Positions 1 to 64,000 of a DNA stretch of 64,000 nt are shown one piece after another. Source of the DNA: Dissulfurispira thermophila. Lineage in GTDB: Bacteria; Nitrospirota; Thermodesulfovibrionia; Thermodesulfovibrionales; Dissulfurispiraceae. The notes below the pieces were generated by a model. The model made no database searches. It was not told the DNA's origin and saw nothing but the letters and a program-made list of their open reading frames with translations. Location: assembly GCF_014701235.1 (NCBI RefSeq), contig NZ_AP022873.1:310001-374000 (forward strand), read 5' to 3'. Position 1 is the stretch's first letter. Each line of letters starts with the position of its first letter. The position numbers and the translations under genes were made by a program.

Positions 1-2
1 CC

Positions 3-620
3 TTGTCTAAGCTTATTGCAGAAAGGCTTGGTTTTCAGTTCCTCGATACTGGAGCACTATATCGTGCCACAGCACTGCATTTGATGAGAAATGGTTTAAA
101 AGAAGACAGCACTGATGAAGAGATTGCAAGTGCACTAAAAGGCGTGGAGATAGTGTTTATAGACGAAAAGGTCTTTTTAAAAGACACATCACGGTCATAT
201 GAAGAAGATGTATCAGAGCAGATAAGGACGACTGACATAGGACATTATGCATCTGTCTTTTCAGCAAAAAAAGTGGTCAGGGACTTCTTACTTCAGAAAC
301 AAAGAGATGCTGCTATTGAAAACAATATTGTGGCAGAGGGCAGAGATATGACAACCGTTGTATTTCCACATGCATGGAGAAAGTTTTTTCTCGATGCCTC
401 TGAACAAGGAAGGGCAAAAAGACGGTATCTTCAGCTAAAAGAGAAAGGCATTGATATTACAATGGAAGATGCATTAAGAGATATACAAGAAAGGGATAGA
501 CGGGACAGCAACAGAGATATAGCCCCACTTAAAAGGGCTGATGATGCAATATATATAGATACTACTGATATGAGCATGGATGAAGTCTTAGAAAGGATGC
601 TGGAGGCAATAGGTAATTAA
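3..620 (+). CDS. cmk: Cytidylate kinase, 5' end outside window
   Basis: Phosphorylates CMP and dCMP with ATP in cytosolic pyrimidine nucleotide metabolism. The frame is open to the left edge, and the visible part starts at the AERLGFQFLDTGALYRA segment that follows the P-loop in this family, so the ATP-binding loop lies upstream of the window. The conserved VAEGRDMTTVVFPHA stretch (CMP-binding region), the FFLDAS strand and the RRYLQL and RDRRDSNRDIAPLKRADDA lid/substrate segments are all present. The TTG at position 3 is not a real start. It heads the row cmk-plsC-ispH-rpsA-sppA-HU, a gene order also common in delta-proteobacteria and Nitrospirota. Confidence 0.95.
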   Translation: MSKLIAERLGFQFLDTGALYRATALHLMRNGLKEDSTDEEIASALKGVEIVFIDEKVFLKDTSRSYEEDVSEQIRTTDIGHYASVFSAKKVVRDFLLQKQRDAAIENNIVAEGRDMTTVVFPHAWRKFFLDASEQGRAKRRYLQLKEKGIDITMEDALRDIQERDRRDSNRDIAPLKRADDAIYIDTTDMSMDEVLERMLEAIGN

Positions 621-654
621 AATTTTACATTTTCTTATACGACCTTTAGTATAT

Positions 655-1221
655 TTGCTATTTAAGATAATCTTTAGGCTTAAAGTGTATGACCTGAAAT
701 CTATTCCTGAAAAAGGTGGAGTGATAATTGCTGCTAACCATATAAGTTTTCTTGACCCCCCACTCTTATGGGCAGTTTTAAAAAGGAAGCCAACCTTTAT
801 TGCAAAAAAGTATCTCTTTTCTGTGCCGATTATAGGGCATATAGTCAGGCTTTACTCTATACCAGTTGATGTAGTTAGGACGCGACCGTCAACTATAAAG
901 GAAGCTGTGAGGAGGCTTAAAAATGGGGAACTGCTTGTTATATTTCCTGAAGGGGGAATAAATCATGATGGAAGTTTTATTAATGCAAAAAGAGGCATTG
1001 GCATGATTGCATCTATGAGCGGTGCTTGTGTGGTCCCAGCCTTTATTGACGGTACACAAAGGGTGCTGCCAGTTGGAGCAAGATTTTTTAAGATGTCTAA
1101 TATAACATTGCGTTTTGGTTGTCCTTTGAAATTAGAGAAAGGCGAGGATGAAGATGAATTTGGAGAAAGGATATGCAGAGATATAATGGATAGGATAAAG
1201 AGCTTAGGCTCTTGCCTATAG
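655..1221 (+). CDS. plsC: 1-acyl-sn-glycerol-3-phosphate acyltransferase
   Basis: Transfers an acyl chain to lysophosphatidic acid at the inner membrane, giving phosphatidic acid. Counting from the TTG at 655, the acyltransferase HX4D motif is NHISFLD (H29, D34) and the FPEG motif is FPEGG (97-101), a variant of FPEGTRS. The start is uncertain: the frame stays open back to 613 and the upstream codons read as a typical hydrophobic N-terminus (ILHFLIRPLVYLLF), but no ATG or GTG occurs there. An ATT at 616, overlapping the cmk stop, would give the usual family length. The listed start is a conservative choice. Confidence 0.9.
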   Translation: MLFKIIFRLKVYDLKSIPEKGGVIIAANHISFLDPPLLWAVLKRKPTFIAKKYLFSVPIIGHIVRLYSIPVDVVRTRPSTIKEAVRRLKNGELLVIFPEGGINHDGSFINAKRGIGMIASMSGACVVPAFIDGTQRVLPVGARFFKMSNITLRFGCPLKLEKGEDEDEFGERICRDIMDRIKSLGSCL

Positions 1222-1258
1222 TCTATTTAATCCTGTATTCTAATATTTAAGTTGTGTT

Positions 1259-2134
1259 ATGGGAAATAGTCTTGAAATAATAGTAGCTAAACGAGCGGGC
1301 TTCTGCTTTGGTGTAAAAAGGGCTGTTGATCTGGCATTTGATGCTGCCAATAAAAATAGCCAAAAAGGTGATGTGAGGTGTTGCAGTGTTTATACCCTTG
1401 GACCTATTATCCACAATCCACAAGTGATAGAGAAACTAAAGTCAGAAGGTGTAGAACCTACAGATGATATAGACAATCCAAATATAAAAACCATTATAAT
1501 AAGAACTCATGGTGTTCAGCAAGAAATATCTGAAAGGCTATCTCAAAAGGGATATGAAGTAATAGATGCTACATGTCCTTTTGTTAAAAAGGCACAACAA
1601 TATGCTAAACTTCTAAAGGAAGAAGGGTATCAGATTGTTATCATCGGAGATAAAGGACACCCAGAGGTTAAAGGCTTGATGAGTTATGCTGGAAAGGATG
1701 TTATTGTGGTTAATAAAGAAGATAGTTTACCTTCTCTTAAAAGCAGAGTTGGGTTTATTGTTCAGACAACCCAGCCATTAGATGTTTTGAAAAAATTCAT
1801 ATCAGAGGCTGTGGAACAAGTAAAGGAACTGAAGGTATTCAATACTATTTGTAATTCCACTGCATTAAGACTCAAAGAGACAAAAGACATGACAAAAGAT
1901 GTAGATCTTATGATAGTTGTGGGCGGTAAAAATAGTGCCAACACAACACAGCTTACTCAGCTATGCAATTCTGTATCTATTCCGGCATATCATATAGAGA
2001 CTGCTTCAGAGATAAGAGAGGAGTGGTTTTCAAATGTGAAAAAGGTTGGAATAACTGCGGGGGCATCGACACCAGATTGGATCATAAGTGATGTAGAAAA
2101 AAGAATTAGAGATATAGGAGGAAGGGGTTTGTGA
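1259..2134 (+). CDS. ispH: 4-hydroxy-3-methylbut-2-enyl diphosphate reductase
   Basis: Last enzyme of the MEP isoprenoid pathway, reducing HMBPP to IPP and DMAPP with a [4Fe-4S] cluster. The three cluster cysteines are visible: C16 in AGFCFGVKRAV, C106 in DATCPFVKKA and C198 in NTICNSTALR. The conserved substrate-binding histidines in LGPIIHNPQV and RTHGV and the E/T residues around VQTTQ are present. At 291 residues it is family length. ATG 1259 is preceded by little Shine-Dalgarno sequence. Its stop codon overlaps the GTG/ATG start of the S1 gene, implying translational coupling. Confidence 0.97.
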   Translation: MGNSLEIIVAKRAGFCFGVKRAVDLAFDAANKNSQKGDVRCCSVYTLGPIIHNPQVIEKLKSEGVEPTDDIDNPNIKTIIIRTHGVQQEISERLSQKGYEVIDATCPFVKKAQQYAKLLKEEGYQIVIIGDKGHPEVKGLMSYAGKDVIVVNKEDSLPSLKSRVGFIVQTTQPLDVLKKFISEAVEQVKELKVFNTICNSTALRLKETKDMTKDVDLMIVVGGKNSANTTQLTQLCNSVSIPAYHIETASEIREEWFSNVKKVGITAGASTPDWIISDVEKRIRDIGGRGL

Positions 2135-3738
2135 TGGAAACACAAATAAAAGAGGAAACAAAAGAACTTGAAAAGCTTTATGCAGAGACATTACATAAAA
2201 TAGAGAGAGGAGGCATTACACAGGGCAAGATCATTTCAGTAAAAAATGATGTTGTAGTGGTTGATGTGGGATACAAATCAGAAGGTGTAATTCCTATTGC
2301 AGAATTTACAGAAGATGAACTCTCTGGGTTAAAAGAAGGTGATAATGTTGAGGTGTTTGTAGAGAGGATAAACGACCAAGAAGGAGTTGTAATTCTTTCC
2401 AGGGATAGGGCATCAAGAATAAGGACATGGGAAATGTTGACAGAGGCATATAGTAACAATATTAGAGTAAACGGAACAGTGGTTGAAAAGACAAAGGGAG
2501 GATTTTTTGTTGATATAAAGGGGATAAAGACTTTTCTTCCATTTTCACAGGTAGATATTAAGATGGTTAAAGACATGGATTCTTATATAGGGCAGAACAT
2601 TACTGTAAAGATATTAAAGATGACACCATCAAAAGGATATTTTAATAATCAATCATCTGTGATAGTATCTCGAAGGGCTGTTCTTGAAGAAGACAGACAT
2701 GTAAAAAAACAAGAGACCTTAAAATTCTTGAAAGAGGGTGCCTTACTGAAAGGCATTGTAAAAAATATTACTGATTATGGTGTATTTGTGGACCTTGGTG
2801 GTATAGATGGACTTCTTCATATATCTGATATATCATGGAGAAGGGTTAATCATCCTTCAGAGTTCTTTTCTATAGGTGATGAAAAGGAGTTTATTGTACT
2901 CAAATACGATGAAGGGACAGAGAAGATTACCCTCGGATATAAACAGAAAATGCCTGACCCATGGATCTCTGCAGAGGAAAAATATAAGCCGGGCATGAAA
3001 ATAAAAGGAAGGGTCGTGAATATAACAGATTATGGTGTCTTTGTTGAGATAGAAGAAGGACTTGAAGGTCTTGTCCATATCTCTGAACTGGATTGGTCAC
3101 CTCGACCAAAACATCCTTCAAAATATGTATCTATTGGAGATGAGATAGAAGCAGTGGTTATCAGTGTCAACAAGGAAGAAAGAAAATTATCACTTACTAT
3201 TAGACAGTTAAAACCCAGACCATGGGATATAGTAGGACAGAATTATAAGGTCGGACAAAAAATAATAGGAAAGGTAAAGACCATCACGGATTTTGGCGTA
3301 TTTATAAGACTTCCTGAAGGTGTTGATGGTCTTATACATATTTCAGACCTATCATGGACAAGGCATATTAAGCATCCATCAGAGGTACTGAAAAAAGGGC
3401 AGAAGGTTGAAGCCATAATCCTCAGTCTCGAGCCTGATAAGGAGAGGATGGCACTTGGTATAAAACAACTTACTCCTGATCCGTGGCAGAGCGAAATCCC
3501 TGCAAGATTCAGGCTTGGTGATGAATATAAAGGTAAGGTATTGAGGATTACTGACTTTGGTATCTTTGTAGAACTTGAAGGTGGGGTAGAAGGGCTTGTT
3601 TACTCTTCTGAGGTTAATACCTCATCTGAAATTAAAGAAGGGGATGAAATATGGGTGAGAATCATAAAGATGAACACAGAAGAAAGAAAAATAGGTCTCA
3701 GCATGAAAAATATAAAGGCAGCAACGAGCAGCGAGTAG
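2131..3738 (+). CDS. rpsA: 30S ribosomal protein S1, six S1 domains
   Basis: RNA-binding ribosomal protein that helps load mRNA on the 30S subunit. Six OB-fold S1 repeats can be traced at roughly residues 28-95, 112-180, 200-268, 288-355, 375-443 and 462-530; repeats 3 to 6 carry the DYGVFV or DFGVFI core followed by GL.H.S(D/E)(I/L), with a diverged YSSEV in the last. Length (535 residues) is close to the six-domain form of proteobacteria. GTG 2131 and ATG 2134 are adjacent start codons; a purine-rich AGGAGGAAGGGG at about 2117-2128 precedes both. The fusion of ispH and S1 found in some Firmicutes is replaced here by a 4-base overlap. Confidence 0.95.
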   Translation: MMETQIKEETKELEKLYAETLHKIERGGITQGKIISVKNDVVVVDVGYKSEGVIPIAEFTEDELSGLKEGDNVEVFVERINDQEGVVILSRDRASRIRTWEMLTEAYSNNIRVNGTVVEKTKGGFFVDIKGIKTFLPFSQVDIKMVKDMDSYIGQNITVKILKMTPSKGYFNNQSSVIVSRRAVLEEDRHVKKQETLKFLKEGALLKGIVKNITDYGVFVDLGGIDGLLHISDISWRRVNHPSEFFSIGDEKEFIVLKYDEGTEKITLGYKQKMPDPWISAEEKYKPGMKIKGRVVNITDYGVFVEIEEGLEGLVHISELDWSPRPKHPSKYVSIGDEIEAVVISVNKEERKLSLTIRQLKPRPWDIVGQNYKVGQKIIGKVKTITDFGVFIRLPEGVDGLIHISDLSWTRHIKHPSEVLKKGQKVEAIILSLEPDKERMALGIKQLTPDPWQSEIPARFRLGDEYKGKVLRITDFGIFVELEGGVEGLVYSSEVNTSSEIKEGDEIWVRIIKMNTEERKIGLSMKNIKAATSSE

Positions 3739-3742
3739 CACC

Positions 3743-4597
3743 ATGAAAGTAAAAAAGACCTGCATATATATAACCTTGTTTTTCCTGATTTTGATTGTTG
3801 TGAGTGCCTTTTTTACCTTCTTGCAGAAAGAAGTGCCATTGAAGGATAAGGTGGCACTGGTTAATATTGAAGGACCTATACTTCATGCAAAGCAGACAGT
3901 GGATGAAATCAAAGAGTATGTGAAAGACAAATCCATAAAGGCTATAGTCCTGAGGGTTGATAGTCCTGGAGGTGGCGTTGTTCCTTCTCAGGAGATATAT
4001 GAAGAGGTAAGAAAGGCTGCTACACAAAAAAAGGTTGTTGTATCTATGGGATCTGTTGCAGCATCAGGAGGCTACTACATATCTGCGCCTGCCAATAAGA
4101 TTATTGCAAATCCTGGCACCATAACTGGCTCCATAGGAGTAATCATGGAGGTCCCTAATATCAAAGGTCTTATGGATAAGATAGGAGTGAAGACCGAAGT
4201 TATAAAGAGCGGAAGGCATAAGGACATAGCCTCTGTCTTCAGAGGTATAGGCAAAGAAGAGAGAGAGATAATACAAGGCGTAATGGATGATGTTCATGAG
4301 CAGTTCATAAAGGCAGTATCAGATGGCAGAAAAATACCTGTGGAGAATGTCAAGAAAATAGCAGATGGTAGGATATTTTCAGGAAGGCAAGCACTTAAAG
4401 TTGGTCTTGTAGATGAGCTCGGAGACCTTGAATATGCAATTAAGACCGCTGCAAAAATAGCGGGGATAAAGGGTGAGCCAGAGGTGGTAACAAAGAAAGA
4501 AAAATCCACCCTTCTTGAACTGCTTAACGGAAGGATTTCTGAAAGTGTCTCTAAAGTTGTTCCAAAGATAGAACTAAAATATATGTATATGCCATAG
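3743..4597 (+). CDS. sppA: Signal peptide peptidase SppA, short form
   Basis: Membrane-anchored serine protease that degrades cleaved signal peptides. One N-terminal transmembrane segment (about residues 7-27) precedes a single peptidase S49 domain. The Ser/Lys dyad can be placed at S108 in VAASGGYYISAPANKI and K160 in IKSGRHKDIAS; DSPGG at 73-77 forms the oxyanion region. The 284-residue length is that of the short Gram-positive/archaeal-like form rather than the 67-kDa tandem E. coli protein. It follows rpsA after four bases, so it is probably co-transcribed. Confidence 0.93.
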   Translation: MKVKKTCIYITLFFLILIVVSAFFTFLQKEVPLKDKVALVNIEGPILHAKQTVDEIKEYVKDKSIKAIVLRVDSPGGGVVPSQEIYEEVRKAATQKKVVVSMGSVAASGGYYISAPANKIIANPGTITGSIGVIMEVPNIKGLMDKIGVKTEVIKSGRHKDIASVFRGIGKEEREIIQGVMDDVHEQFIKAVSDGRKIPVENVKKIADGRIFSGRQALKVGLVDELGDLEYAIKTAAKIAGIKGEPEVVTKKEKSTLLELLNGRISESVSKVVPKIELKYMYMP

Positions 4598-4607
4598 GAG
4601 GTGTTTT

Positions 4608-4895
4608 ATGACAAAATCTGAATTAATAGATAAGGTAACAGAGAGAATCCAAGGACTTACCAGAAAACAGGTAGAGACAATTATTAACACAATTTTTAGC
4701 GGTATGAAGGCTGCACTTGCGCGCGGAGAGAAAATAGAAATAAGGGGATTCGGAAATTTTAGGCTCAAAAAAAGAAATGCAAAGATAGCAAGAAATCCGA
4801 GGACAGGCGAACAGATTCATGTGCCTGCCAAGCATGTGCTTCACTTTAAAGTTGGAAAACCATTTCATGATGCACTCAACGAGAAGACAGGTTAA
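4608..4895 (+). CDS. HU/IHF-family DNA-bending protein
   Basis: Small nucleoid protein of 95 residues that binds DNA as a dimer and bends it. The start MTKSELIDKVTE, the GFGNFRLKKRNAKIARNPRTGE beta-arm stretch and VPAKHVLHFKVGK are diagnostic. The arm with NPRTGE and the length resemble IHF subunits (IhfB/himD-like) more than HU, but assignment to one subunit is not possible from this gene alone. A strong AGGAGG lies eight bases before ATG 4608. It is the last gene of the operon; a long hairpin begins in its final codons. Confidence 0.93.
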   Translation: MTKSELIDKVTERIQGLTRKQVETIINTIFSGMKAALARGEKIEIRGFGNFRLKKRNAKIARNPRTGEQIHVPAKHVLHFKVGKPFHDALNEKTG

Positions 4896-4959
4896 GGTAA
4901 AGGTTAAGGCTAAGAAAAATATTTATGCTCAACCTCAACCTTAACCTCAACCTGTTTTT
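4889..4959 (+). terminator. Long-stem intrinsic terminator after HU/IHF gene
   Basis: About 26 bases on each side (4889-4914 and 4928-4953) pair imperfectly around a 13-base AT-rich loop, followed by GTTTTTA. Both arms are built from repeats of a GGTTAAGG/GGTTGAGG unit. The left arm starts inside the last codons of the HU/IHF gene, so the hairpin overlaps the coding sequence. Confidence 0.6.
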
Positions 4960-5403
4960 ATGAAGCGCAGAGATTTTTTAAAAAAAGTAATAAAGGCTTT
5001 TTTTTTGACACTTACTGCTTTTATTTTTTCAGCCTCTATTTATATCTATCCATCAAATATTAGAAAGAGAAGGTTTCATTACATATACCTTATGGACGAG
5101 GATGACCTGCCGAAAAAGGGAGTCAGAAAAATAGAATTTCATTATGAGCGTGAGCACAGGATAGTTAATAGTCGCGTCTTTGTTGTTGCTGGCAATGATA
5201 AATTTACTGCATTTTCACCCGTATGCACTCATTTAGGATGTCTGGTGAATTGGGATAATAACAAAAAGGAATTCTTGTGCCCATGTCATGGGGGTAAATA
5301 TAATGCAAGTGGCGAAGTAATTGCTGGTCCTCCTCCAAAGCCATTGACAAGGCTACCGCTCGAAATTAAAGACGGAAAGGTATATGTGGGGATTAAGGTC
5401 TAA
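4960..5403 (+). CDS. Rieske [2Fe-2S] protein of a cytochrome bc/b6 complex
   Basis: Iron-sulfur subunit that takes electrons from quinol in a bc-type complex. The N-terminus MKRRDFLKK followed by a hydrophobic segment (residues 11-30) is a Tat-type anchor. Cluster ligands are C89 and H91 in the CTHLGC box and C107 and H110 in the CPCHGG box, with C94 and C109 as the disulfide pair. The GPPPKPL loop is conserved. At 147 residues it is compact. The stop codon abuts the start of the cytochrome b gene, so the two are one operon. It begins just past the terminator stem, so the operon may need its own promoter or read-through. Confidence 0.94.
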   Translation: MKRRDFLKKVIKAFFLTLTAFIFSASIYIYPSNIRKRRFHYIYLMDEDDLPKKGVRKIEFHYEREHRIVNSRVFVVAGNDKFTAFSPVCTHLGCLVNWDNNKKEFLCPCHGGKYNASGEVIAGPPPKPLTRLPLEIKDGKVYVGIKV

Positions 5404-6051
5404 ATGGGTAAAATCTTTGATTGGATAGACAGCCATTTTGGAGTAAAGGAGCCTCACAAGAGATTTTTGCAGAGGACCATACCTCCAAATGTAAATTACT
5501 CATACTGCCTCGGAGGCATAGCATTCACATATTTTCTGATGCTTGCATTCACAGGTCTGCTATTATCTATATATTATGTGCCTTCTGAAAAAGAGGCATT
5601 CAAGAGTATAATAGCCATTACAAATGAAGTAACACTTGGATGGTTTATAAGAAGTCTGCATAAGTGGTCTGCAAACCTTTTTATTGTCTTTATAATTTTC
5701 CATGCAATAAGGGTTTTTATTCATAAGGCATATAAACCTCCGAGGGAATTGAACTGGATGGCGGGTGTGCTTGGTTTTGTGGTAGCAATGGCATCAGGTT
5801 TTACAGGCTATCTATTACCATGGGACCAAAAGGCATACTGGGCAACAGAAGTTGGAACATCTATGTTCGGGACAGTCCCTTTGATAGGCGATTATCTTAT
5901 ATATGCAGTGAGGGGGGGATTAGATATTAATGGCACAACGCTTATAAGGTTTTACAGTCTTCATGTGCTTTATCTGCCTATCTCTATGGTGATAATTCTG
6001 TGGGCACACTTTCATATGGTAAAAAGACAAGGGATAGCAAAGAGGCTTTAA
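5404..6051 (+). CDS. petB: Cytochrome b6-type subunit
   Basis: Membrane subunit with four helices carrying two b hemes. Ligand histidines are H86 and H100 (SLHKWSANLFIVFIIFHAIR) and H187 and H202 (SLHVLY ... AHFHMV). The protein is 215 residues, the length of a split b6 subunit, and ends after helix D. C35 in NYSYCLGG aligns with the cysteine that holds heme ci (cn) covalently in cytochrome b6 and in firmicute bc complexes; this points to a b6-like complex rather than a mitochondrial type. Direct junction with the Rieske gene (one-base gap at 5403/5404). Confidence 0.93.
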   Translation: MGKIFDWIDSHFGVKEPHKRFLQRTIPPNVNYSYCLGGIAFTYFLMLAFTGLLLSIYYVPSEKEAFKSIIAITNEVTLGWFIRSLHKWSANLFIVFIIFHAIRVFIHKAYKPPRELNWMAGVLGFVVAMASGFTGYLLPWDQKAYWATEVGTSMFGTVPLIGDYLIYAVRGGLDINGTTLIRFYSLHVLYLPISMVIILWAHFHMVKRQGIAKRL

Positions 6052-6164
6052 ATTAAGGTGAAAGGGTTAAAGAGGGCTTTGCTTTGCTTTGGCTCAGACG
6101 CCGTCCTGAGTGAAACGAAGGAATGACAAAAAGTGAATGACTCAGGATGTGAAGGAGTGAAGTA
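6052..6164. repeat. Intergenic dispersed repeat between cytochrome b subunits
   Basis: The gap between petB and the subunit IV gene holds a sequence of the type CCTGAGTGAAACGAAGGAATGAC (core at about 6104-6126). Related versions occur at 42681-42731 and 44556-44640. The end of this gap (AAGGAGTGAAGTA) supplies the Shine-Dalgarno for the next gene. Confidence 0.5.
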
Positions 6165-6533
6165 ATGAAAAAAGAAAAGAGATTTTATCCAGACTATCTT
6201 TCTGAGATAATATTTGTCATACTCATCTCTCTGGAGGTCTTGATGATTTTGGCATTGCTTTATTATCCATCTATCGGAAGGCAGATAGACTTTACAAAGC
6301 CGTTTCAGCCAAGACCCGAATGGTATTTTCTCTGGCTCTACCAGCTTGTGAGGTATTTCCCGGGCAAGAGCGCATTTATGGGTACAGTAGTGATTCCAGT
6401 GGGTTTAGTGCTTTTACTACTATTGATTCCATATATTGACAAGGGTAGAAATGGAAGATTAAAGGCAATGACAGTTGGAACCATTCTATTGCTTATGCTA
6501 TTGGTCCTTACACTGATTAGTGTTTTATCATAA
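6165..6533 (+). CDS. petD: Cytochrome b C-terminal subunit (subunit IV-like)
   Basis: Completes the split cytochrome b. The short protein (122 residues) has three predicted transmembrane helices (about 14-35, 72-90 and 101-121) and the quinol-site motif PEWYFLW in PFQPRPEWYFLWLYQ. It is shorter than plastid subunit IV (about 160 residues), mainly at the N-terminus. Good AAGGAG ribosome-binding site. No cytochrome c1 or f gene follows; the electron acceptor subunit must be elsewhere or be of another kind. Confidence 0.88.
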   Translation: MKKEKRFYPDYLSEIIFVILISLEVLMILALLYYPSIGRQIDFTKPFQPRPEWYFLWLYQLVRYFPGKSAFMGTVVIPVGLVLLLLLIPYIDKGRNGRLKAMTVGTILLLMLLVLTLISVLS

Positions 6534-6574
6534 ATAAGCTAAAATTAACCTTAACCTATTTTTAAGCGGTCATA

Positions 6575-6604
6575 TTGACAACTAATTGAATAAACCCTTA
6601 TCAT
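6575..6604 (+). promoter_or_regulatory. Candidate sigma70 promoter of the ABC ATPase pair
   Basis: TTGACA (6575-6580), an 18-base spacer and TATCAT (6599-6604) form a near-consensus promoter. The expected transcription start is about 6611-6612, which coincides with the preferred ATG at 6612 and suggests a leaderless message. Confidence 0.5.
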
Positions 6605-6611
6605 GCTCTGT

Positions 6612-7571
6612 ATGTCTATTTCACTTCTTAATATAAACAATCTCTCTGTATCATTTAAGGCAGACAAAGGCAAAATCAATGTTGTGTCTAACCTCTCTTT
6701 TGATATTAAAAAGGCAGAGGTCTTTGGCATTGTTGGAGAGAGTGGATGTGGTAAGAGTCTTACTGCCCTTTCGATTTTACGCATTCTTCCAGACAATGCA
6801 TTTGCAGATGGCGAGATTATCTTTGGAGATAAAAATCTCTTAACCCTCAATGAAGATGAAATGCGTCAGATAAGGGGTAAGGACATATCCATGATATTTC
6901 AAGAGCCAATGACATCTCTTAACCCAGTTTTAACTGTTGGTTATCAGATAGCAGAGTCATTGATTACGCACTTTAATTTATCCCGAAAAGAAGCTATAGA
7001 CAAGGCTATTGAATTGCTAAGGGCAGTAAAGATACCGACCCCTGAATTAAGAATAAAGGACTATCCGCATCAGATGTCAGGTGGAATGAGGCAAAGAGTG
7101 ATGATAGCAATGGCAATTGCTTGCAACCCCTCCCTTTTAATTGCAGATGAACCAACAACTGCACTGGATGTAACAATACAAGCTCAGATACTTGAGCTCC
7201 TTCAGGGATTGAGAAGGCAAAGGGGTATGGCTATCCTTCTTATAACTCATGATATGGGCATTATTTCAGAACAAGCAGACAGGGTTGCTATAATGTACGC
7301 TGGAAGGATTGTAGAACTTGCAGATGTGGATGAACTTTTTAGAAGTCCATTACATCCATATACGCATGGACTTCTTCAATCAATGCCTACAGCAAAAGGG
7401 ATTGCATTGAAGCCGATAGCAGGTTTTGTCCCTAATCCTGATAAACTGCCTTTAGGATGTAAGTTTTCTGATAGATGCTATTTATCATCTGATGAATGCA
7501 GAGGGTTTGAGCCGGAATTAGTGGAAGTCTTTGAAGATCATTTTGTCAGGTGCATAAAGGTAAGGCAATAG
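6612..7571 (+). CDS. Oligopeptide/dipeptide ABC transporter ATPase (DppD/OppD type)
   Basis: Cytosolic ATPase of a peptide-type importer. It has Walker A (GESGCGKS), the Q-loop in [12 protein letters not shown], the signature SGGMRQR, Walker B ([12 protein letters not shown]) and the switch histidine (LLITHDMG), then the C-terminal oligopeptide-transporter domain with PYTHGLL and paired cysteines (C.FSDRC, DEC). ATG 6603 overlaps the -10 box of a good promoter, so I take ATG 6612 (MSISLL). Overlaps or abuts its partner ATPase downstream. No permease or solute-binding gene is adjacent, so the substrate cannot be stated. Confidence 0.92.
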
Positions 7572-7576
7572 ATATT

Positions 7577-8578
7577 ATGGAGAACAATATTATTTTGAAG
7601 GTTGATTCCATTAAGAAATATTTTCCAGTAAAAACTGGGGGCTTTGGCAGACCGCATAAATGGCTCAAGGCAGTTGATGGTGTCAGCTTTGAAGTAAGCA
7701 AAGACAGGGTCTTTGCCATAGTTGGCGAGAGCGGATGCGGCAAGTCAACAATTGCACGACTTGTGCTGAGACTGCTTCCACTTACAGATGGAAGGATATA
7801 TTTTAAGGGAGAAGATGTTTCTCATCTCTCTGGTGATTCCCTTAAGAAATTCAGGCGCTCTGTGCAGATAGTATTTCAAGACCCATTTGCATCGCTGAAT
7901 CCGAGGATGAGGATCATTGATACACTATCAGAACCATTTAAGATACACAAGATAGTGCCTAAACAAGATATAAAAGACAGGGTTGTGAGTCTTCTTGAAA
8001 AAGTTGGCTTGAACTCAGATGCATTGAATAGGTATCCCCATGAATTCAGTGGTGGACAGAGACAAAGGATATGCATAGCAAGGGCATTGACAGTCTCACC
8101 CGAACTTATTGTTGCTGATGAGCCGTTATCTGCACTTGATGTATCGATTCAGGCACAGATACTTAACCTTTTGCAGAATATTAAGAGGGAATCTGCTATA
8201 TCCTTGGTTTTTATAAGCCATGATTTAAAAGTTGTTCACTATCTGAGTGATGAGGTTGCAGTGATGTATCTGGGCAAAATTGTAGAGAAGGCTAAAACAG
8301 AGGATTTGTTTGAATCACCAAGACATCCTTATACAGAGTTGTTGCTGTCATCTGCACCTACAATAGGCGTAAGGCATAAGGCGCCAAGCAATATGCATCG
8401 AGCGACTGATTTTAGAGTCTCGCCACATATGGATTTTGTTGATATTCCCAGTCCTATTGATATTCCATCAGGCTGTCCATTTCATCCAAGATGTGCAAAG
8501 AGGTTTGATGTCTGTGATAAAGTCATTCCAGAGTTGAAAGATATAGACAGCAGACTCGTAGCATGCCATTTATATTGA
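7577..8578 (+). CDS. Oligopeptide/dipeptide ABC transporter ATPase (DppF/OppF type)
   Basis: Second ATPase of the heterodimeric motor. Walker [11 protein letters not shown]-loop IVFQDPFASLNP, signature FSGGQRQR, Walker B LIVADEPLSALD, switch H in FISHDLKVV, and the C-terminal PYTELLLSSAP / CPFHPRCAKR domain that typifies the family. A longer frame starting at 7550 would overlap the upstream gene by 22 bases; ATG 7577 (MENNIILK) just after that gene's stop matches usual family length better. The two ATPases form an operon. Confidence 0.92.
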   Translation: MENNIILKVDSIKKYFPVKTGGFGRPHKWLKAVDGVSFEVSKDRVFAIVGESGCGKSTIARLVLRLLPLTDGRIYFKGEDVSHLSGDSLKKFRRSVQIVFQDPFASLNPRMRIIDTLSEPFKIHKIVPKQDIKDRVVSLLEKVGLNSDALNRYPHEFSGGQRQRICIARALTVSPELIVADEPLSALDVSIQAQILNLLQNIKRESAISLVFISHDLKVVHYLSDEVAVMYLGKIVEKAKTEDLFESPRHPYTELLLSSAPTIGVRHKAPSNMHRATDFRVSPHMDFVDIPSPIDIPSGCPFHPRCAKRFDVCDKVIPELKDIDSRLVACHLY

Positions 8579-8681
8579 CTTCACAACGCCTTCGGCGATT
8601 CTCCACTTCACCCCTTAAGCCTAATCTCCTCTTGTTTTTTGACAGATGTGGTTTTAAATTATCGCTATATTTTGGTGATTT

Positions 8682-9224
8682 CTATAAAAGTGTCTCAATG
8701 TCTTTTATTATATCAGGCTCTGTCCAGTCTTGTTCTCCAAAGTATTTTTTTACAATGACTCCCTTTTTATCTATGAGAAAGGTTGTTGGTATCATAAACA
8801 CTTTGTATAATAAACGAGAAACTTTAAGGTTATAATCTACAACTACCTTAAAATTGACAGGATTATTCTTGATAAAATCTTTTACATCCACTACTGCCTT
8901 GTCTGTTGATACAGCGAGTATTATTAGTCCTTTATTTTCAAACATCTGCTGGAGTTTGTTCATTGATGGGATTTCTGCCTTGCATGGCGGACACCATGTT
9001 GCCCAGAAATTCAAGAGCACCACCTTGCCTTTAAACAAAGATAGTGATACATCGTTGCCATTAAGGTCTTTTAGTGTAAAGTCAGGTGCCTTTTGTCCTG
9101 ATAGTTTCTCAACAGCATATGGTGAAGGTGGCTGGGCAGAAACAGATGTAACAAGTAATAAAGACAGTAACAAGTAAAGCCTAATGAGTTTGTTTAAGAA
9201 ATTGTCTTTAGATGATTTTAGCAT
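8682..9224 (-). CDS. TlpA/ResA-like thiol-disulfide oxidoreductase
   Basis: Exported thioredoxin-fold protein. An N-terminal hydrophobic signal (about 12-30, ending SVSA) precedes the AhpC-TSA/Redoxin domain APDFTLKDLNG...GKVVLLNFWATWCPPC, with redox-active C78 and C81, and the conserved cis-proline region MIPTTFLIDKKG. Such proteins reduce disulfides for c-type cytochrome maturation or protect periplasmic thiols; the exact partner is unknown. Its start lies 17 bases inside the 3' end of dapA, so it is the distal gene of the lysA-dapF-pilZ-dapA operon. Confidence 0.9.
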   Translation of the reverse strand: MLKSSKDNFLNKLIRLYLLLSLLLVTSVSAQPPSPYAVEKLSGQKAPDFTLKDLNGNDVSLSLFKGKVVLLNFWATWCPPCKAEIPSMNKLQQMFENKGLIILAVSTDKAVVDVKDFIKNNPVNFKVVVDYNLKVSRLLYKVFMIPTTFLIDKKGVIVKKYFGEQDWTEPDIIKDIETLL

Positions 9225-10080
9225 TTTTCAATACTTCCTTTAGTTTTTCTTTATTTGCTTTTGACATTTCACAAAGTGGCAGTCTAAATTCCTCCCTGAT
9301 TTTACCCATCATTGCAAGGGCTGTTTTTACGGGGATTGGGTTTGTTTCTATGAACATGGCTGAATTAAGTGGTTCAAGTTTATAATGAAGTTCTCTTGCC
9401 TTTGCTATGTCACCATTTACCCATGCATTATACATATCAGCAGAATCTTTTGGAGCAATATTTGCTGTAACTGATATTGCACCATGTCCACCAAGTGCAA
9501 GCAGCGGCAAAGTGGTGAAATCATCTCCTGAAAGCACTGTAAGTCTATCTCCGCAGAGCCTTATGAGTTCACTTGCCTGTTTCATATCACCTGTGGCTTC
9601 TTTTATACCAACGATATTTTTGCATTCTGTTAGGCGTGCTACTGTTGATGGCAGCATATTTACAGCAGTCCTTCCCGGGACATTATAAAGAATAATTGGT
9701 ATCTTCACTGCATCAGCAACTGCCTTATAATGTCTATAAATGCCTTCTTGTGTTGGCTTGTTGTAATATGGAGTGACGAGCAGTGCTCCATCAGCACCCA
9801 ATTTCTTTGCCTTTTTTGTTATCTCTATTGCCTCATCTGTAGAATTAGCGCCTGTACCCGCTATGACAGGTATTTTTTTATTTGCAGCCTTGACAGCAAC
9901 CTCTATTACTCTGTAATGCTCTTCAAATCCGAGTGTTGATGCCTCGCCTGTGGTCCCGCACGGCACAATACCATGAGTGCCTTGTTTTATGTGCCATTCA
10001 ATGAGGTCACCATATGCCTTTTCATCAAATTTCCCCTTTTTAAATGGTGTTACAATTGCGACTATTGAACCTTTAAACAT
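9208..10080 (-). CDS. dapA: 4-hydroxy-tetrahydrodipicolinate synthase
   Basis: Condenses pyruvate with aspartate semialdehyde at the entry of the diaminopimelate/lysine pathway. Schiff-base K160 lies in VGIKEATGD, the proton-relay tyrosine in ILYNVPGRT (Y132), and the carboxylate-binding GTTGE at 42-46. Length 290 is standard. AGGAGG seven bases before the ATG. It is the fourth gene of a minus-strand operon that also holds lysA and dapF; dapB and an aminotransferase are not in the window. Confidence 0.97.
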   Translation of the reverse strand: MFKGSIVAIVTPFKKGKFDEKAYGDLIEWHIKQGTHGIVPCGTTGEASTLGFEEHYRVIEVAVKAANKKIPVIAGTGANSTDEAIEITKKAKKLGADGALLVTPYYNKPTQEGIYRHYKAVADAVKIPIILYNVPGRTAVNMLPSTVARLTECKNIVGIKEATGDMKQASELIRLCGDRLTVLSGDDFTTLPLLALGGHGAISVTANIAPKDSADMYNAWVNGDIAKARELHYKLEPLNSAMFIETNPIPVKTALAMMGKIREEFRLPLCEMSKANKEKLKEVLKNAKII

Positions 10081-10097
10081 GTTTTCCTCCTGATTTT

Positions 10098-10382
10098 TTA
10101 AATAAACATGAGACCTGCCCTGTATTTTTCACCAATCCTCATGCTCCATTGAACAATTGCTATTTTAAGCACAGATGGATTTTCTTTGTTTTTAAATATA
10201 ATAACTTGTCCGGGCTCTAAAGGGCAGTCAGATGAAATACCAATGCCTCCCTCGCTTATATCAATGGATGCAGCAGAAAGGATATTTTCTGACCTCCCTG
10301 TCCTGAAGTATTCAAGAGGAGCATTATATGGTTTCCTTTTATACCTTCTTCGTTCTTTTTTCCCTTCTCTTGTCAAGGGCAT
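10098..10382 (-). CDS. Stand-alone PilZ domain protein
   Basis: A 94-residue protein consisting of one PilZ domain, the usual cyclic-di-GMP receptor fold. The two ligand signatures are present: RxxxR in RRRYKRKP (R12-R16) and DxSxxG in DISEGGIGI (D41, S43, G46). Its last eight residues YRAGLMFI are identical to the end of the PilZ domain fused to the upstream dapF, suggesting a local duplication. Placement between dapF and dapA implies co-expression with diaminopimelate synthesis. Confidence 0.88.
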   Translation of the reverse strand: MPLTREGKKERRRYKRKPYNAPLEYFRTGRSENILSAASIDISEGGIGISSDCPLEPGQVIIFKNKENPSVLKIAIVQWSMRIGEKYRAGLMFI

Positions 10383-10412
10383 ACCCTCGTCTATTTTACT
10401 ATTATTTTTATT

Positions 10413-11519
10413 TTAAATAAACATTAATCCAGCTCTATACTGACATTGGTCTTTTTTGCTCCATATTACAACAGCACTTTTGGGATGCTGTACATCTTTA
10501 ATCTTAAAAGAGATGATCTGACCTATTTCTAATTCATAATCTGAAGTAATGCCCATGCCTGATTCGCTTATATCAATACAGGTGCAAGGAATACTTCTTG
10601 ATTTTCCTTTTTCAGAAAATTCTATTGCAATAGAGCATGAGCGGCGAGGATGTCTCCTTCTGTCTTTTCTATATGCTGCTGAATAGTGAACTATGCCCTG
10701 AAAGACTTCTACTGCTGGGCCTGTCATATATACATGATTATTTGCATGCCAATGTATTAAGAGGTCTCCACCAAGTAGATTTATAGATATATTTCTCTCT
10801 GTTAGTCCTTTTAGCATTGCTGCTACACCCACTGCTGATGCACCTGTACCACATGCCATAGTCTCACCAGAACCTCTTTCCCAGACCCTCATCGATAGCC
10901 TTGTTCTGCTTTGCACATTAACAAACTCAACATTTGTTTTGTTTGGAAAGATAGGATGCCTTTCAATTAGTGGACCATATGTTGAGACAGGAAAATCTGA
11001 TACCTCCTCGTTAAGAAATATTACAGCGTGTGGATTTCCCATAGATATGCAAGTTATTTTAAAATTTTTCTCTTCAATCTGCAGAGGATAATCTATTATA
11101 GGGGGTGGAGACTCAATAGCCACTGGGATTTTCTCTGGTTCCAGAATTGGCTCTCCCATATCCACTTTTACCATATCACCGGCACGTTCAGGTTTTATTA
11201 TTCCCGCGAGGGTCTCTATCTCGAGAATATCTTTCTTTGAAAGCCCTCTGTCCCATATATATTTAGCAAGGCATCTTATGCCATTGCCGCACATCTCAAC
11301 CTCACTGCCGTCAGCATTATATATCTTCATCTTAAAATCAGCAATTTCAGATGGACAAAGCAGTAGTATTTGGTCAGCGCCTATACCAAACCTTCTATGG
11401 CAGAGGGTCTTACTTAAATCTTCAAGCTCAAGATTAATGATTTCAGGCTGCTCAATGCAGTTGATGAGGATGAAGTCATTTCCAAGCCCGTGCATTTTTG
11501 TAAATGATATTTCGATCAT
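10413..11519 (-). CDS. dapF: Diaminopimelate epimerase fused to a C-terminal PilZ domain
   Basis: Residues 1 to about 277 are a full DapF, which converts LL- to meso-diaminopimelate: the two catalytic cysteines are C77 in EMCGNGIRC and C223 in MACGTGAS, and the normal C-terminal MTGPAVEVFQG is intact. Instead of ending there (usual length about 275), the frame continues into a PilZ domain (about 284-368) with RxxxR at R288-R292 and DISESG (D316, S318, G321). No stop, frameshift or linker abnormality is visible at the join. Overlaps lysA by four bases (ATGA). The PilZ part suggests cyclic-di-GMP control of, or localisation of, the epimerase; that is inference. Confidence 0.93.
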   Translation of the reverse strand: MIEISFTKMHGLGNDFILINCIEQPEIINLELEDLSKTLCHRRFGIGADQILLLCPSEIADFKMKIYNADGSEVEMCGNGIRCLAKYIWDRGLSKKDILEIETLAGIIKPERAGDMVKVDMGEPILEPEKIPVAIESPPPIIDYPLQIEEKNFKITCISMGNPHAVIFLNEEVSDFPVSTYGPLIERHPIFPNKTNVEFVNVQSRTRLSMRVWERGSGETMACGTGASAVGVAAMLKGLTERNISINLLGGDLLIHWHANNHVYMTGPAVEVFQGIVHYSAAYRKDRRRHPRRSCSIAIEFSEKGKSRSIPCTCIDISESGMGITSDYELEIGQIISFKIKDVQHPKSAVVIWSKKDQCQYRAGLMFI

Positions 11520-12769
11520 ATAAACCCCGGTATAATCTCTCCTCTAATAATATCATTAAATGTCTCTCTTTTCCTTATCAACTCATATTTTTTGCCTTTT
11601 ACCATGACCTCTGCTGCTTTTGGTCTGCTGTTGTAGTTTGATGACATTGCAAAACCATAGGCACCAGCACTCATCACAGCAAGATATTCACCATTTTTGA
11701 CCTTCTGTATCTCTCTGTCCTTTGCCAGGAAATCGCCTGATTCACATATTGGTCCTACAATATCAGCAATTATCTTATCTCGCTTATTTTTGACAACGGG
11801 CTGGATATGATGGTATGCACCATAAAGGGTTGGTCTCATCAAATCATTCATACCCGCATCAACTATAACAAATGTCTTTTCTTGTCCTTCCTTTAAATAA
11901 AGTGTCTTTGTGACGAGTATCCCCGCATTTCCCACAATGGACCTTCCTGGTTCAAGGACAATAGTTAATTTCCTGTCTTTGAGCAATGGCAATATATTTT
12001 TTGCAAGTTGAGATGGATTTGGCGGCACCTCATCCTTGTATGTGATTCCGAGCCCTCCACCTATATCGAGATAGCTGATACGAATGCCTTGCCTTGTCAG
12101 TTCATCAACGAGTATCAATATCCTTTTCAATGCATCTACAAATGGCGAGACCTTTGTGAGTTGAGAACCTATATGCTTATGGATGCCGACAATCTCAATG
12201 TGTTTAAGATTATTAGCAAGTTTATAGTATTCTAATGCATTCTCAATAGGAATCCCGAATTTGTGTTTTTTTAATCCCGTGGATATATAAGGATGTGTCT
12301 CAGGGTCTATATCAGGATTTATTCTCAGGGCAATTGGTGCGATTGTTTTTGTTTTTGCTGCAATCCTATCAATTTCCCTTAATTCATCTTCTGATTCAAC
12401 ATTAAACATCAATATCTTATTCTTTAATGCATATATTATCTCTTCCTCTGTCTTTCCAACTCCAGCATAGACTATTTTTTTAGCAGGTATGCCTGCCTTT
12501 AATGCCCTGAAGAGCTCTCCTCCTGATACAACATCAGCGCCACCACCATTTTTTGCAAAGAGCTTTATTATGGCTGCATTTGAGTTTGCCTTTAATGCAA
12601 AGCAAATAATGTGTGGGAAGTTGCCAAAGGCGCTTTCGTATGCCTTAAAGTGATTTAAAAGGGTGTTATAGCTGTAAATATAAATAGGAGTCCCAAATTC
12701 TCTGACAATTTTTCTAACAGGCACATCCTCTGCATATAATTCTCTGTTTTTATACTCAAAGAGGTGCAT
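11516..12769 (-). CDS. lysA: Diaminopimelate decarboxylase
   Basis: PLP enzyme that decarboxylates meso-diaminopimelate to lysine. The PLP lysine is K60 in CFALKANSN; the H in HKHIGSQL, the glycine-rich SYLDIGGGLG, EPGRSIVGNAG and the active-site CESGDFLAKDRE box from the partner subunit are all present. Length 417 is standard. First gene of the minus-strand operon lysA-dapF-pilZ-dapA-tlpA, divergent from the aconitase gene. Confidence 0.97.
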   Translation of the reverse strand: MHLFEYKNRELYAEDVPVRKIVREFGTPIYIYSYNTLLNHFKAYESAFGNFPHIICFALKANSNAAIIKLFAKNGGGADVVSGGELFRALKAGIPAKKIVYAGVGKTEEEIIYALKNKILMFNVESEDELREIDRIAAKTKTIAPIALRINPDIDPETHPYISTGLKKHKFGIPIENALEYYKLANNLKHIEIVGIHKHIGSQLTKVSPFVDALKRILILVDELTRQGIRISYLDIGGGLGITYKDEVPPNPSQLAKNILPLLKDRKLTIVLEPGRSIVGNAGILVTKTLYLKEGQEKTFVIVDAGMNDLMRPTLYGAYHHIQPVVKNKRDKIIADIVGPICESGDFLAKDREIQKVKNGEYLAVMSAGAYGFAMSSNYNSRPKAAEVMVKGKKYELIRKRETFNDIIRGEIIPGFI

Positions 12770-12820
12770 ATAATCTCCTTATCCGTCAAGAGCATGACGC
12801 TCAAGTCTGTTTGATTTTTT

Positions 12821-12839
12821 TTATGTTTTTTTAACATAA
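12821..12839. promoter_or_regulatory. Palindrome in the lysA/aconitase divergent promoter region
   Basis: TTATGTT and AACATAA (7 bases each, perfect) flank TTTTT in the 122-base region between the two divergent genes. It could be an operator or part of a terminator-like hairpin; no regulator is identified. Confidence 0.3.
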
Positions 12840-12891
12840 TATGCGAAAAAAGTCAAAAATTCAACTAATTCGAGATATTTCAGAGGTAAAA

Positions 12892-14826
12892 ATGGGAAAG
12901 AACATTGTACAGAAGATATTTGAGGCTCACAAGATTTCTGGAGAAATAAAAGAAGGGAGTCTTGTTGGATTAAAGGTTGATCAAGTCTATACTCAGGATG
13001 CCACTGGAACTATGGCATGGCTTGAGTTTGAGGCAATAGGCATTGATAGGGTAAAGGTCCCACTCGCTGTTAGTTATGTTGACCACAACATGCTGCAATC
13101 CAACTTTATGAATGCTGATGATCATCTTTTTTTGCAGACTGCTGCTCAAAGATTTGGTGCATATTTCTCAAAGCCAGGAAATGGAATATGTCATCAAGTG
13201 CATCTTGAGAGGTTTGCATTGCCTGGAAAGATAGCACTTGGCACAGACAGCCATACCCCAACCGGCGGTGGAATGGGCATGATAGCCATAGGTGTGGGAG
13301 GACTTGAGGCTGCAACTGTCATGGCTGGTGCAGCCTTTGAGATAAACATGCCAAAGGTAGTGAGGATTAATCTCAGAGGCAGACTTCAGAGGCCATGGGT
13401 CACTGCAATGGATGTCATACTCACTCTTTTAAAGATGCTCACAGTAAAAGGCGGTGTGGGAAAGATTTTTGAGTACGGAGGCGATGGTGTAAAGGACCTG
13501 AATGTTACAGAAAGAGCAACCATAACAAATATGGGAGCAGAATTAGGTGCAACAACATCAATATTTCCAAGTGATGAAAAGACACTCGCTTATTTAAAGG
13601 CTCAGGGTAGAGAAAAGGATTGGGTTGAGATAAAGGCTGACGATGATGCAGAGTATGCAGAAATCATAGAACTTAATTTAAGTGCTATTGAGCCAATGAT
13701 TGCCCAGCCACACAGCCCTGATAATGTTGTAACAATCAGAGAAATTTCAGGCAAAAAGGTTAATCAAGTCTGCATTGGGAGCTGCACAAACTCATCCTAT
13801 CAGGCAATGAAGACAGTCGCATCCATATTGCGAGGAAATACTGTTGCTGAATGGGTGAATCTCTTGATAAATCCAGGCTCAAAACAAGTTTATGAAATGC
13901 TATCGAGGGAGGGGCTAATAGCTGATATGATATCAGCGGGTGCAAGGATTCTTGAGGCATCGTGCGGACCATGTATCGGCATGGGTGGTGCACCGGGCTC
14001 AGGGCATGTGTCAATAAGATCTTATAACAGAAATTTTCATGGAAGGTCAGGGACAAAAGATGCCTATGTTTATCTCGCAAGTCCTATTGCCTGTGCAGTG
14101 ATGGCTATAAAAGGGGAGATTATAGATCCACGAGATGTAGGGATTAGAATCGATGAAACAAGAGAGCCTGATAAGTTTTTGATAAATGACAATCTCATTA
14201 TCCCGCCAAAACCAAATACAAAGGATATAAAGATAATAAAAGGACCGAACATAAAAGAAGTACCTGTAAAAGAGCCACTTAAGAAAAACATAGACGCAGA
14301 GGTATTGTTAAAGCTTGGAAATAACATCACGACAGATGACATAATGCCGGCTGGTTCTAAGGTCCTTCCCTTCAGGTCAAACATACCAGCGATTTCAGAA
14401 TTTGTTTTTGAAAATATTGACAGGACATTCAGCAAGCGGGCAATGGAGGCAAAGGAAAGTGGCGGCGGGATAATCATAGGAGGAGAAAATTATGGACAAG
14501 GTTCATCAAGGGAGCATGCAGCCATTGCACCCATGTATTTAGGGCTTCAGGCAGTTATTGCCAAGTCTTTTGCAAGGATACACAGGGCTAATCTTATAAA
14601 CTTCGGGGTATTGCCTCTTTTATTTAAGTCAGAGAGTGATTACGATAAGATAGAACAAGGACACAGGCTTTTAATAAGGGATGTCATTATCTCTATCAAA
14701 GGTGAACAAAACTTTAAGGTTGACAACATAACAAAGGGTTATACATTTGAGGTTATATCAAACCTCAATGATAGAGAAAAAGAACTGATATTAAAGGGTG
14801 GGCTTCTGCCATATGTAAGACGCTGA
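12892..14826 (+). CDS. Aconitate hydratase, Aquifex-type
   Basis: TCA-cycle isomerase of citrate/isocitrate. The [4Fe-4S] cysteines are seen in CIGSCTNSSYQAM and ASCGPCIGMGG; GTDSHTPTGGGMG and the swivelling domain motif GGENYGQGSSREHAA are intact. At about 644 residues it belongs to the short single-chain group typified by Aquifex rather than to AcnA (about 890) or AcnB. The frame is open from ATG 12841, but ATG 12892 (MGKNIVQKIFEAH) follows AGAGGT at good spacing and matches the usual family N-terminus, so I prefer it. Confidence 0.93.
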   Translation: MGKNIVQKIFEAHKISGEIKEGSLVGLKVDQVYTQDATGTMAWLEFEAIGIDRVKVPLAVSYVDHNMLQSNFMNADDHLFLQTAAQRFGAYFSKPGNGICHQVHLERFALPGKIALGTDSHTPTGGGMGMIAIGVGGLEAATVMAGAAFEINMPKVVRINLRGRLQRPWVTAMDVILTLLKMLTVKGGVGKIFEYGGDGVKDLNVTERATITNMGAELGATTSIFPSDEKTLAYLKAQGREKDWVEIKADDDAEYAEIIELNLSAIEPMIAQPHSPDNVVTIREISGKKVNQVCIGSCTNSSYQAMKTVASILRGNTVAEWVNLLINPGSKQVYEMLSREGLIADMISAGARILEASCGPCIGMGGAPGSGHVSIRSYNRNFHGRSGTKDAYVYLASPIACAVMAIKGEIIDPRDVGIRIDETREPDKFLINDNLIIPPKPNTKDIKIIKGPNIKEVPVKEPLKKNIDAEVLLKLGNNITTDDIMPAGSKVLPFRSNIPAISEFVFENIDRTFSKRAMEAKESGGGIIIGGENYGQGSSREHAAIAPMYLGLQAVIAKSFARIHRANLINFGVLPLLFKSESDYDKIEQGHRLLIRDVIISIKGEQNFKVDNITKGYTFEVISNLNDREKELILKGGLLPYVRR

Positions 14827-14841
14827 ACAAGTGGAAACAGA

Positions 14842-14871
14842 TTGACAAAAAAGATAGGCAAATTGTAAATT
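14842..14871 (+). promoter_or_regulatory. Candidate promoter for the tRNA pair
   Basis: TTGACA (14842-14847) and TAAATT (14866-14871) are 18 bases apart and about 45 bases before tRNA-Lys. The -35 is perfect, the -10 is weak. Confidence 0.4.
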
Positions 14872-14915
14872 ATTAGTCTTAACTCGATAAGAAATCGATA
14901 GTTTCCTGGCGCTGA

Positions 14916-14988
14916 GGGCCGCTAGCTCAGTTGGTAGAGCAACGCCCTTTTAAGGCGTGGGTCGTTGGTTCGAATCCAACGCGGCTCA
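14916..14988 (+). tRNA. tRNA-Lys (anticodon TTT)
   Basis: Folds as a normal cloverleaf: acceptor GGGCCGC/GCGGCTC, D-stem GCTC/GAGC, anticodon stem ACGCC/GGCGT with loop CTTTTAA (TTT), T-stem GTTGG/CCAAC with TTCGAAT loop, discriminator A. CCA is not encoded. Confidence 0.97.
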
Positions 14989-14991
14989 TAT

Positions 14992-15069
14992 GTCCCCATC
15001 GTCTAGCCCGGCCTAGGACATCGCCCTTTCAAGGCGGTAACATGGGTTCGAATCCCATTGGGGACGCCA
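14992..15069 (+). tRNA. tRNA-Glu (anticodon TTC)
   Basis: Acceptor GTCCCCA/TGGGGAC, D-arm GTC..GGAC, anticodon loop CTTTCAA (TTC), T-stem ATGGG/CCCAT, discriminator G, with CCA encoded. Only three bases separate it from tRNA-Lys, so both come from one transcript. Confidence 0.97.
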
Positions 15070-15077
15070 ATGAAATC

Positions 15078-15109
15078 AAAGGGCTGCAGCTTGCAGCCCT
15101 TTTCTTTTT
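15078..15109 (+). terminator. Intrinsic terminator after the tRNA pair
   Basis: AAGGGCTGCA (15079-15088) pairs perfectly with TGCAGCCCTT (15092-15101) around a 3-base loop, followed by TTCTTTTT. Confidence 0.85.
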
Positions 15110-15170
15110 CCTACGATTGTAGCAGTTCTATTGTGTGTAGTCTTTATGTAGAAAATCGACTATACAAATA

Positions 15171-15767
15171 TTAAGTAAGCACATACTCCAGACGCTTCTT
15201 CGGATTATCAAAGCTTACATCATTTGCATCAAAATGCTCTGGATTAAAATCTCCTCCAACCCAATTAGATAGTTCTTCATGTCTGTTATGATTAGGGTCC
15301 ATTATCGCTTCTAATAATTCCTTGTATCCCCATATCCCACCGCAATCTTCTGGAGGACATGCCCTTGCACCACCAATGCAAATTGGATATTGAATGCCTT
15401 CTTTACGGGGAAGTATCTTCTCCAGTTTTATAGTATGCTTCCAGTTATCGCCATAATCGTAAATATATTCTGCCTTATTGTTGTCACCCGTAAAATAGTT
15501 GGCTATCTTCCGCTTCCATCCCGCAACTATAGTAGTGTCAATAAAGTCCTCATCTGGAATCCCAATTTTTTCTCTCATGCCTTTTGAAGGGTTAACTATC
15601 TCAAAATGGTGCAAATGAGTGTCTGTCCATCCCATCGAATCCTGAATAGCTACATGCAAATCCCAAAACGTATATGTCTCTGGAACTTGTATGCGACGCC
15701 AAATCGGTGGCTTAGTGCCTTTCAATGTAACCTTGAATTGATAAACCTTCTCAAATTTCTTTTTCAT
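15171..15767 (-). CDS. Plasmid pRiA4b ORF-3-like family protein
   Basis: 198 residues matching the family often carried by plasmids and IS1096-like elements. Visible family hallmarks are PPIWRRIQVP near the N-terminus, TFWDLHVAIQDSMGWTDTHLHHFE, the YIYDYGDNWKHTIKLEKI block and the C.GG.ACPPEDCGG segment. The molecular function of the family is not established. On the minus strand its ATG overlaps the stop of a 21-codon upstream frame (15764-15829) in an ATGA arrangement, and an inverted-repeat element is inserted 8 bases beyond that frame, so an upstream partner gene has probably been cut. Confidence 0.85.
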   Translation of the reverse strand: MKKKFEKVYQFKVTLKGTKPPIWRRIQVPETYTFWDLHVAIQDSMGWTDTHLHHFEIVNPSKGMREKIGIPDEDFIDTTIVAGWKRKIANYFTGDNNKAEYIYDYGDNWKHTIKLEKILPRKEGIQYPICIGGARACPPEDCGGIWGYKELLEAIMDPNHNRHEELSNWVGGDFNPEHFDANDVSFDNPKKRLEYVLT

Positions 15768-15829
15768 TTATTGTACTCCTCAAGTAAGCTGTCAATTGCT
15801 ATCTTGGTTATCTCCGCAATGTCTAACAT
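15764..15829 (-). pseudogene. Tail of a truncated gene upstream of the pRiA4b-type gene
   Basis: A 21-codon frame reading MLDIAEITKIAIDSLLEEYNK ends in a TGA that overlaps the next ATG. Such coupling is normal between intact genes, so this looks like the surviving C-terminus of a protein whose front was removed or separated by the element at 15837-15947. Its identity cannot be told. Confidence 0.35.
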
Positions 15830-15836
15830 CCTTTTT

Positions 15837-15947
15837 TAAGTTTATTAGTGGGTTTCACGAAATTCGTAGTCCTTACCTCTCATCCTATCCCTCTCCCCAA
15901 AAGGGAGAGGGAATTTTTTAATTTTGTGAAACCCTATAAGTTTATTA
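15837..15947. mobile_element. MITE-like inverted-repeat element with 11-bp target duplication
   Basis: TAAGTTTATTA occurs exactly at 15837-15847 and 15937-15947. Between the copies lie terminal inverted repeats GGGTTTCACGAAATT (15850-15864) and AATTTTGTGAAACCC (15920-15934; one mismatch) and an inner hairpin CCCTCTCCCC/GGGAGAGGG. About 89 bases, no coding capacity. The exact flanking repeat is what a transposed non-autonomous element leaves. Confidence 0.65.
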
Positions 15948-16185
15948 CACATTCAATGGCATTGTAAGCCAAGACAGTTGGGAGAGTCAAGAATTTTGTG
16001 CAGATATTATTGATTTTTTTGGCTGATTATGCAGCTTTTTGTTTAAGTTATAATGATTATGCCTATGCAATATAATTCACAGTTTCTATTATGCCGCCTG
16101 ATCATTCCCTCTTGAAATCCAAATTTAGATCGTCGAAGAAGGTATAATTTCAGGAAGGCGATTTGCTCTTATGCTATAATCTTTC
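15948..16185. other. Non-coding stretch
   Basis: No frame with recognisable coding character and no RNA fold that I can support. AT-rich, lies between the inverted-repeat element and a decayed DUF4258 gene. Confidence 0.4.
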
Positions 16186-16409
16186 ATGGGCTGGAAATGG
16201 ACAGACCACATGGATGTGCAAATGGCTGAAAGGAAAATAGCGAAAGAGTTGGTTGGAGCAACATTTAATAATCTTGATAAAGTTGTAACCTGAATTAAGA
16301 ATCGCAGAATATATCAAAAGCGGAAGGCGACAGTTTTATAACTGTCTATCTTACAGACAAAATCAAAAAATACATAGGAGGGTGGGGTAAAAAGGCTGAC
16401 ACAAAGTAG
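16186..16409 (+). pseudogene. Decayed DUF4258-like gene
   Basis: The first frame (from ATG 16186 to TGA 16291-16293) reads WTDHMDVQMAERKIAKELV, the typical front of DUF4258 proteins, small toxin-like proteins with an H..RM.ER core. A different frame downstream reads GDSFITVYLTDKIKKYIGG before TAG 16407, matching the usual end of the family (VITVY.T.KIKKY). The middle is missing or frameshifted, so the gene is not functional. Confidence 0.5.
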
Positions 16410-16483
16410 CTTATCATTCAGGCATTTGATAATGTGATGGTAGTGCAGCCTATGAGCTTGATTGCCTAACAGGGTGTAGCAAA

Positions 16484-17452
16484 ATGGATTTCTTAAACAT
16501 CTTTTTTCATGTCTCAGGTGTCAAGACCAATATCCTTCTGCCCCCATTGGTAGCAATGGTTATCTCATTTTTTACATCAATGGGCGGTATCTCTGGGGCA
16601 TTTCTTCTTCTTCCGTTTCAGATGAGTATTTTGAATTACACTACTCCATCTGTAAGCGGCACAAACCATGTCTTTAATATTGTGGCAATTCCAAGTGGTG
16701 TTTATCGCTATATCAAAGAATGCCGCATGGCATGGCCATTGACATGGGTTGTGGTCGCAGGCACTTTGCCCGGTGTCTTTATTGGCTATTATGTGAGGGT
16801 TTTGTATCTTCCTGACCCGAGGGCATTTAAATTTTTTGTCGGTTGTGTGTTGCTTTATATAGGTATTAGGCTTCTCAAGGAAATTATCGTCAAACCAGAA
16901 AGGTCTTCTGCTACAAAGGCTCTCGAAGAGAAGTTCAAGGCAAGGGTGAATGAGATGAGGCAACAACAGGCTTTAACAATAGCAGCGGGTTTACCTGTGG
17001 AGGCTGTGGTAAGGACTATATCTGTGTCATTCAAAAAGGTTGAGTATGAATTCTGGGGAGAAAGGTTTTCTTTTAATACCATTGGTATGTTTGTCCTTGC
17101 CATTGTGGTAGGAGTTATTGGTGGTGTTTATGGAATAGGAGGGGGATCTATTATTGCTCCATTTTGTGTGGCTGTTTTTCATCTGCCTGTCTATACAATA
17201 GCAGGTGCTGCATTGATGGGTACATTTGTGACCTCGGTTGCCGGTGCGTTTTTTTTCAGTGTTATCCCTTCTGCCCATGGTGTTTCAGCCATGCCTGATT
17301 GGCAGCTTGGAATATTATTTGGCATTGGCGGATTTGTTGGGATGTATTTTGGTGCGAGGTTTCAGAAGTTTGTTCCTCAGAAGTTTATAAGGCTGATGCT
17401 TGGTGCCGTCATTGTCTTTCTTGCAATAAGATATATTGTGCAGTATCTTTGA
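16484..17452 (+). CDS. TSUP (TauE/SafE) family permease
   Basis: Integral membrane protein of 322 residues with about eight predicted helices and the two half-repeats of the TSUP family (SMGGISGAFLLLPFQ near residue 35, and GGVYGIGGGSIIAPF near 210). Family members export or import sulfite, sulfoacetate, thiosulfate and other organosulfur anions; the substrate here is unknown. A cytosolic insertion of about 70 residues (145-200) separates the two halves, longer than the minimal family. Monocistronic as far as visible. Confidence 0.85.
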   Translation: MDFLNIFFHVSGVKTNILLPPLVAMVISFFTSMGGISGAFLLLPFQMSILNYTTPSVSGTNHVFNIVAIPSGVYRYIKECRMAWPLTWVVVAGTLPGVFIGYYVRVLYLPDPRAFKFFVGCVLLYIGIRLLKEIIVKPERSSATKALEEKFKARVNEMRQQQALTIAAGLPVEAVVRTISVSFKKVEYEFWGERFSFNTIGMFVLAIVVGVIGGVYGIGGGSIIAPFCVAVFHLPVYTIAGAALMGTFVTSVAGAFFFSVIPSAHGVSAMPDWQLGILFGIGGFVGMYFGARFQKFVPQKFIRLMLGAVIVFLAIRYIVQYL

Positions 17453-17567
17453 GGTGGATATTGTTGTGCAAGGAGTATTAAAATAAAAGAGTTTTGTATG
17501 TGGATGGAAGATATGTCTTTAAATGTTTGTAAAAAGTTTATTCAGATAGTCATCTTATTATTTTTTA

Positions 17568-18203
17568 TTGCAGCAATTGTTGCATCTGAAAAAAGGACTA
17601 TATGCATATGAAATTGACATTGATAGTTTGATAACAGATATTAAGAAAGATGACTGGCACAGTTGTTTGTCTATATATGGCGGGACAGAAGGCATAAAGA
17701 GTGATGAACTGACTGATGCGTTAATCAATATTGTTGAAAATAAGATGTTGAATTGGAGATTTAGAATCAGGGCGATCCAACTGCTCGGTGAGAGCTTGAA
17801 GCCAAAGGCATTGGGCTTTTTAGAAAAGATTTTAAATGACCCTTTTCTCAATCACGACTGCCCCGCTATAAAATGGAATGCAGTTGTTGCACTCGGCAAT
17901 TTTGTCAAAGACCAGAAGGCAGCAGATATTCTCTTGGATGTAGCTAAATTCGAGGACAACCCGGTGGTAAGGGAGGCTATTGTGAAATCCATGGGGAAAG
18001 TTGGTAGTTCAAAGGCTGTACCATTTTTGATTTCTATCTTAAGTGATAAGAGCTTTGCAATTAGGATAAGTGCTATAAAGGCACTTGCAGAGATCAGAGA
18101 CCAACGGGCATTCCCTTACCTAAAAAATATTGCAGACAATGACAATGATCCTCTCATAAAGAATGAAGCCATTATAGCTCTTGAGAGGTTTTCCAGAGGA
18201 TAA
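17568..18203 (+). CDS. HEAT-repeat protein with probable frameshift after the signal peptide
   Basis: Four to five HEAT-type helical pairs (for example NWRFRIRAIQLLGE, NPVVREAIVKSMGKVGS, SFAIRISAIKALAEIRD) build a scaffold for protein binding. The listed frame starts at a TTG without a signal sequence. In another frame, ATG 17513 (or 17498) encodes a clear signal peptide (FIQIVILLFFIAAIVASE) that runs to a GAAAAAAGG run at about 17589; a one-base slip there joins it to the HEAT frame. So either the gene is broken, or a base is missing or added in the A-run. The adjacent gene is a paralogue. Confidence 0.7.
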   Translation: MQQLLHLKKGLYAYEIDIDSLITDIKKDDWHSCLSIYGGTEGIKSDELTDALINIVENKMLNWRFRIRAIQLLGESLKPKALGFLEKILNDPFLNHDCPAIKWNAVVALGNFVKDQKAADILLDVAKFEDNPVVREAIVKSMGKVGSSKAVPFLISILSDKSFAIRISAIKALAEIRDQRAFPYLKNIADNDNDPLIKNEAIIALERFSRG

Positions 18204-18209
18204 ATCACT

Positions 18210-18557
18210 GTGCTCTGCACAAAAGCCTTTAAAAATATGATGGTGTTATATGCCTTATTTTTGATTGTCTCTCAAGGTCATGCAGCGTCTCATGATATTG
18301 ATAAATTGCTGATAAGGCTGCAGCATGATGATCCTAAACTGCGGTTGTCAGCAATGGAGGAGTTGGGCAAGATAGGAGATGGTGATTCTGTGATGGCGAT
18401 TATGAAAGTTGTTGAAAATCAGGGCGAGGATTGGAAGATTAAGATTAGAGCAATAAAGCTGCTGGCGGAGATTAAAAATTCTATGGCAGTAGATTTCTTG
18501 ATAAAGGTATTGGATGACCCATTTTTTACCTATGACTGCCCAGCGCTCAAATCCTAA
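18210..18557 (+). pseudogene. HEAT-repeat protein, 3'-truncated copy
   Basis: GTG 18210 follows AGAGGA at good spacing and starts a signal peptide (MVLYALFLIVSQGHAASH) and the first two HEAT repeats. Identity with the gene at 36916-37596 holds for 325 bases up to 18552 (DDPFFTYDCPALK), then the sequence turns abruptly into a receiver-kinase gene and meets a stop two codons later. The other copy continues with WNAAIALGNF, the expected next repeat. This is therefore the native 5' part of a gene whose 3' part lies 18.7 kb away. Confidence 0.85.
18228..18552 (+). repeat. Left copy of 325-bp direct repeat (HEAT gene)
   Basis: Matches 36934-37258 with three differences that I can count. It bounds the island 18553-36933. 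Confidence 0.9.
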
Positions 18558-19554
18558 AGAAGCGGAAGGCATTATACGAGAAAATAGGATTGATATGGTG
18601 CTTACCGATATTGTAATGCCCGAAATGAGCGGAATAGAACTGTTTGACAGGATACGCTCTATGGGGGCTGATATCCCCGTAATTCTGATGACCGGCTATG
18701 CTGATATGGAAAAAGCTCTTGAAGCGATTAAAAGGGGAGCCTTTGATTTTATACCTAAGCCTTATCAGCCAGATTATCTTATACACGCAATTGAAAAGGC
18801 TATAAATTATCATCGCCTTGTAAATATGGAGCGCGATTACAGGGGCATACTTGAGGAGCTTAATCTTGAAATTGAAGGCCTTGTTGCCGAGCGCACTATG
18901 AGCTTGATAGCTCTTACTTTAGCCGACAGGATACGAAACCCTTCCACGGCGATTGGATTGACCTGCCGTAGGCTTATGGAAAATAAAGACCTGCCGGATA
19001 AAGTAAAGGACGGGCTGAATGTTATAGCGGAAGAATCCGCGAAACTTGAAAACATAGTGAGTGAGTTTCAGGGCGTTGTAAAGAGCAGAAAGTCAATGTT
19101 CACTTATGAAGATATAAATTCGGTTCTTGACAGTATCAGGCAGCTTATGGAGAGAGAGGTTTCATACAAAAATATCCGCTTGACCATAATGCTTTCACCT
19201 GAGCCGTTAAGAATAAACATGGAAAGAAACTTGTTCAAAACTGCGGTTCTTCATCTTATACGCAATGCAGCTGAAGCCACGAAAGAGGGCGAGAGCGTAA
19301 AACTCTCAGTGTTTAAGGAAGATGAACATGCTGTGGTTGAAGTTGCCGATATGGGTAAGGGCATTGCCAATGAGGATGTTGAAAGGATATTCAGCCCGTT
19401 TTTTAGCTCTAAGAGCAAGAGCTTCGGCATGGGACTGCCAATGGTAAAGCAGGTAGTGTCGGAGCATATGGGAAATATAAGCGTAAAGCCCGCAGAAGGC
19501 GGAGGGACTGTTTTTAAAATGGAATTTCCTTTGCGTTGGGCTGAAAAACATTAA
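18514..19554 (+). CDS. Receiver plus histidine-kinase-like protein, N-terminus lost
   Basis: Real homology starts at about 18553 (NPKEAEGIIRENRIDMVLTDIVMPEMSG); the codons before belong to the truncated HEAT gene. The receiver keeps its phospho-aspartate strand (VLTDIVMPEMSG), the MTGYAD and the IPKPY lysine, but the first strand with the acidic pair is gone. The kinase part has the N-box (HLIRNAAEAT), G1 (VADMGKGI), F (FSPFFSSKSK) and G2 (GMGLPMV) ATP-binding motifs. In the dimerisation helix the usual AHEIRNP reads ADRIRNP, so the phospho-acceptor histidine is replaced. The product is probably a chimeric or dead protein in this context. Confidence 0.75.
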   Translation: MTHFLPMTAQRSNPKEAEGIIRENRIDMVLTDIVMPEMSGIELFDRIRSMGADIPVILMTGYADMEKALEAIKRGAFDFIPKPYQPDYLIHAIEKAINYHRLVNMERDYRGILEELNLEIEGLVAERTMSLIALTLADRIRNPSTAIGLTCRRLMENKDLPDKVKDGLNVIAEESAKLENIVSEFQGVVKSRKSMFTYEDINSVLDSIRQLMEREVSYKNIRLTIMLSPEPLRINMERNLFKTAVLHLIRNAAEATKEGESVKLSVFKEDEHAVVEVADMGKGIANEDVERIFSPFFSSKSKSFGMGLPMVKQVVSEHMGNISVKPAEGGGTVFKMEFPLRWAEKH

Positions 19555-19576
19555 GCTGTTTATAATTTAATAAGCT

Positions 19577-21769
19577 ATGGCTGATTATGAAGAACTGATA
19601 AATGAACTGTCGGATTTGTGCGGGATATACCGTGACTACTGGGATATATTCGGAAATAAGCACGAAGCTTCTTTTGATTCAAAAACTTCTGTGCTTAGCG
19701 CGATGGGATGTCGCATTGATTCCGAAGAAGATGTTCTTGCCGAGATAAAAAAGCGCAGGGATTTTCCATGGAACTGCTTTGTTGAGCCTGTAATATTTGC
19801 ATCCGTTAACTCCGATATGATATTCATTCCTGTCTATATTGCATTGTCTGAAGGCTATGATGATACGGCTGTATTTTTTATGAGCATCACTGATGAGAAC
19901 GGTCTTTGTGAAAGTTTTAAATTTAATTCTAAAGAGTTACAGCCAAAAGATGAACGATTAATAGATGATGTTCGTTATGCAAAATATGAACTTCCTTATG
20001 CTGCTTTAAAAGGCGGCTATAGCATTGGTTATTATGCAGTTGCTGTCTCTTTTAGCAGCTTTAATGTTCATCTTAAAGGCAGTTGCAGACTTATCATTGC
20101 GCCTGATTCCTGCTATATTCCTGCTGAGCTTGAAAAAGGCAGGGCATGGGGACTTTCGGTTAATCTTTATTGTCTTCGTTCCAATAGAAACTGGGGATTT
20201 GGAGACTTTGCAGACCTGAAAAATCTTATTTTCTTAAGCGCAGATTTTAGGGCAGGCTTTGTCGGAATAAACCCGCTTCATGCAATTCCCAATAAGATTC
20301 CTTTCGGCGTAAGTCCATATTCCGCATTGAGCAGACTTTATAAGAATTTCCTTTACATTGATATTGAGAGTGTGCCGGAGGTTAAGAATTCAGATAAAGC
20401 TCAATCTTTGCTCAATTCTGAAGAGTTCATAAGAGGGATTGAAAGACTGAGGGCAACTGAGTATATTGATTATGAAGCCACTGCTTCTTTAAAAGAAAAG
20501 ATACTTAAAGCAGCGTTTGATGATTTTTATGACAATCTTACTGCTGGTCATGATGACAGAAAGAAGATGTATGAATCATATGTTAAAGAGTAAGGCATTT
20601 TGCTGTTTTTCTTCGCGATTTACATGGCTTTATCGCGTCATTTTAATAGTAGAGACTGCAGAGCATGGCCCGAAGATTATAAGAATCCTGAAAACAGCGC
20701 TGTAACCAAATATGCTTATGAGCATAAAAGGGATGTCGCATTTTATCAGTATATCCAATGGATTATTGACACCCAGATGTATGAGGCATCTCAGACTGCT
20801 AAGAAAGCCGGGATGTCCATAGGCATTTATCATGACCTTGCTATAGGTTCAATATCGGACGGAAGCGACGCTTGGATATGTCAGGGGGTCATTGCAAAGG
20901 ATATTGATGTAGGAGCGCCTCCCGATGACTTTAATCCTAATGGTCAGAACTGGGGATTTCCGCCTTTTATTCCGGAGGCTTGCCGCAATATGGGGTATGA
21001 GTATTTTATCCGCACTATACGAAGCGCGATGAGGCATTGCGGGGCTTTGAGGATTGATCATGCTCTTGGACTTTTTAGGCTTTTTTGGATTCCAAAGGGA
21101 ATGCATGCTTGCAAAGGGGTTTATTTGAATTATCCTTATGAGCATTTGCTCGGCATAATCGCTCTTGAAAGCTGGAGAAACAAAACCATGGTTATAGCGG
21201 AAGACTTAGGCACGGTCGGCGATAATGTTAGGGAAATCCTCCAGAGATTCCGGATGCTTTCATACAAGCTGCTTTATTTTGAGCGCAATTATCCGGACCC
21301 TGCGTTTAAAACGCCTGATAAATACCCTGAGACTGCTTTATGCGCTGTTACGACCCATGACCTTCCTACTTTATATGGCTGGTGGTCTGGGCATGATATT
21401 GAGGTAAAAAAAAGGCTCGGCATTTATCAGAATGAAACCGCCTATGAAACTGATATTTCAAACAGGCAAAGGGATAAAAAACTTCTTGTTGAGGCTATGA
21501 AAGCGCAAGGCATTATTTCTAAAACCGCTTCATTGTCGGATGAGATGACTGAAGATATATGTCTTTCCATATACACATATCTTGCAAAAACGCCGTGCAG
21601 GCTTATTGCCGTCAGTTATGACGATATTTCAGGAGCCTTGGACCAGCAGAATATGCCCGGCATTACTGATGCCTATCCGAGCTGGATGCGCAGGGCCGCG
21701 ATGGAGATTGAAGAGATTAAAAAGAGCGGATTTTTACAGAGTCTTGGCCGGATATTTTCAATACCGTAG
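19577..21769 (+). pseudogene. malQ: 4-alpha-glucanotransferase interrupted by one in-frame stop
   Basis: Amylomaltase (GH77) that rearranges maltodextrins and glycogen breakdown products. Both halves are in the same frame, separated by a single TAA at 20591-20593; reading through gives about 730 residues with continuous homology (YVKE*GILLFFFAIYMALSRHF). The first half has WGFGDFADL and GINPLHAIPN; the second half holds the catalytic motifs RIDHALGLFRLFWIP, VIAEDLGTVG and TTHDLPT. The stop sits where homologues carry E or Q, one base change away. Hence recent nonsense mutation, sequence error, or stop read-through; without read-through there is no active enzyme. Confidence 0.88.
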
Positions 21770-21977
21770 TTATTCATTTTACCTAAAGTTCATTGCAGCG
21801 TAATAGTAATGTAACATTCTATTTGTTATTCTATGTAATTGTCATAACCCTGCAGCAACAAATTTATAAGTATTTTTTATAAATACATTTTTGTAGTTAA
21901 AGTTGATTTTATTGAATTTATAATATTAACCTTAAAGCTATAGTTATTAGGATAAAATTTATTCAGGGGGAGTTTAA

Positions 21978-23927
21978 ATGAATATTAAAGACCTTTCTAT
22001 CAAGTGGAAAACGGCTATTCCGATTATCTTATGTGTGTTCATAGGGATAGCTGCTACGATTATCATTACGGGTGACAGGACCGAAAATATAGTCATTGAG
22101 GAATTGAAGAAGTCAACCCTTAACGGTTATAGGGATACGGTTTTAAATTCGCTTACCACTATGATGATCTCCGGTAATTTTAAAGAATCCAAAGGGGCGT
22201 TCCTTGAGCAGATGAAGCACATTGCAGACTTGCGGGTAATAAGGTCATCATCTCTTGACAGCGAATACGGAAAAGGCGCTCCGGACGAATACCCGTCGGA
22301 TGCCGTTGAAAAAGAGGTGGTGGATAAAGGCATTGAAAAAGTTGTAGTTGATGGCAAGTTTTTGAGAGCCGTTTATCCTTATATGGCAAAATCAAATTTT
22401 ATGGGTAAAAATTGTCTTTCATGCCATCATGTAAATGAAGGCGCTGTGCTGGGCGCTATAAGCGTTAGAATTCCGATTGATGAGTCTTTTGGGAGGATAC
22501 GAAGACTTCAATACCTATATGCCGGATTGGGCTTAGCTGGCATAATCGGTATTACACTTGTAATTTCATTTGTCGTCAAAACAACACATAAGCCTCTTGA
22601 GGAGCTTATTGATAGGGTAAAAAAGATTGGTGAAGGGCATATTGATCTGTCTCTTTCTTTTGAGGGGAAAGATGAGGTTGCGTTAATGTCTCAGAATGTA
22701 AGAAATGTTATACAGTATTTCTCTAATATGATAAATTCAATAATCGCGACGACGAGCAAAATAGTGCCTATTGTTGATGTGCTCAGGACAAAATCTGAAG
22801 CCACATCTGAAGGCGCAAAAAGCCAGTCAGGGCAGGCGCATCAGATAGCTACGGCAGCAGAGGAGATGAGCCAAACAATTACGGATATTGCGCGCAATGC
22901 GGCTGTTGCGTCTGAGACCTCGTCGGTCGCTATGGAGACCGCTTCAAAGGGCAAAGAAGTTGCCGACGGCGCTGTTGAGACGGTCAACAGGGTTTATACT
23001 TCAACCGTTGAGCTTGCCTCTATGGTTGAGAAACTTAACAACAGAGCGACAGAGATAGGCGATATTGTTACCGTTATTAAAGACATTGCAGACCAGACAA
23101 ATCTGCTTGCCTTAAATGCGGCAATAGAAGCGGCAAGGGCCGGAGAGCAAGGACGCGGTTTTGCGGTTGTGGCGGATGAAGTAAGAAAACTTGCCGAAAG
23201 GACAATAAAGGCTACCACCGAGATATCAGAAAAGATCAAAGCAGTGCAGACGGAAGCGGAACAGACGCGGCATACAATGGAGGATGCGTCTGCAGAAGTA
23301 AATACCGCCACTGAATACATAAGACAGGTTGGAGATTCTTTAAACAATATTGTTGAGTCTGTGCATAGAGTCAGGGATGAGATAACACAGATAGCAACTG
23401 CTGTTGACGAGCAGTCTGCGGCATCTGAAGAGGTCGCCAAAAATATAGACAAGACATCGGGTATAGCTAAAAATATGGAGCAGATGGCCGCTGATGTTAT
23501 GCATGAGGTAAATACTCTCACAAACATTGCGGAAGAGTTAAGAACAGCAACAGCAGGAGTTAAAACAACAGGCAGCGCGAAGATAATGCTTGACCTTGCC
23601 AAGACAGACCATCGTGTTTTTGTTGGAAAAATTGCTTCATGCTTAAAAGGCGATTTGCCGCTTGATGCAGCGTCTCTGCCTGACCATCACAACTGCCGTT
23701 TTGGCAAGTGGTATGACAAAGACGGCAAAGATGTATGCGGAAATCTACCGAGCTTTAAGGCTATTGACAACCCTCATGAAAAAATACATGCTCTTGCAAA
23801 AGAGGCTGTTGCGGCTTATAACTCAGGAGACAGGGATAAGGCTCAACGTTTATATGCGGAAGTTGAGGCTGTTTCAAGGCAGATAGCGTCTCTGCTTGAC
23901 GCTATAAAATCAGAGTGCAGGGCTTAG
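21978..23927 (+). CDS. Methyl-accepting chemotaxis protein with c-heme sensor and CZB domain
   Basis: Transmembrane chemoreceptor, 649 residues. TM1 (about 12-30), a periplasmic region of about 145 residues carrying a CLSCH c-type heme site (C146, C149, H150), TM2 (179-200), HAMP, then a cytosolic signalling domain with the hairpin tip [39 protein letters not shown]. The C-terminus is a chemoreceptor zinc-binding (CZB) domain: H in [16 protein letters not shown] and H in [10 protein letters not shown]. The heme suggests sensing of redox, NO or O2; the zinc domain can respond to zinc or oxidants. GGGGGAG ribosome site. Intact, unlike its neighbours. Confidence 0.92.
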
Positions 23928-23940
23928 CAGCTGCTGATGC

Positions 23941-24458
23941 TTAGCGCTGATAAATTATACACAGCATCATTGTATTGAGGCGTTTGCCCGAGGCAGGGTG
24001 GTTCATGAGGATGCTTGTAACCTTTGCTGAGTCTGTTTCAATAGTCTGTTTTTCATTTAAGGCAATATAGGTTATGTCAGCCTTCAGTTCGGCTTCTCTC
24101 ACAGGGAAAAAGCGATATTCCATCTGTCTGCTTAGGGCGTCTTTTATGGAGCCACCGGATACCGGGTCGTTAGCTCCGTAAATTAATATTTCATTTTTAG
24201 GAATAAACAAGGGAATGAAAAAAGGCAGTCCCTGAATATGATCCCAGTGGGTATGAGTGATAAAAATTGAGCATTTTAACGGAAGCTTTTTCAATAGTTC
24301 TTGCGCAAGCGCATGAATGCCGGTTCCTGCGTCAAGTATTATAATCTCCCCCCCCCGTCGGTCTCTACCATAATGCAGGTGGTGTTGCCGCCGTATCTCA
24401 AGGTCTGCGCTCCGGGAGTTGCTATTGAGCCGCGCACACCGTAAAATTTAATCTTCAT
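23941..24458 (-). pseudogene. Metallo-beta-lactamase-fold hydrolase, frameshifted and 3'-truncated
   Basis: ATG 24458 starts MKIKFYGVRGSIATPG, the typical front of this MBL subfamily, and runs through GGNTTCIMVE to a run of nine G (24348-24356 on the plus strand), where the frame is lost. A different frame resumes with the metal-binding ITHTHWDHIQGLPFF. Seven or ten G would restore continuity. The end also diverges after MNHPASG, so the C-terminal third and its metal ligands are missing. Homopolymer error could explain the frameshift but not the truncation. Confidence 0.7.
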
Positions 24459-24460
24459 GT

Positions 24461-24769
24461 TTACTCCCCACTTATAAAAAACATTGCTTTTTCTATCTCT
24501 GTCTGAATGTCTCCTAAAGAGTCTATAATGCCGGCGGAATCGCTTCCGAATGCCGATATGATATCAGACGGCAGTTTGTCTATAACAGGACTTCCGCTCT
24601 GTCCAATATTCATCTGTTTTGCTATCTGATCCGCAGCAGATACTACGGTTATTGTTTTAGAAAGTCCGCTGTTGTTAATGTGGTGGTTTTTTAGAGCCTC
24701 AATGATGTTATCAGGGAGCTGCCATTTTTCCGCAAGCATTGCGCCGACATGCGCATTGTATATATTCAA
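24461..24769 (-). pseudogene. HDOD-domain protein, C-terminal fragment
   Basis: 102 residues with NAHVGAMLAEKWQLPDNIIEALKNHH, the H..VG...A..W.LP..I..AI..HH core of HDOD/HD-type signalling proteins. The frame is closed by a stop shortly upstream, so the front of the domain is missing. It abuts the broken metallo-hydrolase gene by three bases, as in an intact operon. Most probably a remnant. Confidence 0.6.
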
Positions 24770-24788
24770 GGTATTGTCCTCTTCCCAG

Positions 24789-24853
24789 ATTTAGCGATAA
24801 ACAATGTTCTTCATAATAAAAAGAAGCCGAGCCTGCTTTTGCTATCGCTAAAT
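24789..24853. repeat. 11-bp inverted repeat near the transposase copy
   Basis: ATTTAGCGATA (24789-24799) and TATCGCTAAAT (24843-24853) are perfect inverted repeats 43 bases apart, between the HDOD fragment and the transposase gene. It may be a small element or the edge of one. Confidence 0.35.
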
Positions 24854-24940
24854 TTTGGCTCTTAATATATTGTAGCATCTTTTAGAGCTTCTAAATAATG
24901 CCTTTTCTTCTTGCCTTGACAAGAGCCTCCTGCCTCTTAT

Positions 24941-25777
24941 ATGCAAAAGAAATACGGCATTGCGATCTCGGAAAACACTATTAAGGCTATCTTAAAAAGA
25001 AACAATGTAAAAAAGAAGACCAGAAAGTCATATAATGGCAAACATAGGCCTCTTTATGACTATGAGGCATTGATGCCATTCAGTGAGTTTCAACTCGATA
25101 CTAAGCATCTGTTGGATAAAAATGCCCTGCCAAAGGAAGTCTATGAACATATGAAGGATTATAATCTGCCTCTTTATGAATGGAATCTCATAGACATAGG
25201 AACAAGAACAAGGTTCACTGCTTATTCTTATGAATTAGGCTCTGTATTTGGACTTATGTTCATAGTATTTGCTGTATTATGGCTTAGGGCTCATAATGTA
25301 AGAGGTCTTATCAAAATAAGGCTGGACAATGCAATGGAGTTCTGCGGAGGAAGTGAAAGAAAGTTAAGACAGTGGAATATGATACTATCTACTTTAGGTG
25401 TAATACTTGAAGCTATACCAGCCGGGGCAAAACACCTGATGGCTGTTGTGGAGAACTCCCACAGGGATGATGACGAGTATTTCTTAATGATCCATGCTGA
25501 ACGGTGCAATAACACAAAAACATTCCTCTATAAGGCACAACAATGGCAGGATACATGGAATTTCTATAAGCCAAGCCATGGCAAGGGTATGCATGGGTTA
25601 ACCCCTTACAGAAAATTAAAGAAATCTAAAATCGCTATCAATTCACATGTGCTAAAATTCCCTGTTTTGCTTATGGAAGACTTGCTTAAAACAGCAGGTT
25701 TAATTACACTGTTCCTTAAATCTCATTTGACTGGTAAATATGTCTATACCAAGTGCCGCTTATGTTTAGATTTTTAA
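24941..25777 (+). CDS. DDE integrase-type transposase, N-terminally truncated
   Basis: Contains an integrase catalytic core: D in FQLDTKH, D in IRLDNAMEF and E in VVENSHRDDDE are credible DDE residues. The N-terminal helix-turn-helix part is mostly absent (the frame begins MQKKYGIAISENTIKAILKRN, the end of a DNA-binding region), so the product is probably inactive. An internal 623-base part is duplicated at 36308-36930. The IS family cannot be fixed from the sequence alone. Confidence 0.8.
   Translation: MQKKYGIAISENTIKAILKRNNVKKKTRKSYNGKHRPLYDYEALMPFSEFQLDTKHLLDKNALPKEVYEHMKDYNLPLYEWNLIDIGTRTRFTAYSYELGSVFGLMFIVFAVLWLRAHNVRGLIKIRLDNAMEFCGGSERKLRQWNMILSTLGVILEAIPAGAKHLMAVVENSHRDDDEYFLMIHAERCNNTKTFLYKAQQWQDTWNFYKPSHGKGMHGLTPYRKLKKSKIAINSHVLKFPVLLMEDLLKTAGLITLFLKSHLTGKYVYTKCRLCLDF
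25132..25754 (+). repeat. Left copy of 623-bp direct repeat (transposase core)
   Basis: Nearly identical to 36308-36930, with about four differences seen. With the right copy it brackets the restriction/SIR2-HerA operon. Confidence 0.9.
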
Positions 25778-25823
25778 ATGAAGCAACGAATATCATTTCA
25801 TTTAGATTTTTATGTGAGGCAAC
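25765..25823. repeat. Two subterminal direct repeats downstream of the transposase
   Basis: TTTAGATTTTTAAATGAAGC starts at 25765 and TTTAGATTTTTATGTGAGGC at 25801, both continuing into CAAC. Spaced repeats just past a transposase gene commonly are transposase-binding sites at the element end. The remaining gap to 26080 is AT-rich and shows no gene I can support. Confidence 0.5.
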
Positions 25824-26080
25824 AGGTTCCCTGCTTATTTCTATTGAATCCTATTGCTTATAGGGGACGGAGTTACGGGTTAATATCATACTACTATTAT
25901 GAAAATATGTCAGAAATTCAAAAATTTTTTAGATTATCCTATCAAAAGTGCTTAAAGTGCTTAATATTTACAAATCCAATTGTAATTTGTCCTGCTTTAA
26001 ATTATTTATTGTTAATGTAATTTTAATTATTTTGACCTCGCCACTCTATTTTAGCACATGGGAAGTTTGAGGTTGATTTT

Positions 26081-26407
26081 TCATAACTCGCGTTCCTGTT
26101 TTGTGATTTTTTTCAATTGGTTATCAAGTTCTTCCCATGCTGGTAAAAAAGCATTCATATAACTTTTCCATAGAGGACCATGATTGGCTACCCTGAAGTG
26201 TAACAACTCATGAACAATCACATATTCCCCTAATTTTTTATCCATTTTTAAAAGCTCAACATTGAAGTTCAAATGACCGTTTGTAGAACAGGATGCCCAT
26301 TTATTTTTCATAGGACGTACATATATTAAGGCAACTTTTATTTCCAGCCGGGAAGCCCAATCTAAAACAGCATTTTTAAAATCAAACTTATCTTTCCAAC
26401 CTGTCAT
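26081..26407 (-). CDS. YgjP-like (DUF45) zinc metallopeptidase
   Basis: 108-residue protein with the zincin motif HELLH in YVIVHELLHFRVANHG and the preceding KNKWASCSTNGHLNFN segment, both typical of YgjP/DUF45 proteins. It is shorter than free-standing YgjP (about 165 residues), lacking the N-terminal part. The start overlaps the hsdR stop (ATGA), making it the last gene of the defence operon. YgjP-like proteins are often found next to type I restriction genes; their role there is unknown. Confidence 0.85.
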   Translation of the reverse strand: MTGWKDKFDFKNAVLDWASRLEIKVALIYVRPMKNKWASCSTNGHLNFNVELLKMDKKLGEYVIVHELLHFRVANHGPLWKSYMNAFLPAWEELDNQLKKITKQEREL

Positions 26408-29370
26408 TGTTTTTGCCTTGATTGAGATAATATCGAAAAAATATGCTCTACAAGAGCCGTTACTTTATCAGGGTCGTCAATTGATTTGTATAGTTCTATG
26501 GTAACTTTTTGTCTTGCCTCGCGCATGGCCTTTTCGCTGGAATACCAGCCGGCATTTTCTTCCAGAATATTTTTTATTTTTTTGGCGATTCCTATGAATT
26601 CAGTAGCAGCAAAAGATTTTTTGCTGCTACTGAATATGACCGATTCCAATTCTTTGAATAAATAATATGTCAGATTGTCTAATTTTAGGTTGTCCTGCTC
26701 TTTCTTACGATCTTCGTTATTCTTGATTTCATTTAAAAGTTCCTGGAGCGCCTCACTGGTTGCCAATTGACGGCTTTCATAATGTTCCTGAATCTGTTTG
26801 GCTCGTTCGGCCATTGCAATCAGAAAGGGATCACGGCTCTGTTCTTCGGCAGTTTTTTCGATGCTTTTTATCAGGTTAATAACCTTTGTATTGTCGCCGC
26901 CCTCTTTTTGTTTGATAAGGTCAATGGTTTTCTCATTGATCTCGATGATTTCATTCACTGGCGTAAGCCCATACACCCAAACATTTTCTTTTACAAGGCT
27001 CTCTGTTTTTTTCATGAATTCTGTATCGATATATATTTTTTTGCTGTAGGCATTGCGCATTATTTGATACATGGCTGAAAATGCTCTATAATTATCTATG
27101 TAAGGTCTTAAGAATGCGTCGGGAGAAATAATCTCATAGAGCATCTCGCATTCTTTATATTCTTTAAAAAACTCTTTTCGCTTCTCTTTATCGCGGAAAT
27201 ATTCGATAAGATTATCCACATCTTTATCGTTAAAGTCATGCTGTATCAATTTGAGGTATTCCGGCACCTTACTTTCCATTTTACTTTTGAATGAGTTTTT
27301 TAAAAGATCAAGGTCCTTTACAACGGCATTCACCTCATCGCTATCAAAGGAAAGAGCTTTTTCCAGTTTTTCAAATATGCCGATAAAATCAAGCACAAAG
27401 CCATGGGGCTTCACCATTTCCAATGCTTCGTTCTCATACGGCCGGTTTACGCGAGCGATGGTTTGCAGCAGGGTATGGTCACGCATCGGTTTATCTAGAT
27501 ACATGGCATAGAGGATAGGAGCATCAAATCCGGTTAAGAGTTTCTCGGTTACAATAAGAATTTTGGGGAATTCTCCATATTGGGTGAAAGCTTTTCTGAT
27601 TTGCCTTTCTTTCTTTTCATCAAGATGAAATTCTTTTAAGAGTGCTGAATCATTGTTGTTGCCGGTATAAACAATAACCGAATACTCAGGTGGCAAATAG
27701 TTATCCAGAGCTTTTTTGTAATAGGCACATGCTTCGCGGTCAACAGCCACCAGAAACGCTTTATACCATAAGGGCTCAACATTTTGTGTATAATGCTCGG
27801 CAACAAAGCGGGCAATCTTATTAATACGATCTTTTGATTTGAGAAAATTTTTCAGGTTAACGGCTTTGTCCAGTATCTTATTTAATTCTTCTATGTCGGA
27901 TATCCCTTGAGCTTCTGCGAGGGAAAGAAACTCTTTGTCTAATTGTTCATAGGGCACCCGCATCTCATTGGGCGCAAGATTGTAATAAAGCGGCAGTGTA
28001 GTGCCGTCGGTAATACTTTCAGAGATAGAATATTTATGCAGATAACCCTTTTCATCGTCCATACCAAAGGTCTTGAAAGTGCCTTTCCCGTAAGCGGTTT
28101 TGTCAACCGGAGTGCCGGTAAAACCGATATAGGTTGCATTTGGCAGACCTGCCATAAGATAATTGCCCAGATCGCCGCCGGTCGTTCGGTGCGCTTCATC
28201 AATGAGGATAAAAATATTATTGCGAGTATTTATATTAGCCAGCATATCCCTGAACTTGTGAATCATGGTAACAATAATACCGCGATAATCGTTTCTTAAG
28301 AGTTCATTTAACCTTGCTATGGTGTAGGCATGTTCCACATTATTGATACCGAGAGATCGTAAATTCTTAATCATTTGATCTTCCAGCTCATTTCGGTCAA
28401 TCAAAAGCAGGATGGTAGGCTTTTCAAGTTTTGGTGCCTTAAAAAGCATTTCGGCAGCCTTTATCATGGTGTAGGTTTTGCCTGATCCCTGGGTATGCCA
28501 GATGAGTCCACGTTTCTTAACAGGATCATGCGAACGTTCCATTATTTTCTCCACAGCCTGCACCTGATGCTGCCTTAGAATAAACTTATTGAGTTCTTCG
28601 TCCTTTTCTGCAAAGAGAATAAAATTCTTAATAAATGCCATAACCTGTGAGATGGAGCAAAAAGTCTTTACCTTGTTTTCAAGGTTTCCAGTTTCGTCTG
28701 ATTTCCAATTGAAAATATTTCTGCGAACCGTATTCCAGGTAACGCCATAATAAAAACTAATGGCTTCGGTTGCGGTAAAAATTTGCTCGGGAACAAAAAA
28801 TTCCGGTGTTTCGCTGTGATAGCGCCGTATTTGATCGATTGCGACAGATATGGATTCAATGTTTTGAACACTTACGGTGGGATTCTTGCATTCAACAACA
28901 AGAACCGGAATACCGTTAATCAGAAAGACAATATCTTCCCTGTTGCCATAGCGACCATTATACCAATAAAATTCTTCTGTGATTTCAAAGACATTATTTC
29001 CTAGATTGTCGTAATCAATGAGTATCAGATTGAGATCGCGGTTTTCTTCCTTGCAGTAATATGTTCCTTCATTCCTTAGATATTTCAAAAAATCACGGTT
29101 CCCGTAGATGTCGGGTTTGAGAGAAGTAAATGTTTTGATAAGAGATGATTGGTTTTCGGTATATTTTGGATTAAATTCTTTTACCTTGGTAAACAGCAAA
29201 TCTTCAAAATAAAGCGAGGCCGTGCGGCAACGCTGCTGAATATTATAAGAATCATTATTAAAACCGCGCCTTTTTTCCGCTTCGGCTTGGCTAACATATT
29301 TCCAGCCAATTTCCTGTGCATATTGCAGGATACGAGATTGGACGGTTTTATGTTCGGTGGGGGTGGACAT
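26404..29370 (-). CDS. hsdR: Type I restriction enzyme, R subunit
   Basis: 988 residues; translocates and cuts unmodified DNA in complex with HsdM and HsdS. N-terminal PD-(D/E)xK nuclease with D146 and the ECK triad (E160, K162); superfamily 2 helicase with Walker A GSGKT (295-299), DEAH (391-394), GFTGTP and the later motif RVNRPYENE; C-terminal helical domain that docks on the methyltransferase. No interruption. Its ATG shares one base with the TAA of the KTSC gene (TAATG). Confidence 0.96.
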   Translation of the reverse strand: MSTPTEHKTVQSRILQYAQEIGWKYVSQAEAEKRRGFNNDSYNIQQRCRTASLYFEDLLFTKVKEFNPKYTENQSSLIKTFTSLKPDIYGNRDFLKYLRNEGTYYCKEENRDLNLILIDYDNLGNNVFEITEEFYWYNGRYGNREDIVFLINGIPVLVVECKNPTVSVQNIESISVAIDQIRRYHSETPEFFVPEQIFTATEAISFYYGVTWNTVRRNIFNWKSDETGNLENKVKTFCSISQVMAFIKNFILFAEKDEELNKFILRQHQVQAVEKIMERSHDPVKKRGLIWHTQGSGKTYTMIKAAEMLFKAPKLEKPTILLLIDRNELEDQMIKNLRSLGINNVEHAYTIARLNELLRNDYRGIIVTMIHKFRDMLANINTRNNIFILIDEAHRTTGGDLGNYLMAGLPNATYIGFTGTPVDKTAYGKGTFKTFGMDDEKGYLHKYSISESITDGTTLPLYYNLAPNEMRVPYEQLDKEFLSLAEAQGISDIEELNKILDKAVNLKNFLKSKDRINKIARFVAEHYTQNVEPLWYKAFLVAVDREACAYYKKALDNYLPPEYSVIVYTGNNNDSALLKEFHLDEKKERQIRKAFTQYGEFPKILIVTEKLLTGFDAPILYAMYLDKPMRDHTLLQTIARVNRPYENEALEMVKPHGFVLDFIGIFEKLEKALSFDSDEVNAVVKDLDLLKNSFKSKMESKVPEYLKLIQHDFNDKDVDNLIEYFRDKEKRKEFFKEYKECEMLYEIISPDAFLRPYIDNYRAFSAMYQIMRNAYSKKIYIDTEFMKKTESLVKENVWVYGLTPVNEIIEINEKTIDLIKQKEGGDNTKVINLIKSIEKTAEEQSRDPFLIAMAERAKQIQEHYESRQLATSEALQELLNEIKNNEDRKKEQDNLKLDNLTYYLFKELESVIFSSSKKSFAATEFIGIAKKIKNILEENAGWYSSEKAMREARQKVTIELYKSIDDPDKVTALVEHIFSILSQSRQKQ

Positions 29371-29597
29371 TATTCAATCCTTTCGTAAGGATAAACATTT
29401 TTAAAATTTCTGTGTAGATACGAACCAATTGACGGAGCATTTTTAAGTGCCTCAAATTCATGTATAGGTACACCTTTATAAACATAGAGAGAACCATTGA
29501 GAAATCTTACATAAACATTTTGCTCGTCTTCATTGTAGCCTATTTCAGCAACATTTGACGATTCTACTTTAATCATTTCTGGTATTGACATATGCAA
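29370..29597 (-). CDS. KTSC domain protein
   Basis: 75 residues. It shows SSNVAEIGYNEDEQNVYVRFLNGSLYVYKGVP, a beta-rich core as found in KTSC domains (named after a lysyl-tRNA synthetase C-terminal extension and often beside nucleases). The function is not known; nucleic-acid binding has been suggested for the family. Coupled to hsdR by a TAATG overlap and six bases from HerA. Confidence 0.75.
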   Translation of the reverse strand: MHMSIPEMIKVESSNVAEIGYNEDEQNVYVRFLNGSLYVYKGVPIHEFEALKNAPSIGSYLHRNFKNVYPYERIE

Positions 29598-29603
29598 TCT
29601 CCT

Positions 29604-31385
29604 TCAATCTTTTAGCTTTTGATTTATCCAATAATTAACTAATTTCTTGTAATCATCTTTACAAGTTGTTTTTTCTACCTCCCATTTTTCCGAAACCTTA
29701 GGTTCTTCACTTTTAGGGGCATTGGCTGTTTTAAAAAATTTTATTCGCGATGGTATCTTTACTGCTTCACCAGAAATTATCGCCTCTCCTGTTCTAAGTG
29801 ATGGAAGTAGTTCCATTATTGTTTGCAGTTCGTCTTGAATTGCAGAACTAATATGCCCTCTATCTTTTGAATTATTCATTCTTAGTGCTATGATTGTACC
29901 ACATTGACTTAACACTGTTTCATCTAATTCTGATGGCCTTTGAGTTGCAAGTAATAAGCCCACACCATATTTTCGCCCTTCTTTAGCTATTCTCTGAACG
30001 GTCTTTGAAGAAATTGAATTCTCCCCGGCTCTTAAGTAATTATGAGCTTCTTCAAGGACAACTAACATTGGCTGTTCTTTTCCGCCAATATTTAAGTTTT
30101 GTCCCCAGAATAGTGCATCATATATTATCTTTAGTAATGTCCCTGAAATTGAAGTCATTATTTCTGATGGAACTCCAGACAAATCAAGAATAGTTATCGG
30201 TGTTTCACCACCCAGCCATTCAAGTAGCAAATCACTTAAATCTTTACTACATATTCCAGATAGATCAGGTGTATAATATCCAGGTTTAAAGAGAAAATCA
30301 TACCTACTGTCTTTTAACTTCATTCGGACAGTGTCTAAAAATCCCAATATGCCTTTTGCCTGATGGTTTAAAAAAGGGCTACCTCCACCAGCAGCAGCTG
30401 GTTCATATTCATTGGATATTAAATTTTCAGGATCCCCTTGAGTTCTTAAATTTGTTTTAGTTTCAGGTTTGGCTCTTTCTTTAAAAGTCTGTCTTTCAAA
30501 ATCATCAAGTTCAAACCAAAGTTGCTTAATGCTGAAAGGTATTGGAGTATCAGCTGTAATAATCTCTTTCGCTATTCCAAGGTTTTGTTCCTGATTTACT
30601 TTAATTTTTGCTTCTACTATTTTTTCTCTGAAATAATCTTTGTTTTGGTCAGAGAGATTACCTGAAAAGATACTTCTCAATTCTTCAAAAGGAAGAGCCC
30701 AAAAAGGGATGTATAATTCATTTTCTCCATTGCCAGCATTAATTTTATATACTTTACTCTTACCCATAAACACAGAATTGTATTCACCATGCGGATCAAT
30801 TACTAATATTCGTGAACTCTTAAAATTCTTTTCCACTATAGCACTTAAAATAATCGCAACAGCGTTTGATTTCCCGCTTCCGGTAGATCCCACTATTGCA
30901 CAATGCCTTGATACTAAATTATCTAAATCTATTTTTGCACTTAAACTTTCTGAAACACTTATATTACCTACAGTAATAGATTTTTTTTCATCATATCCGC
31001 CGTAGATTATATCAAGATCAGATATAGTTACTATATGTACCTTATCACCTGTTGTTGGTGATTGAGATACTCCTCGTTCAAATCTTTTCCCAATTTGCTC
31101 ACCAACCAACACCAAAGTTAACCATTGATTATTATTAACACTGTCATAATTTTCTTTTAGATGTTCTAATATGTTTTCTGGAATTGCTGAGGCACCGATT
31201 TGCGTTACTAATCCATAAAGATTTGCATATCCCATTGGTATTTTAAGGAATGAACCTATCTGTCCAACCCGATATACAATACCATCAATGATTAAAATAT
31301 TGGACTTAATATTATCATTGAGTCTAACAGAAATGGTATTCCCGTTAACGCTTACTATTTCACCAATTTCAGCATTTCTATCCAT
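29604..31385 (-). CDS. herA: HerA-like ATPase (SIR2-HerA antiphage partner)
   Basis: 593-residue FtsK/HerA-type hexameric ATPase. An N-terminal beta-barrel (HAS-barrel, about 1-100) precedes Walker A GSTGSGKS (166-173), RILVIDPHGEY, Walker B MLVVLEEAHNYL, and the arginine-bearing ATQRPSELDETVLSQCGT motif. In bacteria HerA next to a SIR2 NADase forms a large complex that depletes NAD or degrades DNA during phage infection. Nineteen bases after the SIR2 gene, same strand. Confidence 0.92.
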   Translation of the reverse strand: MDRNAEIGEIVSVNGNTISVRLNDNIKSNILIIDGIVYRVGQIGSFLKIPMGYANLYGLVTQIGASAIPENILEHLKENYDSVNNNQWLTLVLVGEQIGKRFERGVSQSPTTGDKVHIVTISDLDIIYGGYDEKKSITVGNISVSESLSAKIDLDNLVSRHCAIVGSTGSGKSNAVAIILSAIVEKNFKSSRILVIDPHGEYNSVFMGKSKVYKINAGNGENELYIPFWALPFEELRSIFSGNLSDQNKDYFREKIVEAKIKVNQEQNLGIAKEIITADTPIPFSIKQLWFELDDFERQTFKERAKPETKTNLRTQGDPENLISNEYEPAAAGGGSPFLNHQAKGILGFLDTVRMKLKDSRYDFLFKPGYYTPDLSGICSKDLSDLLLEWLGGETPITILDLSGVPSEIMTSISGTLLKIIYDALFWGQNLNIGGKEQPMLVVLEEAHNYLRAGENSISSKTVQRIAKEGRKYGVGLLLATQRPSELDETVLSQCGTIIALRMNNSKDRGHISSAIQDELQTIMELLPSLRTGEAIISGEAVKIPSRIKFFKTANAPKSEEPKVSEKWEVEKTTCKDDYKKLVNYWINQKLKD

Positions 31386-31404
31386 TGATGTCTCCCATCT
31401 TATT

Positions 31405-32598
31405 TTAAACTATCATAGATTGTAAAAACTTAACTAATTTGGAAAAATCTGTAATTATTAATTTTCCTGTACCTGTCCATTTTTCTTCTCCTTTTTTTTC
31501 TTCATTAAGTTGAGAGGTCATTTCTGGTGCATCTTCATCAAAATAAAGATTCAAACTTATGGTATAATCTTTGCTGGGTTCTCTTTTTAATTTCCAGATA
31601 CCATATTGGCAACCTATAACAGCACTTTTTTTGGCATATACTGATAGTTTTCCGTTACTTTTTGCAATCTCCAAAATATGATTTTCATTGAAATTATCTT
31701 CGTAAAGCAGAGCTAAAACCGATGAAGTGGCTGATGATTGTAGAGATGTAAAAATTCTTTCATTTATATGTTCATCCCCAAAAGAATATCCGCACGTAAT
31801 TAATACAGCATCATCTTGTTTAATAAAATTACTTAATCTATCCATGAGAGCTTCATAAGGTAATTTTTTTGAATCAACATATTTTAAAACAGACGGATAA
31901 ATCAATAAGTTATTATTTTCTGATAAACTTCTAATAACTTTCCTATTACTCTCATCATATGCCCACCCTAATGAGCCATGAATTTTCCATAATTTAGTTT
32001 GTTTGGGTAAAAAGGAAAAGTCATTTACTAATTCCGCACAAAAAAATGGGTTAAAACTTCCACTAAAACCATCAAAATAGGGAATGTTATGATATTCTAA
32101 TCCAATTTCGAATAAATAATCATAATTTGTCGTAAATAATTCTATTGGGAATTTTCTATCGGCTCTTTTAATCCATTCTGCAAAATCAGTCTGAATCTGA
32201 TTCTCTGCTTGAATATCATTGTGTACACTGACTATCTCTTTAATTTTATTTTTTATTTCATCAATCAACGATTTAATACCATTTTTATCTAAGCCATTGA
32301 GAGAGCTATTTCCAATAGCTTGAAACTTTAACTCTAATTTTGAAAGAAGTGTTTCAATATTAAATTTACAATCTCCAATCTCATCTTTTATTTCATTGAC
32401 AGCATCTTTATTTTTTTTATCTGTTATACTTTGAATAATATTATTTGTCATTTCTATCACAGAAGGAACTACTTTAGAATTAAAATTCTTTTTTGCAAGA
32501 GATGTCCCAGCGCCTAACAAAAACCCTATTTTTTTCTTATCACTGACTAATATGGTTTGTAGACCTTTAATATATTCTGTAGGATCATGAGTTATCAT
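31405..32598 (-). CDS. SIR2-domain NADase (SIR2-HerA antiphage system)
   Basis: 397 residues. The Rossmann core has GAGTS (29-33) for NAD binding, TTNYD (156-160), and the catalytic histidine H207 in KIHGSLGW, then GYSFGDEHINERI. These are the features of SIR2-like NAD-hydrolysing effectors. The C-terminal part (about 300-397) is not recognised. Encoded directly before HerA and overlapping hsdS by four bases, so translation is coupled to the specificity subunit. Confidence 0.92.
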   Translation of the reverse strand: MITHDPTEYIKGLQTILVSDKKKIGFLLGAGTSLAKKNFNSKVVPSVIEMTNNIIQSITDKKNKDAVNEIKDEIGDCKFNIETLLSKLELKFQAIGNSSLNGLDKNGIKSLIDEIKNKIKEIVSVHNDIQAENQIQTDFAEWIKRADRKFPIELFTTNYDYLFEIGLEYHNIPYFDGFSGSFNPFFCAELVNDFSFLPKQTKLWKIHGSLGWAYDESNRKVIRSLSENNNLLIYPSVLKYVDSKKLPYEALMDRLSNFIKQDDAVLITCGYSFGDEHINERIFTSLQSSATSSVLALLYEDNFNENHILEIAKSNGKLSVYAKKSAVIGCQYGIWKLKREPSKDYTISLNLYFDEDAPEMTSQLNEEKKGEEKWTGTGKLIITDFSKLVKFLQSMIV

Positions 32599-33911
32599 AG
32601 GCTTTCTCCTTTCTTTTCATTCAAAAATTCCAAATTTATATCATCCACCCTCACCCTTGCCGTCATTAATTCGTGCAATAAGGTACGAAAAAGTTCCTCA
32701 AGTTTTTGTTTTTTAGTGGTGTGGTGTTCTATTTTTTGGTCGATGGTAGAAAGTATATCGGCTATTGCTTGCTGATCGGGAAGAGGGGGAAGGGGGATTT
32801 TTAGATTTTCGATTTGCGATTTATTGATTGATTTAAAAGTTGAACCAGAGCCAAGCCTCTCTATATTATTTTTGTTATAAAGAAAGTAATAAAAAATGAA
32901 ATAACTCTCTGCTTGTTTCCCGTTTATTGCTGCTAATCCTCTACCTATACAATATTCTTTATCGGCAATATTTACATCTCCTACTGGTGCTCTAACTGAT
33001 AATAAGATGCTATTTTTATGTGCTATTTTTTTTGGTTTTGTAGTGTATTTAACATGTTTGGGATGTTTATCTCTAAATTCCGCTTTCCCCTGTAAAAATG
33101 GAAAACCATTACCATCAGTATTATAGGTTTCTCCTGGTGGAGATTGTCCCATTGTAATATCAGCAATTTCCTCCCCCAACTTCACCACCTCCCAGCTTTT
33201 GGGTATGGGGCCGATCTCGGTTTGTTTTTGGCTGGTTTCGGCTCCGCTCAACCAGCCAATGCCTTCGGTAAAGAGTTTATGCATCATTGCTTTTTTCAGT
33301 TCTTTGGTGCGTTCTATGAGTTTGCCCTCGGTTTCAATGGCTTTCTGCACCGTGGAGAGAATAGCGGCGATTTTGCGCTGCTCGGCAAGAGGGGGAAGTG
33401 CGATTTTTAGATTTTCGATTTGCGATTTTGGTAATCTTTGTCTTCCTGTGCTTCCTTCCATTTTGCCTGCAAGAAAATTTCTTATTTTTGGATGTTTAAA
33501 ATAATAGGCAATATATTTGAGATTGATTTTATCGTTAACTCTTATAGGAATGACCTCCGTTGTTGCATAACCCCAACCATTCACTAACCCTTTCACAATT
33601 CCTTGTTTTCCATTTTCAAAACACGGCGTTATTTTTGCAATCAATAAGTCATTTTCATAAACTACAATTCCACTTCTAATTTCATATGCCTTCCTTTTTT
33701 CAAATTGCGAAATAAAAAGATTTTCTTCTGGAATTAGTGACATTGGAATAAAGCAAACAGTTTCAATATTTTCTTTATCAATCGAAAATCGAACATCGTT
33801 ATTCGTCAATAAACAATCCCCCAACTTCACCACCTTCCACTCTTGTGGCAGTGGGCCAAGTTCGGTCATTTTGTAGTCTGTGGAAATTTTAGAATTTATT
33901 TGTTTTATCAT
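32595..33911 (-). CDS. hsdS: Type I restriction enzyme, S (specificity) subunit
   Basis: 438 residues with two target-recognition domains, each opened by the conserved WKVVKLGD / WEVVKLGEE motif (LGPLPQEW and IGPIPKSW). Coiled spacer helices (PPLAEQRKIAAILSTVQKAIE and PPLPDQQAIADILSTIDQKIE) separate and close them. A palindromic sequence at 33230-33257 encodes GWLSGAETS in the linker between the halves. Two-base gap to the GIY-YIG gene, four-base overlap with SIR2. Confidence 0.94.
   Translation of the reverse strand: MIKQINSKISTDYKMTELGPLPQEWKVVKLGDCLLTNNDVRFSIDKENIETVCFIPMSLIPEENLFISQFEKRKAYEIRSGIVVYENDLLIAKITPCFENGKQGIVKGLVNGWGYATTEVIPIRVNDKINLKYIAYYFKHPKIRNFLAGKMEGSTGRQRLPKSQIENLKIALPPLAEQRKIAAILSTVQKAIETEGKLIERTKELKKAMMHKLFTEGIGWLSGAETSQKQTEIGPIPKSWEVVKLGEEIADITMGQSPPGETYNTDGNGFPFLQGKAEFRDKHPKHVKYTTKPKKIAHKNSILLSVRAPVGDVNIADKEYCIGRGLAAINGKQAESYFIFYYFLYNKNNIERLGSGSTFKSINKSQIENLKIPLPPLPDQQAIADILSTIDQKIEHHTTKKQKLEELFRTLLHELMTARVRVDDINLEFLNEKKGESL
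33230..33257. repeat. Inverted repeat inside hsdS
   Basis: GGCTGGTT and AACCAGCC flank TCGGCTCCGCTC. The same GGTT.CGGCTCCGCTCAACC core, in opposite orientation, closes the tandem array at 34186-34205. Confidence 0.6.
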
Positions 33912-33913
33912 AT

Positions 33914-34507
33914 TTACAATCCTTCAAATTCGTTTTTTTGCTCGGGAGATTCGCATTTCACTTCGCTGCCTTCGACTTCGCTGCCTTCGACTTCGCTGCC
34001 TTCGACTTCGCTGCCTTCGACTTCGCTGCCTTCGACTTCGCTCAGGCAGCGAGCGGATGGTGGTTGAGCGGATGGTGGTTGAGCGGACGGTGGTTGAGCG
34101 GACGGTGGTTGAGCGGACGGTGGTTGAGCGGACGGTGGTTGAGCGGACGGTGGTTGAGCGGATGGTGGTTGAACAGACGGTGGTTGAGCGGAGCCGAAAC
34201 CACCGTTATAATTCAAATGGCTACTCTCATTCATGCACTTAGCCAGTTCATGCAATTTTTCAGGCATATTCATTATAAGAGCTTCCTTCTTCTTTCTGCT
34301 CCACCCTTGTACCTGTTTCTCCCTGTAAAATGCTTCATCTATTCTGGTATATTCTTCAAAATACACTAATTTTACCGGCAAACGCTTTTTAGTGTGATTG
34401 GCACCTTCGCCGGCTTGATGCTGTGCCAATCGTAATTCCAAGTTATTGGTACTACCGGTATAATAGCTACCATCGGCACATTCCAGTATGTACATGTATC
34501 CTTTCAT
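33914..34507 (-). CDS. GIY-YIG nuclease with a tandem-repeat C-terminal tail
   Basis: Residues 1-85 are a small GIY-YIG (UvrC-like) endonuclease: [19 protein letters not shown] in LELRLAQHQ, and the E of [11 protein letters not shown]. The remainder is low complexity: about nine units of QPPSA and then five units of VEGSE, encoded by two 15-bp tandem arrays. Whether the tail is translated in vivo is unknown. The gene sits between hsdM (four-base overlap) and hsdS (two-base gap), so it is inside the operon; GIY-YIG genes at this place are unusual. Confidence 0.85.
33961..34200. repeat. Two adjacent 15-bp tandem arrays
   Basis: Array A, unit CTTCGCTGCCTTCGA, five copies from 33961 to 34035 and a partial sixth. 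Array B, unit GAGCGGACGGTGGTT (some with T for C), nine copies from 34051 to 34185. The period is a multiple of three, so changes in copy number keep the reading frame. Confidence 0.95.
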
Positions 34508-36093
34508 ATTCCAAATCTTTCAATAATATTTTTTAATTTGCTATTAATATCAAAAGCTTCTCCTTCCAACTCCTTTATCTCCTCCCATATCTCACCGATG
34601 GGGCGGTATTCTTCCTCTTCGCTTATGTGAATATAGCGTGTGGGGGAAATGTTATAGTCGTTTTTGGCAATCTCTTCTTTGGTTACAATTTTGCTGAATT
34701 TATCAATCTCTTTCCATTCTAAAAATGTGGAAACGATTTTTTCTATTCCTTCATCGGTGATATAGTTTTTAGGTGCGCCTTTTGCAAACTCCTGCGAGGC
34801 ATTGACCAAAAGCATCTTATTTCTGCGCTCAGCCGGTTTATTTTTGTTTAGAAAAATCACTATACCCGGAGCTGTGGTGTTGTAAAACAGGTTTTCAGGC
34901 AGATACAAAACGCCTTCTATATAATCGTTCTCGACAAACCACTTGCGGACCTCTTTTTCTTTATTGGTATTTGCATTCCCAGATCCACGACTTGCTGCAC
35001 CAGTATCAAGCACAACAGCGGCTTTTCCTTTATCATTCAAGCTTGCCAGTATATGCTGCATCCAGCCCCAATCGGCACTCTGTTTGCCGGGAAATCCAGC
35101 GTCTTTAGGAAAACGGCCAAAGGTATCGGCGTCGTAATCCTTTTCGTCAAACATATCCTGATTCCACATCGGATTGGCAACGACGCGGTCAAAGGTCATC
35201 AGGGAACGGTCGCGACCGTTCCCCACATCGCGACCATTTCTTACCTCACGGAATTTTGGATTGCGAAAGGTGTCGCCGATTTCTATCTGTCCCTCCATGT
35301 CATGGATAATCATATTCATATTGGCCATTGCCCAGGTTTGCGGAATGTATTCCTGTCCGTATAGCTTAAGGGGTTGAAATTTTTCAATTCCCCTTGCTTT
35401 CATTTTCTCATTCAATACAAGTTCGCATTTGATAAGAAGCCCTGCCGAGCCACAGCAAGGGTCATATATCCGCATACCAGGCTCAGGGTCCATGATTTTT
35501 GCCATGATTATGCCAACTTCTTTTGGAGTATAAAATTCTCCAGCGCTCTGTCCGCCGCCTTCGGCAAACTTACGAATAAGGTACTCATAACTACGGCCAA
35601 TGATATCCGGCTCAACATCATTTAGCCCAAGTCGCTTTTGACTTATTTTTTCAATCAGATTGGACAGGCGGTCGTCCTCAATATCCCGCACGCCATGGGT
35701 GGTGGCATTAAAATCTATACGATCTATGATGCCTGAAAGTTTTGGGTTTTCTCTGGCAATATCGCGTAAGTGGGTGGTGAGTTTTTCGCCAATTTTGTCG
35801 GTGAGTTTGCGAATTACTGACCATGTGGGTTCTTCTTCATTATCGGGTCTGAAGGGGATATAAAACCGGACCAGGTTTTTATCACGCTCTACCAGTTTAA
35901 AGGCCTTTGCCCGTGAACCAACTTCTTTAGCTATTCTATCAATTTCATCGTCAAAAACATCACAAAGCCGTTTTACAAAAATAAGGGGTAAAATAAAATC
36001 TTTATATTTTGTGGCATCCTGAGCGCCGCGAATGCTACAGGCAGCATCCCATATCCATGCTTCCATTGATTTGTTTTCAGCTTCTTTTACCAT
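34504..36093 (-). CDS. hsdM: Type I restriction enzyme, M (methyltransferase) subunit
   Basis: 529-residue N6-adenine methyltransferase. N-terminal helical domain (1-150), [10 protein letters not shown] (185-194), AdoMet motif [10 protein letters not shown] (211-220), catalytic motif NPMW (307-310, usually NPPF). A short stretch before NPMW (about residues 285-298, [15 protein letters not shown]) is encoded by a perfect palindrome and its echo, absent from typical homologues as far as I know. First gene of the eight-gene minus-strand operon running to 26081. Confidence 0.95.
35202..35223. repeat. 22-bp perfect palindrome inside hsdM
   Basis: A self-complementary sequence centred on TCGCGA with arms GGGAACGG/CCGTTCCC, followed by a partial second copy (ATCGCGACCATT, 35227-35238). 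In-frame, so it adds residues without breaking the gene. Confidence 0.8.
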
Positions 36094-36307
36094 TTTATGC
36101 CCCAGTTATCTTTATGATTGTTTTATTTTATAAAATTTTTTCTTGCTCCCAAAAAAATCTGACGCCTTGCTTTTCGCACAATGTCTCGCAACTATGCACC
36201 GTTTTAATGGCATATAGCTGCTATTATATGTTGTTGGCTGCTAATTTTCATCATATTTTTCTCATAATATAATTTTTTTGTCAACAATACTGAATCTATA
36301 ATACCAG

Positions 36308-36938
36308 AAAGGAAGTCTATGAACATATGAAGGATTATAATCTGCCTCTTTATGAATGGAATCTCATAGACATAGGAACAAGAACAAGGTTCACTGCTTA
36401 TTCTTATGAATTAGGCTCTGTATTTGGACTTATGTTCATAGTATTTGCTGTATTATGGCTTAGGGCTCATAATGTAAGAGGTCTTATCAAAATAAGGCTG
36501 GACAATGCAATGGAGTTCTGCGGAGGAAGTGAAAGAAAGTTAAGACAGTGGAATATGATACTATCTACTTTAGGTGTAATACTTGAAGCTATACCAGCCG
36601 GGGCAAAACACCTGATGGCTGTTGTGGAGAACTCCCACAGGGATGATGACGAGTATTTCTTAATGATCCATGCTGAACGGTGCAATAACACAAAAACATT
36701 CCTCTATAAGGCACAACAATGGCAGGATACATGGAATTTCTATAAGCCAAGCCATGGCAAGGGTATGCATGGGTTAACCCCTTACAGAAAATTAAAGAAA
36801 TCTAAAATCGCTATCAATTCACATGTGCTAAAATTCCCTGTTTTGCTTATGGAGGACTTGCTTAAAACAGCAGGTTTAATTACACTGTTCTTTAAATCTC
36901 ATTTGACTGGTAAATATGTCCATATCAAGTACATTTAA
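36308..36938 (+). pseudogene. Transposase core, second copy, truncated at both ends
   Basis: Begins mid-gene at KEVYEHMKDYNLP and runs through IRLDNAMEF and VVENSHRDDDE to the end of the frame, nearly identical to 25132-25754. The first catalytic aspartate (FQLDTKH) is absent, so it cannot encode an active enzyme. It joins the HEAT gene only three bases after the repeat ends (36930/36934). Confidence 0.85.
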
Positions 36939-37596
36939 AAATATGATGGTGTTATATGCCTTATTTTTGATTGTCTCTCAAGGTCATGCAGCGTCTCATG
37001 ATATTGATAAATTGCTGATAAGGCTGCAGCATGATGATCCTAAACTGCGGTTGTCAGCAATGGAGGAGTTGGGCAAGATAGGAGATGGTGATTCTGTGAT
37101 GGCGATTATGAAAGTTGTTGAAAATCAGGGTGAGGATTGGAAGATTAAGATTAGAGCAATAAAGCTGCTGGCGGAGATTAAAAATCCTATGGCAGTAGAT
37201 TTGTTGATAAAGGTATTGGATGACCCATTTTTTACCTATGACTGCCCAGCGCTCAAATGGAATGCTGCCATTGCACTTGGCAATTTCAAAAATTATGCTA
37301 AAGCGGTTGATGCCCTTATAGATGCGCTGAATGATAAGACATTGTATGTGAAAGAGGCAGCAATACAGTCCCTCGGTGAGATTGGTGATAGGAGGGCTGT
37401 TCCCTATTTAGTTTTGGCATTAAGTGATAAGAGCTTTGCAATCAGGATAAGTGCTATAAAGGCACTTGGAAAAATCAGGGATGTGGAGGCAATACCTTTT
37501 TTAAGGAAGGTGTTAGACAATGCCACAGACTATTACATAAAAGAGGAAACAGAGAATGCAATAAAAATAATATCAGACCAAATGTCTCATCAATAA
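36916..37596 (+). CDS. HEAT-repeat protein, second copy with intact 3' end
   Basis: Signal peptide (MMVLYALFLIVSQGHAASH) and about five HEAT repeats (HDDPKLRLSAMEELGKIGD, DWKIKIRAIKLLAEIKN, KTLYVKEAAIQSLGEIGD, SFAIRISAIKALGKIRD), giving a periplasmic scaffold of about 200 residues. The native GTG start is replaced by transposase sequence; ATG 36916 or the internal ATG 36943 may serve. It is the paralogue of the gene at 17568. Its 3' end overlaps the convergent phosphatase gene by seven bases. Confidence 0.8.
   Translation: MSISSTFKNMMVLYALFLIVSQGHAASHDIDKLLIRLQHDDPKLRLSAMEELGKIGDGDSVMAIMKVVENQGEDWKIKIRAIKLLAEIKNPMAVDLLIKVLDDPFFTYDCPALKWNAAIALGNFKNYAKAVDALIDALNDKTLYVKEAAIQSLGEIGDRRAVPYLVLALSDKSFAIRISAIKALGKIRDVEAIPFLRKVLDNATDYYIKEETENAIKIISDQMSHQ
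36934..37258 (+). repeat. Right copy of 325-bp direct repeat (HEAT gene)
   Basis: Matches 18228-18552. The right copy carries the native downstream sequence, the left copy the native upstream sequence. Confidence 0.9.
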
Positions 37597-38474
37597 GCTG
37601 ATATTATTTTTAAAACTGCCTTGTTCCAGCCCTCAGGACCAATGCCATCTGCCCTGATGAGATTTGACAGGTTTATTTTTTTGTCATAACTATTGTCTAT
37701 CTTTTTTACTAATATAGGATAGTCAACATTCTTGAGCATAGGCAAATCATTCAGACTGTCTCCGATTGCTATGGTTTTTATATCTCCAGAGCTTTTTCTG
37801 TATAAATCAATAAGTATAGATACTGCCTTGCCCTTGTCGCTGTCTCCAAGGATATGATAAAAAGCCCCTTGTGTGTAATTAAAGCCTTTTGCATTTATTG
37901 CGTTAAAGAGTCTTTTAGTATCTCCTTTGAATATGAAGGGCTCATCAAAGTCCCGTTCTTTAGCCATCTTTGCTTCACTAATTGCCAATCCCGTGATTTT
38001 TGAGACTTCCTCAACTGTCATATCCCCGAAGCCTTTAACATTAAAGCCTTCCTCACGCAATTCTATGATCGCCCTTCTCAGATCAGAATATCTTGCACCG
38101 AGTTTGATTATCAGGTATTCGCTGTCTTTGTCATATTTGAAATTTGGGGTTTGAAATTTAAAATACCCTGATGGAATAAATATCCCACCACCATTTTCTG
38201 ATATAAAGGGATGGTGATTGTCAAGTTTTTTTCTATAATATTCAATCTCCTTTCTTGTCTTGCTTGAGCAGATAATCAAGGGTATGTCTTTTTTTTTGAG
38301 TAATGTAAGTGCAGGCAGTGCAGGTTCAAAGGAATAGGTCTCTGCATCAAGCAGCGTGCCATCAAGGTCTGTGAAGATGATAATTTTTTGACCTCCCTTC
38401 AGCCTTTCTAATGCTATTTCTCTTCTGTATTCTGCAAGAGAAACTCGGTCGTTAAGGCTGAGAGACTCTTTCAT
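37590..38474 (-). CDS. HAD-IIB phosphatase, mannosyl/glucosyl-3-phosphoglycerate phosphatase type
   Basis: HAD hydrolase of 294 residues with motif I FTDLDGTLLD, motif II ICSSKT, the lysine GDSDKGKA and motif III/IV GDSLNDLPML. ISENGGGIF and GFGDMTVEEVSKITGL match the MpgP/YedP group that removes phosphate from mannosyl- or glucosyl-3-phosphoglycerate. Together with the glucosyl-3-phosphoglycerate synthase-like gene at 45305 it would complete glucosylglycerate synthesis; this pairing is inferred. The N-terminal 30 residues overlap the next gene by 23 bases, and a later start is possible. Confidence 0.85.
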   Translation of the reverse strand: MKESLSLNDRVSLAEYRREIALERLKGGQKIIIFTDLDGTLLDAETYSFEPALPALTLLKKKDIPLIICSSKTRKEIEYYRKKLDNHHPFISENGGGIFIPSGYFKFQTPNFKYDKDSEYLIIKLGARYSDLRRAIIELREEGFNVKGFGDMTVEEVSKITGLAISEAKMAKERDFDEPFIFKGDTKRLFNAINAKGFNYTQGAFYHILGDSDKGKAVSILIDLYRKSSGDIKTIAIGDSLNDLPMLKNVDYPILVKKIDNSYDKKINLSNLIRADGIGPEGWNKAVLKIISAY

Positions 38475-38832
38475 ATATAATTATCCCCTCTTTTTCTATG
38501 GATGATATAAAAAGGCTTTTTGACTCTTTAAATCTGAGATATTCACCTTCAGTGAGGATGTGTATGGTAAAGGGTATCTCATATTTAAGGATGTATCTTT
38601 CTACCATATCACCAATCTCAAAGACCTTATCAATCACATCCCTTTTTTTCTCTCTTATCACTATCAAAAGGTCAATATCAGAATCAGGCCTGAAAATCCC
38701 CCTCCTTCTGGAACCAAAAAAGATTATCCTTAAGATGTCTTCAGGCAGACGAGAGGTCAACGCATCTTTAAATGCCTCAATGGCATCTCTTGTTGCGATT
38801 TCAGGTATCTTAGCCTTTGTAACAGAAGCCAT
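38452..38832 (-). CDS. Nucleotidyltransferase-domain protein (MNT-like)
   Basis: 126 residues with the pol-beta nucleotidyltransferase signature FFGSRRRGIFRPDSDIDLLIV, i.e. GS followed by DxD. Such small proteins act as antitoxins that AMPylate HEPN toxins, or as minimal nucleotidyltransferases. No HEPN gene is beside it. It starts upstream of the phosphatase gene and overlaps it, so both are co-transcribed. Confidence 0.85.
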   Translation of the reverse strand: MASVTKAKIPEIATRDAIEAFKDALTSRLPEDILRIIFFGSRRRGIFRPDSDIDLLIVIREKKRDVIDKVFEIGDMVERYILKYEIPFTIHILTEGEYLRFKESKSLFISSIEKEGIIIYERVSQP

Positions 38833-39146
38833 CGTTTGATTAATTATACCACAGATGCGATGACCGTTATGAAGAATTAATAGAATCTTACCAACTCATC
38901 AGATACGGCATACGAGGTATGGAGGTAGTGCAGAGCAAAGGCGCAGGAGGCAGCTAAAAACAGCGTAAATATTAGTTTTGATAATGAGTAAATCCAAAAT
39001 GCCTTGTCGGGCTCGGTTTTACATATATGCCTAATTTAACTGCATTTTTTGGGTCAATTATGAGTAAACAATGCCCCTTTAGGTAGGTTATTTTTGAGGA
39101 ATGCCGTGGTATAGAAAAAAATCTGATTTTATGATATATATAATCA
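38833..39146. other. Intergenic region without recognised gene
   Basis: Divergent promoter region between the nucleotidyltransferase and the GAF/HD-GYP gene. A minus-strand frame across it (38972-39178) has no recognisable domain and overlaps the next gene. No structured RNA seen. Confidence 0.4.
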
Positions 39147-40844
39147 ATGGCAGAAGATAAAAATATGCAAGCCTTCACTGAAGGGTCTAATCTGCAATAT
39201 TCTCAGGATCCCGCCCTCAATAAAATGCTTGACAATGTGGTTTGTGAAGTCAAGAGATATGCGGATATGCAGATTGAGCATATACGCAGACTCTCTGAAA
39301 TAGGCATTGCCCTTTCTTCGGAGCAGAATCTTCCGTTGCTCCTTGAAATGATAGTTGACGAGGCGCGCCATTTTTCTAACGCAGACGCCGGAACTCTTTA
39401 CCTTGTAAATGAAGAGCAGGAATGCCTTGAATTTGCGATTGTACAGAATGAGACGATGGGCACACGCATGGGCGGCTCTGCAGGACCTATCACATGGCCG
39501 CCTGTATTGCTTAAAAAAGATGGAAAGCCGAACCATTCAAATGTGTCATCTCATGTGGCAATCTCAGGCGAAATAGTAAATATACCGGATGTTTATATAG
39601 CAGAGGGCTTTGATTTTTCAGGCACAAAAAAGTTTGATGCGGGCACAGGTTACCGTTCCATGTCAATGCTTGTTGTGCCTATGAAAAATAAGGACAACGA
39701 GATTATAGGCGTTCTTCAGCTAATAAATGCACTTGACCCTGATACTAAAAAGCCTGTGCCGTTTCTGCCGAAAGACATAGATCTGATAGCGTCTCTTGCC
39801 TCTCAAGCAGCGGTTGCGATTACAAACGTGCGCCTTTATAAAGACCTTGAGAATCTCTTTTATGCGTTTATTCAGGCTATAGCCACTGCAATTGACGAAA
39901 AATCTCCATATACTGCCGGTCATATATCAAGGGTGCAGAGCTTGACTATGGATATTGCGAGGGCTATGAATGCCAAGACAGAGGGGGTCTTTAAGGATTT
40001 TTACTTAAATGATGACGAAATGAAAGAATTAAGCATTGCCGGATGGCTGCACGATGTGGGCAAGATAATAACGCCTGAGCATGTGGTTGACAAATCCACG
40101 AAACTGGAGACTATCTTTGACAGGGTTCATCTGATTGAAGCTAAATATGAAATATTCAAGCGGGATGTAAAGATAAAAGCCCTTGAAGCAAAATTGAAAA
40201 AATATGAATCGGCTTCCTGTAAAGTGGATGGAATAGAGGATATTGATGCTCAATTTGAAGCAGCGTTAAGGTCTGTTATGGATGAGAAGAAGTTTGTTGT
40301 CAGTTGCAATAACCCTGGCGAGTTTATGGATGATGAAAAGGTTGAGAGATTAAAAGCCATAGCTGCTAAGAAGTATGACAATGACGGTAAAGAAGAGCCT
40401 TATATTTCTGAAGATGAGCTTTATAACCTTTCTATCAGGAAAGGCTCATTAACTGATGAGGAGCGAAAGATTGTTGAAAATCATGCATTAGTAACATTTA
40501 AAATGCTCAAAAAGTTGCCATTCCCTAAAAAACTGCGGCATGTGGCGGAGTATGCAGCAGCTCATCACGAAAGGCTTGATGGGACAGGGTATCCTTTTGG
40601 ACTTAAGGCTGAGCAACTGCCTTATCAGGCAAGGATTATTGCCATTGCGGACATATTTGAAGCCCTTACTGCTAAAGATAGGCCATATAAAAAACCGATG
40701 TCCGTCTCTCAGGCATTGAAGATTATGAATTTTATGAAAAAAGACGGACATATTGATCCAGATATTTTTGATCTTTTCGTGAATGAAAAAATTTATGAGG
40801 ATTACGCATCAAGGGAGCTTGACGAATCTCAGATAAATTCTTAA
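39147..40844 (+). CDS. GAF plus HD-GYP domain protein
   Basis: 565 residues: a GAF sensor domain (about 45-230) and an HD-GYP domain (about 245-545), which hydrolyses cyclic-di-GMP. The metal site HD is in AGWLHDVGKIITPEHV, and the signature appears as HHERLDGTGYPFGLKAEQLPYQARIIAIADIFEALTA. An insertion of about 130 residues, partly charged (EIFKRDVKIKALEAKLKKYES), separates the two parts of the HD-GYP core. Its codon choice (more GCG, GGC) resembles the 18553-24770 genes rather than the surrounding AT-rich genes. Confidence 0.9.
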   Translation: MAEDKNMQAFTEGSNLQYSQDPALNKMLDNVVCEVKRYADMQIEHIRRLSEIGIALSSEQNLPLLLEMIVDEARHFSNADAGTLYLVNEEQECLEFAIVQNETMGTRMGGSAGPITWPPVLLKKDGKPNHSNVSSHVAISGEIVNIPDVYIAEGFDFSGTKKFDAGTGYRSMSMLVVPMKNKDNEIIGVLQLINALDPDTKKPVPFLPKDIDLIASLASQAAVAITNVRLYKDLENLFYAFIQAIATAIDEKSPYTAGHISRVQSLTMDIARAMNAKTEGVFKDFYLNDDEMKELSIAGWLHDVGKIITPEHVVDKSTKLETIFDRVHLIEAKYEIFKRDVKIKALEAKLKKYESASCKVDGIEDIDAQFEAALRSVMDEKKFVVSCNNPGEFMDDEKVERLKAIAAKKYDNDGKEEPYISEDELYNLSIRKGSLTDEERKIVENHALVTFKMLKKLPFPKKLRHVAEYAAAHHERLDGTGYPFGLKAEQLPYQARIIAIADIFEALTAKDRPYKKPMSVSQALKIMNFMKKDGHIDPDIFDLFVNEKIYEDYASRELDESQINS

Positions 40845-40868
40845 GGCAGTTTCTGCTTTGCTCATTGG

Positions 40869-40915
40869 TTGCCTTTTGTTTTTTTCTATCTTAAGAGAGA
40901 ATGCTCAAAAGGCAA
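40869..40915. terminator. Possible bidirectional terminator
   Basis: TTGCCTTTTG (40869-40878) and CAAAAGGCAA (40906-40915) are perfect inverted repeats between two convergent genes, with a T-run just after the left arm. Confidence 0.4.
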
Positions 40916-40930
40916 GCCCTGAATCTATCT

Positions 40931-42553
40931 TTAGCTCCTTGGTGCTACGGTTACCTTTACTGCAGGTGCCTCTGATTTTTTGCTCCTGACAATTGATTCT
41001 TTGATATTGTCTGCCGGTATCCCGTAGTGTTCTTTAAGTACAGATATCACTTCCTCTATCCTTTTCTGTGCCGCTCTCTCCCTCTTTGCAGATCTGTAAG
41101 GTGCTCCTGTGTAGGATACTATCAGGATATCTATGTCAGGGTTTTTTAGGTATGCATCTTTTAAGAATGCAAGGGCATTTTTCATATCCTCAGAGAGTTC
41201 GGTTTCTCCTTTCTGAAATACAAGCAAGGGCACAAAGGGAATGGTCTCAATAGAAACATCCACGGGTATATTCAGGTCTGTGGCAAATATCCGCTTGAGC
41301 CAGAGGATCTCTTCATCTGAAAGGGGTGCATCTCTTTTTATCTTCATTGATATTGAAACCTTTAAGGTCTTGTCATGAAAACCCACATGAAATTCTGCTA
41401 TGGTTGAAGGCGACATGAGTTTGTCTATTTTCTCGGTAGATTGTCTTACAACCGATATAACCTTTTCCCTTGCCTCTCTGATGAGTTCTTGAGGAGGTCT
41501 TGGTGGCGATATGGTGGGTGTAGGGGGGGGTGCAATCTCTTCTTTAAGTCCGCCGGGCTGGACCTTTACTTGCTCCACATTGAGTTTAATATCACTTTTG
41601 AGATAATCCCTTATTCTTTTTTCGGCATTGACTATGTCTAATTCCTTTAGATAGCTGATTGTGTTTAAAGTCACATTTACATCAAGTTTGTCATTTTTTT
41701 CTCTGTAAAAATTGAATGAAGATATGTGAGATTGTCCGGGTTTATCAAATACATCTTTCAGGGCATTATGTATATTTGCTCTCAGCCTTACCTCAGCAAT
41801 AGATTTATGGAGGGTATAGAAAAGGGGAATTGAGATAACAAAAAGGACTATGGTGAGATAAACGATCCTTTTTCTGAAGGCAGGTATATCTTCTTCAAAG
41901 ATCGCACTTGGTTTAAATCCATAAAAATAGGCAATCATCCCCGTTGCCATGATTATGGCAACAAAATTTGTGAAAAAGAGGAAGAAACCACCAGCGAGTA
42001 TCTTCCAGCTTCCCGTTCCCAGTCCGAAACCTGTGACACTAAGTGGAGGTATAACTGCTGTAGCAATGGCAACACCTGGAACAATGGTTAGATAGTTTCT
42101 CTTTGTGCATATTGCTGTAGCTCCAGCAGTGCCCGCAAGGAAGGCAATTATGAGGTCATAGAGGTTTGGTCTTGTCCTTGAGAGGATCTCACCCGTGACC
42201 TCCTTGAGTGGTGAGAAATATGATGCAATCCCAGCTATAGCAATGGTGAGCGCAACACCAAGAGAGATTTTTTTGATTGATTTCTTCCAGATGAATTTAT
42301 CTCCCGTTACAAAGGCGAATCCAAAACTCAGTATAGGACCCATAAGGGGTGATATGAGCATGGCACCTATTATTACAGCCACACTGTTTTGTAAAAGCCC
42401 AGCCAGTGCTATAAGATTTGCAAGGGTGAGCATGACAAAATAGCCAGGCGATATATGCACCTCTTGATATACATCTTTTATGACATCCCTATGGTTAACC
42501 TTTGAGGACTGCTTTTCAAGCCATTGCCTGAGCAGATAGAGCAGTTTTTTCAT
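40931..42553 (-). CDS. DUF389 membrane protein with an OmpA-like C-terminal part
   Basis: 540 residues. The first 230 are a DUF389 domain with about six helices (for example SVAVIIGAMLISPLMGPILS and AGTAGATAICTK.). A proline-rich linker (PPPTPTISPPRPPQ) follows, and the C-terminal third (LLVFQKGETELSEDMKNALAFL ... RAAQKRIEEVISVLKEHYGIPADNI) reads like an OmpA/MotB-type peptidoglycan-associated fold. Function unknown. The fusion would tie a membrane protein of unknown role to the cell wall, if the second assignment is right. Confidence 0.75.
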   Translation of the reverse strand: MKKLLYLLRQWLEKQSSKVNHRDVIKDVYQEVHISPGYFVMLTLANLIALAGLLQNSVAVIIGAMLISPLMGPILSFGFAFVTGDKFIWKKSIKKISLGVALTIAIAGIASYFSPLKEVTGEILSRTRPNLYDLIIAFLAGTAGATAICTKRNYLTIVPGVAIATAVIPPLSVTGFGLGTGSWKILAGGFFLFFTNFVAIIMATGMIAYFYGFKPSAIFEEDIPAFRKRIVYLTIVLFVISIPLFYTLHKSIAEVRLRANIHNALKDVFDKPGQSHISSFNFYREKNDKLDVNVTLNTISYLKELDIVNAEKRIRDYLKSDIKLNVEQVKVQPGGLKEEIAPPPTPTISPPRPPQELIREAREKVISVVRQSTEKIDKLMSPSTIAEFHVGFHDKTLKVSISMKIKRDAPLSDEEILWLKRIFATDLNIPVDVSIETIPFVPLLVFQKGETELSEDMKNALAFLKDAYLKNPDIDILIVSYTGAPYRSAKRERAAQKRIEEVISVLKEHYGIPADNIKESIVRSKKSEAPAVKVTVAPRS

Positions 42554-42680
42554 GTTATTGTTCCTCCATTTTTAGAAGAGAGCAAGATTCAAATTATATT
42601 AAGATAACACAGACTAAAGTCCTTAACAAGAGCATTTGGGAGATACCTAATTTAGCCTAAAGCCTATTGCCTAATCTTCA

Positions 42681-42731
42681 GTTGCTCTGCTCTGAGATCC
42701 TTCAGTCACTCCGCTCCTTCAGAATGACAGA
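42681..42731. repeat. Intergenic dispersed repeat
   Basis: GATCCTTCAGTCACTCCGCTCCTTCAGAATGAC-type sequence (42690-42727), the same class as at 6104-6126 and 44556-44640. Confidence 0.5.
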
Positions 42732-42743
42732 TGGTGAGGTGGT

Positions 42744-42769
42744 GAATCGCCGAAGGCGTAAGGCTAATT
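42744..42769. repeat. 26-bp repeat, copy 1
   Basis: Starts GAATCGCCGAAGGCG and is identical to 42957-42982. Its 15-base core occurs inverted at 8587-8601, where CGCCTTCGGCG can form a stable UUCG tetraloop hairpin. Confidence 0.7.
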
Positions 42770-42958
42770 TTAGATGACAGACACTGCTCAAAGTCTTTAA
42801 AAAGTGTTTGTTGCAAGTGTATATGAGGAGACTATAAATGTATTACTCAACAAGTATCCGCTAATAGGTGGTGACGGATTCAAGATAGATGTAGCTACAA
42901 GTGCCAAGTTTAAAGCCTTTTCGCAGCATCTGTCATCTAATTGAACTTTGAACCTTGA

Positions 42959-43130
42959 ATCGCCGAAGGCGTAAGGCTAATTCCCCTTACCCATGAAGAA
43001 CTGAGTTTTCTGGTTGGTGCGCATAGAGTAAGTATCACTAAAGCGATAAAAGGATTAAAAGAAGCAGGGAAGCTGTCACAAAAAAGGGAAAAGCCTTATT
43101 CTTATAACCCAGGTATAAAAACAGATACCG
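42959..43130 (+). pseudogene. Crp/Fnr-family regulator, C-terminal HTH remnant
   Basis: The plus-strand frame opened by the 26-bp repeat reads GVRLIPLTHEELSFLVGAHR and VSITKAIKGLKEAGKL, a winged-helix HTH of Crp/Fnr type (LTHEELA.LVGA.R..VT.A...L...GKL). The cyclic-nucleotide-binding front is missing and the end runs into the glycerate kinase gene. A 46-codon plus frame just upstream (42804-42944) is not recognised. Confidence 0.55.
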
Positions 43131-43135
43131 CGCAT

Positions 43136-44536
43136 CTACTTTTCGATAATCACTATCTGAATATCCATCACATTCGTCCCCGTTGGACCTGTGATGTAAA
43201 GCTCGTCTGTTTTTTTGAAGAAGTTATATGAATCATTGTTGTCAAGATATTCTTCTGGATTAAGCCCCATTGCCCTTGCTTTCTTAATAGTCTCACCATC
43301 CACAATAGCCCCCGCTGCATCAGTTGGTCCATCTGTGCCATCTGTTCCGGCTGAAAGGAGTGTTATGCCTTTGATGCCTTCTATCTCCATTGCAAAGGCA
43401 ATTGCAAGCTCCATGTTTCTGCCGCCTTTGCCATTGCCTTTAACTGTAACTGTTGTCTCTCCACCTGAGATTAAACAGGTTGAACGGTTTGAGCGATTTG
43501 AACACTTTGCTCTGGCAATATCTGCAAGCCACTTTCCTACCTCCCTTGCCTCACCAGTGATCTCCGATGATATTATTTCTGCATTAAAGCCCAGTCCTTC
43601 TGCCCTTGCCTTTGCAGCCTCCAGTGCCTTTCTGTTACTGGCAATGATGATATTGTCAACATTCTTAAATATCAGGTCTCCATCTTTTGGGGTTTCTTTT
43701 ATAAGCCCTTCTGCTCCTTTCTGGAGGAGTTTTATTACATTTTCAGGGGCTATATCAATGAGACCATATTTATCTAAAACCATTAAGGCATCTCTAAAGG
43801 TTGTTCTGTCAGGTGCAGTAGGTCCAGAGGCTATCACATCGAGCCTGTCGCCAATCACATCAGAAAGTATCAATGAGATGATTCTTGCAGGATACGCTAT
43901 CTCTGCAAGCCTTCCGCCTTTTACTTTTGATATATGCTTCCTCACTGTATTGAGCTCATATATATCGGCACCTGCCTTAAGAAGCAATTCGGTAATCTCC
44001 TGTTTTTCAGAGAGTGTTATACCTTCACAGGGAGAGACGAGCAGTGCAGATCCCCCTCCAGATATAAGACAGAGCACAATAGCCTTTTCATCAGCCCCTT
44101 TAATGAGTTTGATAACCTCATCTGTTGCCTTTAATCCCTTTTCATCAGGCACTGGGTGGTTAGCATTAAATAGGGTGAAGTGGTGAAGCGGTGAAGGGGT
44201 GAATAAACATGGTGAATTGGTGTCTTCCCCTCTTGTAGAGGGGTGTAGGGGTGTTTCTTCTTTACCACTACTTTTTGTAATCGCAATCCCAGTATCAATC
44301 AAATCTCCAAGCTCATCTTCTACTGCCTTTGCCATAGGGCATGCTGCCTTACCAAAGGCTATGACGATGAGTCTATTGAAGTCACCGCCTTGATAAATGG
44401 AACGGATTTTATCAGTATAAAGCCTTACTGCATTATAAGGGTCAACAGCCTTTAGAGCAGCATAGAATATCTCAGTGGCAAGATCGTTCCTATCCCTTTC
44501 CATAATCGTATTATATTCTATTTTCATAATCCGCAA
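43136..44536 (-). CDS. Glycerate 2-kinase (MOFRL/GckA type)
   Basis: 466 residues. Phosphorylates glycerate to 2-phosphoglycerate with ATP. The DUF4147 N-terminal domain has AFGKAACPMAKAVE, LCLISGGGSALLVSP and ELNTVRKHISKVKGGRLAE; the MOFRL domain has TCLISGGETTVTVKGNGKGGRN and SAGTDGTDGPTDAAGA. A stretch of about 30 residues (93-125, from SGKEETPLHP to HHFTLFN) is low in homology and encoded by repeats (44160-44265). May recycle the glycerate from glucosylglycerate turnover. Confidence 0.92.
   Translation of the reverse strand: MRIMKIEYNTIMERDRNDLATEIFYAALKAVDPYNAVRLYTDKIRSIYQGGDFNRLIVIAFGKAACPMAKAVEDELGDLIDTGIAITKSSGKEETPLHPSTRGEDTNSPCLFTPSPLHHFTLFNANHPVPDEKGLKATDEVIKLIKGADEKAIVLCLISGGGSALLVSPCEGITLSEKQEITELLLKAGADIYELNTVRKHISKVKGGRLAEIAYPARIISLILSDVIGDRLDVIASGPTAPDRTTFRDALMVLDKYGLIDIAPENVIKLLQKGAEGLIKETPKDGDLIFKNVDNIIIASNRKALEAAKARAEGLGFNAEIISSEITGEAREVGKWLADIARAKCSNRSNRSTCLISGGETTVTVKGNGKGGRNMELAIAFAMEIEGIKGITLLSAGTDGTDGPTDAAGAIVDGETIKKARAMGLNPEEYLDNNDSYNFFKKTDELYITGPTGTNVMDIQIVIIEK
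44160..44265. repeat. Repetitive in-frame insert in the glycerate kinase gene
   Basis: GGTGAAGTGGTGAAGCGGTG (44176-44195) and CCCCTCTTGTAGAGGGGTG are repeat-like and similar in style to the intergenic sequence at 42731-42745. They replace or enlarge a loop before the NANHPVPDEKG motif without disturbing the frame. Confidence 0.55.
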
Positions 44537-44555
44537 TCAAAGATTTTTCACGGAG

Positions 44556-44640
44556 TTTACCCTGAGTCCTGAACGGAGTGAGGGAATGATGCTCAGCGGT
44601 TCTCTTACTGTCACCCTGAGCGATAGCAAAGGGTCTCACA
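44556..44640. repeat. Intergenic dispersed repeat
   Basis: CCTGAACGGAGTGAGGGAATG and CACCCTGAGCGATAGCAAAG-type segments in tandem, in the gap before the exported protein gene. Confidence 0.5.
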
Positions 44641-44698
44641 AGTAACTTATGTTTTACCATGTGCTTTTTATGCACAGGATTGCATTATATGTCTTTTT

Positions 44699-45148
44699 AT
44701 GGTAAAAATAGATATGCAACGCCGCAGAAAGCATATCATAACATTCTTATTCCTCGTTTATTTCTTCCTTTATGTTGTCTCTCCCCTTTGTTATGCTGAA
44801 GACAGATTAGATGAAGGCAGTCAAATCAGCCATGCAGCAAAGTGCAATATAAAAAATATCCGCATCATTTGGGAATTAGTACTATCAAGGCTTACTCAAA
44901 ATGAAAATGCAGATGATAGTAATTCTGGAGTGAAGTTTTTTATAAAGAAGGCGAGGGCTGTATTAAGTCTAAATAACATTGTAAAGTTATTACAAGAATC
45001 CGCAGTACCTCCTATTGATAACTGTTTTTTACGAACAGAATCTGTAGCCTTTTTTGCTGAGCTTGCAGATGTCTCTTATCAACAAGGTTTTTATCTCTCG
45101 TTTTCAGGTCTTTCACCACCACAAGTAAAAAGCCAAGGGTTCAAATAA
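44699..45148 (+). CDS. Exported protein of unknown function
   Basis: 149 residues; basic N-terminus (MQRRRKH) and a hydrophobic signal core (IITFLFLVYFFLYVVSPLCYA). A shorter start at ATG 44714 would give a cleaner signal peptide. The mature part has two cysteines (CNIKN, NCFLR) and no domain I recognise. It lies upstream of the glucosyl-phosphoglycerate synthase-like gene with a gap of 156 bases. Confidence 0.6.
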   Translation: MVKIDMQRRRKHIITFLFLVYFFLYVVSPLCYAEDRLDEGSQISHAAKCNIKNIRIIWELVLSRLTQNENADDSNSGVKFFIKKARAVLSLNNIVKLLQESAVPPIDNCFLRTESVAFFAELADVSYQQGFYLSFSGLSPPQVKSQGFK

Positions 45149-45304
45149 CAAAACGAATAGATTGTCCATGTTAATTGCCTAATAGCTGATGATGTTAACT
45201 GAGCCAATAAGGCAATAACAAGTGATGAATAACAAGTTTGCGGGATTCTCTTTGCTTTTATTCGTTACTAATAACTCATTTAAAAACTAAAATGGAGGTG
45301 TGAG

Positions 45305-46519
45305 ATGTCAGACTTTTATCAGACAGGAATAATTGCCACTTTCCACAGGCTTGGCAAACCCAGTCTTGAAAAAATAGAGTCAGAACTTTCATGGTATGCC
45401 AGTGAGAGACCAATTGCCCTTGTCTTGCCATCTCTTTATAGTGAGCTTGAAGGAGATGCGTTGAAAGAGATTGTAAGGGAACTTAAGGAAGTCAGATATA
45501 TAAGTGAGATAGTAGTAGCCCTTGGTCCCGCTACAGAAGATGAGTTTAAATATGCAAAGGAGTTTTTCTCTATCCTTCCACAGAAGGTAAGTATAATCTG
45601 GAATACAGGTCCGAGAATAAGTGAGATATACAAAACAATCGAGAATGCTGATCTGCCGACAGGAGAGCAGGGCAAGGGTAGGTCTGCATGGATGGCATAT
45701 GGATATGTCCTTTCTCAACAGAGATTCCAGACCATTGTTCTTCATGACTGTGATATTCTCACATATAACAGGGAAATGCTTGCGAGGTTGTGCTATCCAG
45801 TAACAAGCCCAAGCCTTGATTATGATTTTTGTAAGGGTTTTTACAGCAGGGTCACGGACAGACTTCATGGCAGAATGACAAGACTCCTTGTAACGCCTCT
45901 TATCAGGTCCTTACAAAAGATACTGGGTTATCTGCCAATACTTGTGTTTTTTGATAGCTTCAGGTATCCCCTTGCTGGAGAATTTTCAATGGATGTTGAT
46001 ATGGCAAGGGTTATAAGGATCCCGGGTGATTGGGGTCTTGAGGTTGGGGTGCTTGCAGAGGTTTATAGGAATACATCATTGAGAAGGGTCTGTCAGGTTG
46101 ATATTGCAGAAAACTATGAACACAAGCATCAGGAACTGTCTCCGGAGGATGCAACAAAAGGACTTCACAAGATGTGTGTTGATATATGCAAATCACTCTT
46201 CAGGACACTGGCATCAGAGGGCATAGTCTTTTCTGATGGTTTCTTTAAAACCCTTGTTGCTACATATACAAGGACCGCTCAGGATATGCTCAAAAGATAT
46301 GAGGATGACGCAGCAATAAATGGTCTTATTTTTGATAGGCATGCCGAGAGCCTTGCTGTTGAGACATTTACAAAGGGTATCAAAAAGGCAGCAGAGATAA
46401 TAACTGAAGACCCACTCGGTGTGCCATTGATTGCAAGCTGGGACAGGGTGACAGCAGCAATACCAGATATACTTGTGAGGATAAGGGAGGCGGTGGAAGA
46501 GGACAATAAAATAAATTGA
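45305..46519 (+). CDS. Glucosyl-3-phosphoglycerate synthase-like glycosyltransferase
   Basis: 404 residues, GT-A fold of the GT81/GT2-like group. DCD in IVLHDCDILTYNREM is the metal/nucleotide motif; GKGRSAWMAYGYVLS and PLAGEFSMDVDMARVIRIPGDWGLEVGVL match the acceptor region of enzymes that join glucose to 3-phosphoglycerate. With the HAD phosphatase at 37590 it can yield glucosylglycerate, a compatible solute. GGAGGTG six bases before ATG. First gene of a plus-strand series running to 57900 with tiny gaps or overlaps, a likely large operon. Confidence 0.85.
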   Translation: MSDFYQTGIIATFHRLGKPSLEKIESELSWYASERPIALVLPSLYSELEGDALKEIVRELKEVRYISEIVVALGPATEDEFKYAKEFFSILPQKVSIIWNTGPRISEIYKTIENADLPTGEQGKGRSAWMAYGYVLSQQRFQTIVLHDCDILTYNREMLARLCYPVTSPSLDYDFCKGFYSRVTDRLHGRMTRLLVTPLIRSLQKILGYLPILVFFDSFRYPLAGEFSMDVDMARVIRIPGDWGLEVGVLAEVYRNTSLRRVCQVDIAENYEHKHQELSPEDATKGLHKMCVDICKSLFRTLASEGIVFSDGFFKTLVATYTRTAQDMLKRYEDDAAINGLIFDRHAESLAVETFTKGIKKAAEIITEDPLGVPLIASWDRVTAAIPDILVRIREAVEEDNKIN

Positions 46520-46545
46520 AGACCATAAGGAAAAGGAGGTAGGCA

Positions 46546-46989
46546 GTGAGAAGGATAAAGATTGTTCTATGTATAGTGTTTCTTGCATTGACTGCTGCTC
46601 ATACAAATGCCCTATGTGTCAGCGCACAAAAGGCAAACTTAAGGACAGGTCCTGGCACAGATTATGAGATAGCATGGGGAGTTTATAAATATATGCCATT
46701 TGTAAAAGTCGGTGTATCCCTGTCAGGAGAGTGGTATGCCGTAAAGGATGTGGACAGTGATGTCAACTGGATACATAAAAGCCTGGTAACCGATAGATAT
46801 CGCTGTGCGGTAGTAAAGACCGAGGAGGTGAATGTGCGAACAGGTCCTGGTACAAAATACTCGAAGATTGGAGTTGTGAAAAAATATTATTCATTTAAGG
46901 TTATCGGAACAAAGGGAATATGGGTAAAGGTAAAAGACGAGTGGAATAATGTAGGCTATATCCACCATGACTATCTATGGGTTCGATGA
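46546..46989 (+). CDS. Exported protein with two bacterial SH3 domains
   Basis: 147 residues, GTG start behind AGGAGGT. Signal peptide (residues 1-22) followed by two SH3b repeats, each with the N(L/V)RTGPGT.Y core: ANLRTGPGTDYEIAW and VNVRTGPGTKYSKIGV. SH3b domains bind cell-wall peptides. It precedes the M23 peptidase gene, so both probably act on or sense the peptidoglycan. Confidence 0.9.
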   Translation: MRRIKIVLCIVFLALTAAHTNALCVSAQKANLRTGPGTDYEIAWGVYKYMPFVKVGVSLSGEWYAVKDVDSDVNWIHKSLVTDRYRCAVVKTEEVNVRTGPGTKYSKIGVVKKYYSFKVIGTKGIWVKVKDEWNNVGYIHHDYLWVR

Positions 46990-47010
46990 AAGGAGGCATA
47001 AAGGGGATAG

Positions 47011-48273
47011 ATGAAGAAGATATTTGTATCTGTAATTTTTCTGATAATAGCATTCTTAATGGTTAGAGGTAGCTTCGATATCTTTAAAGAATCAGAAAAT
47101 ACGAATGAATACGGTAAATACATGGGGTACTATGTTTCTGGGACCGAGAAGGAAATAATCGGCACGATCAAAAAGGGAGAGACCCTTTTCGATATTTTTA
47201 AGAAGTATAATCTGAACCTGTCGGAGCTTTTCAAAATTAAAGAGGCATCTGCAAATATTCACAGACTAAAGGAAGTATATCCGGGACAGTTATATAAAAT
47301 AATAGTTGATCATAATAATCAGATAAGCTCATTCGTTTACTGGATAGATGATGATTCTATTCTGAATATTACAAGGAATGAATCAGGATTCTGTGCCGAA
47401 AAAAGGACCGTGGAGTACGAAAAAAGAGTCTTGCATCTGGGAGGACTAATTAAAGACAGCCTTATATCCTCGATGGGAGACGGGAGGGAAAACATGATGC
47501 TTGCTATGCAGTTGTCTGATATATTTGCATGGGATATAGATTTTACAACAGACCTCAGAAACGGCGATCCATTTAAAATTGTTGTTGAAGGGCTTTATCT
47601 GAATGGGGAATTCAAGAAATATGGAGATATACTTTCTGCTGAATTTGTAAATAACGGCGAGACCTATCGCGCCTATAGATTTGAGCATGAGGGGAAGGTC
47701 GATTATTACGATGATGATGGAAAATCACTGAGGAAGGCATTTCTAAAAGCGCCTTTAAGTTTCAGGAGAGTAAGCTCCGGATTTTCCATAAACCGTTTCC
47801 ATCCCATATTGAAGATTTACAGGCCGCATTACGGAATTGATTATGCAGCACCTATGGGAACGCCTGTTTCCGCGATAGGCGATGGAACTGTTATTTTTGC
47901 TGGCTACAAAGGGCAGTACGGCAATCTTGTAATAATAAAGCACTTTAACGGCTATAAAACATATTACGGGCACTTATCGAAAGTTGGAAGGGGCATCAAC
48001 AAAGGAACAAAGGTTTCACAGGGACAGATAATAGGCTATGTGGGATCTACAGGGCTCGCTACAGGTCCGCATCTACATTATGAGATGAGGGTTAACAATA
48101 ACCCAGTTAATCCTATAACTGTGAAGTCACTAAATAGGAATTCGATTCCAAAAAATTTAATGGCTAAATTCAGAAATTTCAGAAACCAGATGGACAGAAG
48201 GCTTGCTTCAATATCACTGCCGGTTTTTGCCTTTGCTGGCAAGGAGATAAGGGGAGGAGTAAATGAATATTGA
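47011..48273 (+). CDS. M23-family (LytM) peptidase with LysM/OapA-like N-terminal region
   Basis: 420 residues. N-terminal membrane anchor (5-25), a LysM-like GTIKKGETLFDIFKKYNL segment, a central region, and a C-terminal zinc endopeptidase domain: HYGIDYAAPMGTPV (H.x3.D), and TGPHLHYEMRVN (HLHYE). It can cleave peptidoglycan cross-bridges. Its end overlaps the MscS gene by 11 bases. Wall remodelling fits with osmotic adaptation. Confidence 0.9.
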   Translation: MKKIFVSVIFLIIAFLMVRGSFDIFKESENTNEYGKYMGYYVSGTEKEIIGTIKKGETLFDIFKKYNLNLSELFKIKEASANIHRLKEVYPGQLYKIIVDHNNQISSFVYWIDDDSILNITRNESGFCAEKRTVEYEKRVLHLGGLIKDSLISSMGDGRENMMLAMQLSDIFAWDIDFTTDLRNGDPFKIVVEGLYLNGEFKKYGDILSAEFVNNGETYRAYRFEHEGKVDYYDDDGKSLRKAFLKAPLSFRRVSSGFSINRFHPILKIYRPHYGIDYAAPMGTPVSAIGDGTVIFAGYKGQYGNLVIIKHFNGYKTYYGHLSKVGRGINKGTKVSQGQIIGYVGSTGLATGPHLHYEMRVNNNPVNPITVKSLNRNSIPKNLMAKFRNFRNQMDRRLASISLPVFAFAGKEIRGGVNEY

Positions 48274-49306
48274 CTTGAAAGGGATATTTATCCCAGCCAT
48301 CGCAGCCCTGATAGCGGCATTCCTGATGTTCATGGCGAGGAGTGTTGCTTTCAGACTTCTTCATAAGTGGGCGGAAAGGACAGAGACAAAGTTCGATGAC
48401 ATTATAATCAAGTCCTTTAAGGTTCCCTCACTATATTGGTGCATTGCCATCGGACTTTACATAGGCGTTGCTGTTTCTAAGCTCCCGGAACGATATGTTT
48501 TCTATTTCAGCAAGGCAATTCATATCATCGTAATATTATCCATCACGATTGCTACCGCAAATCTCTCAGGTAAGATATTCAGAAATTATATACAGAAGTC
48601 AGAGTTGCCAATTCCAACTACGGGCCTTGCATATGGGATATTGAAGGGGACGATACTTATTATAGGATTCCTGATAATGCTCACTGTCATGGGAATATCT
48701 ATAACTCCCCTCATCACAGCCCTTGGAGTCGGAGGACTCGCCGTTGCCCTTGCCCTTCAGGATACGCTGACGAACCTCTTTGCAGGAATTCACATACTTG
48801 TTGAGAAATCTATAAGGGTCGGAGATTTTATAAAACTTGAGACAGGGCAGGAGGGTTATGTCGAGGACATCACGTGGAGGACAACGAGGATAAGGATGCT
48901 TCCGAATAATATGGTCATAATTCCGAACAGCAAGCTGTCGCAAAGCATTGTGACGAATTATTATCTGCCTGAAAAAAGGATGTCACTCTTGATTCCAATA
49001 GGTGTCAGCTATTCTTCTGACCCAGAAAAAGTTGAAAGGGTACTCATAGAAGAGGCGAAAAAGGCAGTGGGAGAAATCCCGGGACTGCTTGGAGACCCTG
49101 AGCCATTTGTGAGGTTTATTCCTGGTTTTGGAGATAGCTCTCTTGATTTTACACTTATATGTCAGGTTCAGGAATTTGTTGATCAGTATTTTGCACAGCA
49201 TGAATTAAGAAAGAGGATATTCAGGAGGTTTAAAGAAGAAGGCATAGAGATTCCGTTCCCGCACAGGACGGTATATTTAAGGGAGGAAAAAGAGTGGCAG
49301 AAATGA
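48263..49306 (+). CDS. MscS-family mechanosensitive channel
   Basis: 347 residues. Three N-terminal helices, the pore-lining helix TM3 with GVGGLAVALALQDTLTNLFAG, then the beta domain (RVGDFIKLETGQEGYVEDITWRTTRI) and C-terminal alpha/beta domain. Releases solutes when membrane tension rises on hypo-osmotic shock. Overlaps both neighbours (M23 gene and DUF5752 gene), so is translationally coupled. Confidence 0.94.
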   Translation: MNIDLKGIFIPAIAALIAAFLMFMARSVAFRLLHKWAERTETKFDDIIIKSFKVPSLYWCIAIGLYIGVAVSKLPERYVFYFSKAIHIIVILSITIATANLSGKIFRNYIQKSELPIPTTGLAYGILKGTILIIGFLIMLTVMGISITPLITALGVGGLAVALALQDTLTNLFAGIHILVEKSIRVGDFIKLETGQEGYVEDITWRTTRIRMLPNNMVIIPNSKLSQSIVTNYYLPEKRMSLLIPIGVSYSSDPEKVERVLIEEAKKAVGEIPGLLGDPEPFVRFIPGFGDSSLDFTLICQVQEFVDQYFAQHELRKRIFRRFKEEGIEIPFPHRTVYLREEKEWQK

Positions 49307-49959
49307 TTGAACCTTTTGAATTTAAGCAGTGTGTGAGTATTCTTAAATCTACTGGTAAAAAGGCTAAAAATCTGCGTGAACTGAGGGATGCAATAGCTGT
49401 TGTAAGTGATGAATCTATATTTCACCACACTTACCAGTATTTTTTGAAGGGACATGTCCTCCAATACACAAATGACTTTGCCCACTGGGCAGGGGAAAGC
49501 CTTGAGGAAAGGGCATTGTCCGAGCATCTTTCCAACATAGATCCCTATAGCTTTAAGAATATAAATGAGTTAAGACAGGAATTGCTCAATGTAATAGACG
49601 GCTATCTTGAATATTTTCCAGAGCCGAGGGAGGCAATGATAGGGGATGAATTCTACTTCAATGAAACCATAACCCTTATATTTCCTATGAGTATAAGGGT
49701 CAAGAACCTTGCAGAGTTTTTAATAGCAATTAAGTATATAGATGCAGCAGCCATTTATTATCACTTTTATGAGGCAAGGATAAGGCTCGGAGTTGATGAC
49801 TTTTCAAAGTGGATTGAGGATTCTCTAAACAAAAAGGAGCTATCGGAAAAAATAAGATCGATAGACCTCTTTATGCACAGTATAGAAGGAATAAGGGATC
49901 ACATAATAGAGGCTGTTGAGAAGGATGTCAGGGCAGGAATGGAGGCAATAGAGCAATGA
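49294..49959 (+). CDS. DUF5752 family protein
   Basis: 221 residues, GTG start behind GGGAGG. Two similar halves (PFEFKQCVSILKSTGKKAKNLRELRDAI... and F.FNETITLIFPMSIRVKNLAEFLIAI...), each ending in a W-containing segment (FAHWAGESLEE / FSKWIEDSLNK) suggest an internal duplication. Soluble and mostly helical. Function not known; members of this family tend to lie next to trehalose-type glycosyltransferases, as here (ATGA overlap). Confidence 0.7.
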   Translation: MAEMIEPFEFKQCVSILKSTGKKAKNLRELRDAIAVVSDESIFHHTYQYFLKGHVLQYTNDFAHWAGESLEERALSEHLSNIDPYSFKNINELRQELLNVIDGYLEYFPEPREAMIGDEFYFNETITLIFPMSIRVKNLAEFLIAIKYIDAAAIYYHFYEARIRLGVDDFSKWIEDSLNKKELSEKIRSIDLFMHSIEGIRDHIIEAVEKDVRAGMEAIEQ

Positions 49960-51167
49960 TTACCCAATACTCTGGCATATCTCCAAAGGGCGATTTGATA
50001 CTCCTTCATAAACTGGGTGAAAAACTTAATAACAGGTCCTTTCTCCATATTAATTCAACCCGCGCAGGCGGAGGAGTGGCAGAGATTCTACATCGAATGA
50101 TCCCCTTACTCAAAGACATTGGCATTGATGCAAGGTGGGAGGTCATAGAAGGGGACGAAAGATTCTTTGACATAACAAAGAAAATTCATAACTCCATTCA
50201 GGGAAATTTCGAAAATATTACTGAGGATATGTGGCATTATCACTATGAGGTAAACAGGATAAATGCCGAGAGACTTAATTTAGATGCAGATGCGATCTTG
50301 ATACACGACCCTCAGCCTGCGCCACTTATTGAATTCAGGAAATCAGGCATATGGATATGGAGATGCCACATAGATTTTTCTAATCCTATAAAAGAGAGTT
50401 GTGATCATCTCCTTCGTTATTGCCAGAAATATGATGCAGCTATTTTTTCAGTGGCAAAATTTGCAAGGGCAGTGGGTATAGATGAATTTATCATACCACC
50501 TTCAATAGACCCGCTTAGTGAAAAGAACATAGAACTGACAAATGAAGAGATAATCCAGACACTGCATAAATTCCAGATACCTCATGACAGGCCTATTATA
50601 CTTCAGATCTCCCGTTTTGACAGATTTAAAGACCCCATCGGTGTGATAAAGGCATACAGACTGGTTAAAAAATATAATGACAGCATCCTTATCCTTGCGG
50701 GAAGTCCAGCAACAGATGACCCTGAAGGTGAGATAGTTATTAAAGAGGTTCAGGATTATGCATCTGACGACCCTGACATTTATATTCTTCTTCTTCCGCC
50801 ATTCAGTGATAGAGAGATAAATGCACTGCAGAGGGCTGCTACTGTAGTACTGCAGAAGTCATTGAAAGAAGGATTCGGATTAACTGTATCCGAAGCCATG
50901 TGGAAGGGAAAGCCTGTAATAGGTGGAGCCACAGGTGGGATCCCTCTTCAGATAGTACACGGCGTTACAGGATTCCTTGTCCATTCTGTAGAGGGCGCTG
51001 CCTTCAGGATAAGACAGTTCCTTAACAATTTAGAGATGACAAAAAGGATGGGAGAGAAGGCAAGGGAACATGTGAGGAATAATTTTCTTATAACAAGACA
51101 GATAAGGGATTATCTCTCTGTATGGTATGCAATGGAGAACAAAGGTAGAAGTATTCTGGAGTTGTAA
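49956..51167 (+). CDS. TreT-like GT4 glycosyltransferase (trehalose synthase type)
   Basis: 403 residues, GT-B fold. INSTRAGGGVAEILHRMIPLL is the hallmark of trehalose glycosyltransferring synthases (TreT), which make trehalose from NDP-glucose and glucose. C-terminal donor site: ISRFDRFKDPIGVI and KEGFGLTVSEAMWKGKPVIGG. Mannosyl- or glucosyl-acceptor variants exist, so the substrate is not certain. Overlaps the DUF5752 gene by four bases. Confidence 0.87.
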   Translation: MITQYSGISPKGDLILLHKLGEKLNNRSFLHINSTRAGGGVAEILHRMIPLLKDIGIDARWEVIEGDERFFDITKKIHNSIQGNFENITEDMWHYHYEVNRINAERLNLDADAILIHDPQPAPLIEFRKSGIWIWRCHIDFSNPIKESCDHLLRYCQKYDAAIFSVAKFARAVGIDEFIIPPSIDPLSEKNIELTNEEIIQTLHKFQIPHDRPIILQISRFDRFKDPIGVIKAYRLVKKYNDSILILAGSPATDDPEGEIVIKEVQDYASDDPDIYILLLPPFSDREINALQRAATVVLQKSLKEGFGLTVSEAMWKGKPVIGGATGGIPLQIVHGVTGFLVHSVEGAAFRIRQFLNNLEMTKRMGEKAREHVRNNFLITRQIRDYLSVWYAMENKGRSILEL

Positions 51168-51173
51168 AAAGAT

Positions 51174-53414
51174 ATGTTAAAGGTGTTTATAGAGGGAAAT
51201 CTTTCGGATAAGAAACTCATAATAGTCTCTAACAGGGAGCCTTATATCCATAAAAAGACTGGTTTGAGCATTAAGGTGGAAAAACCAGCAGGAGGCCTCA
51301 CATCCGCCATGGATGATGTCTTAAAGGTCACGGGCGGGACATGGGTGGCATGGGGAAGCGGAAGTGGAGACAGAGATGTTGTTGACAACAAAAACCTTGT
51401 GCCGGTGCCTCCTGAAAATCCATCTTATATGTTGAAGAGGGTCTGGCTTACCCCATCCAAAGCCGAAAATTATTATCACGGGTATTCGAATCAGGTGCTC
51501 TGGCCCCTTTGCCATATCACGCTTGACAGGGTATATTTCAGAAAGAAGTTCTGGGAGGATTATAAAGAGGCAAACAGGGCATTCAGTGATGCTGTCCTTG
51601 AAGAAGCAGATAATGACTCGATTATCTGGGTTCACGATTACCATCTATGTCTTGTACCTGGAATGTTGAGAAATGAAAATCCTGAATTAACCATAGCGCA
51701 TTTCTGGCACATCCCATGGCCTGACTGGAGTGTATTCAGGGTTTGCCCTCAGGCAAAGGAGATCCTTGAGGGATTGCTTGGCAATGACCTCATAGGATTC
51801 CAGGTCCCTCTTTTTGTAAAAAACTTTATGGATTGTGTAAGTGAATGCCTTGATGCTGATATTGATTACAACAAGGCAACCATTAATTTTAAAGGACATG
51901 TAACAAGGGTTAAGGCATTCCCCATAAGCATAGATTTTGATAAGTTCAATTCAATGGCTTCATCTCAAAGGGCGATAAGAATGATTAAAAATACTAAAGA
52001 AAAATATGGAGTCACTCATGGTTATATCGGCATCGGGGTTGACAGACTTGAATATACAAAGGCCCTTATAAAAAGGCTTCAGGCTATAGATTTATTCTTT
52101 GATAGGTACGAGAGATTCAGGAGAAAATTTACCTTTATCCAGATCGCTGTCCCCACAAGAATGAAAGAGCCCTATATAAGTTATAAAAAGACTGTTGAAG
52201 AACTTATTACAAAGATTAATAAAAAATACTCATCAGGTTCATGGAAACCGATTATTTACATTGATACAAAAATTGAGCATGAAGATCTCGCAGCGTATTA
52301 CAGAATGGCAGATGTCGCTATAATAAGCTCTGTTTACGATGGAATGAATCTCGTAGCAAAAGAGTATGTTGCATCGCAGGTGGATGAAAACGGTGTCTTG
52401 ATCCTCAGCGAACTTGCAGGGGCAGCAGAGGAGATGCAGGGTGCTATAATTGTTAATCCGTATGATATAGAGGGTTTTTCAGATGCTATCAAAGAGGCAT
52501 TGATAATGTCGCAAAAAGAAAGGTCAAACAGGATGACTTTCTTAAGAAAACAGATAAAGGACAATGATATTTATAAATGGATTTCTGATATCCTTCACGA
52601 GATTATTAAGGTTTCATCTTTTAAACAGAATAGATGCTGCTACCTCTTTGACCATATTGATGAGATAAAAAAGGAGTTTATAGATAAGAAGCCCTTTTTA
52701 TTTCTTGATTATGACGGCACGCTGACACCGATTGCTGAATCACCTGATAAGGCTACCATGTCTGATGATATGCGTTCCTTGATAGCTGCCTTAAAGGAGT
52801 ACATACCTGTTGCGATAATAAGTGGTAGAAGTCTTCAGGATATAAAAAATAAGATCGGCATTGAAGATATAATCTATGCAGGCAATCATGGAGCAGAGAT
52901 ATGGGATGGCGATAAAATAATCAGGGGTCAAGAGTCAGAAGTCAATATCGGCAGATTAAAAGAGCTACTTCAAAGATTGCAGGATAGTCTATCCTGTATA
53001 AATGGCATCATAATAGAGGATAAAGGTCTTACTGCAAGTATCCACTTCAGGATGGTAAAGATAAAGGACCTACCAGAATTTTTTGATATATTTTCAAGGA
53101 TTACAAAACCTTATGAAAATTCATTTAAGATTATCACAGGCAAAAAGGTTTTTGAGCTAAGGCCTGTTAATATATGGAATAAAGGGGATGCTGTATCATG
53201 GATAATAGATAATCTTGGGAAAGACAGATTCCCTATTTATATTGGTGATGATACCACAGATGAAGACGCATACAGCATTTTAAAGAATAGAGGGCTGTCC
53301 ATTTCCATAGGCAGCAGTGTCAATGCGGATTATTATGTTGAAAATCAGGGAGAGGTCAGAGGATTACTTATGATACTATATAAAGGGTTAAGAAATGAGA
53401 AAGAAAGTTCTTGA
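51174..53414 (+). CDS. Trehalose-6-phosphate synthase/phosphatase fusion
   Basis: 746 residues. Residues 15-500 are a GT20 domain (PAGGLTSAMD, VHDYHLCLVPGMLR, HIPWPDWSVFRVCP, GVDRLEYTKALIKRLQA, DGMNLVAKEYVASQ) and residues 515-740 a HAD phosphatase (FLDYDGTLTPIAE, IISGRS, YIGDDTTDED), so one chain can make trehalose from UDP-glucose and glucose-6-phosphate. Variants of this fusion make glucosylglycerol, so the acceptor is not proven. Six bases from the TreT-like gene; overlaps the CLC gene by 20 bases. Confidence 0.9.
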   Translation: MLKVFIEGNLSDKKLIIVSNREPYIHKKTGLSIKVEKPAGGLTSAMDDVLKVTGGTWVAWGSGSGDRDVVDNKNLVPVPPENPSYMLKRVWLTPSKAENYYHGYSNQVLWPLCHITLDRVYFRKKFWEDYKEANRAFSDAVLEEADNDSIIWVHDYHLCLVPGMLRNENPELTIAHFWHIPWPDWSVFRVCPQAKEILEGLLGNDLIGFQVPLFVKNFMDCVSECLDADIDYNKATINFKGHVTRVKAFPISIDFDKFNSMASSQRAIRMIKNTKEKYGVTHGYIGIGVDRLEYTKALIKRLQAIDLFFDRYERFRRKFTFIQIAVPTRMKEPYISYKKTVEELITKINKKYSSGSWKPIIYIDTKIEHEDLAAYYRMADVAIISSVYDGMNLVAKEYVASQVDENGVLILSELAGAAEEMQGAIIVNPYDIEGFSDAIKEALIMSQKERSNRMTFLRKQIKDNDIYKWISDILHEIIKVSSFKQNRCCYLFDHIDEIKKEFIDKKPFLFLDYDGTLTPIAESPDKATMSDDMRSLIAALKEYIPVAIISGRSLQDIKNKIGIEDIIYAGNHGAEIWDGDKIIRGQESEVNIGRLKELLQRLQDSLSCINGIIIEDKGLTASIHFRMVKIKDLPEFFDIFSRITKPYENSFKIITGKKVFELRPVNIWNKGDAVSWIIDNLGKDRFPIYIGDDTTDEDAYSILKNRGLSISIGSSVNADYYVENQGEVRGLLMILYKGLRNEKESS

Positions 53415-54735
53415 AAGTTCAATACTCTTTGTGAGCATTGTTAAATGGCTATTCCTTGCAGCCTGCGTAGGTATATTGGTAGGTATATCCACGGCAATAT
53501 TTCTTAAGGCGTTAGATGCAGGGATTATATTTGCAAAGGGATTGCACTACTATTATTTTCTTCTCCCAGTAGCTCTGCTGTTCAGTACCCTCATGGTAAG
53601 GTATCTTGCTCCACAGGCTGAGGGACACGGGACAGAGAAGGTAATCGAGGCGGTTCACAGATACTCAGGAAGGATAAATCCACTTGTAGTCCCTGTGAAA
53701 CTCATTGCTACAATTATCACAATATCTATGGGAGGCTCTGCAGGCAAAGAAGGACCGGCTGCCCAGATAGGAGCAGGATTGTGTTCGGCTTTTTCTGACC
53801 TCTTTAAATTTGATGATAAAGACAGGAAAAAGCTCGTTATATGCGGCATAAGCGCTGGCTTTGCTACTGTTTTTGGAACGCCTATCGCCGGTGCAATCTT
53901 CGGAGTTGAGGTCTTGTTTGTAGGAGCAATGCTTTATGATGTTCTTCTGCCTTCCTTTGTCGCAGGCATTGTGGGTTATCAGGTATCTTCTACACTCGGA
54001 ATTACATATTTTCATGAACCATTGAGATTTGTCCCTGTATTCAGCAGTGCCTTGTTTATAAAGGTCTGCATAAGCGGGTTGTTTTTCGGTCTTTGCTCAC
54101 TTATCTTTGTTGAGATGCTTCGTTTTTTTGAGAATACAGGCAGACGCATGAGGCTCAATAAAATTTACAAGCCGCTCATAGGCGGCTCAGTGCTTGTAGT
54201 TCTTGCAATTGTGTTTTCCACAGATTATCTTGGTCTCGGTCTGCAGACAATCAAGAATGCACTGGAAGGAGACAAGGTATATGCAGGCTCCTTTCTTTTA
54301 AAGATGATCTTCACCTCAATCACCCTTAGCTTTGGTGGTAGCGGAGGGATCATTACCCCTATATTTTTCATAGGTGCTACGGCAGGTAATACCTTTGGCA
54401 GTCTGCTCGGGCTTGATGCCTCTCTATTTGCTGCCATAGGAATGGTCGGGCTTTTAGCTGGTGCTGCAAACACTCCAATCTCTGCAAGCATTATGGCTGT
54501 TGAGCTTTTTGGACCTCAGGTTGCTCCATATGCAGCAGTGGCATGTGTTATCAGCTTTCTTATGACTGGTCACAGAAGCGTCTATCCAAGTCAGGTGTTG
54601 TCTATGCAAAAGTCTGCATCCCTTACAGTGCAAAAAGGTAAAGAGATGCGGGACATAGAAGGCGTTGAGTTTAAGCCAAGGCCAAAAAGTATTTCTGGAG
54701 GTATATCCCGACTTAAGAGATTTAAAAGAAAATGA
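53395..54735 (+). CDS. CLC-type chloride channel/antiporter
   Basis: 446 residues with about ten or more transmembrane segments. GSAGKEGPAAQIGAGL contains the gating glutamate in GKEGP, and GTPIAGAIFGVEVLF and GGSGGIITPIFFIGAT are the other selectivity signatures. No CBS domains. Moves chloride, or exchanges it for protons. In the operon between solute-synthesis enzymes it would balance charge or volume. Confidence 0.92.
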   Translation: MRKKVLESSILFVSIVKWLFLAACVGILVGISTAIFLKALDAGIIFAKGLHYYYFLLPVALLFSTLMVRYLAPQAEGHGTEKVIEAVHRYSGRINPLVVPVKLIATIITISMGGSAGKEGPAAQIGAGLCSAFSDLFKFDDKDRKKLVICGISAGFATVFGTPIAGAIFGVEVLFVGAMLYDVLLPSFVAGIVGYQVSSTLGITYFHEPLRFVPVFSSALFIKVCISGLFFGLCSLIFVEMLRFFENTGRRMRLNKIYKPLIGGSVLVVLAIVFSTDYLGLGLQTIKNALEGDKVYAGSFLLKMIFTSITLSFGGSGGIITPIFFIGATAGNTFGSLLGLDASLFAAIGMVGLLAGAANTPISASIMAVELFGPQVAPYAAVACVISFLMTGHRSVYPSQVLSMQKSASLTVQKGKEMRDIEGVEFKPRPKSISGGISRLKRFKRK

Positions 54736-55994
54736 AAAGCATCATTGAAAGGAAAGAGATTCAGGAAAAGATAGGTGAGATAGGAACCGCTGACATCCTT
54801 GTCGGGATTCCCAGCTACAATAATGCCCGCACCATAGGCCATGTTGTGAGGGCTGTGCAGGCAGGATTTGCAAAATATTTTCCGGATAAAAAGTGTGTGC
54901 TCGTGAATTCAGATGGAGGCTCAACTGACGGCACTATGGAGGTTGTTCAGGATGCTGCTATTGATTTTCAGTCTATACTCTTACACCATCGGGTCTTGCC
55001 TGCCTTTAAGATAACGACTCCATATCATGGCATCCCTGGAAAAGGCAGTGCCTTCAGGACAATATTTGAGATAGCTGATTCCTTGAATGTAAATGCCTGT
55101 GCAGTTGTTGATTCTGATTTAAGGAGTATTACACCTGAATGGATTGAGCTACTGATAAAGCCAATAATCGAGGGAGGCTATGATTATGCCGCACCTCTAT
55201 ATCACAGGCATAAATACGACGGCACAATAACAAATAGCATAATTTATCCTCTTACCCGTGCTTTATACGGAAAACGAATAAGACAGCCTATAGGCGGTGA
55301 CTTTGGTTTCTCAGGTAAACTTGCAAGGTTTTATCTCACAAAGGATGTGTGGGAGACAGATGTTGCAAGATATGGAATAGACATCTGGATGACAACCACT
55401 GCAATTGCCAATAACTTCAAGGTCTGTCAGTCATTTCTTGGTGCAAAGATACATGACCCTAAAGACCCTGGTGCTGATTTGAGTGCAATGCTTTATCAGG
55501 TTGTAAGTTCAGCCTTTGACCTGATGGAGACATACTACAATGTCTGGAAGGATATAAAAGGCTCTGAATCAGTAATCACCTGCGGCTTTCAATATGCTGT
55601 AGGGCTTGAGCCTGTGAATGTAAATGTGGACAGGATGATAGATAAGTTCAGGCTTGGTATAAAGGAACTAATAGATATATGGAGAGGGTTTCTTCCTGAT
55701 GGAATTATTGATTTCTTAAACAGGGCTGGTGAATTATCAAAAGAGGAATTCTACATCCCCGATGATATATGGGCAGAGATAGTGTATAGCTTTGCCCTTG
55801 CATATCACAAAGGGATTGTGAATAAAGGGCATCTTTTAAAATCACTGACACCGCTTTATATAGGAAGAACAGCATCTTTTGTGCTTGAGACATGGCAGAG
55901 TGATGCAGAGGAAGTAGAGGAAAAGATAGAAAATCTATGCATTGCCTTTGAGGATAAAAAGAGTTTGCTTATTGAAAAATGGCAGGAGGTGTGA
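54732..55994 (+). CDS. GT2-type glycosyltransferase (glucosyl/mannosyl-glycerate synthase-like)
   Basis: 420 residues. GT-A core: ILVGIPSYNNARTIGHVVRA, LVNSDGGSTDGTM, the metal motif AVVDSDLRSITPEWI, IGGDFGFSGKL. The long helical C-terminus (residues 260-420) is unusual for short GT2 proteins and resembles single-step glucosylglycerate or mannosylglycerate synthase-like enzymes; I cannot settle which. Overlaps the CLC gene by four bases and sits eight bases from the TM-helix protein that follows. Confidence 0.75.
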   Translation: MKSIIERKEIQEKIGEIGTADILVGIPSYNNARTIGHVVRAVQAGFAKYFPDKKCVLVNSDGGSTDGTMEVVQDAAIDFQSILLHHRVLPAFKITTPYHGIPGKGSAFRTIFEIADSLNVNACAVVDSDLRSITPEWIELLIKPIIEGGYDYAAPLYHRHKYDGTITNSIIYPLTRALYGKRIRQPIGGDFGFSGKLARFYLTKDVWETDVARYGIDIWMTTTAIANNFKVCQSFLGAKIHDPKDPGADLSAMLYQVVSSAFDLMETYYNVWKDIKGSESVITCGFQYAVGLEPVNVNVDRMIDKFRLGIKELIDIWRGFLPDGIIDFLNRAGELSKEEFYIPDDIWAEIVYSFALAYHKGIVNKGHLLKSLTPLYIGRTASFVLETWQSDAEEVEEKIENLCIAFEDKKSLLIEKWQEV

Positions 55995-55995
55995 G

Positions 55996-56694
55996 ATGAA
56001 GAATATATTTGAAAGGCTTATATCAGAGCCATTAGAAGGATTTTTTGAAAGATTTATACAGTTTCTTCCTAATCTATTGTCAGCAATATTTCTCCTGATA
56101 ATCGGATTATTTGCAGGCTGGCTAACCAGTAAGATATTTTGCCGTCTGCTAAAGGTATTGAGGATGGATGAATTCTCAGAGAGGCATGGGATTAATAATA
56201 TTCTCCTTAAAGGAGGCATAAAAGAGAAACTCTCTTCTCTTGCTGGAAGGCTTACAGGATGGCTTGTGTTCTTTATATTTTTGATTATCTCCTTAAGCAG
56301 CCTCAATGTGCCTGCAATAGAGAGGCTCCTTGAAAGATTCTTCCTCTATCTGCCAAATCTCTTTGTTGCCGTCATTATCCTCTTGATAGGTTATATGCTC
56401 AGTAATTTCTTTGGCAGGGCTGCCCTTATAGCTGCTGTAAATGCTGGATTAAAGGCATCAGGCATGATAGGAAGGTTTGTAAAATTGACCATATTTCTGC
56501 TTGCAGCCACAATGGCGCTTGAGCAACTTGGAATAGGTAGAGAAACCATAATCATTGCCTTTGCCATTGTATTCGGTGGAATAGTGCTTGCTCTATCTAT
56601 TGCCTTTGGCCTTGGCGGCAGGGATATTGCAAAAGAGTATCTTGAAAAGAAGATTAAAGGTGAAGAAAATAAGGATGAGATTGAACATTTATAG
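55996..56694 (+). CDS. Conserved-TM-helix mechanosensitive channel-like protein
   Basis: 232 residues with two copies of a hydrophobic repeat: FLPNLLSAIFLLIIGLFAGWL and YLPNLFVAVIILLIGYMLSNF, each followed by a loop and a second helix. The last helix (IIIAFAIVFGGIVLALSIAFGLGG) resembles the MscS TM3. It lacks the cytosolic MscS domain. Start chosen at ATG 55996 behind AGGAGGTG. Such proteins are classed as mechanosensitive-channel TM-helix proteins; function mostly unverified. Confidence 0.8.
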   Translation: MKNIFERLISEPLEGFFERFIQFLPNLLSAIFLLIIGLFAGWLTSKIFCRLLKVLRMDEFSERHGINNILLKGGIKEKLSSLAGRLTGWLVFFIFLIISLSSLNVPAIERLLERFFLYLPNLFVAVIILLIGYMLSNFFGRAALIAAVNAGLKASGMIGRFVKLTIFLLAATMALEQLGIGRETIIIAFAIVFGGIVLALSIAFGLGGRDIAKEYLEKKIKGEENKDEIEHL

Positions 56695-56703
56695 ATATGG
56701 ATT

Positions 56704-57900
56704 ATGGAAGTATCTGAATTTTTCCTAAAGCTGCTTGTAATTCTGATTTCTGCAAAGCTCTTTGCAGAGGTCTTTGCATTTTTACGCCTTCCGTCTGTAC
56801 TTGGTGAAGTCATTGCAGGGATAATCATTGGTCCAAGCATCCTGGGGGTGATAGTTCCTGATGCAACATTTTATCTGCTTGCAGAAATAGGAATACTCCT
56901 TCTTCTCTTTGAGGTAGGGCTTGAAACAGATGTTGGGCAACTTGTAAAGGTAGGAGTTCAATCATCACTGGTTGCTGCTACAGGCATTATAGCTCCAGCA
57001 CTGCTTGGTTTCTGGATAAGTAGTTATGTCTTTAATTTTCCATTTATTGTCTCTATGTTTATTGGTGGAACATTAGTTGCAACGAGCATCGGAATAACTG
57101 TTAGGGTTTTAGTTGATTTAAAAAAACACCAAACAAAGACTGCTAAGATTGTTCTTGGAGCAGCAGTTCTCGACGATATCGTTGGGGTTGTTATTTTAGC
57201 GGTTTTATATGATTTTTCTATAAAAGGAGAAATCAATATTATCAATACTGTAAAGGTGTTGGGATTCATTGCAATCTTTTTATTAATCGCTCCGATTATC
57301 ACAAAGCTTTTCGTCCCGATAATATCAAGGCTTTCCTCAAGCAGCCGGACAAAAGGCATGATACCAACTGTTATTGTCTCTGTAATTCTGGGATTAGCGG
57401 TTATTTCTCATAATGTTGGTGCCCCTGAAATACTTGGTTCTTTTGCAGCAGGCATTGCACTTGCGAGGAGATTTTTCCTCCCATTAGGTGCAACCATAGA
57501 CCATTATAGCTATGGTCTTGCAGAAAAGATAGATGTCAATATGAAACCTATTATCGATCTCTTTGTCCCAGTATTTTTTGTAGTTGTTGGTGCATCTATA
57601 AATCTAAAGGTTATTGACTTCTCATCATCAGCATTCTGGCAGATAGCAGGGCTTCTCACTATTGGAGCAATCATAACAAAGATGTTAAGCGGTGTATGGG
57701 TTAAAGGAGGATTAAAAGCAAAGCTATCTACTGGAATTGCGATGGTTCCAAGGGGAGAGGTGGGTCTGATATTTGCGGAGGTTGGGAAAAAGAGCGGAAT
57801 ATTTGATGACATGATATATGCGGTGATAGTTTTTGTGGTTGCCCTTACAACATTATTTGCCCCAGTTTTATTGAGGTTTATGATGAGGGGTGAAGAATGA
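56704..57900 (+). CDS. CPA2 cation:proton antiporter
   Basis: 398 residues with about 12 helices. LPSVLGEVIAGIIIGPSILG and the GVLLLLFEVGLE-type segment are typical, and LGAAVLDDIVGVVILAVLY holds the paired aspartates of the ion site. No RCK domain, so it is the membrane part only. Na+/H+ or K+/H+ exchange; not distinguishable here. Confidence 0.88.
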   Translation: MEVSEFFLKLLVILISAKLFAEVFAFLRLPSVLGEVIAGIIIGPSILGVIVPDATFYLLAEIGILLLLFEVGLETDVGQLVKVGVQSSLVAATGIIAPALLGFWISSYVFNFPFIVSMFIGGTLVATSIGITVRVLVDLKKHQTKTAKIVLGAAVLDDIVGVVILAVLYDFSIKGEINIINTVKVLGFIAIFLLIAPIITKLFVPIISRLSSSSRTKGMIPTVIVSVILGLAVISHNVGAPEILGSFAAGIALARRFFLPLGATIDHYSYGLAEKIDVNMKPIIDLFVPVFFVVVGASINLKVIDFSSSAFWQIAGLLTIGAIITKMLSGVWVKGGLKAKLSTGIAMVPRGEVGLIFAEVGKKSGIFDDMIYAVIVFVVALTTLFAPVLLRFMMRGEE

Positions 57901-57903
57901 GAA

Positions 57904-58050
57904 CTATCTCAGCACAAACTCATGACCGCATTTTTTGCAATGGACAGTATCACCCTTTTTCTTGCCCTTGAAATGCTGGGCCCTTTTGCATCTGGGGCAT
58001 CTTCTGTAATGACTAAATATCGATAATAAAATCGGGCAGTAATAAAGCAT
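57904..58050 (-). CDS. Small zinc-ribbon protein
   Basis: A 48-residue minus-strand frame with two CxxC knuckles: RRCPRCKRAQ and HCKKCGHEFVLR, separated by a basic stretch (FKGKKKGD). Zinc-ribbon of unknown role, possibly RNA or DNA binding. The start MLYYCPILLS is not strongly supported by a ribosome site, and the frame lies antisense between two antiporter genes. Confidence 0.45.
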   Translation of the reverse strand: MLYYCPILLSIFSHYRRCPRCKRAQHFKGKKKGDTVHCKKCGHEFVLR

Positions 58051-58072
58051 AATCTATGCTACCATAAAAATT

Positions 58073-60085
58073 ATGGAATTGGAATTTCTGAAATCACTGG
58101 TCATAATCTTTGGTGTATCGGCTATAGTGGTATTTGCACTGGGAAGGCTGAAGATGCCTTCTATTGTTGGATTCCTTATAGCAGGTGTAATTCTTGGACC
58201 TCATGGATTTGGTTTTATAAAGGATGTCCATGAGGTCGAGCTCCTTGCTGAAATTGGAGTGATACTCCTAATGTTCACCATAGGACTTGAGTTTTCTTTA
58301 AAAAATCTCATGATGCTCCGTTCTTATGTTTTTGGTGGCGGCATTATTCAGATTGCGCTCACAGTGTTTGCTGTTGCGGTTATGAGTCTCTTTTGCCTGA
58401 ATCAAAGGATTAATGCTGCTATATTTGATGGCTTTCTTGTTGCCTTAAGCAGCACCGCTATTGTGATTAAGCTCCTCATGGACAGGGCAGAGATAAATTC
58501 TCCACACGGCAGGTCATCTGTGGGAATACTTATATTTCAGGATCTGTGTGTGGTGCCATTTATGCTACTTACACCAATCCTTGCAGGAAATGGGGGAAGC
58601 CTTCAGGATATAGCCTTTACAATGCTTAAGTCCTTTGGCGTGCTCGCAGCAGTCCTTATCGGGGCTCGCTGGGCTGTGCCATTCGTCCTACATGAGATAG
58701 TGAAGACGAGAAGTCGGGAATTGTTTATCATCACAATAATCCTCCTCTGTATAGGCACTGCCTTTTTCACATCAAAATTGGGTCTTTCCCTTGCCCTTGG
58801 TGCATTCCTCGCAGGTATCGTCATATCAGAATCTGAATACGCATCACAGGCAATAGCAGATATAATGCCCTTTAAAGAGAGCTTTATAGGTCTTTTCTTT
58901 ATATCCATTGGAATGCTCATGGATATAAGTTTTCTGAAAGGAAACATTGTCACTGTTATTGGAGCAGTTATATCCATAATCGTGCTTAAGACTATCATAG
59001 CGGCTACTGCATCTGTATTGTCAGGACAGCCTCTCAGGACATCTATCTTGAGTGGGTTTTATCTTTCTCAGATAGGTGAGTTCTCCTTTGTTCTTGCCAT
59101 TGCAGGTAAAAATGCAGGGCTTCTTGAAGAATACGGGTATCAGATATTTCTTTCTGCATCAGTAATCACAATGCTCCTTACACCTTTTATTATCAGCATA
59201 TCTCCCCGTGTCTCTGAATATCTGATAAGAGTTTTACCATTAAGGAGCTTTGAGAGGATAAAAAGAAAGAGGATGAGGGAGGAATTTCCATCAAAGAGAT
59301 CAGAGCATGTGATAATAATAGGTTTTGGCATTAATGGGAGTAATCTTGCAAAGGTCTTGAAAGAATCAGGCATTTCCTATGTTGTCCTTGAGATGAATGC
59401 AAATACAGTCAAAAAGATGAGGAAAAAGGGAGAGCCTATATATTATGGCGACGGCACGAGTGCAGAGATACTTCACAAAATGGGCATTCATAAAGCAAAG
59501 GTGCTTGTGGTTGCAATATCTGATGCTGCTGCAACGAGGAGGATAGTGCAGATTGCAAGGCAGGAAAACAGGGATATTCACATCATAGTCCGCACGAGAT
59601 ATGTTATAGAGGTAGAAGACCTCTTAAAATTAGGTGCAAATGAGGTAATCCCAGAGGAGTTTGAGACATCCATAGAGATATTCTCAAGGGTATTGCATCA
59701 CTATCATGTGCCAAGGAATGTTATAGCAGAGCATATAGACAATATCAGAAAGGACAGTTACAGTGCATTAAGAAGGGTTGAATTGCCAGGAAGATACCTG
59801 ACAGAAAGGCATGAATTTTTAAAAGACATCGAGACAGAGACATATCTCATTAAAGAGGGTTCTCATATAAGCGGACATTCCATTAGAGAATTGCACCTAA
59901 GGGCGGAGACAGGCGCAACCATTATAGCTGTACAACGGGGAGAAGAAGTTCATCAGAACCCTCCACCTGATTTTGTATTTAAATCTGGCGATGTGATTTT
60001 ATTGATAGGAAAACGGAAGGATATTAACAACGCCATTGAATACCTTGAGTCAGAAAGGTTCTTGGTGACGAGGTATCATAGATAG
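58073..60085 (+). CDS. KefC-like K+/H+ antiporter with RCK domain
   Basis: 670 residues. Residues 1-385 are a CPA2 antiporter (MPSIVGFLIAGVILGPHGFG; GILIFQDLCVVPFMLL with the QD of the ion site). Residues 400-520 are a TrkA-N/RCK domain (HVIIIGFGINGSNLAKVLKESG, the Rossmann GxGxxG), and a TrkA-C domain ends the chain (ISGHSIRELHLRAETGATIIAVQRGEE). It exports K+ under ligand control. Second antiporter after the one at 56704. Confidence 0.93.
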   Translation: MELEFLKSLVIIFGVSAIVVFALGRLKMPSIVGFLIAGVILGPHGFGFIKDVHEVELLAEIGVILLMFTIGLEFSLKNLMMLRSYVFGGGIIQIALTVFAVAVMSLFCLNQRINAAIFDGFLVALSSTAIVIKLLMDRAEINSPHGRSSVGILIFQDLCVVPFMLLTPILAGNGGSLQDIAFTMLKSFGVLAAVLIGARWAVPFVLHEIVKTRSRELFIITIILLCIGTAFFTSKLGLSLALGAFLAGIVISESEYASQAIADIMPFKESFIGLFFISIGMLMDISFLKGNIVTVIGAVISIIVLKTIIAATASVLSGQPLRTSILSGFYLSQIGEFSFVLAIAGKNAGLLEEYGYQIFLSASVITMLLTPFIISISPRVSEYLIRVLPLRSFERIKRKRMREEFPSKRSEHVIIIGFGINGSNLAKVLKESGISYVVLEMNANTVKKMRKKGEPIYYGDGTSAEILHKMGIHKAKVLVVAISDAAATRRIVQIARQENRDIHIIVRTRYVIEVEDLLKLGANEVIPEEFETSIEIFSRVLHHYHVPRNVIAEHIDNIRKDSYSALRRVELPGRYLTERHEFLKDIETETYLIKEGSHISGHSIRELHLRAETGATIIAVQRGEEVHQNPPPDFVFKSGDVILLIGKRKDINNAIEYLESERFLVTRYHR

Positions 60086-60172
60086 TTGTTGTGTATGTAA
60101 TGATTTTTTTTGGTAGTATATTTTTGCTATCAACATGTAGGTATGCCATCACAAGTATAAGCGGAGAACATT

Positions 60173-62203
60173 ATGGAAAATGGACAGATTACATGGATAA
60201 CTAATTTTATCTGGGGAATTGCAGATGATGTCCTTCGCGACATATATGTTCGTGGCAAATACCGCGATGTAATCCTTCCAATGACCGTCATACGCAGATT
60301 TGATGCTGTGCTTGAGCCAACCAAGCAAGCTGTGCTTGATATGAAAAAGACCCTTGATAAGGCTGGCATTACTAATCAGGATGCAGCATTAAGACAGGCC
60401 TCTGGACAGTCTTTCTACAATGTTTCGCCATTTACCTTAAAAGACCTAAAAGTAAGGGCAAATCGCCAGCAGTTAGAAGCAGATTTTCGAGCCTATCTTG
60501 ATGGTTTTTCTCCCAATGTTCAGGACATAATCACGAACTTTGAGTTTAGAAATCAGATACCACGCCTTTCTAAAGCTGACGCATTAGGAACGTTAATTGA
60601 GAAATTTCTTGACCCACGCATAAACTTGAGCCCCTATCCGGCTGTTGACAGTAACGGCAATGTGATTTTGCCTGCCCTTGACAATCATGCAATGGGAACT
60701 ATTTTTGAGGAGTTAGTCCGCAGATTCAATGAAGAAAATAACGAAGAAGCGGGAGAACACTGGACACCAAGAGACGCAGTAAAACTTATGGCAAGGCTGA
60801 TTTTTGAACCTATTGCTGACAAGATAGAATCTGGGACATATTTACTTTATGACGGAGCCTGTGGCACAGGTGGTATGCTTACTGTTGCAGAAGAGACACT
60901 TCTTGACCTTGCAAAAAAGCATGGGAAAGATGTTTCTGTCCACCTTTTCGGTCAGGAGATTAATGCAGAAACATATGCAATTTGTAAGGCTGACCTTCTT
61001 TTAAAAGGTGAAGGCGATGCAGCAGATAACATTGTAGGAGGTCCAGAGCATTCCACACTATCTAATGATGCCTTTCCTTCAAGGCAGTTTGATTTTATGC
61101 TTTCCAATCCACCGTATGGCAAAAGCTGGAAGAATGATTTAGAACGAATGGGAGGAAAGACTGGAATAAAAGACCCTCGCTTTATTGTTAATCATCGTGG
61201 AGAGGAACTGTCCCTCATCACCCGTTCAAGTGATGGCCAGATGCTATTTTTAGCAAATATGGTCTCAAAGATGAAGCACAATACAAAGCTTGGCAGTCGT
61301 ATAGCTGAAGTTCACAATGGTTCATCGCTTTTTACAGGTGACGCAGGACAGGGCGAGAGCAACATCCGCAGGTGGATTATAGAAAATGACTATCTTGAAG
61401 CTATCGTTGCTTTACCTCTAAATATGTTTTACAACACTGGCATTGCCACCTATATTTGGGTACTTACGAACAGAAAACCAGACCATCGCAAAGGCAAGGT
61501 GCAGCTCATAGATGCAACGCAGTGGTTTACGCCTCTTAGAAAAAATCTCGGCAAAAAGAATTGCGAACTTTCAGAAGATGATATAAACCGCATAATTGAT
61601 GTATTTCTGAAATTCGAAGAAACTGAACAAAGCAAGATTTTCCCTAACTCTGCATTTGGGTACTGGAAGGTGATTGTGGAGCGCCCCTTACGCATAAAAG
61701 GCATTGACCCTAACCGTGCCTACAGTGCAAAAGAAATCAAAGAACTAAAGGACAAAGGTGAAAGAGATGAAAATGCACCGCCTGTGATAAAAACAATCCA
61801 CAAAAAAGGCACAAAATCAGACCCCTTGCTTGGATTGTTTGAAGTAATTATAGATGGAAAATCATATGTTGTAGAATATGAACCAGACACAGAATTAAGG
61901 GATACAGAACAGATACCTTTCCTTGAATGTGAAGCATGTAAAACCGCTGGCTACATACCAAATCCTGCAGACACAAAATTAGCAATCGAGACATTTATCA
62001 AGCGAGAGGTGCTACCCTACGCCAAAGATGCATGGTATGACCAAAAAAACATAAAAGTAGGTTATGAAATCAGCTTTAACCGATACTTTTACAAACCAAA
62101 AGCCCTTCGGTCTCTGGAAGAAATCAGAGCAGATTTAATTGCAGTAGAAAAAGAGGCAGAGGGGTTGTTGGAGGAGATTTTGGGGGGACTTACCAATGAT
62201 TAA
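60173..62203 (+). CDS. hsdM: Type I restriction-modification methyltransferase (second locus)
   Basis: 676-residue HsdM-like N6-adenine methyltransferase. N-terminal helical domain; AdoMet motif YDGACGTGGML, AGEHWTPRDAVKLMARL, catalytic NPPYGKSW, and MFYNTGIATYIWVLTN. The chain is longer than usual HsdM (about 520); the C-terminus carries an extra region from about residue 500. It differs clearly from the hsdM at 34504, so this is a separate system. Overlaps the ATPase gene by eight bases. Confidence 0.93.
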   Translation: MENGQITWITNFIWGIADDVLRDIYVRGKYRDVILPMTVIRRFDAVLEPTKQAVLDMKKTLDKAGITNQDAALRQASGQSFYNVSPFTLKDLKVRANRQQLEADFRAYLDGFSPNVQDIITNFEFRNQIPRLSKADALGTLIEKFLDPRINLSPYPAVDSNGNVILPALDNHAMGTIFEELVRRFNEENNEEAGEHWTPRDAVKLMARLIFEPIADKIESGTYLLYDGACGTGGMLTVAEETLLDLAKKHGKDVSVHLFGQEINAETYAICKADLLLKGEGDAADNIVGGPEHSTLSNDAFPSRQFDFMLSNPPYGKSWKNDLERMGGKTGIKDPRFIVNHRGEELSLITRSSDGQMLFLANMVSKMKHNTKLGSRIAEVHNGSSLFTGDAGQGESNIRRWIIENDYLEAIVALPLNMFYNTGIATYIWVLTNRKPDHRKGKVQLIDATQWFTPLRKNLGKKNCELSEDDINRIIDVFLKFEETEQSKIFPNSAFGYWKVIVERPLRIKGIDPNRAYSAKEIKELKDKGERDENAPPVIKTIHKKGTKSDPLLGLFEVIIDGKSYVVEYEPDTELRDTEQIPFLECEACKTAGYIPNPADTKLAIETFIKREVLPYAKDAWYDQKNIKVGYEISFNRYFYKPKALRSLEEIRADLIAVEKEAEGLLEEILGGLTND

Positions 62204-64000
62204 GCGAATCGAGTTTATCACACAGTTCGGTATTTTTCGCGATTTTCGCTGGAATGACAATCTCCCGGATTTTGCCAGGTTGAACCTAATCTATGGTTGG
62301 AACTACTCCGGCAAAACTACGCTATCACGCATTTTTCAGGCGCTTGAGCACAAGAAGTTAAGTACGGAGTATTCTGCGGCACGTTTTCAACTGTTAACAG
62401 AAGACGGCTCACAAGTGTCCTCCGCAGATTTGTCAGCCAGCCCGGCTGTAAGAGTCTTCAACCGCGATTACGTAGAGGCCAACTTCAGTGGAGATTACTC
62501 CGCCCCGTCCATTTTTATCGTAGGGGAGCAGCATATCGCATTAAGGAAGCGGCTTGAGCAGCTCAACAAGCGGCGCGCTCGCGTTGAAAGAATCGCGCGC
62601 GACTTCTCGGAAAAACAGAAAGCAATCACAAATGAACTCGACAAGCTCGGCACTGACAAGGCGCGAGATATACGCCATCTGTTGGGTGACCCGAACTTTG
62701 AGCGTCCAAAACTGAACCAACGAATCGAGGAGGTTAGGCATAACCCCGCTATATATATCATGGCCGACGACGACGTATCAGCACGACTCTCGACGCTGAA
62801 AAGCGGCGATCAGTTTCACAGTGTGTCCCCAGTCTCAGGTACGCTTCCAGATTTCGTTTTACTCGCCGGAGAGGTTAACGAGTTACTTAATCAGACCGCC
62901 TCGCAAAGGGCCATTGAACGTCTTAAACAGAATCGAGAAGTTGAGAGCTGGGTTCGGCAAGGTTTATTGCTACATAAAGATGCGTCCACCTGTGAGTTCT
63001 GTGGTGGGGCTTTGACACCAGCCCGACTAGAAGAACTACGCGGACACTTCTCAGAAGAGTACGAAAACCTAGTCAAAGAAATAGAGGACAAAATAAGGCA
63101 CATTAATACCATTAGTCTGAATCCGGTCGTCCCCGATGAAATGCGCATTCTACCAGAGTTTAGACAGAGCTTTTCACAGATTACCAGTCAACTTTATGAT
63201 TGGATTAAGTGGGCAACTGCTCTACGTGACCAACTGATCGACGCGTTAAAACAGAAGCAAGTAGCAATCGAAAGGCAGCACAAATGGGAGGGTGATCTGG
63301 GGCGTGCCGCTCAAGGACAGCAGCTTATAGAAACGTTAAACCAGATCATAGAGCAGCATAACCGCGCAATGTCCACAATAGACAGGGCGAAAGAAGAAGC
63401 AAAAACCGCATTAGAGCGGCACTATGCTGCACGCCATTTCCTAGAGTACAAAATAGAACAAAAGGAAGCCGAAATTCTTCGCATAAGTAGTCGGCTTGAG
63501 CGCACAAAAGAGATTCTGAGACGTATCGAGTCGCGCATTCAGGAAATCGAACAGAGGATAAAGGAATCATCCGTCGGAGCCACAAAGCTCAACAGTCTCC
63601 TGAGATATTTGCTGCCGGGAAACAGTATCGAAGTGGTTAGTGTAGGCGATGACCAGTTTCAATTTCATAGAGACGGTGGTGTCGCGACGCATCTGAGTGA
63701 CGGGGAAAAGACTGCCGTAACCTTCGCTTATTTCATCACGAGCCTTAAGGCAAAAGACGCATCGCTTAGCGACACGATTGTATTCATTGATGATCCGGTG
63801 TCGAGTTTAGACTCGAACCATATATACGCAGCATACGCACTGATCGTCGAACGGCTTGAAAACAGCCGGCAGCTTTTTGTTTCGACCCACAACGCAGAGT
63901 TGTTCAACTTGTTAAAGAGCAAGTGGCTGGATGAAGGGGACGGCGGTCGCAATAAGAAAGGCACGAGGGCATATCATGTTTGGCGATCGGTGAGTCCCAT
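62196..64000 (+). CDS. RloC/PrrC-like AAA ATPase, runs off the right edge
   Basis: At least 601 codons, open to the window end. Walker A in LIYGWNYSGKTTLSR near residue 40; a coiled-coil arm with a zinc-hook CEFCGG (about residue 270); the ABC signature LSDGEKTAV and Walker B IVFIDDPVSSLDSNH near the C-terminal end, then the switch histidine FVSTHNAEL. This is the AAA_13 family of RloC/PrrC, SMC-like ATPases in which a C-terminal nuclease cuts tRNA anticodons; the nuclease part lies past the edge. GC-richer than neighbours. Starts at ATG 62196 inside the hsdM end. Confidence 0.85.
   Translation, partial: MIKRIEFITQFGIFRDFRWNDNLPDFARLNLIYGWNYSGKTTLSRIFQALEHKKLSTEYSAARFQLLTEDGSQVSSADLSASPAVRVFNRDYVEANFSGDYSAPSIFIVGEQHIALRKRLEQLNKRRARVERIARDFSEKQKAITNELDKLGTDKARDIRHLLGDPNFERPKLNQRIEEVRHNPAIYIMADDDVSARLSTLKSGDQFHSVSPVSGTLPDFVLLAGEVNELLNQTASQRAIERLKQNREVESWVRQGLLLHKDASTCEFCGGALTPARLEELRGHFSEEYENLVKEIEDKIRHINTISLNPVVPDEMRILPEFRQSFSQITSQLYDWIKWATALRDQLIDALKQKQVAIERQHKWEGDLGRAAQGQQLIETLNQIIEQHNRAMSTIDRAKEEAKTALERHYAARHFLEYKIEQKEAEILRISSRLERTKEILRRIESRIQEIEQRIKESSVGATKLNSLLRYLLPGNSIEVVSVGDDQFQFHRDGGVATHLSDGEKTAVTFAYFITSLKAKDASLSDTIVFIDDPVSSLDSNHIYAAYALIVERLENSRQLFVSTHNAELFNLLKSKWLDEGDGGRNKKGTRAYHVWRSVSP

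Follow-up and report, generated by a model that had tools for sequence, protein, structure and literature searches.

The repetitive tail of a small GIY-YIG nuclease, encoded in the window (the whole stretch of 64,000 nucleotides from Dissulfurispira thermophila that was analysed), is, judged by its sequence, a local overgrowth of small DNA hairpins flanking the nuclease gene. The locus is likely to be an imported copy of a two-part element, made of a small single-domain GIY-YIG nuclease and of hairpins with a TGAG-loop-CGAA core, in which the nuclease would drive the copying of the hairpins. In many bacterial phyla, genes of this nuclease family lie between hairpins matching their subtype. The pairing of the family with hairpin repeats is well supported by the comparison of related loci, and short genomic repeats of a widespread class, for which a partner was missing, probably have it in this nuclease; from these associations we infer cleavage and mobilisation by the nuclease.

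The nuclease gene, its arrays and its hairpins

The features of the locus are listed below.

29604..31385, minus strand: HerA-like ATPase gene, same gene run (context)
31405..32598, minus strand: SIR2-like protein gene, same gene run (context)
32595..33911, minus strand: hsdS, type I specificity subunit, host operon, containing hairpin H3
33228..33259, minus strand: hairpin H3, TTGGCTGGT[TGAGCGGAGCCGAA]ACCAGCCAA, 9-bp stem, in hsdS
33914..34507, minus strand: GIY-YIG nuclease ORF, 197 aa, ATG start (ORF call and Pfam)
33960..34042, minus strand: array 2, a 15-bp unit (3' half of H2) repeated 5.5 times in tandem, encoding VEGSE repeats (TRF, 100% matches)
34023..34052, minus strand: hairpin H2, TCGCTGCC[TGAGCGAAGTCGAA]GGCAGCGA, perfect 8-bp stem, on the strand opposite to H1
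34051..34192, minus strand: array 1, a 15-bp unit (one half of H1) repeated 9.5 times in tandem, encoding QPPSA repeats (TRF, 94% matches)
34177..34206, plus strand: hairpin H1, ACGGTGGT[TGAGCGGAGCCGAA]ACCACCGT, perfect 8-bp stem
34214..34264, minus strand: C-terminal helix and next residues, aa 82–98, candidate recognition element (subtype-variable, tracks the hairpin core)
34286..34504, minus strand: GIY-YIG catalytic domain, aa 2–74 (Pfam, alignment, AlphaFold2)
34504..36093, minus strand: hsdM, type I N6-adenine methylase, host operon

The nuclease ORF is placed between hsdM and hsdS: there is a 4-nt overlap between its start and the hsdM stop, and its own stop lies 2 nt ahead of hsdS. Its assignment to GIY-YIG by the first-pass annotation holds, as Pfam PF01541 scores 66.8 bits, against a cut-off of 22.6. 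Six residues (Y6, Y16, G18, R26, H30, E63) are invariant in an alignment of 36 relatives. The AlphaFold2 model has a mean pLDDT of at least 93 (93–98) over residues 1–90, followed by a tail modelled as low-confidence coil; the nearest folds are UPF0213, then Slx1. By fold and catalytic residues (Pfam, alignment, fold match) the protein belongs to the GIY-YIG superfamily, with its activity predicted. The domain search returned, besides GIY-YIG, only a low-complexity extensin match on the tail, and no Y1 HUH tyrosine transposase domain was found in the ORF. The catalytic domain is N-terminal to the arrays, and there is no downstream start that would drop it. Residues 82–98 are proposed, from their variation among relatives, as the element that may recognize the hairpin.

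The GIY-YIG protein matches no PADLOC model, and is therefore not assigned to a known defence family. About 40% of its closest relatives (80 loci, L006–L085) have an hsdM- or hsdS-like gene nearby, and the nuclease is sometimes fused to hsdS (L018, L049); relatives also occur away from restriction-modification operons. The SIR2-like and HerA-like genes, found right after hsdS (29604–32598), match the PADLOC SIR2 and HerA models, which suggests a SIR2-HerA pair in the same operon as the nuclease.

Both 15-bp arrays are real and are read in frame, between the catalytic domain and the stop, as originally described. In each of them, the unit corresponds to half of a hairpin plus arm: H1 adjoins the gene-proximal end of array 1, while H2 is located at the start of array 2. 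The third hairpin, H3, is in frame in the hsdS linker between the two target-recognition halves, where it is read within GWLSGAETSQ. The three window hairpins have stems of 8–9 bp and a 14-nt core, TGAG-CGRAGY-CGAA, with neither a GTAG nor a GTCA tag; on the TGAG strand, the base of the loop could form a T-A pair, tandem G.A pairs and a G-C pair. Both strands fold comparably in silico, so that folding indicates no strand preference. The sequence GGTTGAGCGGAGCCGAAACC occurs twice in the window (34182–34201, plus strand; 33234–33253, minus strand), against 0.01 occurrences expected by chance. No hairpin is present upstream of the window nuclease gene: hairpins are found only on its 3' side and in hsdS. 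For the hsdS hairpin, no clean unoccupied allele was found: the homologues with a shorter linker (GIGHTEFKQTELG in Jeotgalibaca, GIGWLSGAETSQKQTEIG here) are too distant to delimit an insertion.

The tail had been tentatively attributed to a repeat motif dispersed in the genome. An expanded repeat it is, but its source is the hairpins belonging to the nuclease gene, not a repeat of the host: a search of the complete genome (2.37 Mb) finds only three copies of the core TGAGCGNAGNCGAA, clustered within 1 kb at the nuclease locus, and the core therefore is not dispersed in Dissulfurispira thermophila. This rules out that the tail came from a repeat scattered through the host genome.

Half-hairpin duplications like those of the window are also found in relatives (L048, L060, L080); their breakpoints vary among loci, so no single cut site can be read from them. 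The array period is divisible by 3 in 30 of 32 cases inside ORF tails, as opposed to 58 of 121 outside, an excess which is partly due to ascertainment, since other periods terminate the ORF; the window arrays presumably remain in frame because frameshifting versions would end it. Tail length does vary among relatives, as the first-pass annotation supposed. The two closest ones (L006 and L007, with 89–90% identical domains) have no arrays and end within 10–20 residues of the domain match, while others have different in-frame arrays. There is no sign, however, that changes in tail length are a programmed way of varying defence.

A close relative of the nuclease gene is absent from the other 30 genomes of the family (best match 118 bits, against 196), and the next best match in a phylum sample of 197 genomes scores 138 bits. 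Among species genomes, the best matches are found in Bacteroidota (90%) and Calditrichota (89%). From this distribution of close relatives, in Bacteroidota and Calditrichota and not in the own family, a direction of transfer can be proposed: the nuclease gene and its hairpins were probably imported together.

Hairpins and nuclease subtypes in related loci

The association was evaluated, flanks included, at the 80 closest loci and in an even draw of 247 Bacteroidota genomes, 51 of which have a close relative. The frame TTCG-N4..7-CTCA (TGAG...CGAA in reverse) was scored near the gene and at least 0.8 kb away from it. Core density per kb, near versus far, is 4.34 versus 0.23 for the CxN subtype (71 of 82 genes), 5.17 versus 0.22 for AYRD (16 of 16) and 3.61 versus 0.48 for SKN (14 of 14); this corresponds to an enrichment beside the gene of 19–24 times for CxN and AYRD and 7.5 times for SKN. 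The distant NPxW subtype, used as a control for the TTCG/CTCA core, stays at background (0.27 versus 0.39). For AKK-type genes, a core is nearby in only 11 of 23.

The cores are the centre of true stems. Among 495 cores near genes, 57% are flanked by an uninterrupted run of at least four pairs, a share that falls to 5.6% if the arms of different loci are exchanged; 56 distinct six-base arms with at least five pairs are found. Stem covariation in 69 N-type hairpins scores 0.536, whereas the controls give 0.184 (shuffled letters) and 0.08–0.20 (slid partners).

The inner loop differs according to the C-terminal subtype: RCTHCG accompanies CxN[ED]x, AG[AT]RC accompanies AYRD, ACARG accompanies SKN and, in part, SSCTA accompanies AKK. 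At 101 of 104 loci, the dominant core is the one that goes with the subtype (mean 48.6 and maximum 63 in 20000 shuffles), a count inflated by shared ancestry, as subtype and core are adjacent and inherited together. Since the subtype patterns were picked after inspecting the tails of the first loci, the second sample (L146–L215) is the cleaner test. On a tree built from the N-terminal 78 residues, 22 changes are counted for the core and as many for the C-terminus (the core changes at least 29 times in shuffled data), with only 1–3 independent subtype/core switches per core on supported branches. The rule is not valid for all lineages, as indicated by a Sphingomonas GIY-YIG gene (L236), 48% identical and with a different C-terminus, which is flanked by the window-type core TTCGACTTCGCTCA. 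In Methylobacterium bullatum (L237), the gene lies between CCTCATCCTGAGG...CCTCGAAGGAGG repeats, forming a longer hairpin in which the TTCG...CTCA frame is kept. For the window's sub-lineage, these comparisons show repeats that are hairpins with compensating stems, the loop being tied, at the level of sequence, to the C-terminal subtype of the nuclease.

Core counts were also compared among whole genomes. In the 247 Bacteroidota genomes, N-core counts are bimodal, mostly 0–1 and in some genomes up to 86, with the reversed-pattern control near zero. At least five copies of the N core are present in 13 of 24 genomes with a CxN nuclease and in 26 of 223 without (p=4e-6); the figures are 4 of 4 and 5 of 243 for the Y core and the AYRD/SRRK nuclease (p=8e-7), 7 of 10 and 27 of 237 for the P core and the SKN nuclease (p=5e-5). 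In the cross-controls, the P core is not linked to the CxN nuclease (p=0.75); N-core abundance is also tied to the SKN nuclease (p=0.001), and the genome-level links are therefore partly confounded. The dispersed core copies are often arranged as inverted pairs, about 40–70 bp apart, mostly starting with GTCA; their stems are shorter, with at least four pairs in 13 of 32. A close cognate nuclease is missing in 26 of the 39 N-rich genomes. Gene loss could explain N-rich genomes without a nuclease; a broken CxN-type nuclease is left near N hairpins in two genomes (G187 and G038). Two Bacteroidota genomes (G021 and G209) feature 80 and 28 N cores, respectively, with no nuclease match even at E 0.001: their cores may be either orphan repeats or repeats served by another enzyme.

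Repeats around the wider family, and their possible mobility

A motif-free test was used for the wider family: a repeat common to the 300 bp upstream and the 400 bp downstream of the gene was sought, with a score of at least 14, equally spaced windows from the same loci serving as controls. Such a repeat is found at 72% of 163 loci and in 4.1% of 531 control window pairs; by set, the frequency is 77% for close Bacteroidota, 77% for distant ones, 57% for the own phylum and 82% for plasmid records. Flanking repeats are much commoner at genes of this nuclease family than in windows nearby. KxLSRxEK (YhbQ-like) members have no repeat common to both flanks in the same test.

For genes ending in NPxWxDL, GTCAT/ATGAC is present in 26 of the 38 common repeats. 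CGTC REPs adjoin genes of this type in Azospirillum, Neorhizobium, Shinella, Sinorhizobium, Rhizobium, Novosphingobium, Sphingobium, Aeromonas and Neisseria gonorrhoeae (dRS3); one-sided CGTC REPs lie beside a GIY-YIG gene in Photobacterium and R. tumorigenes. These named replicons were found with a GIY-YIG-like sequence, used as a search probe only. Members ending in NPxWxDL are thus flanked by GTCA/CGTC-tagged REPs, including the Neisseria dRS3. We give even chances to a broader proposal, that the entire superfamily of GTCA/CGTC-tagged REPs, in all its phyla (with dRS3 and possibly the Rickettsia in-gene palindromes), would have small single-domain GIY-YIG nucleases as its dedicated enzymes. 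Enzymes and repeats would then form a system parallel to RAYT/REP but not homologous to it, with post-catalytic residues reading the hairpin loop.

Other arrangements were encountered within the family. At two Bacteroidota loci (L134, L137), a GIY-YIG gene of the EKYLKSxxGK subtype and its flank have in common GGTTCGAATCC..., presumably a sequence resembling a tRNA 3' end; this suggests that loci of this subtype may be small elements at tRNA ends. GIY-YIG genes may also occur in tandem, two or three in a row, spaced by 320–350 bp (L135 in G149, L134 in G253) or by about 900 bp (L206 in G171). On a Planktothrix agardhii plasmid (L250), the GIY-YIG gene is flanked by GTCATTCTGAG repeats and lies between an MmeI-type restriction-modification gene and the DISARM helicase drmA.

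Occupied and unoccupied sites were found for NPxWxDL-type relatives, not for the window copy. In A. lipoferum, REPs, gene and REPs are located between sufB and sufC; the same interval in A. ramasamyi, A. oryzae and Azospirillum B510 (flanks 95–97% identical) is a short spacer, with neither gene nor REP. Between gltA and lpxB, S. meliloti Ak57 features a REP, a GIY-YIG remnant, REPs and an intact gene, while Sinorhizobium K101 (about 95%) has two degenerate REPs only. The two comparisons suggest mobility; being unpolarized, they may reflect loss as well as gain. A single 21-bp hairpin, in frame in hsdM, is present at one locus (L046) and absent from another (L037), again an unpolarized difference.

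According to the proposed mechanism, the nuclease would use the residues that follow its catalytic domain to bind its own hairpin, most likely in the extruded state (in single-stranded DNA or a cruciform), and would nick it. Repair or recombination would then place copies of the hairpins elsewhere, at times along with the gene they enclose, so that the nuclease would drive hairpin copying in the way proposed for RAYTs and GTAG REPs. The half-hairpins of the QPPSA and VEGSE arrays would have been multiplied by slippage or break repair.

Hairpins might instead spread otherwise, with a mobile GIY-YIG gene inserting at or near them and cutting to home, without spreading them. As no REP is present at the unoccupied sufB-sufC sites of Azospirillum, hairpins and gene appear there together, which makes this alternative unlikely; the tracking of nuclease subtype by loop type and the enrichment of cognate nucleases in hairpin-rich genomes also speak against it. 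It would fit the gltA-lpxB site, where the gene lies between REPs in one strain and only degenerate REPs are present in the other, as well as the many genomes that keep hairpins without a close nuclease; it also has a precedent in the known insertion of IS elements into REPs (PMC1525189).

Up to 86 copies per genome, in-frame copies within hsdM and hsdS, inverted dimers far from the gene, and variable positions and copy numbers make it quite improbable that the hairpins, instead of being mobile DNA, serve the nuclease gene as terminators or as autoregulatory binding sites in DNA or RNA, even if they are near the gene on both sides, within the transcript in the window, and even if their tandem G.A-type TGAG/CGAA cores could fold in RNA too. 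An ordinary tandem repeat, i.e. the disordered tail of a restriction-associated nuclease, grown by slippage with no tie to mobile repeats, would agree with near-perfect, in-frame arrays and with the predicted disorder, but hardly deserves credit, being already contradicted by relatives, in which both units recur, as hairpin halves, at the same place with other stems and loops, and by the third hairpin copy, sitting in hsdS.

Comparison with known systems

CGTC-type and related hairpin repeats are present in very many bacterial genomes; now that a nuclease is consistently found with them and its subtypes have their own hairpins, the question of their origin can be addressed with oligonucleotides and a single protein of about 100 residues. 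If the reading is correct, selfish repeats may be driven by a GIY-YIG nuclease, not by a transposase; the reading would account for many unusual in-frame extensions and insertions of annotated proteins; and nuclease C-termini with their matching DNA loops would be available as a compact natural collection. In the open-access literature searched, neither a description of the nuclease-hairpin system, nor the core strings, nor the pairing of GIY-YIG with dRS3 was found; one paper, on M. catarrhalis carriage, mentions both GIY-YIG and repetitive extragenic sequences. A REP-like palindrome from C. abyssi was considered as the same repeat and discarded, as its sequence is different.

The closest proteins by sequence and fold are UPF0213/YhbQ-like proteins (PDB 1zg2, 1ywl) and Slx1. 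The latter is a structure-selective nuclease for branched DNA, which requires Slx4; among the former, the KxLSRxEK-type relatives differ from the window family by having no flanking repeats. Free-standing GIY-YIG homing endonucleases and group I intron endonucleases have the same fold and spread selfishly by cutting, the nearest known logic to that proposed here. Unlike them, the window element has neither an intron nor a separate DNA-binding domain, and its targets appear to be many short hairpins, instead of one long site.

CGTC-tagged REPs include the Neisseria dRS3 and the Rickettsia RPE-4 and RPE-6, with in-frame insertion of RPE into genes also described (PMC3733652); the 2013 survey that defined them reports them as apparently devoid of a dedicated transposase (PMC3733652). 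They resemble the present repeats in flanking NPxWxDL-ending GIY-YIG genes and in the GTCA start of most dispersed Bacteroidota cores. Tag, 8–9 bp stem and 4–5 nt loop are found together around NPxWxDL-type genes elsewhere, whereas the window hairpins have no GTCA tag and a longer core.

The REP/RAYT (TnpA-REP) system, with its GTAG-tagged REPs and REPINs, is described in PMC2817692, PMC3116915, PMC3686654, PMC8266576 and PMC3733652. In both systems, short palindromic repeats occur in tens of copies, often as inverted dimers; a single small gene lies between repeats; the repeat type tracks the gene subtype; and orphan repeats are found where the gene is missing. As in REP/RAYT, genes of the present family lie between palindromic repeats related to dispersed copies, the window repeats themselves being undispersed. 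The enzymes are different, a GIY-YIG nuclease here and a Y1 HUH tyrosine transposase in RAYTs, and so is the conserved part of the repeat, which is an in-stem TGAG-loop-CGAA core or a GTCA tag here and GTAG in RAYT repeats. By these sequence features, the element can be said to work like RAYT/REP, without being a member of it.
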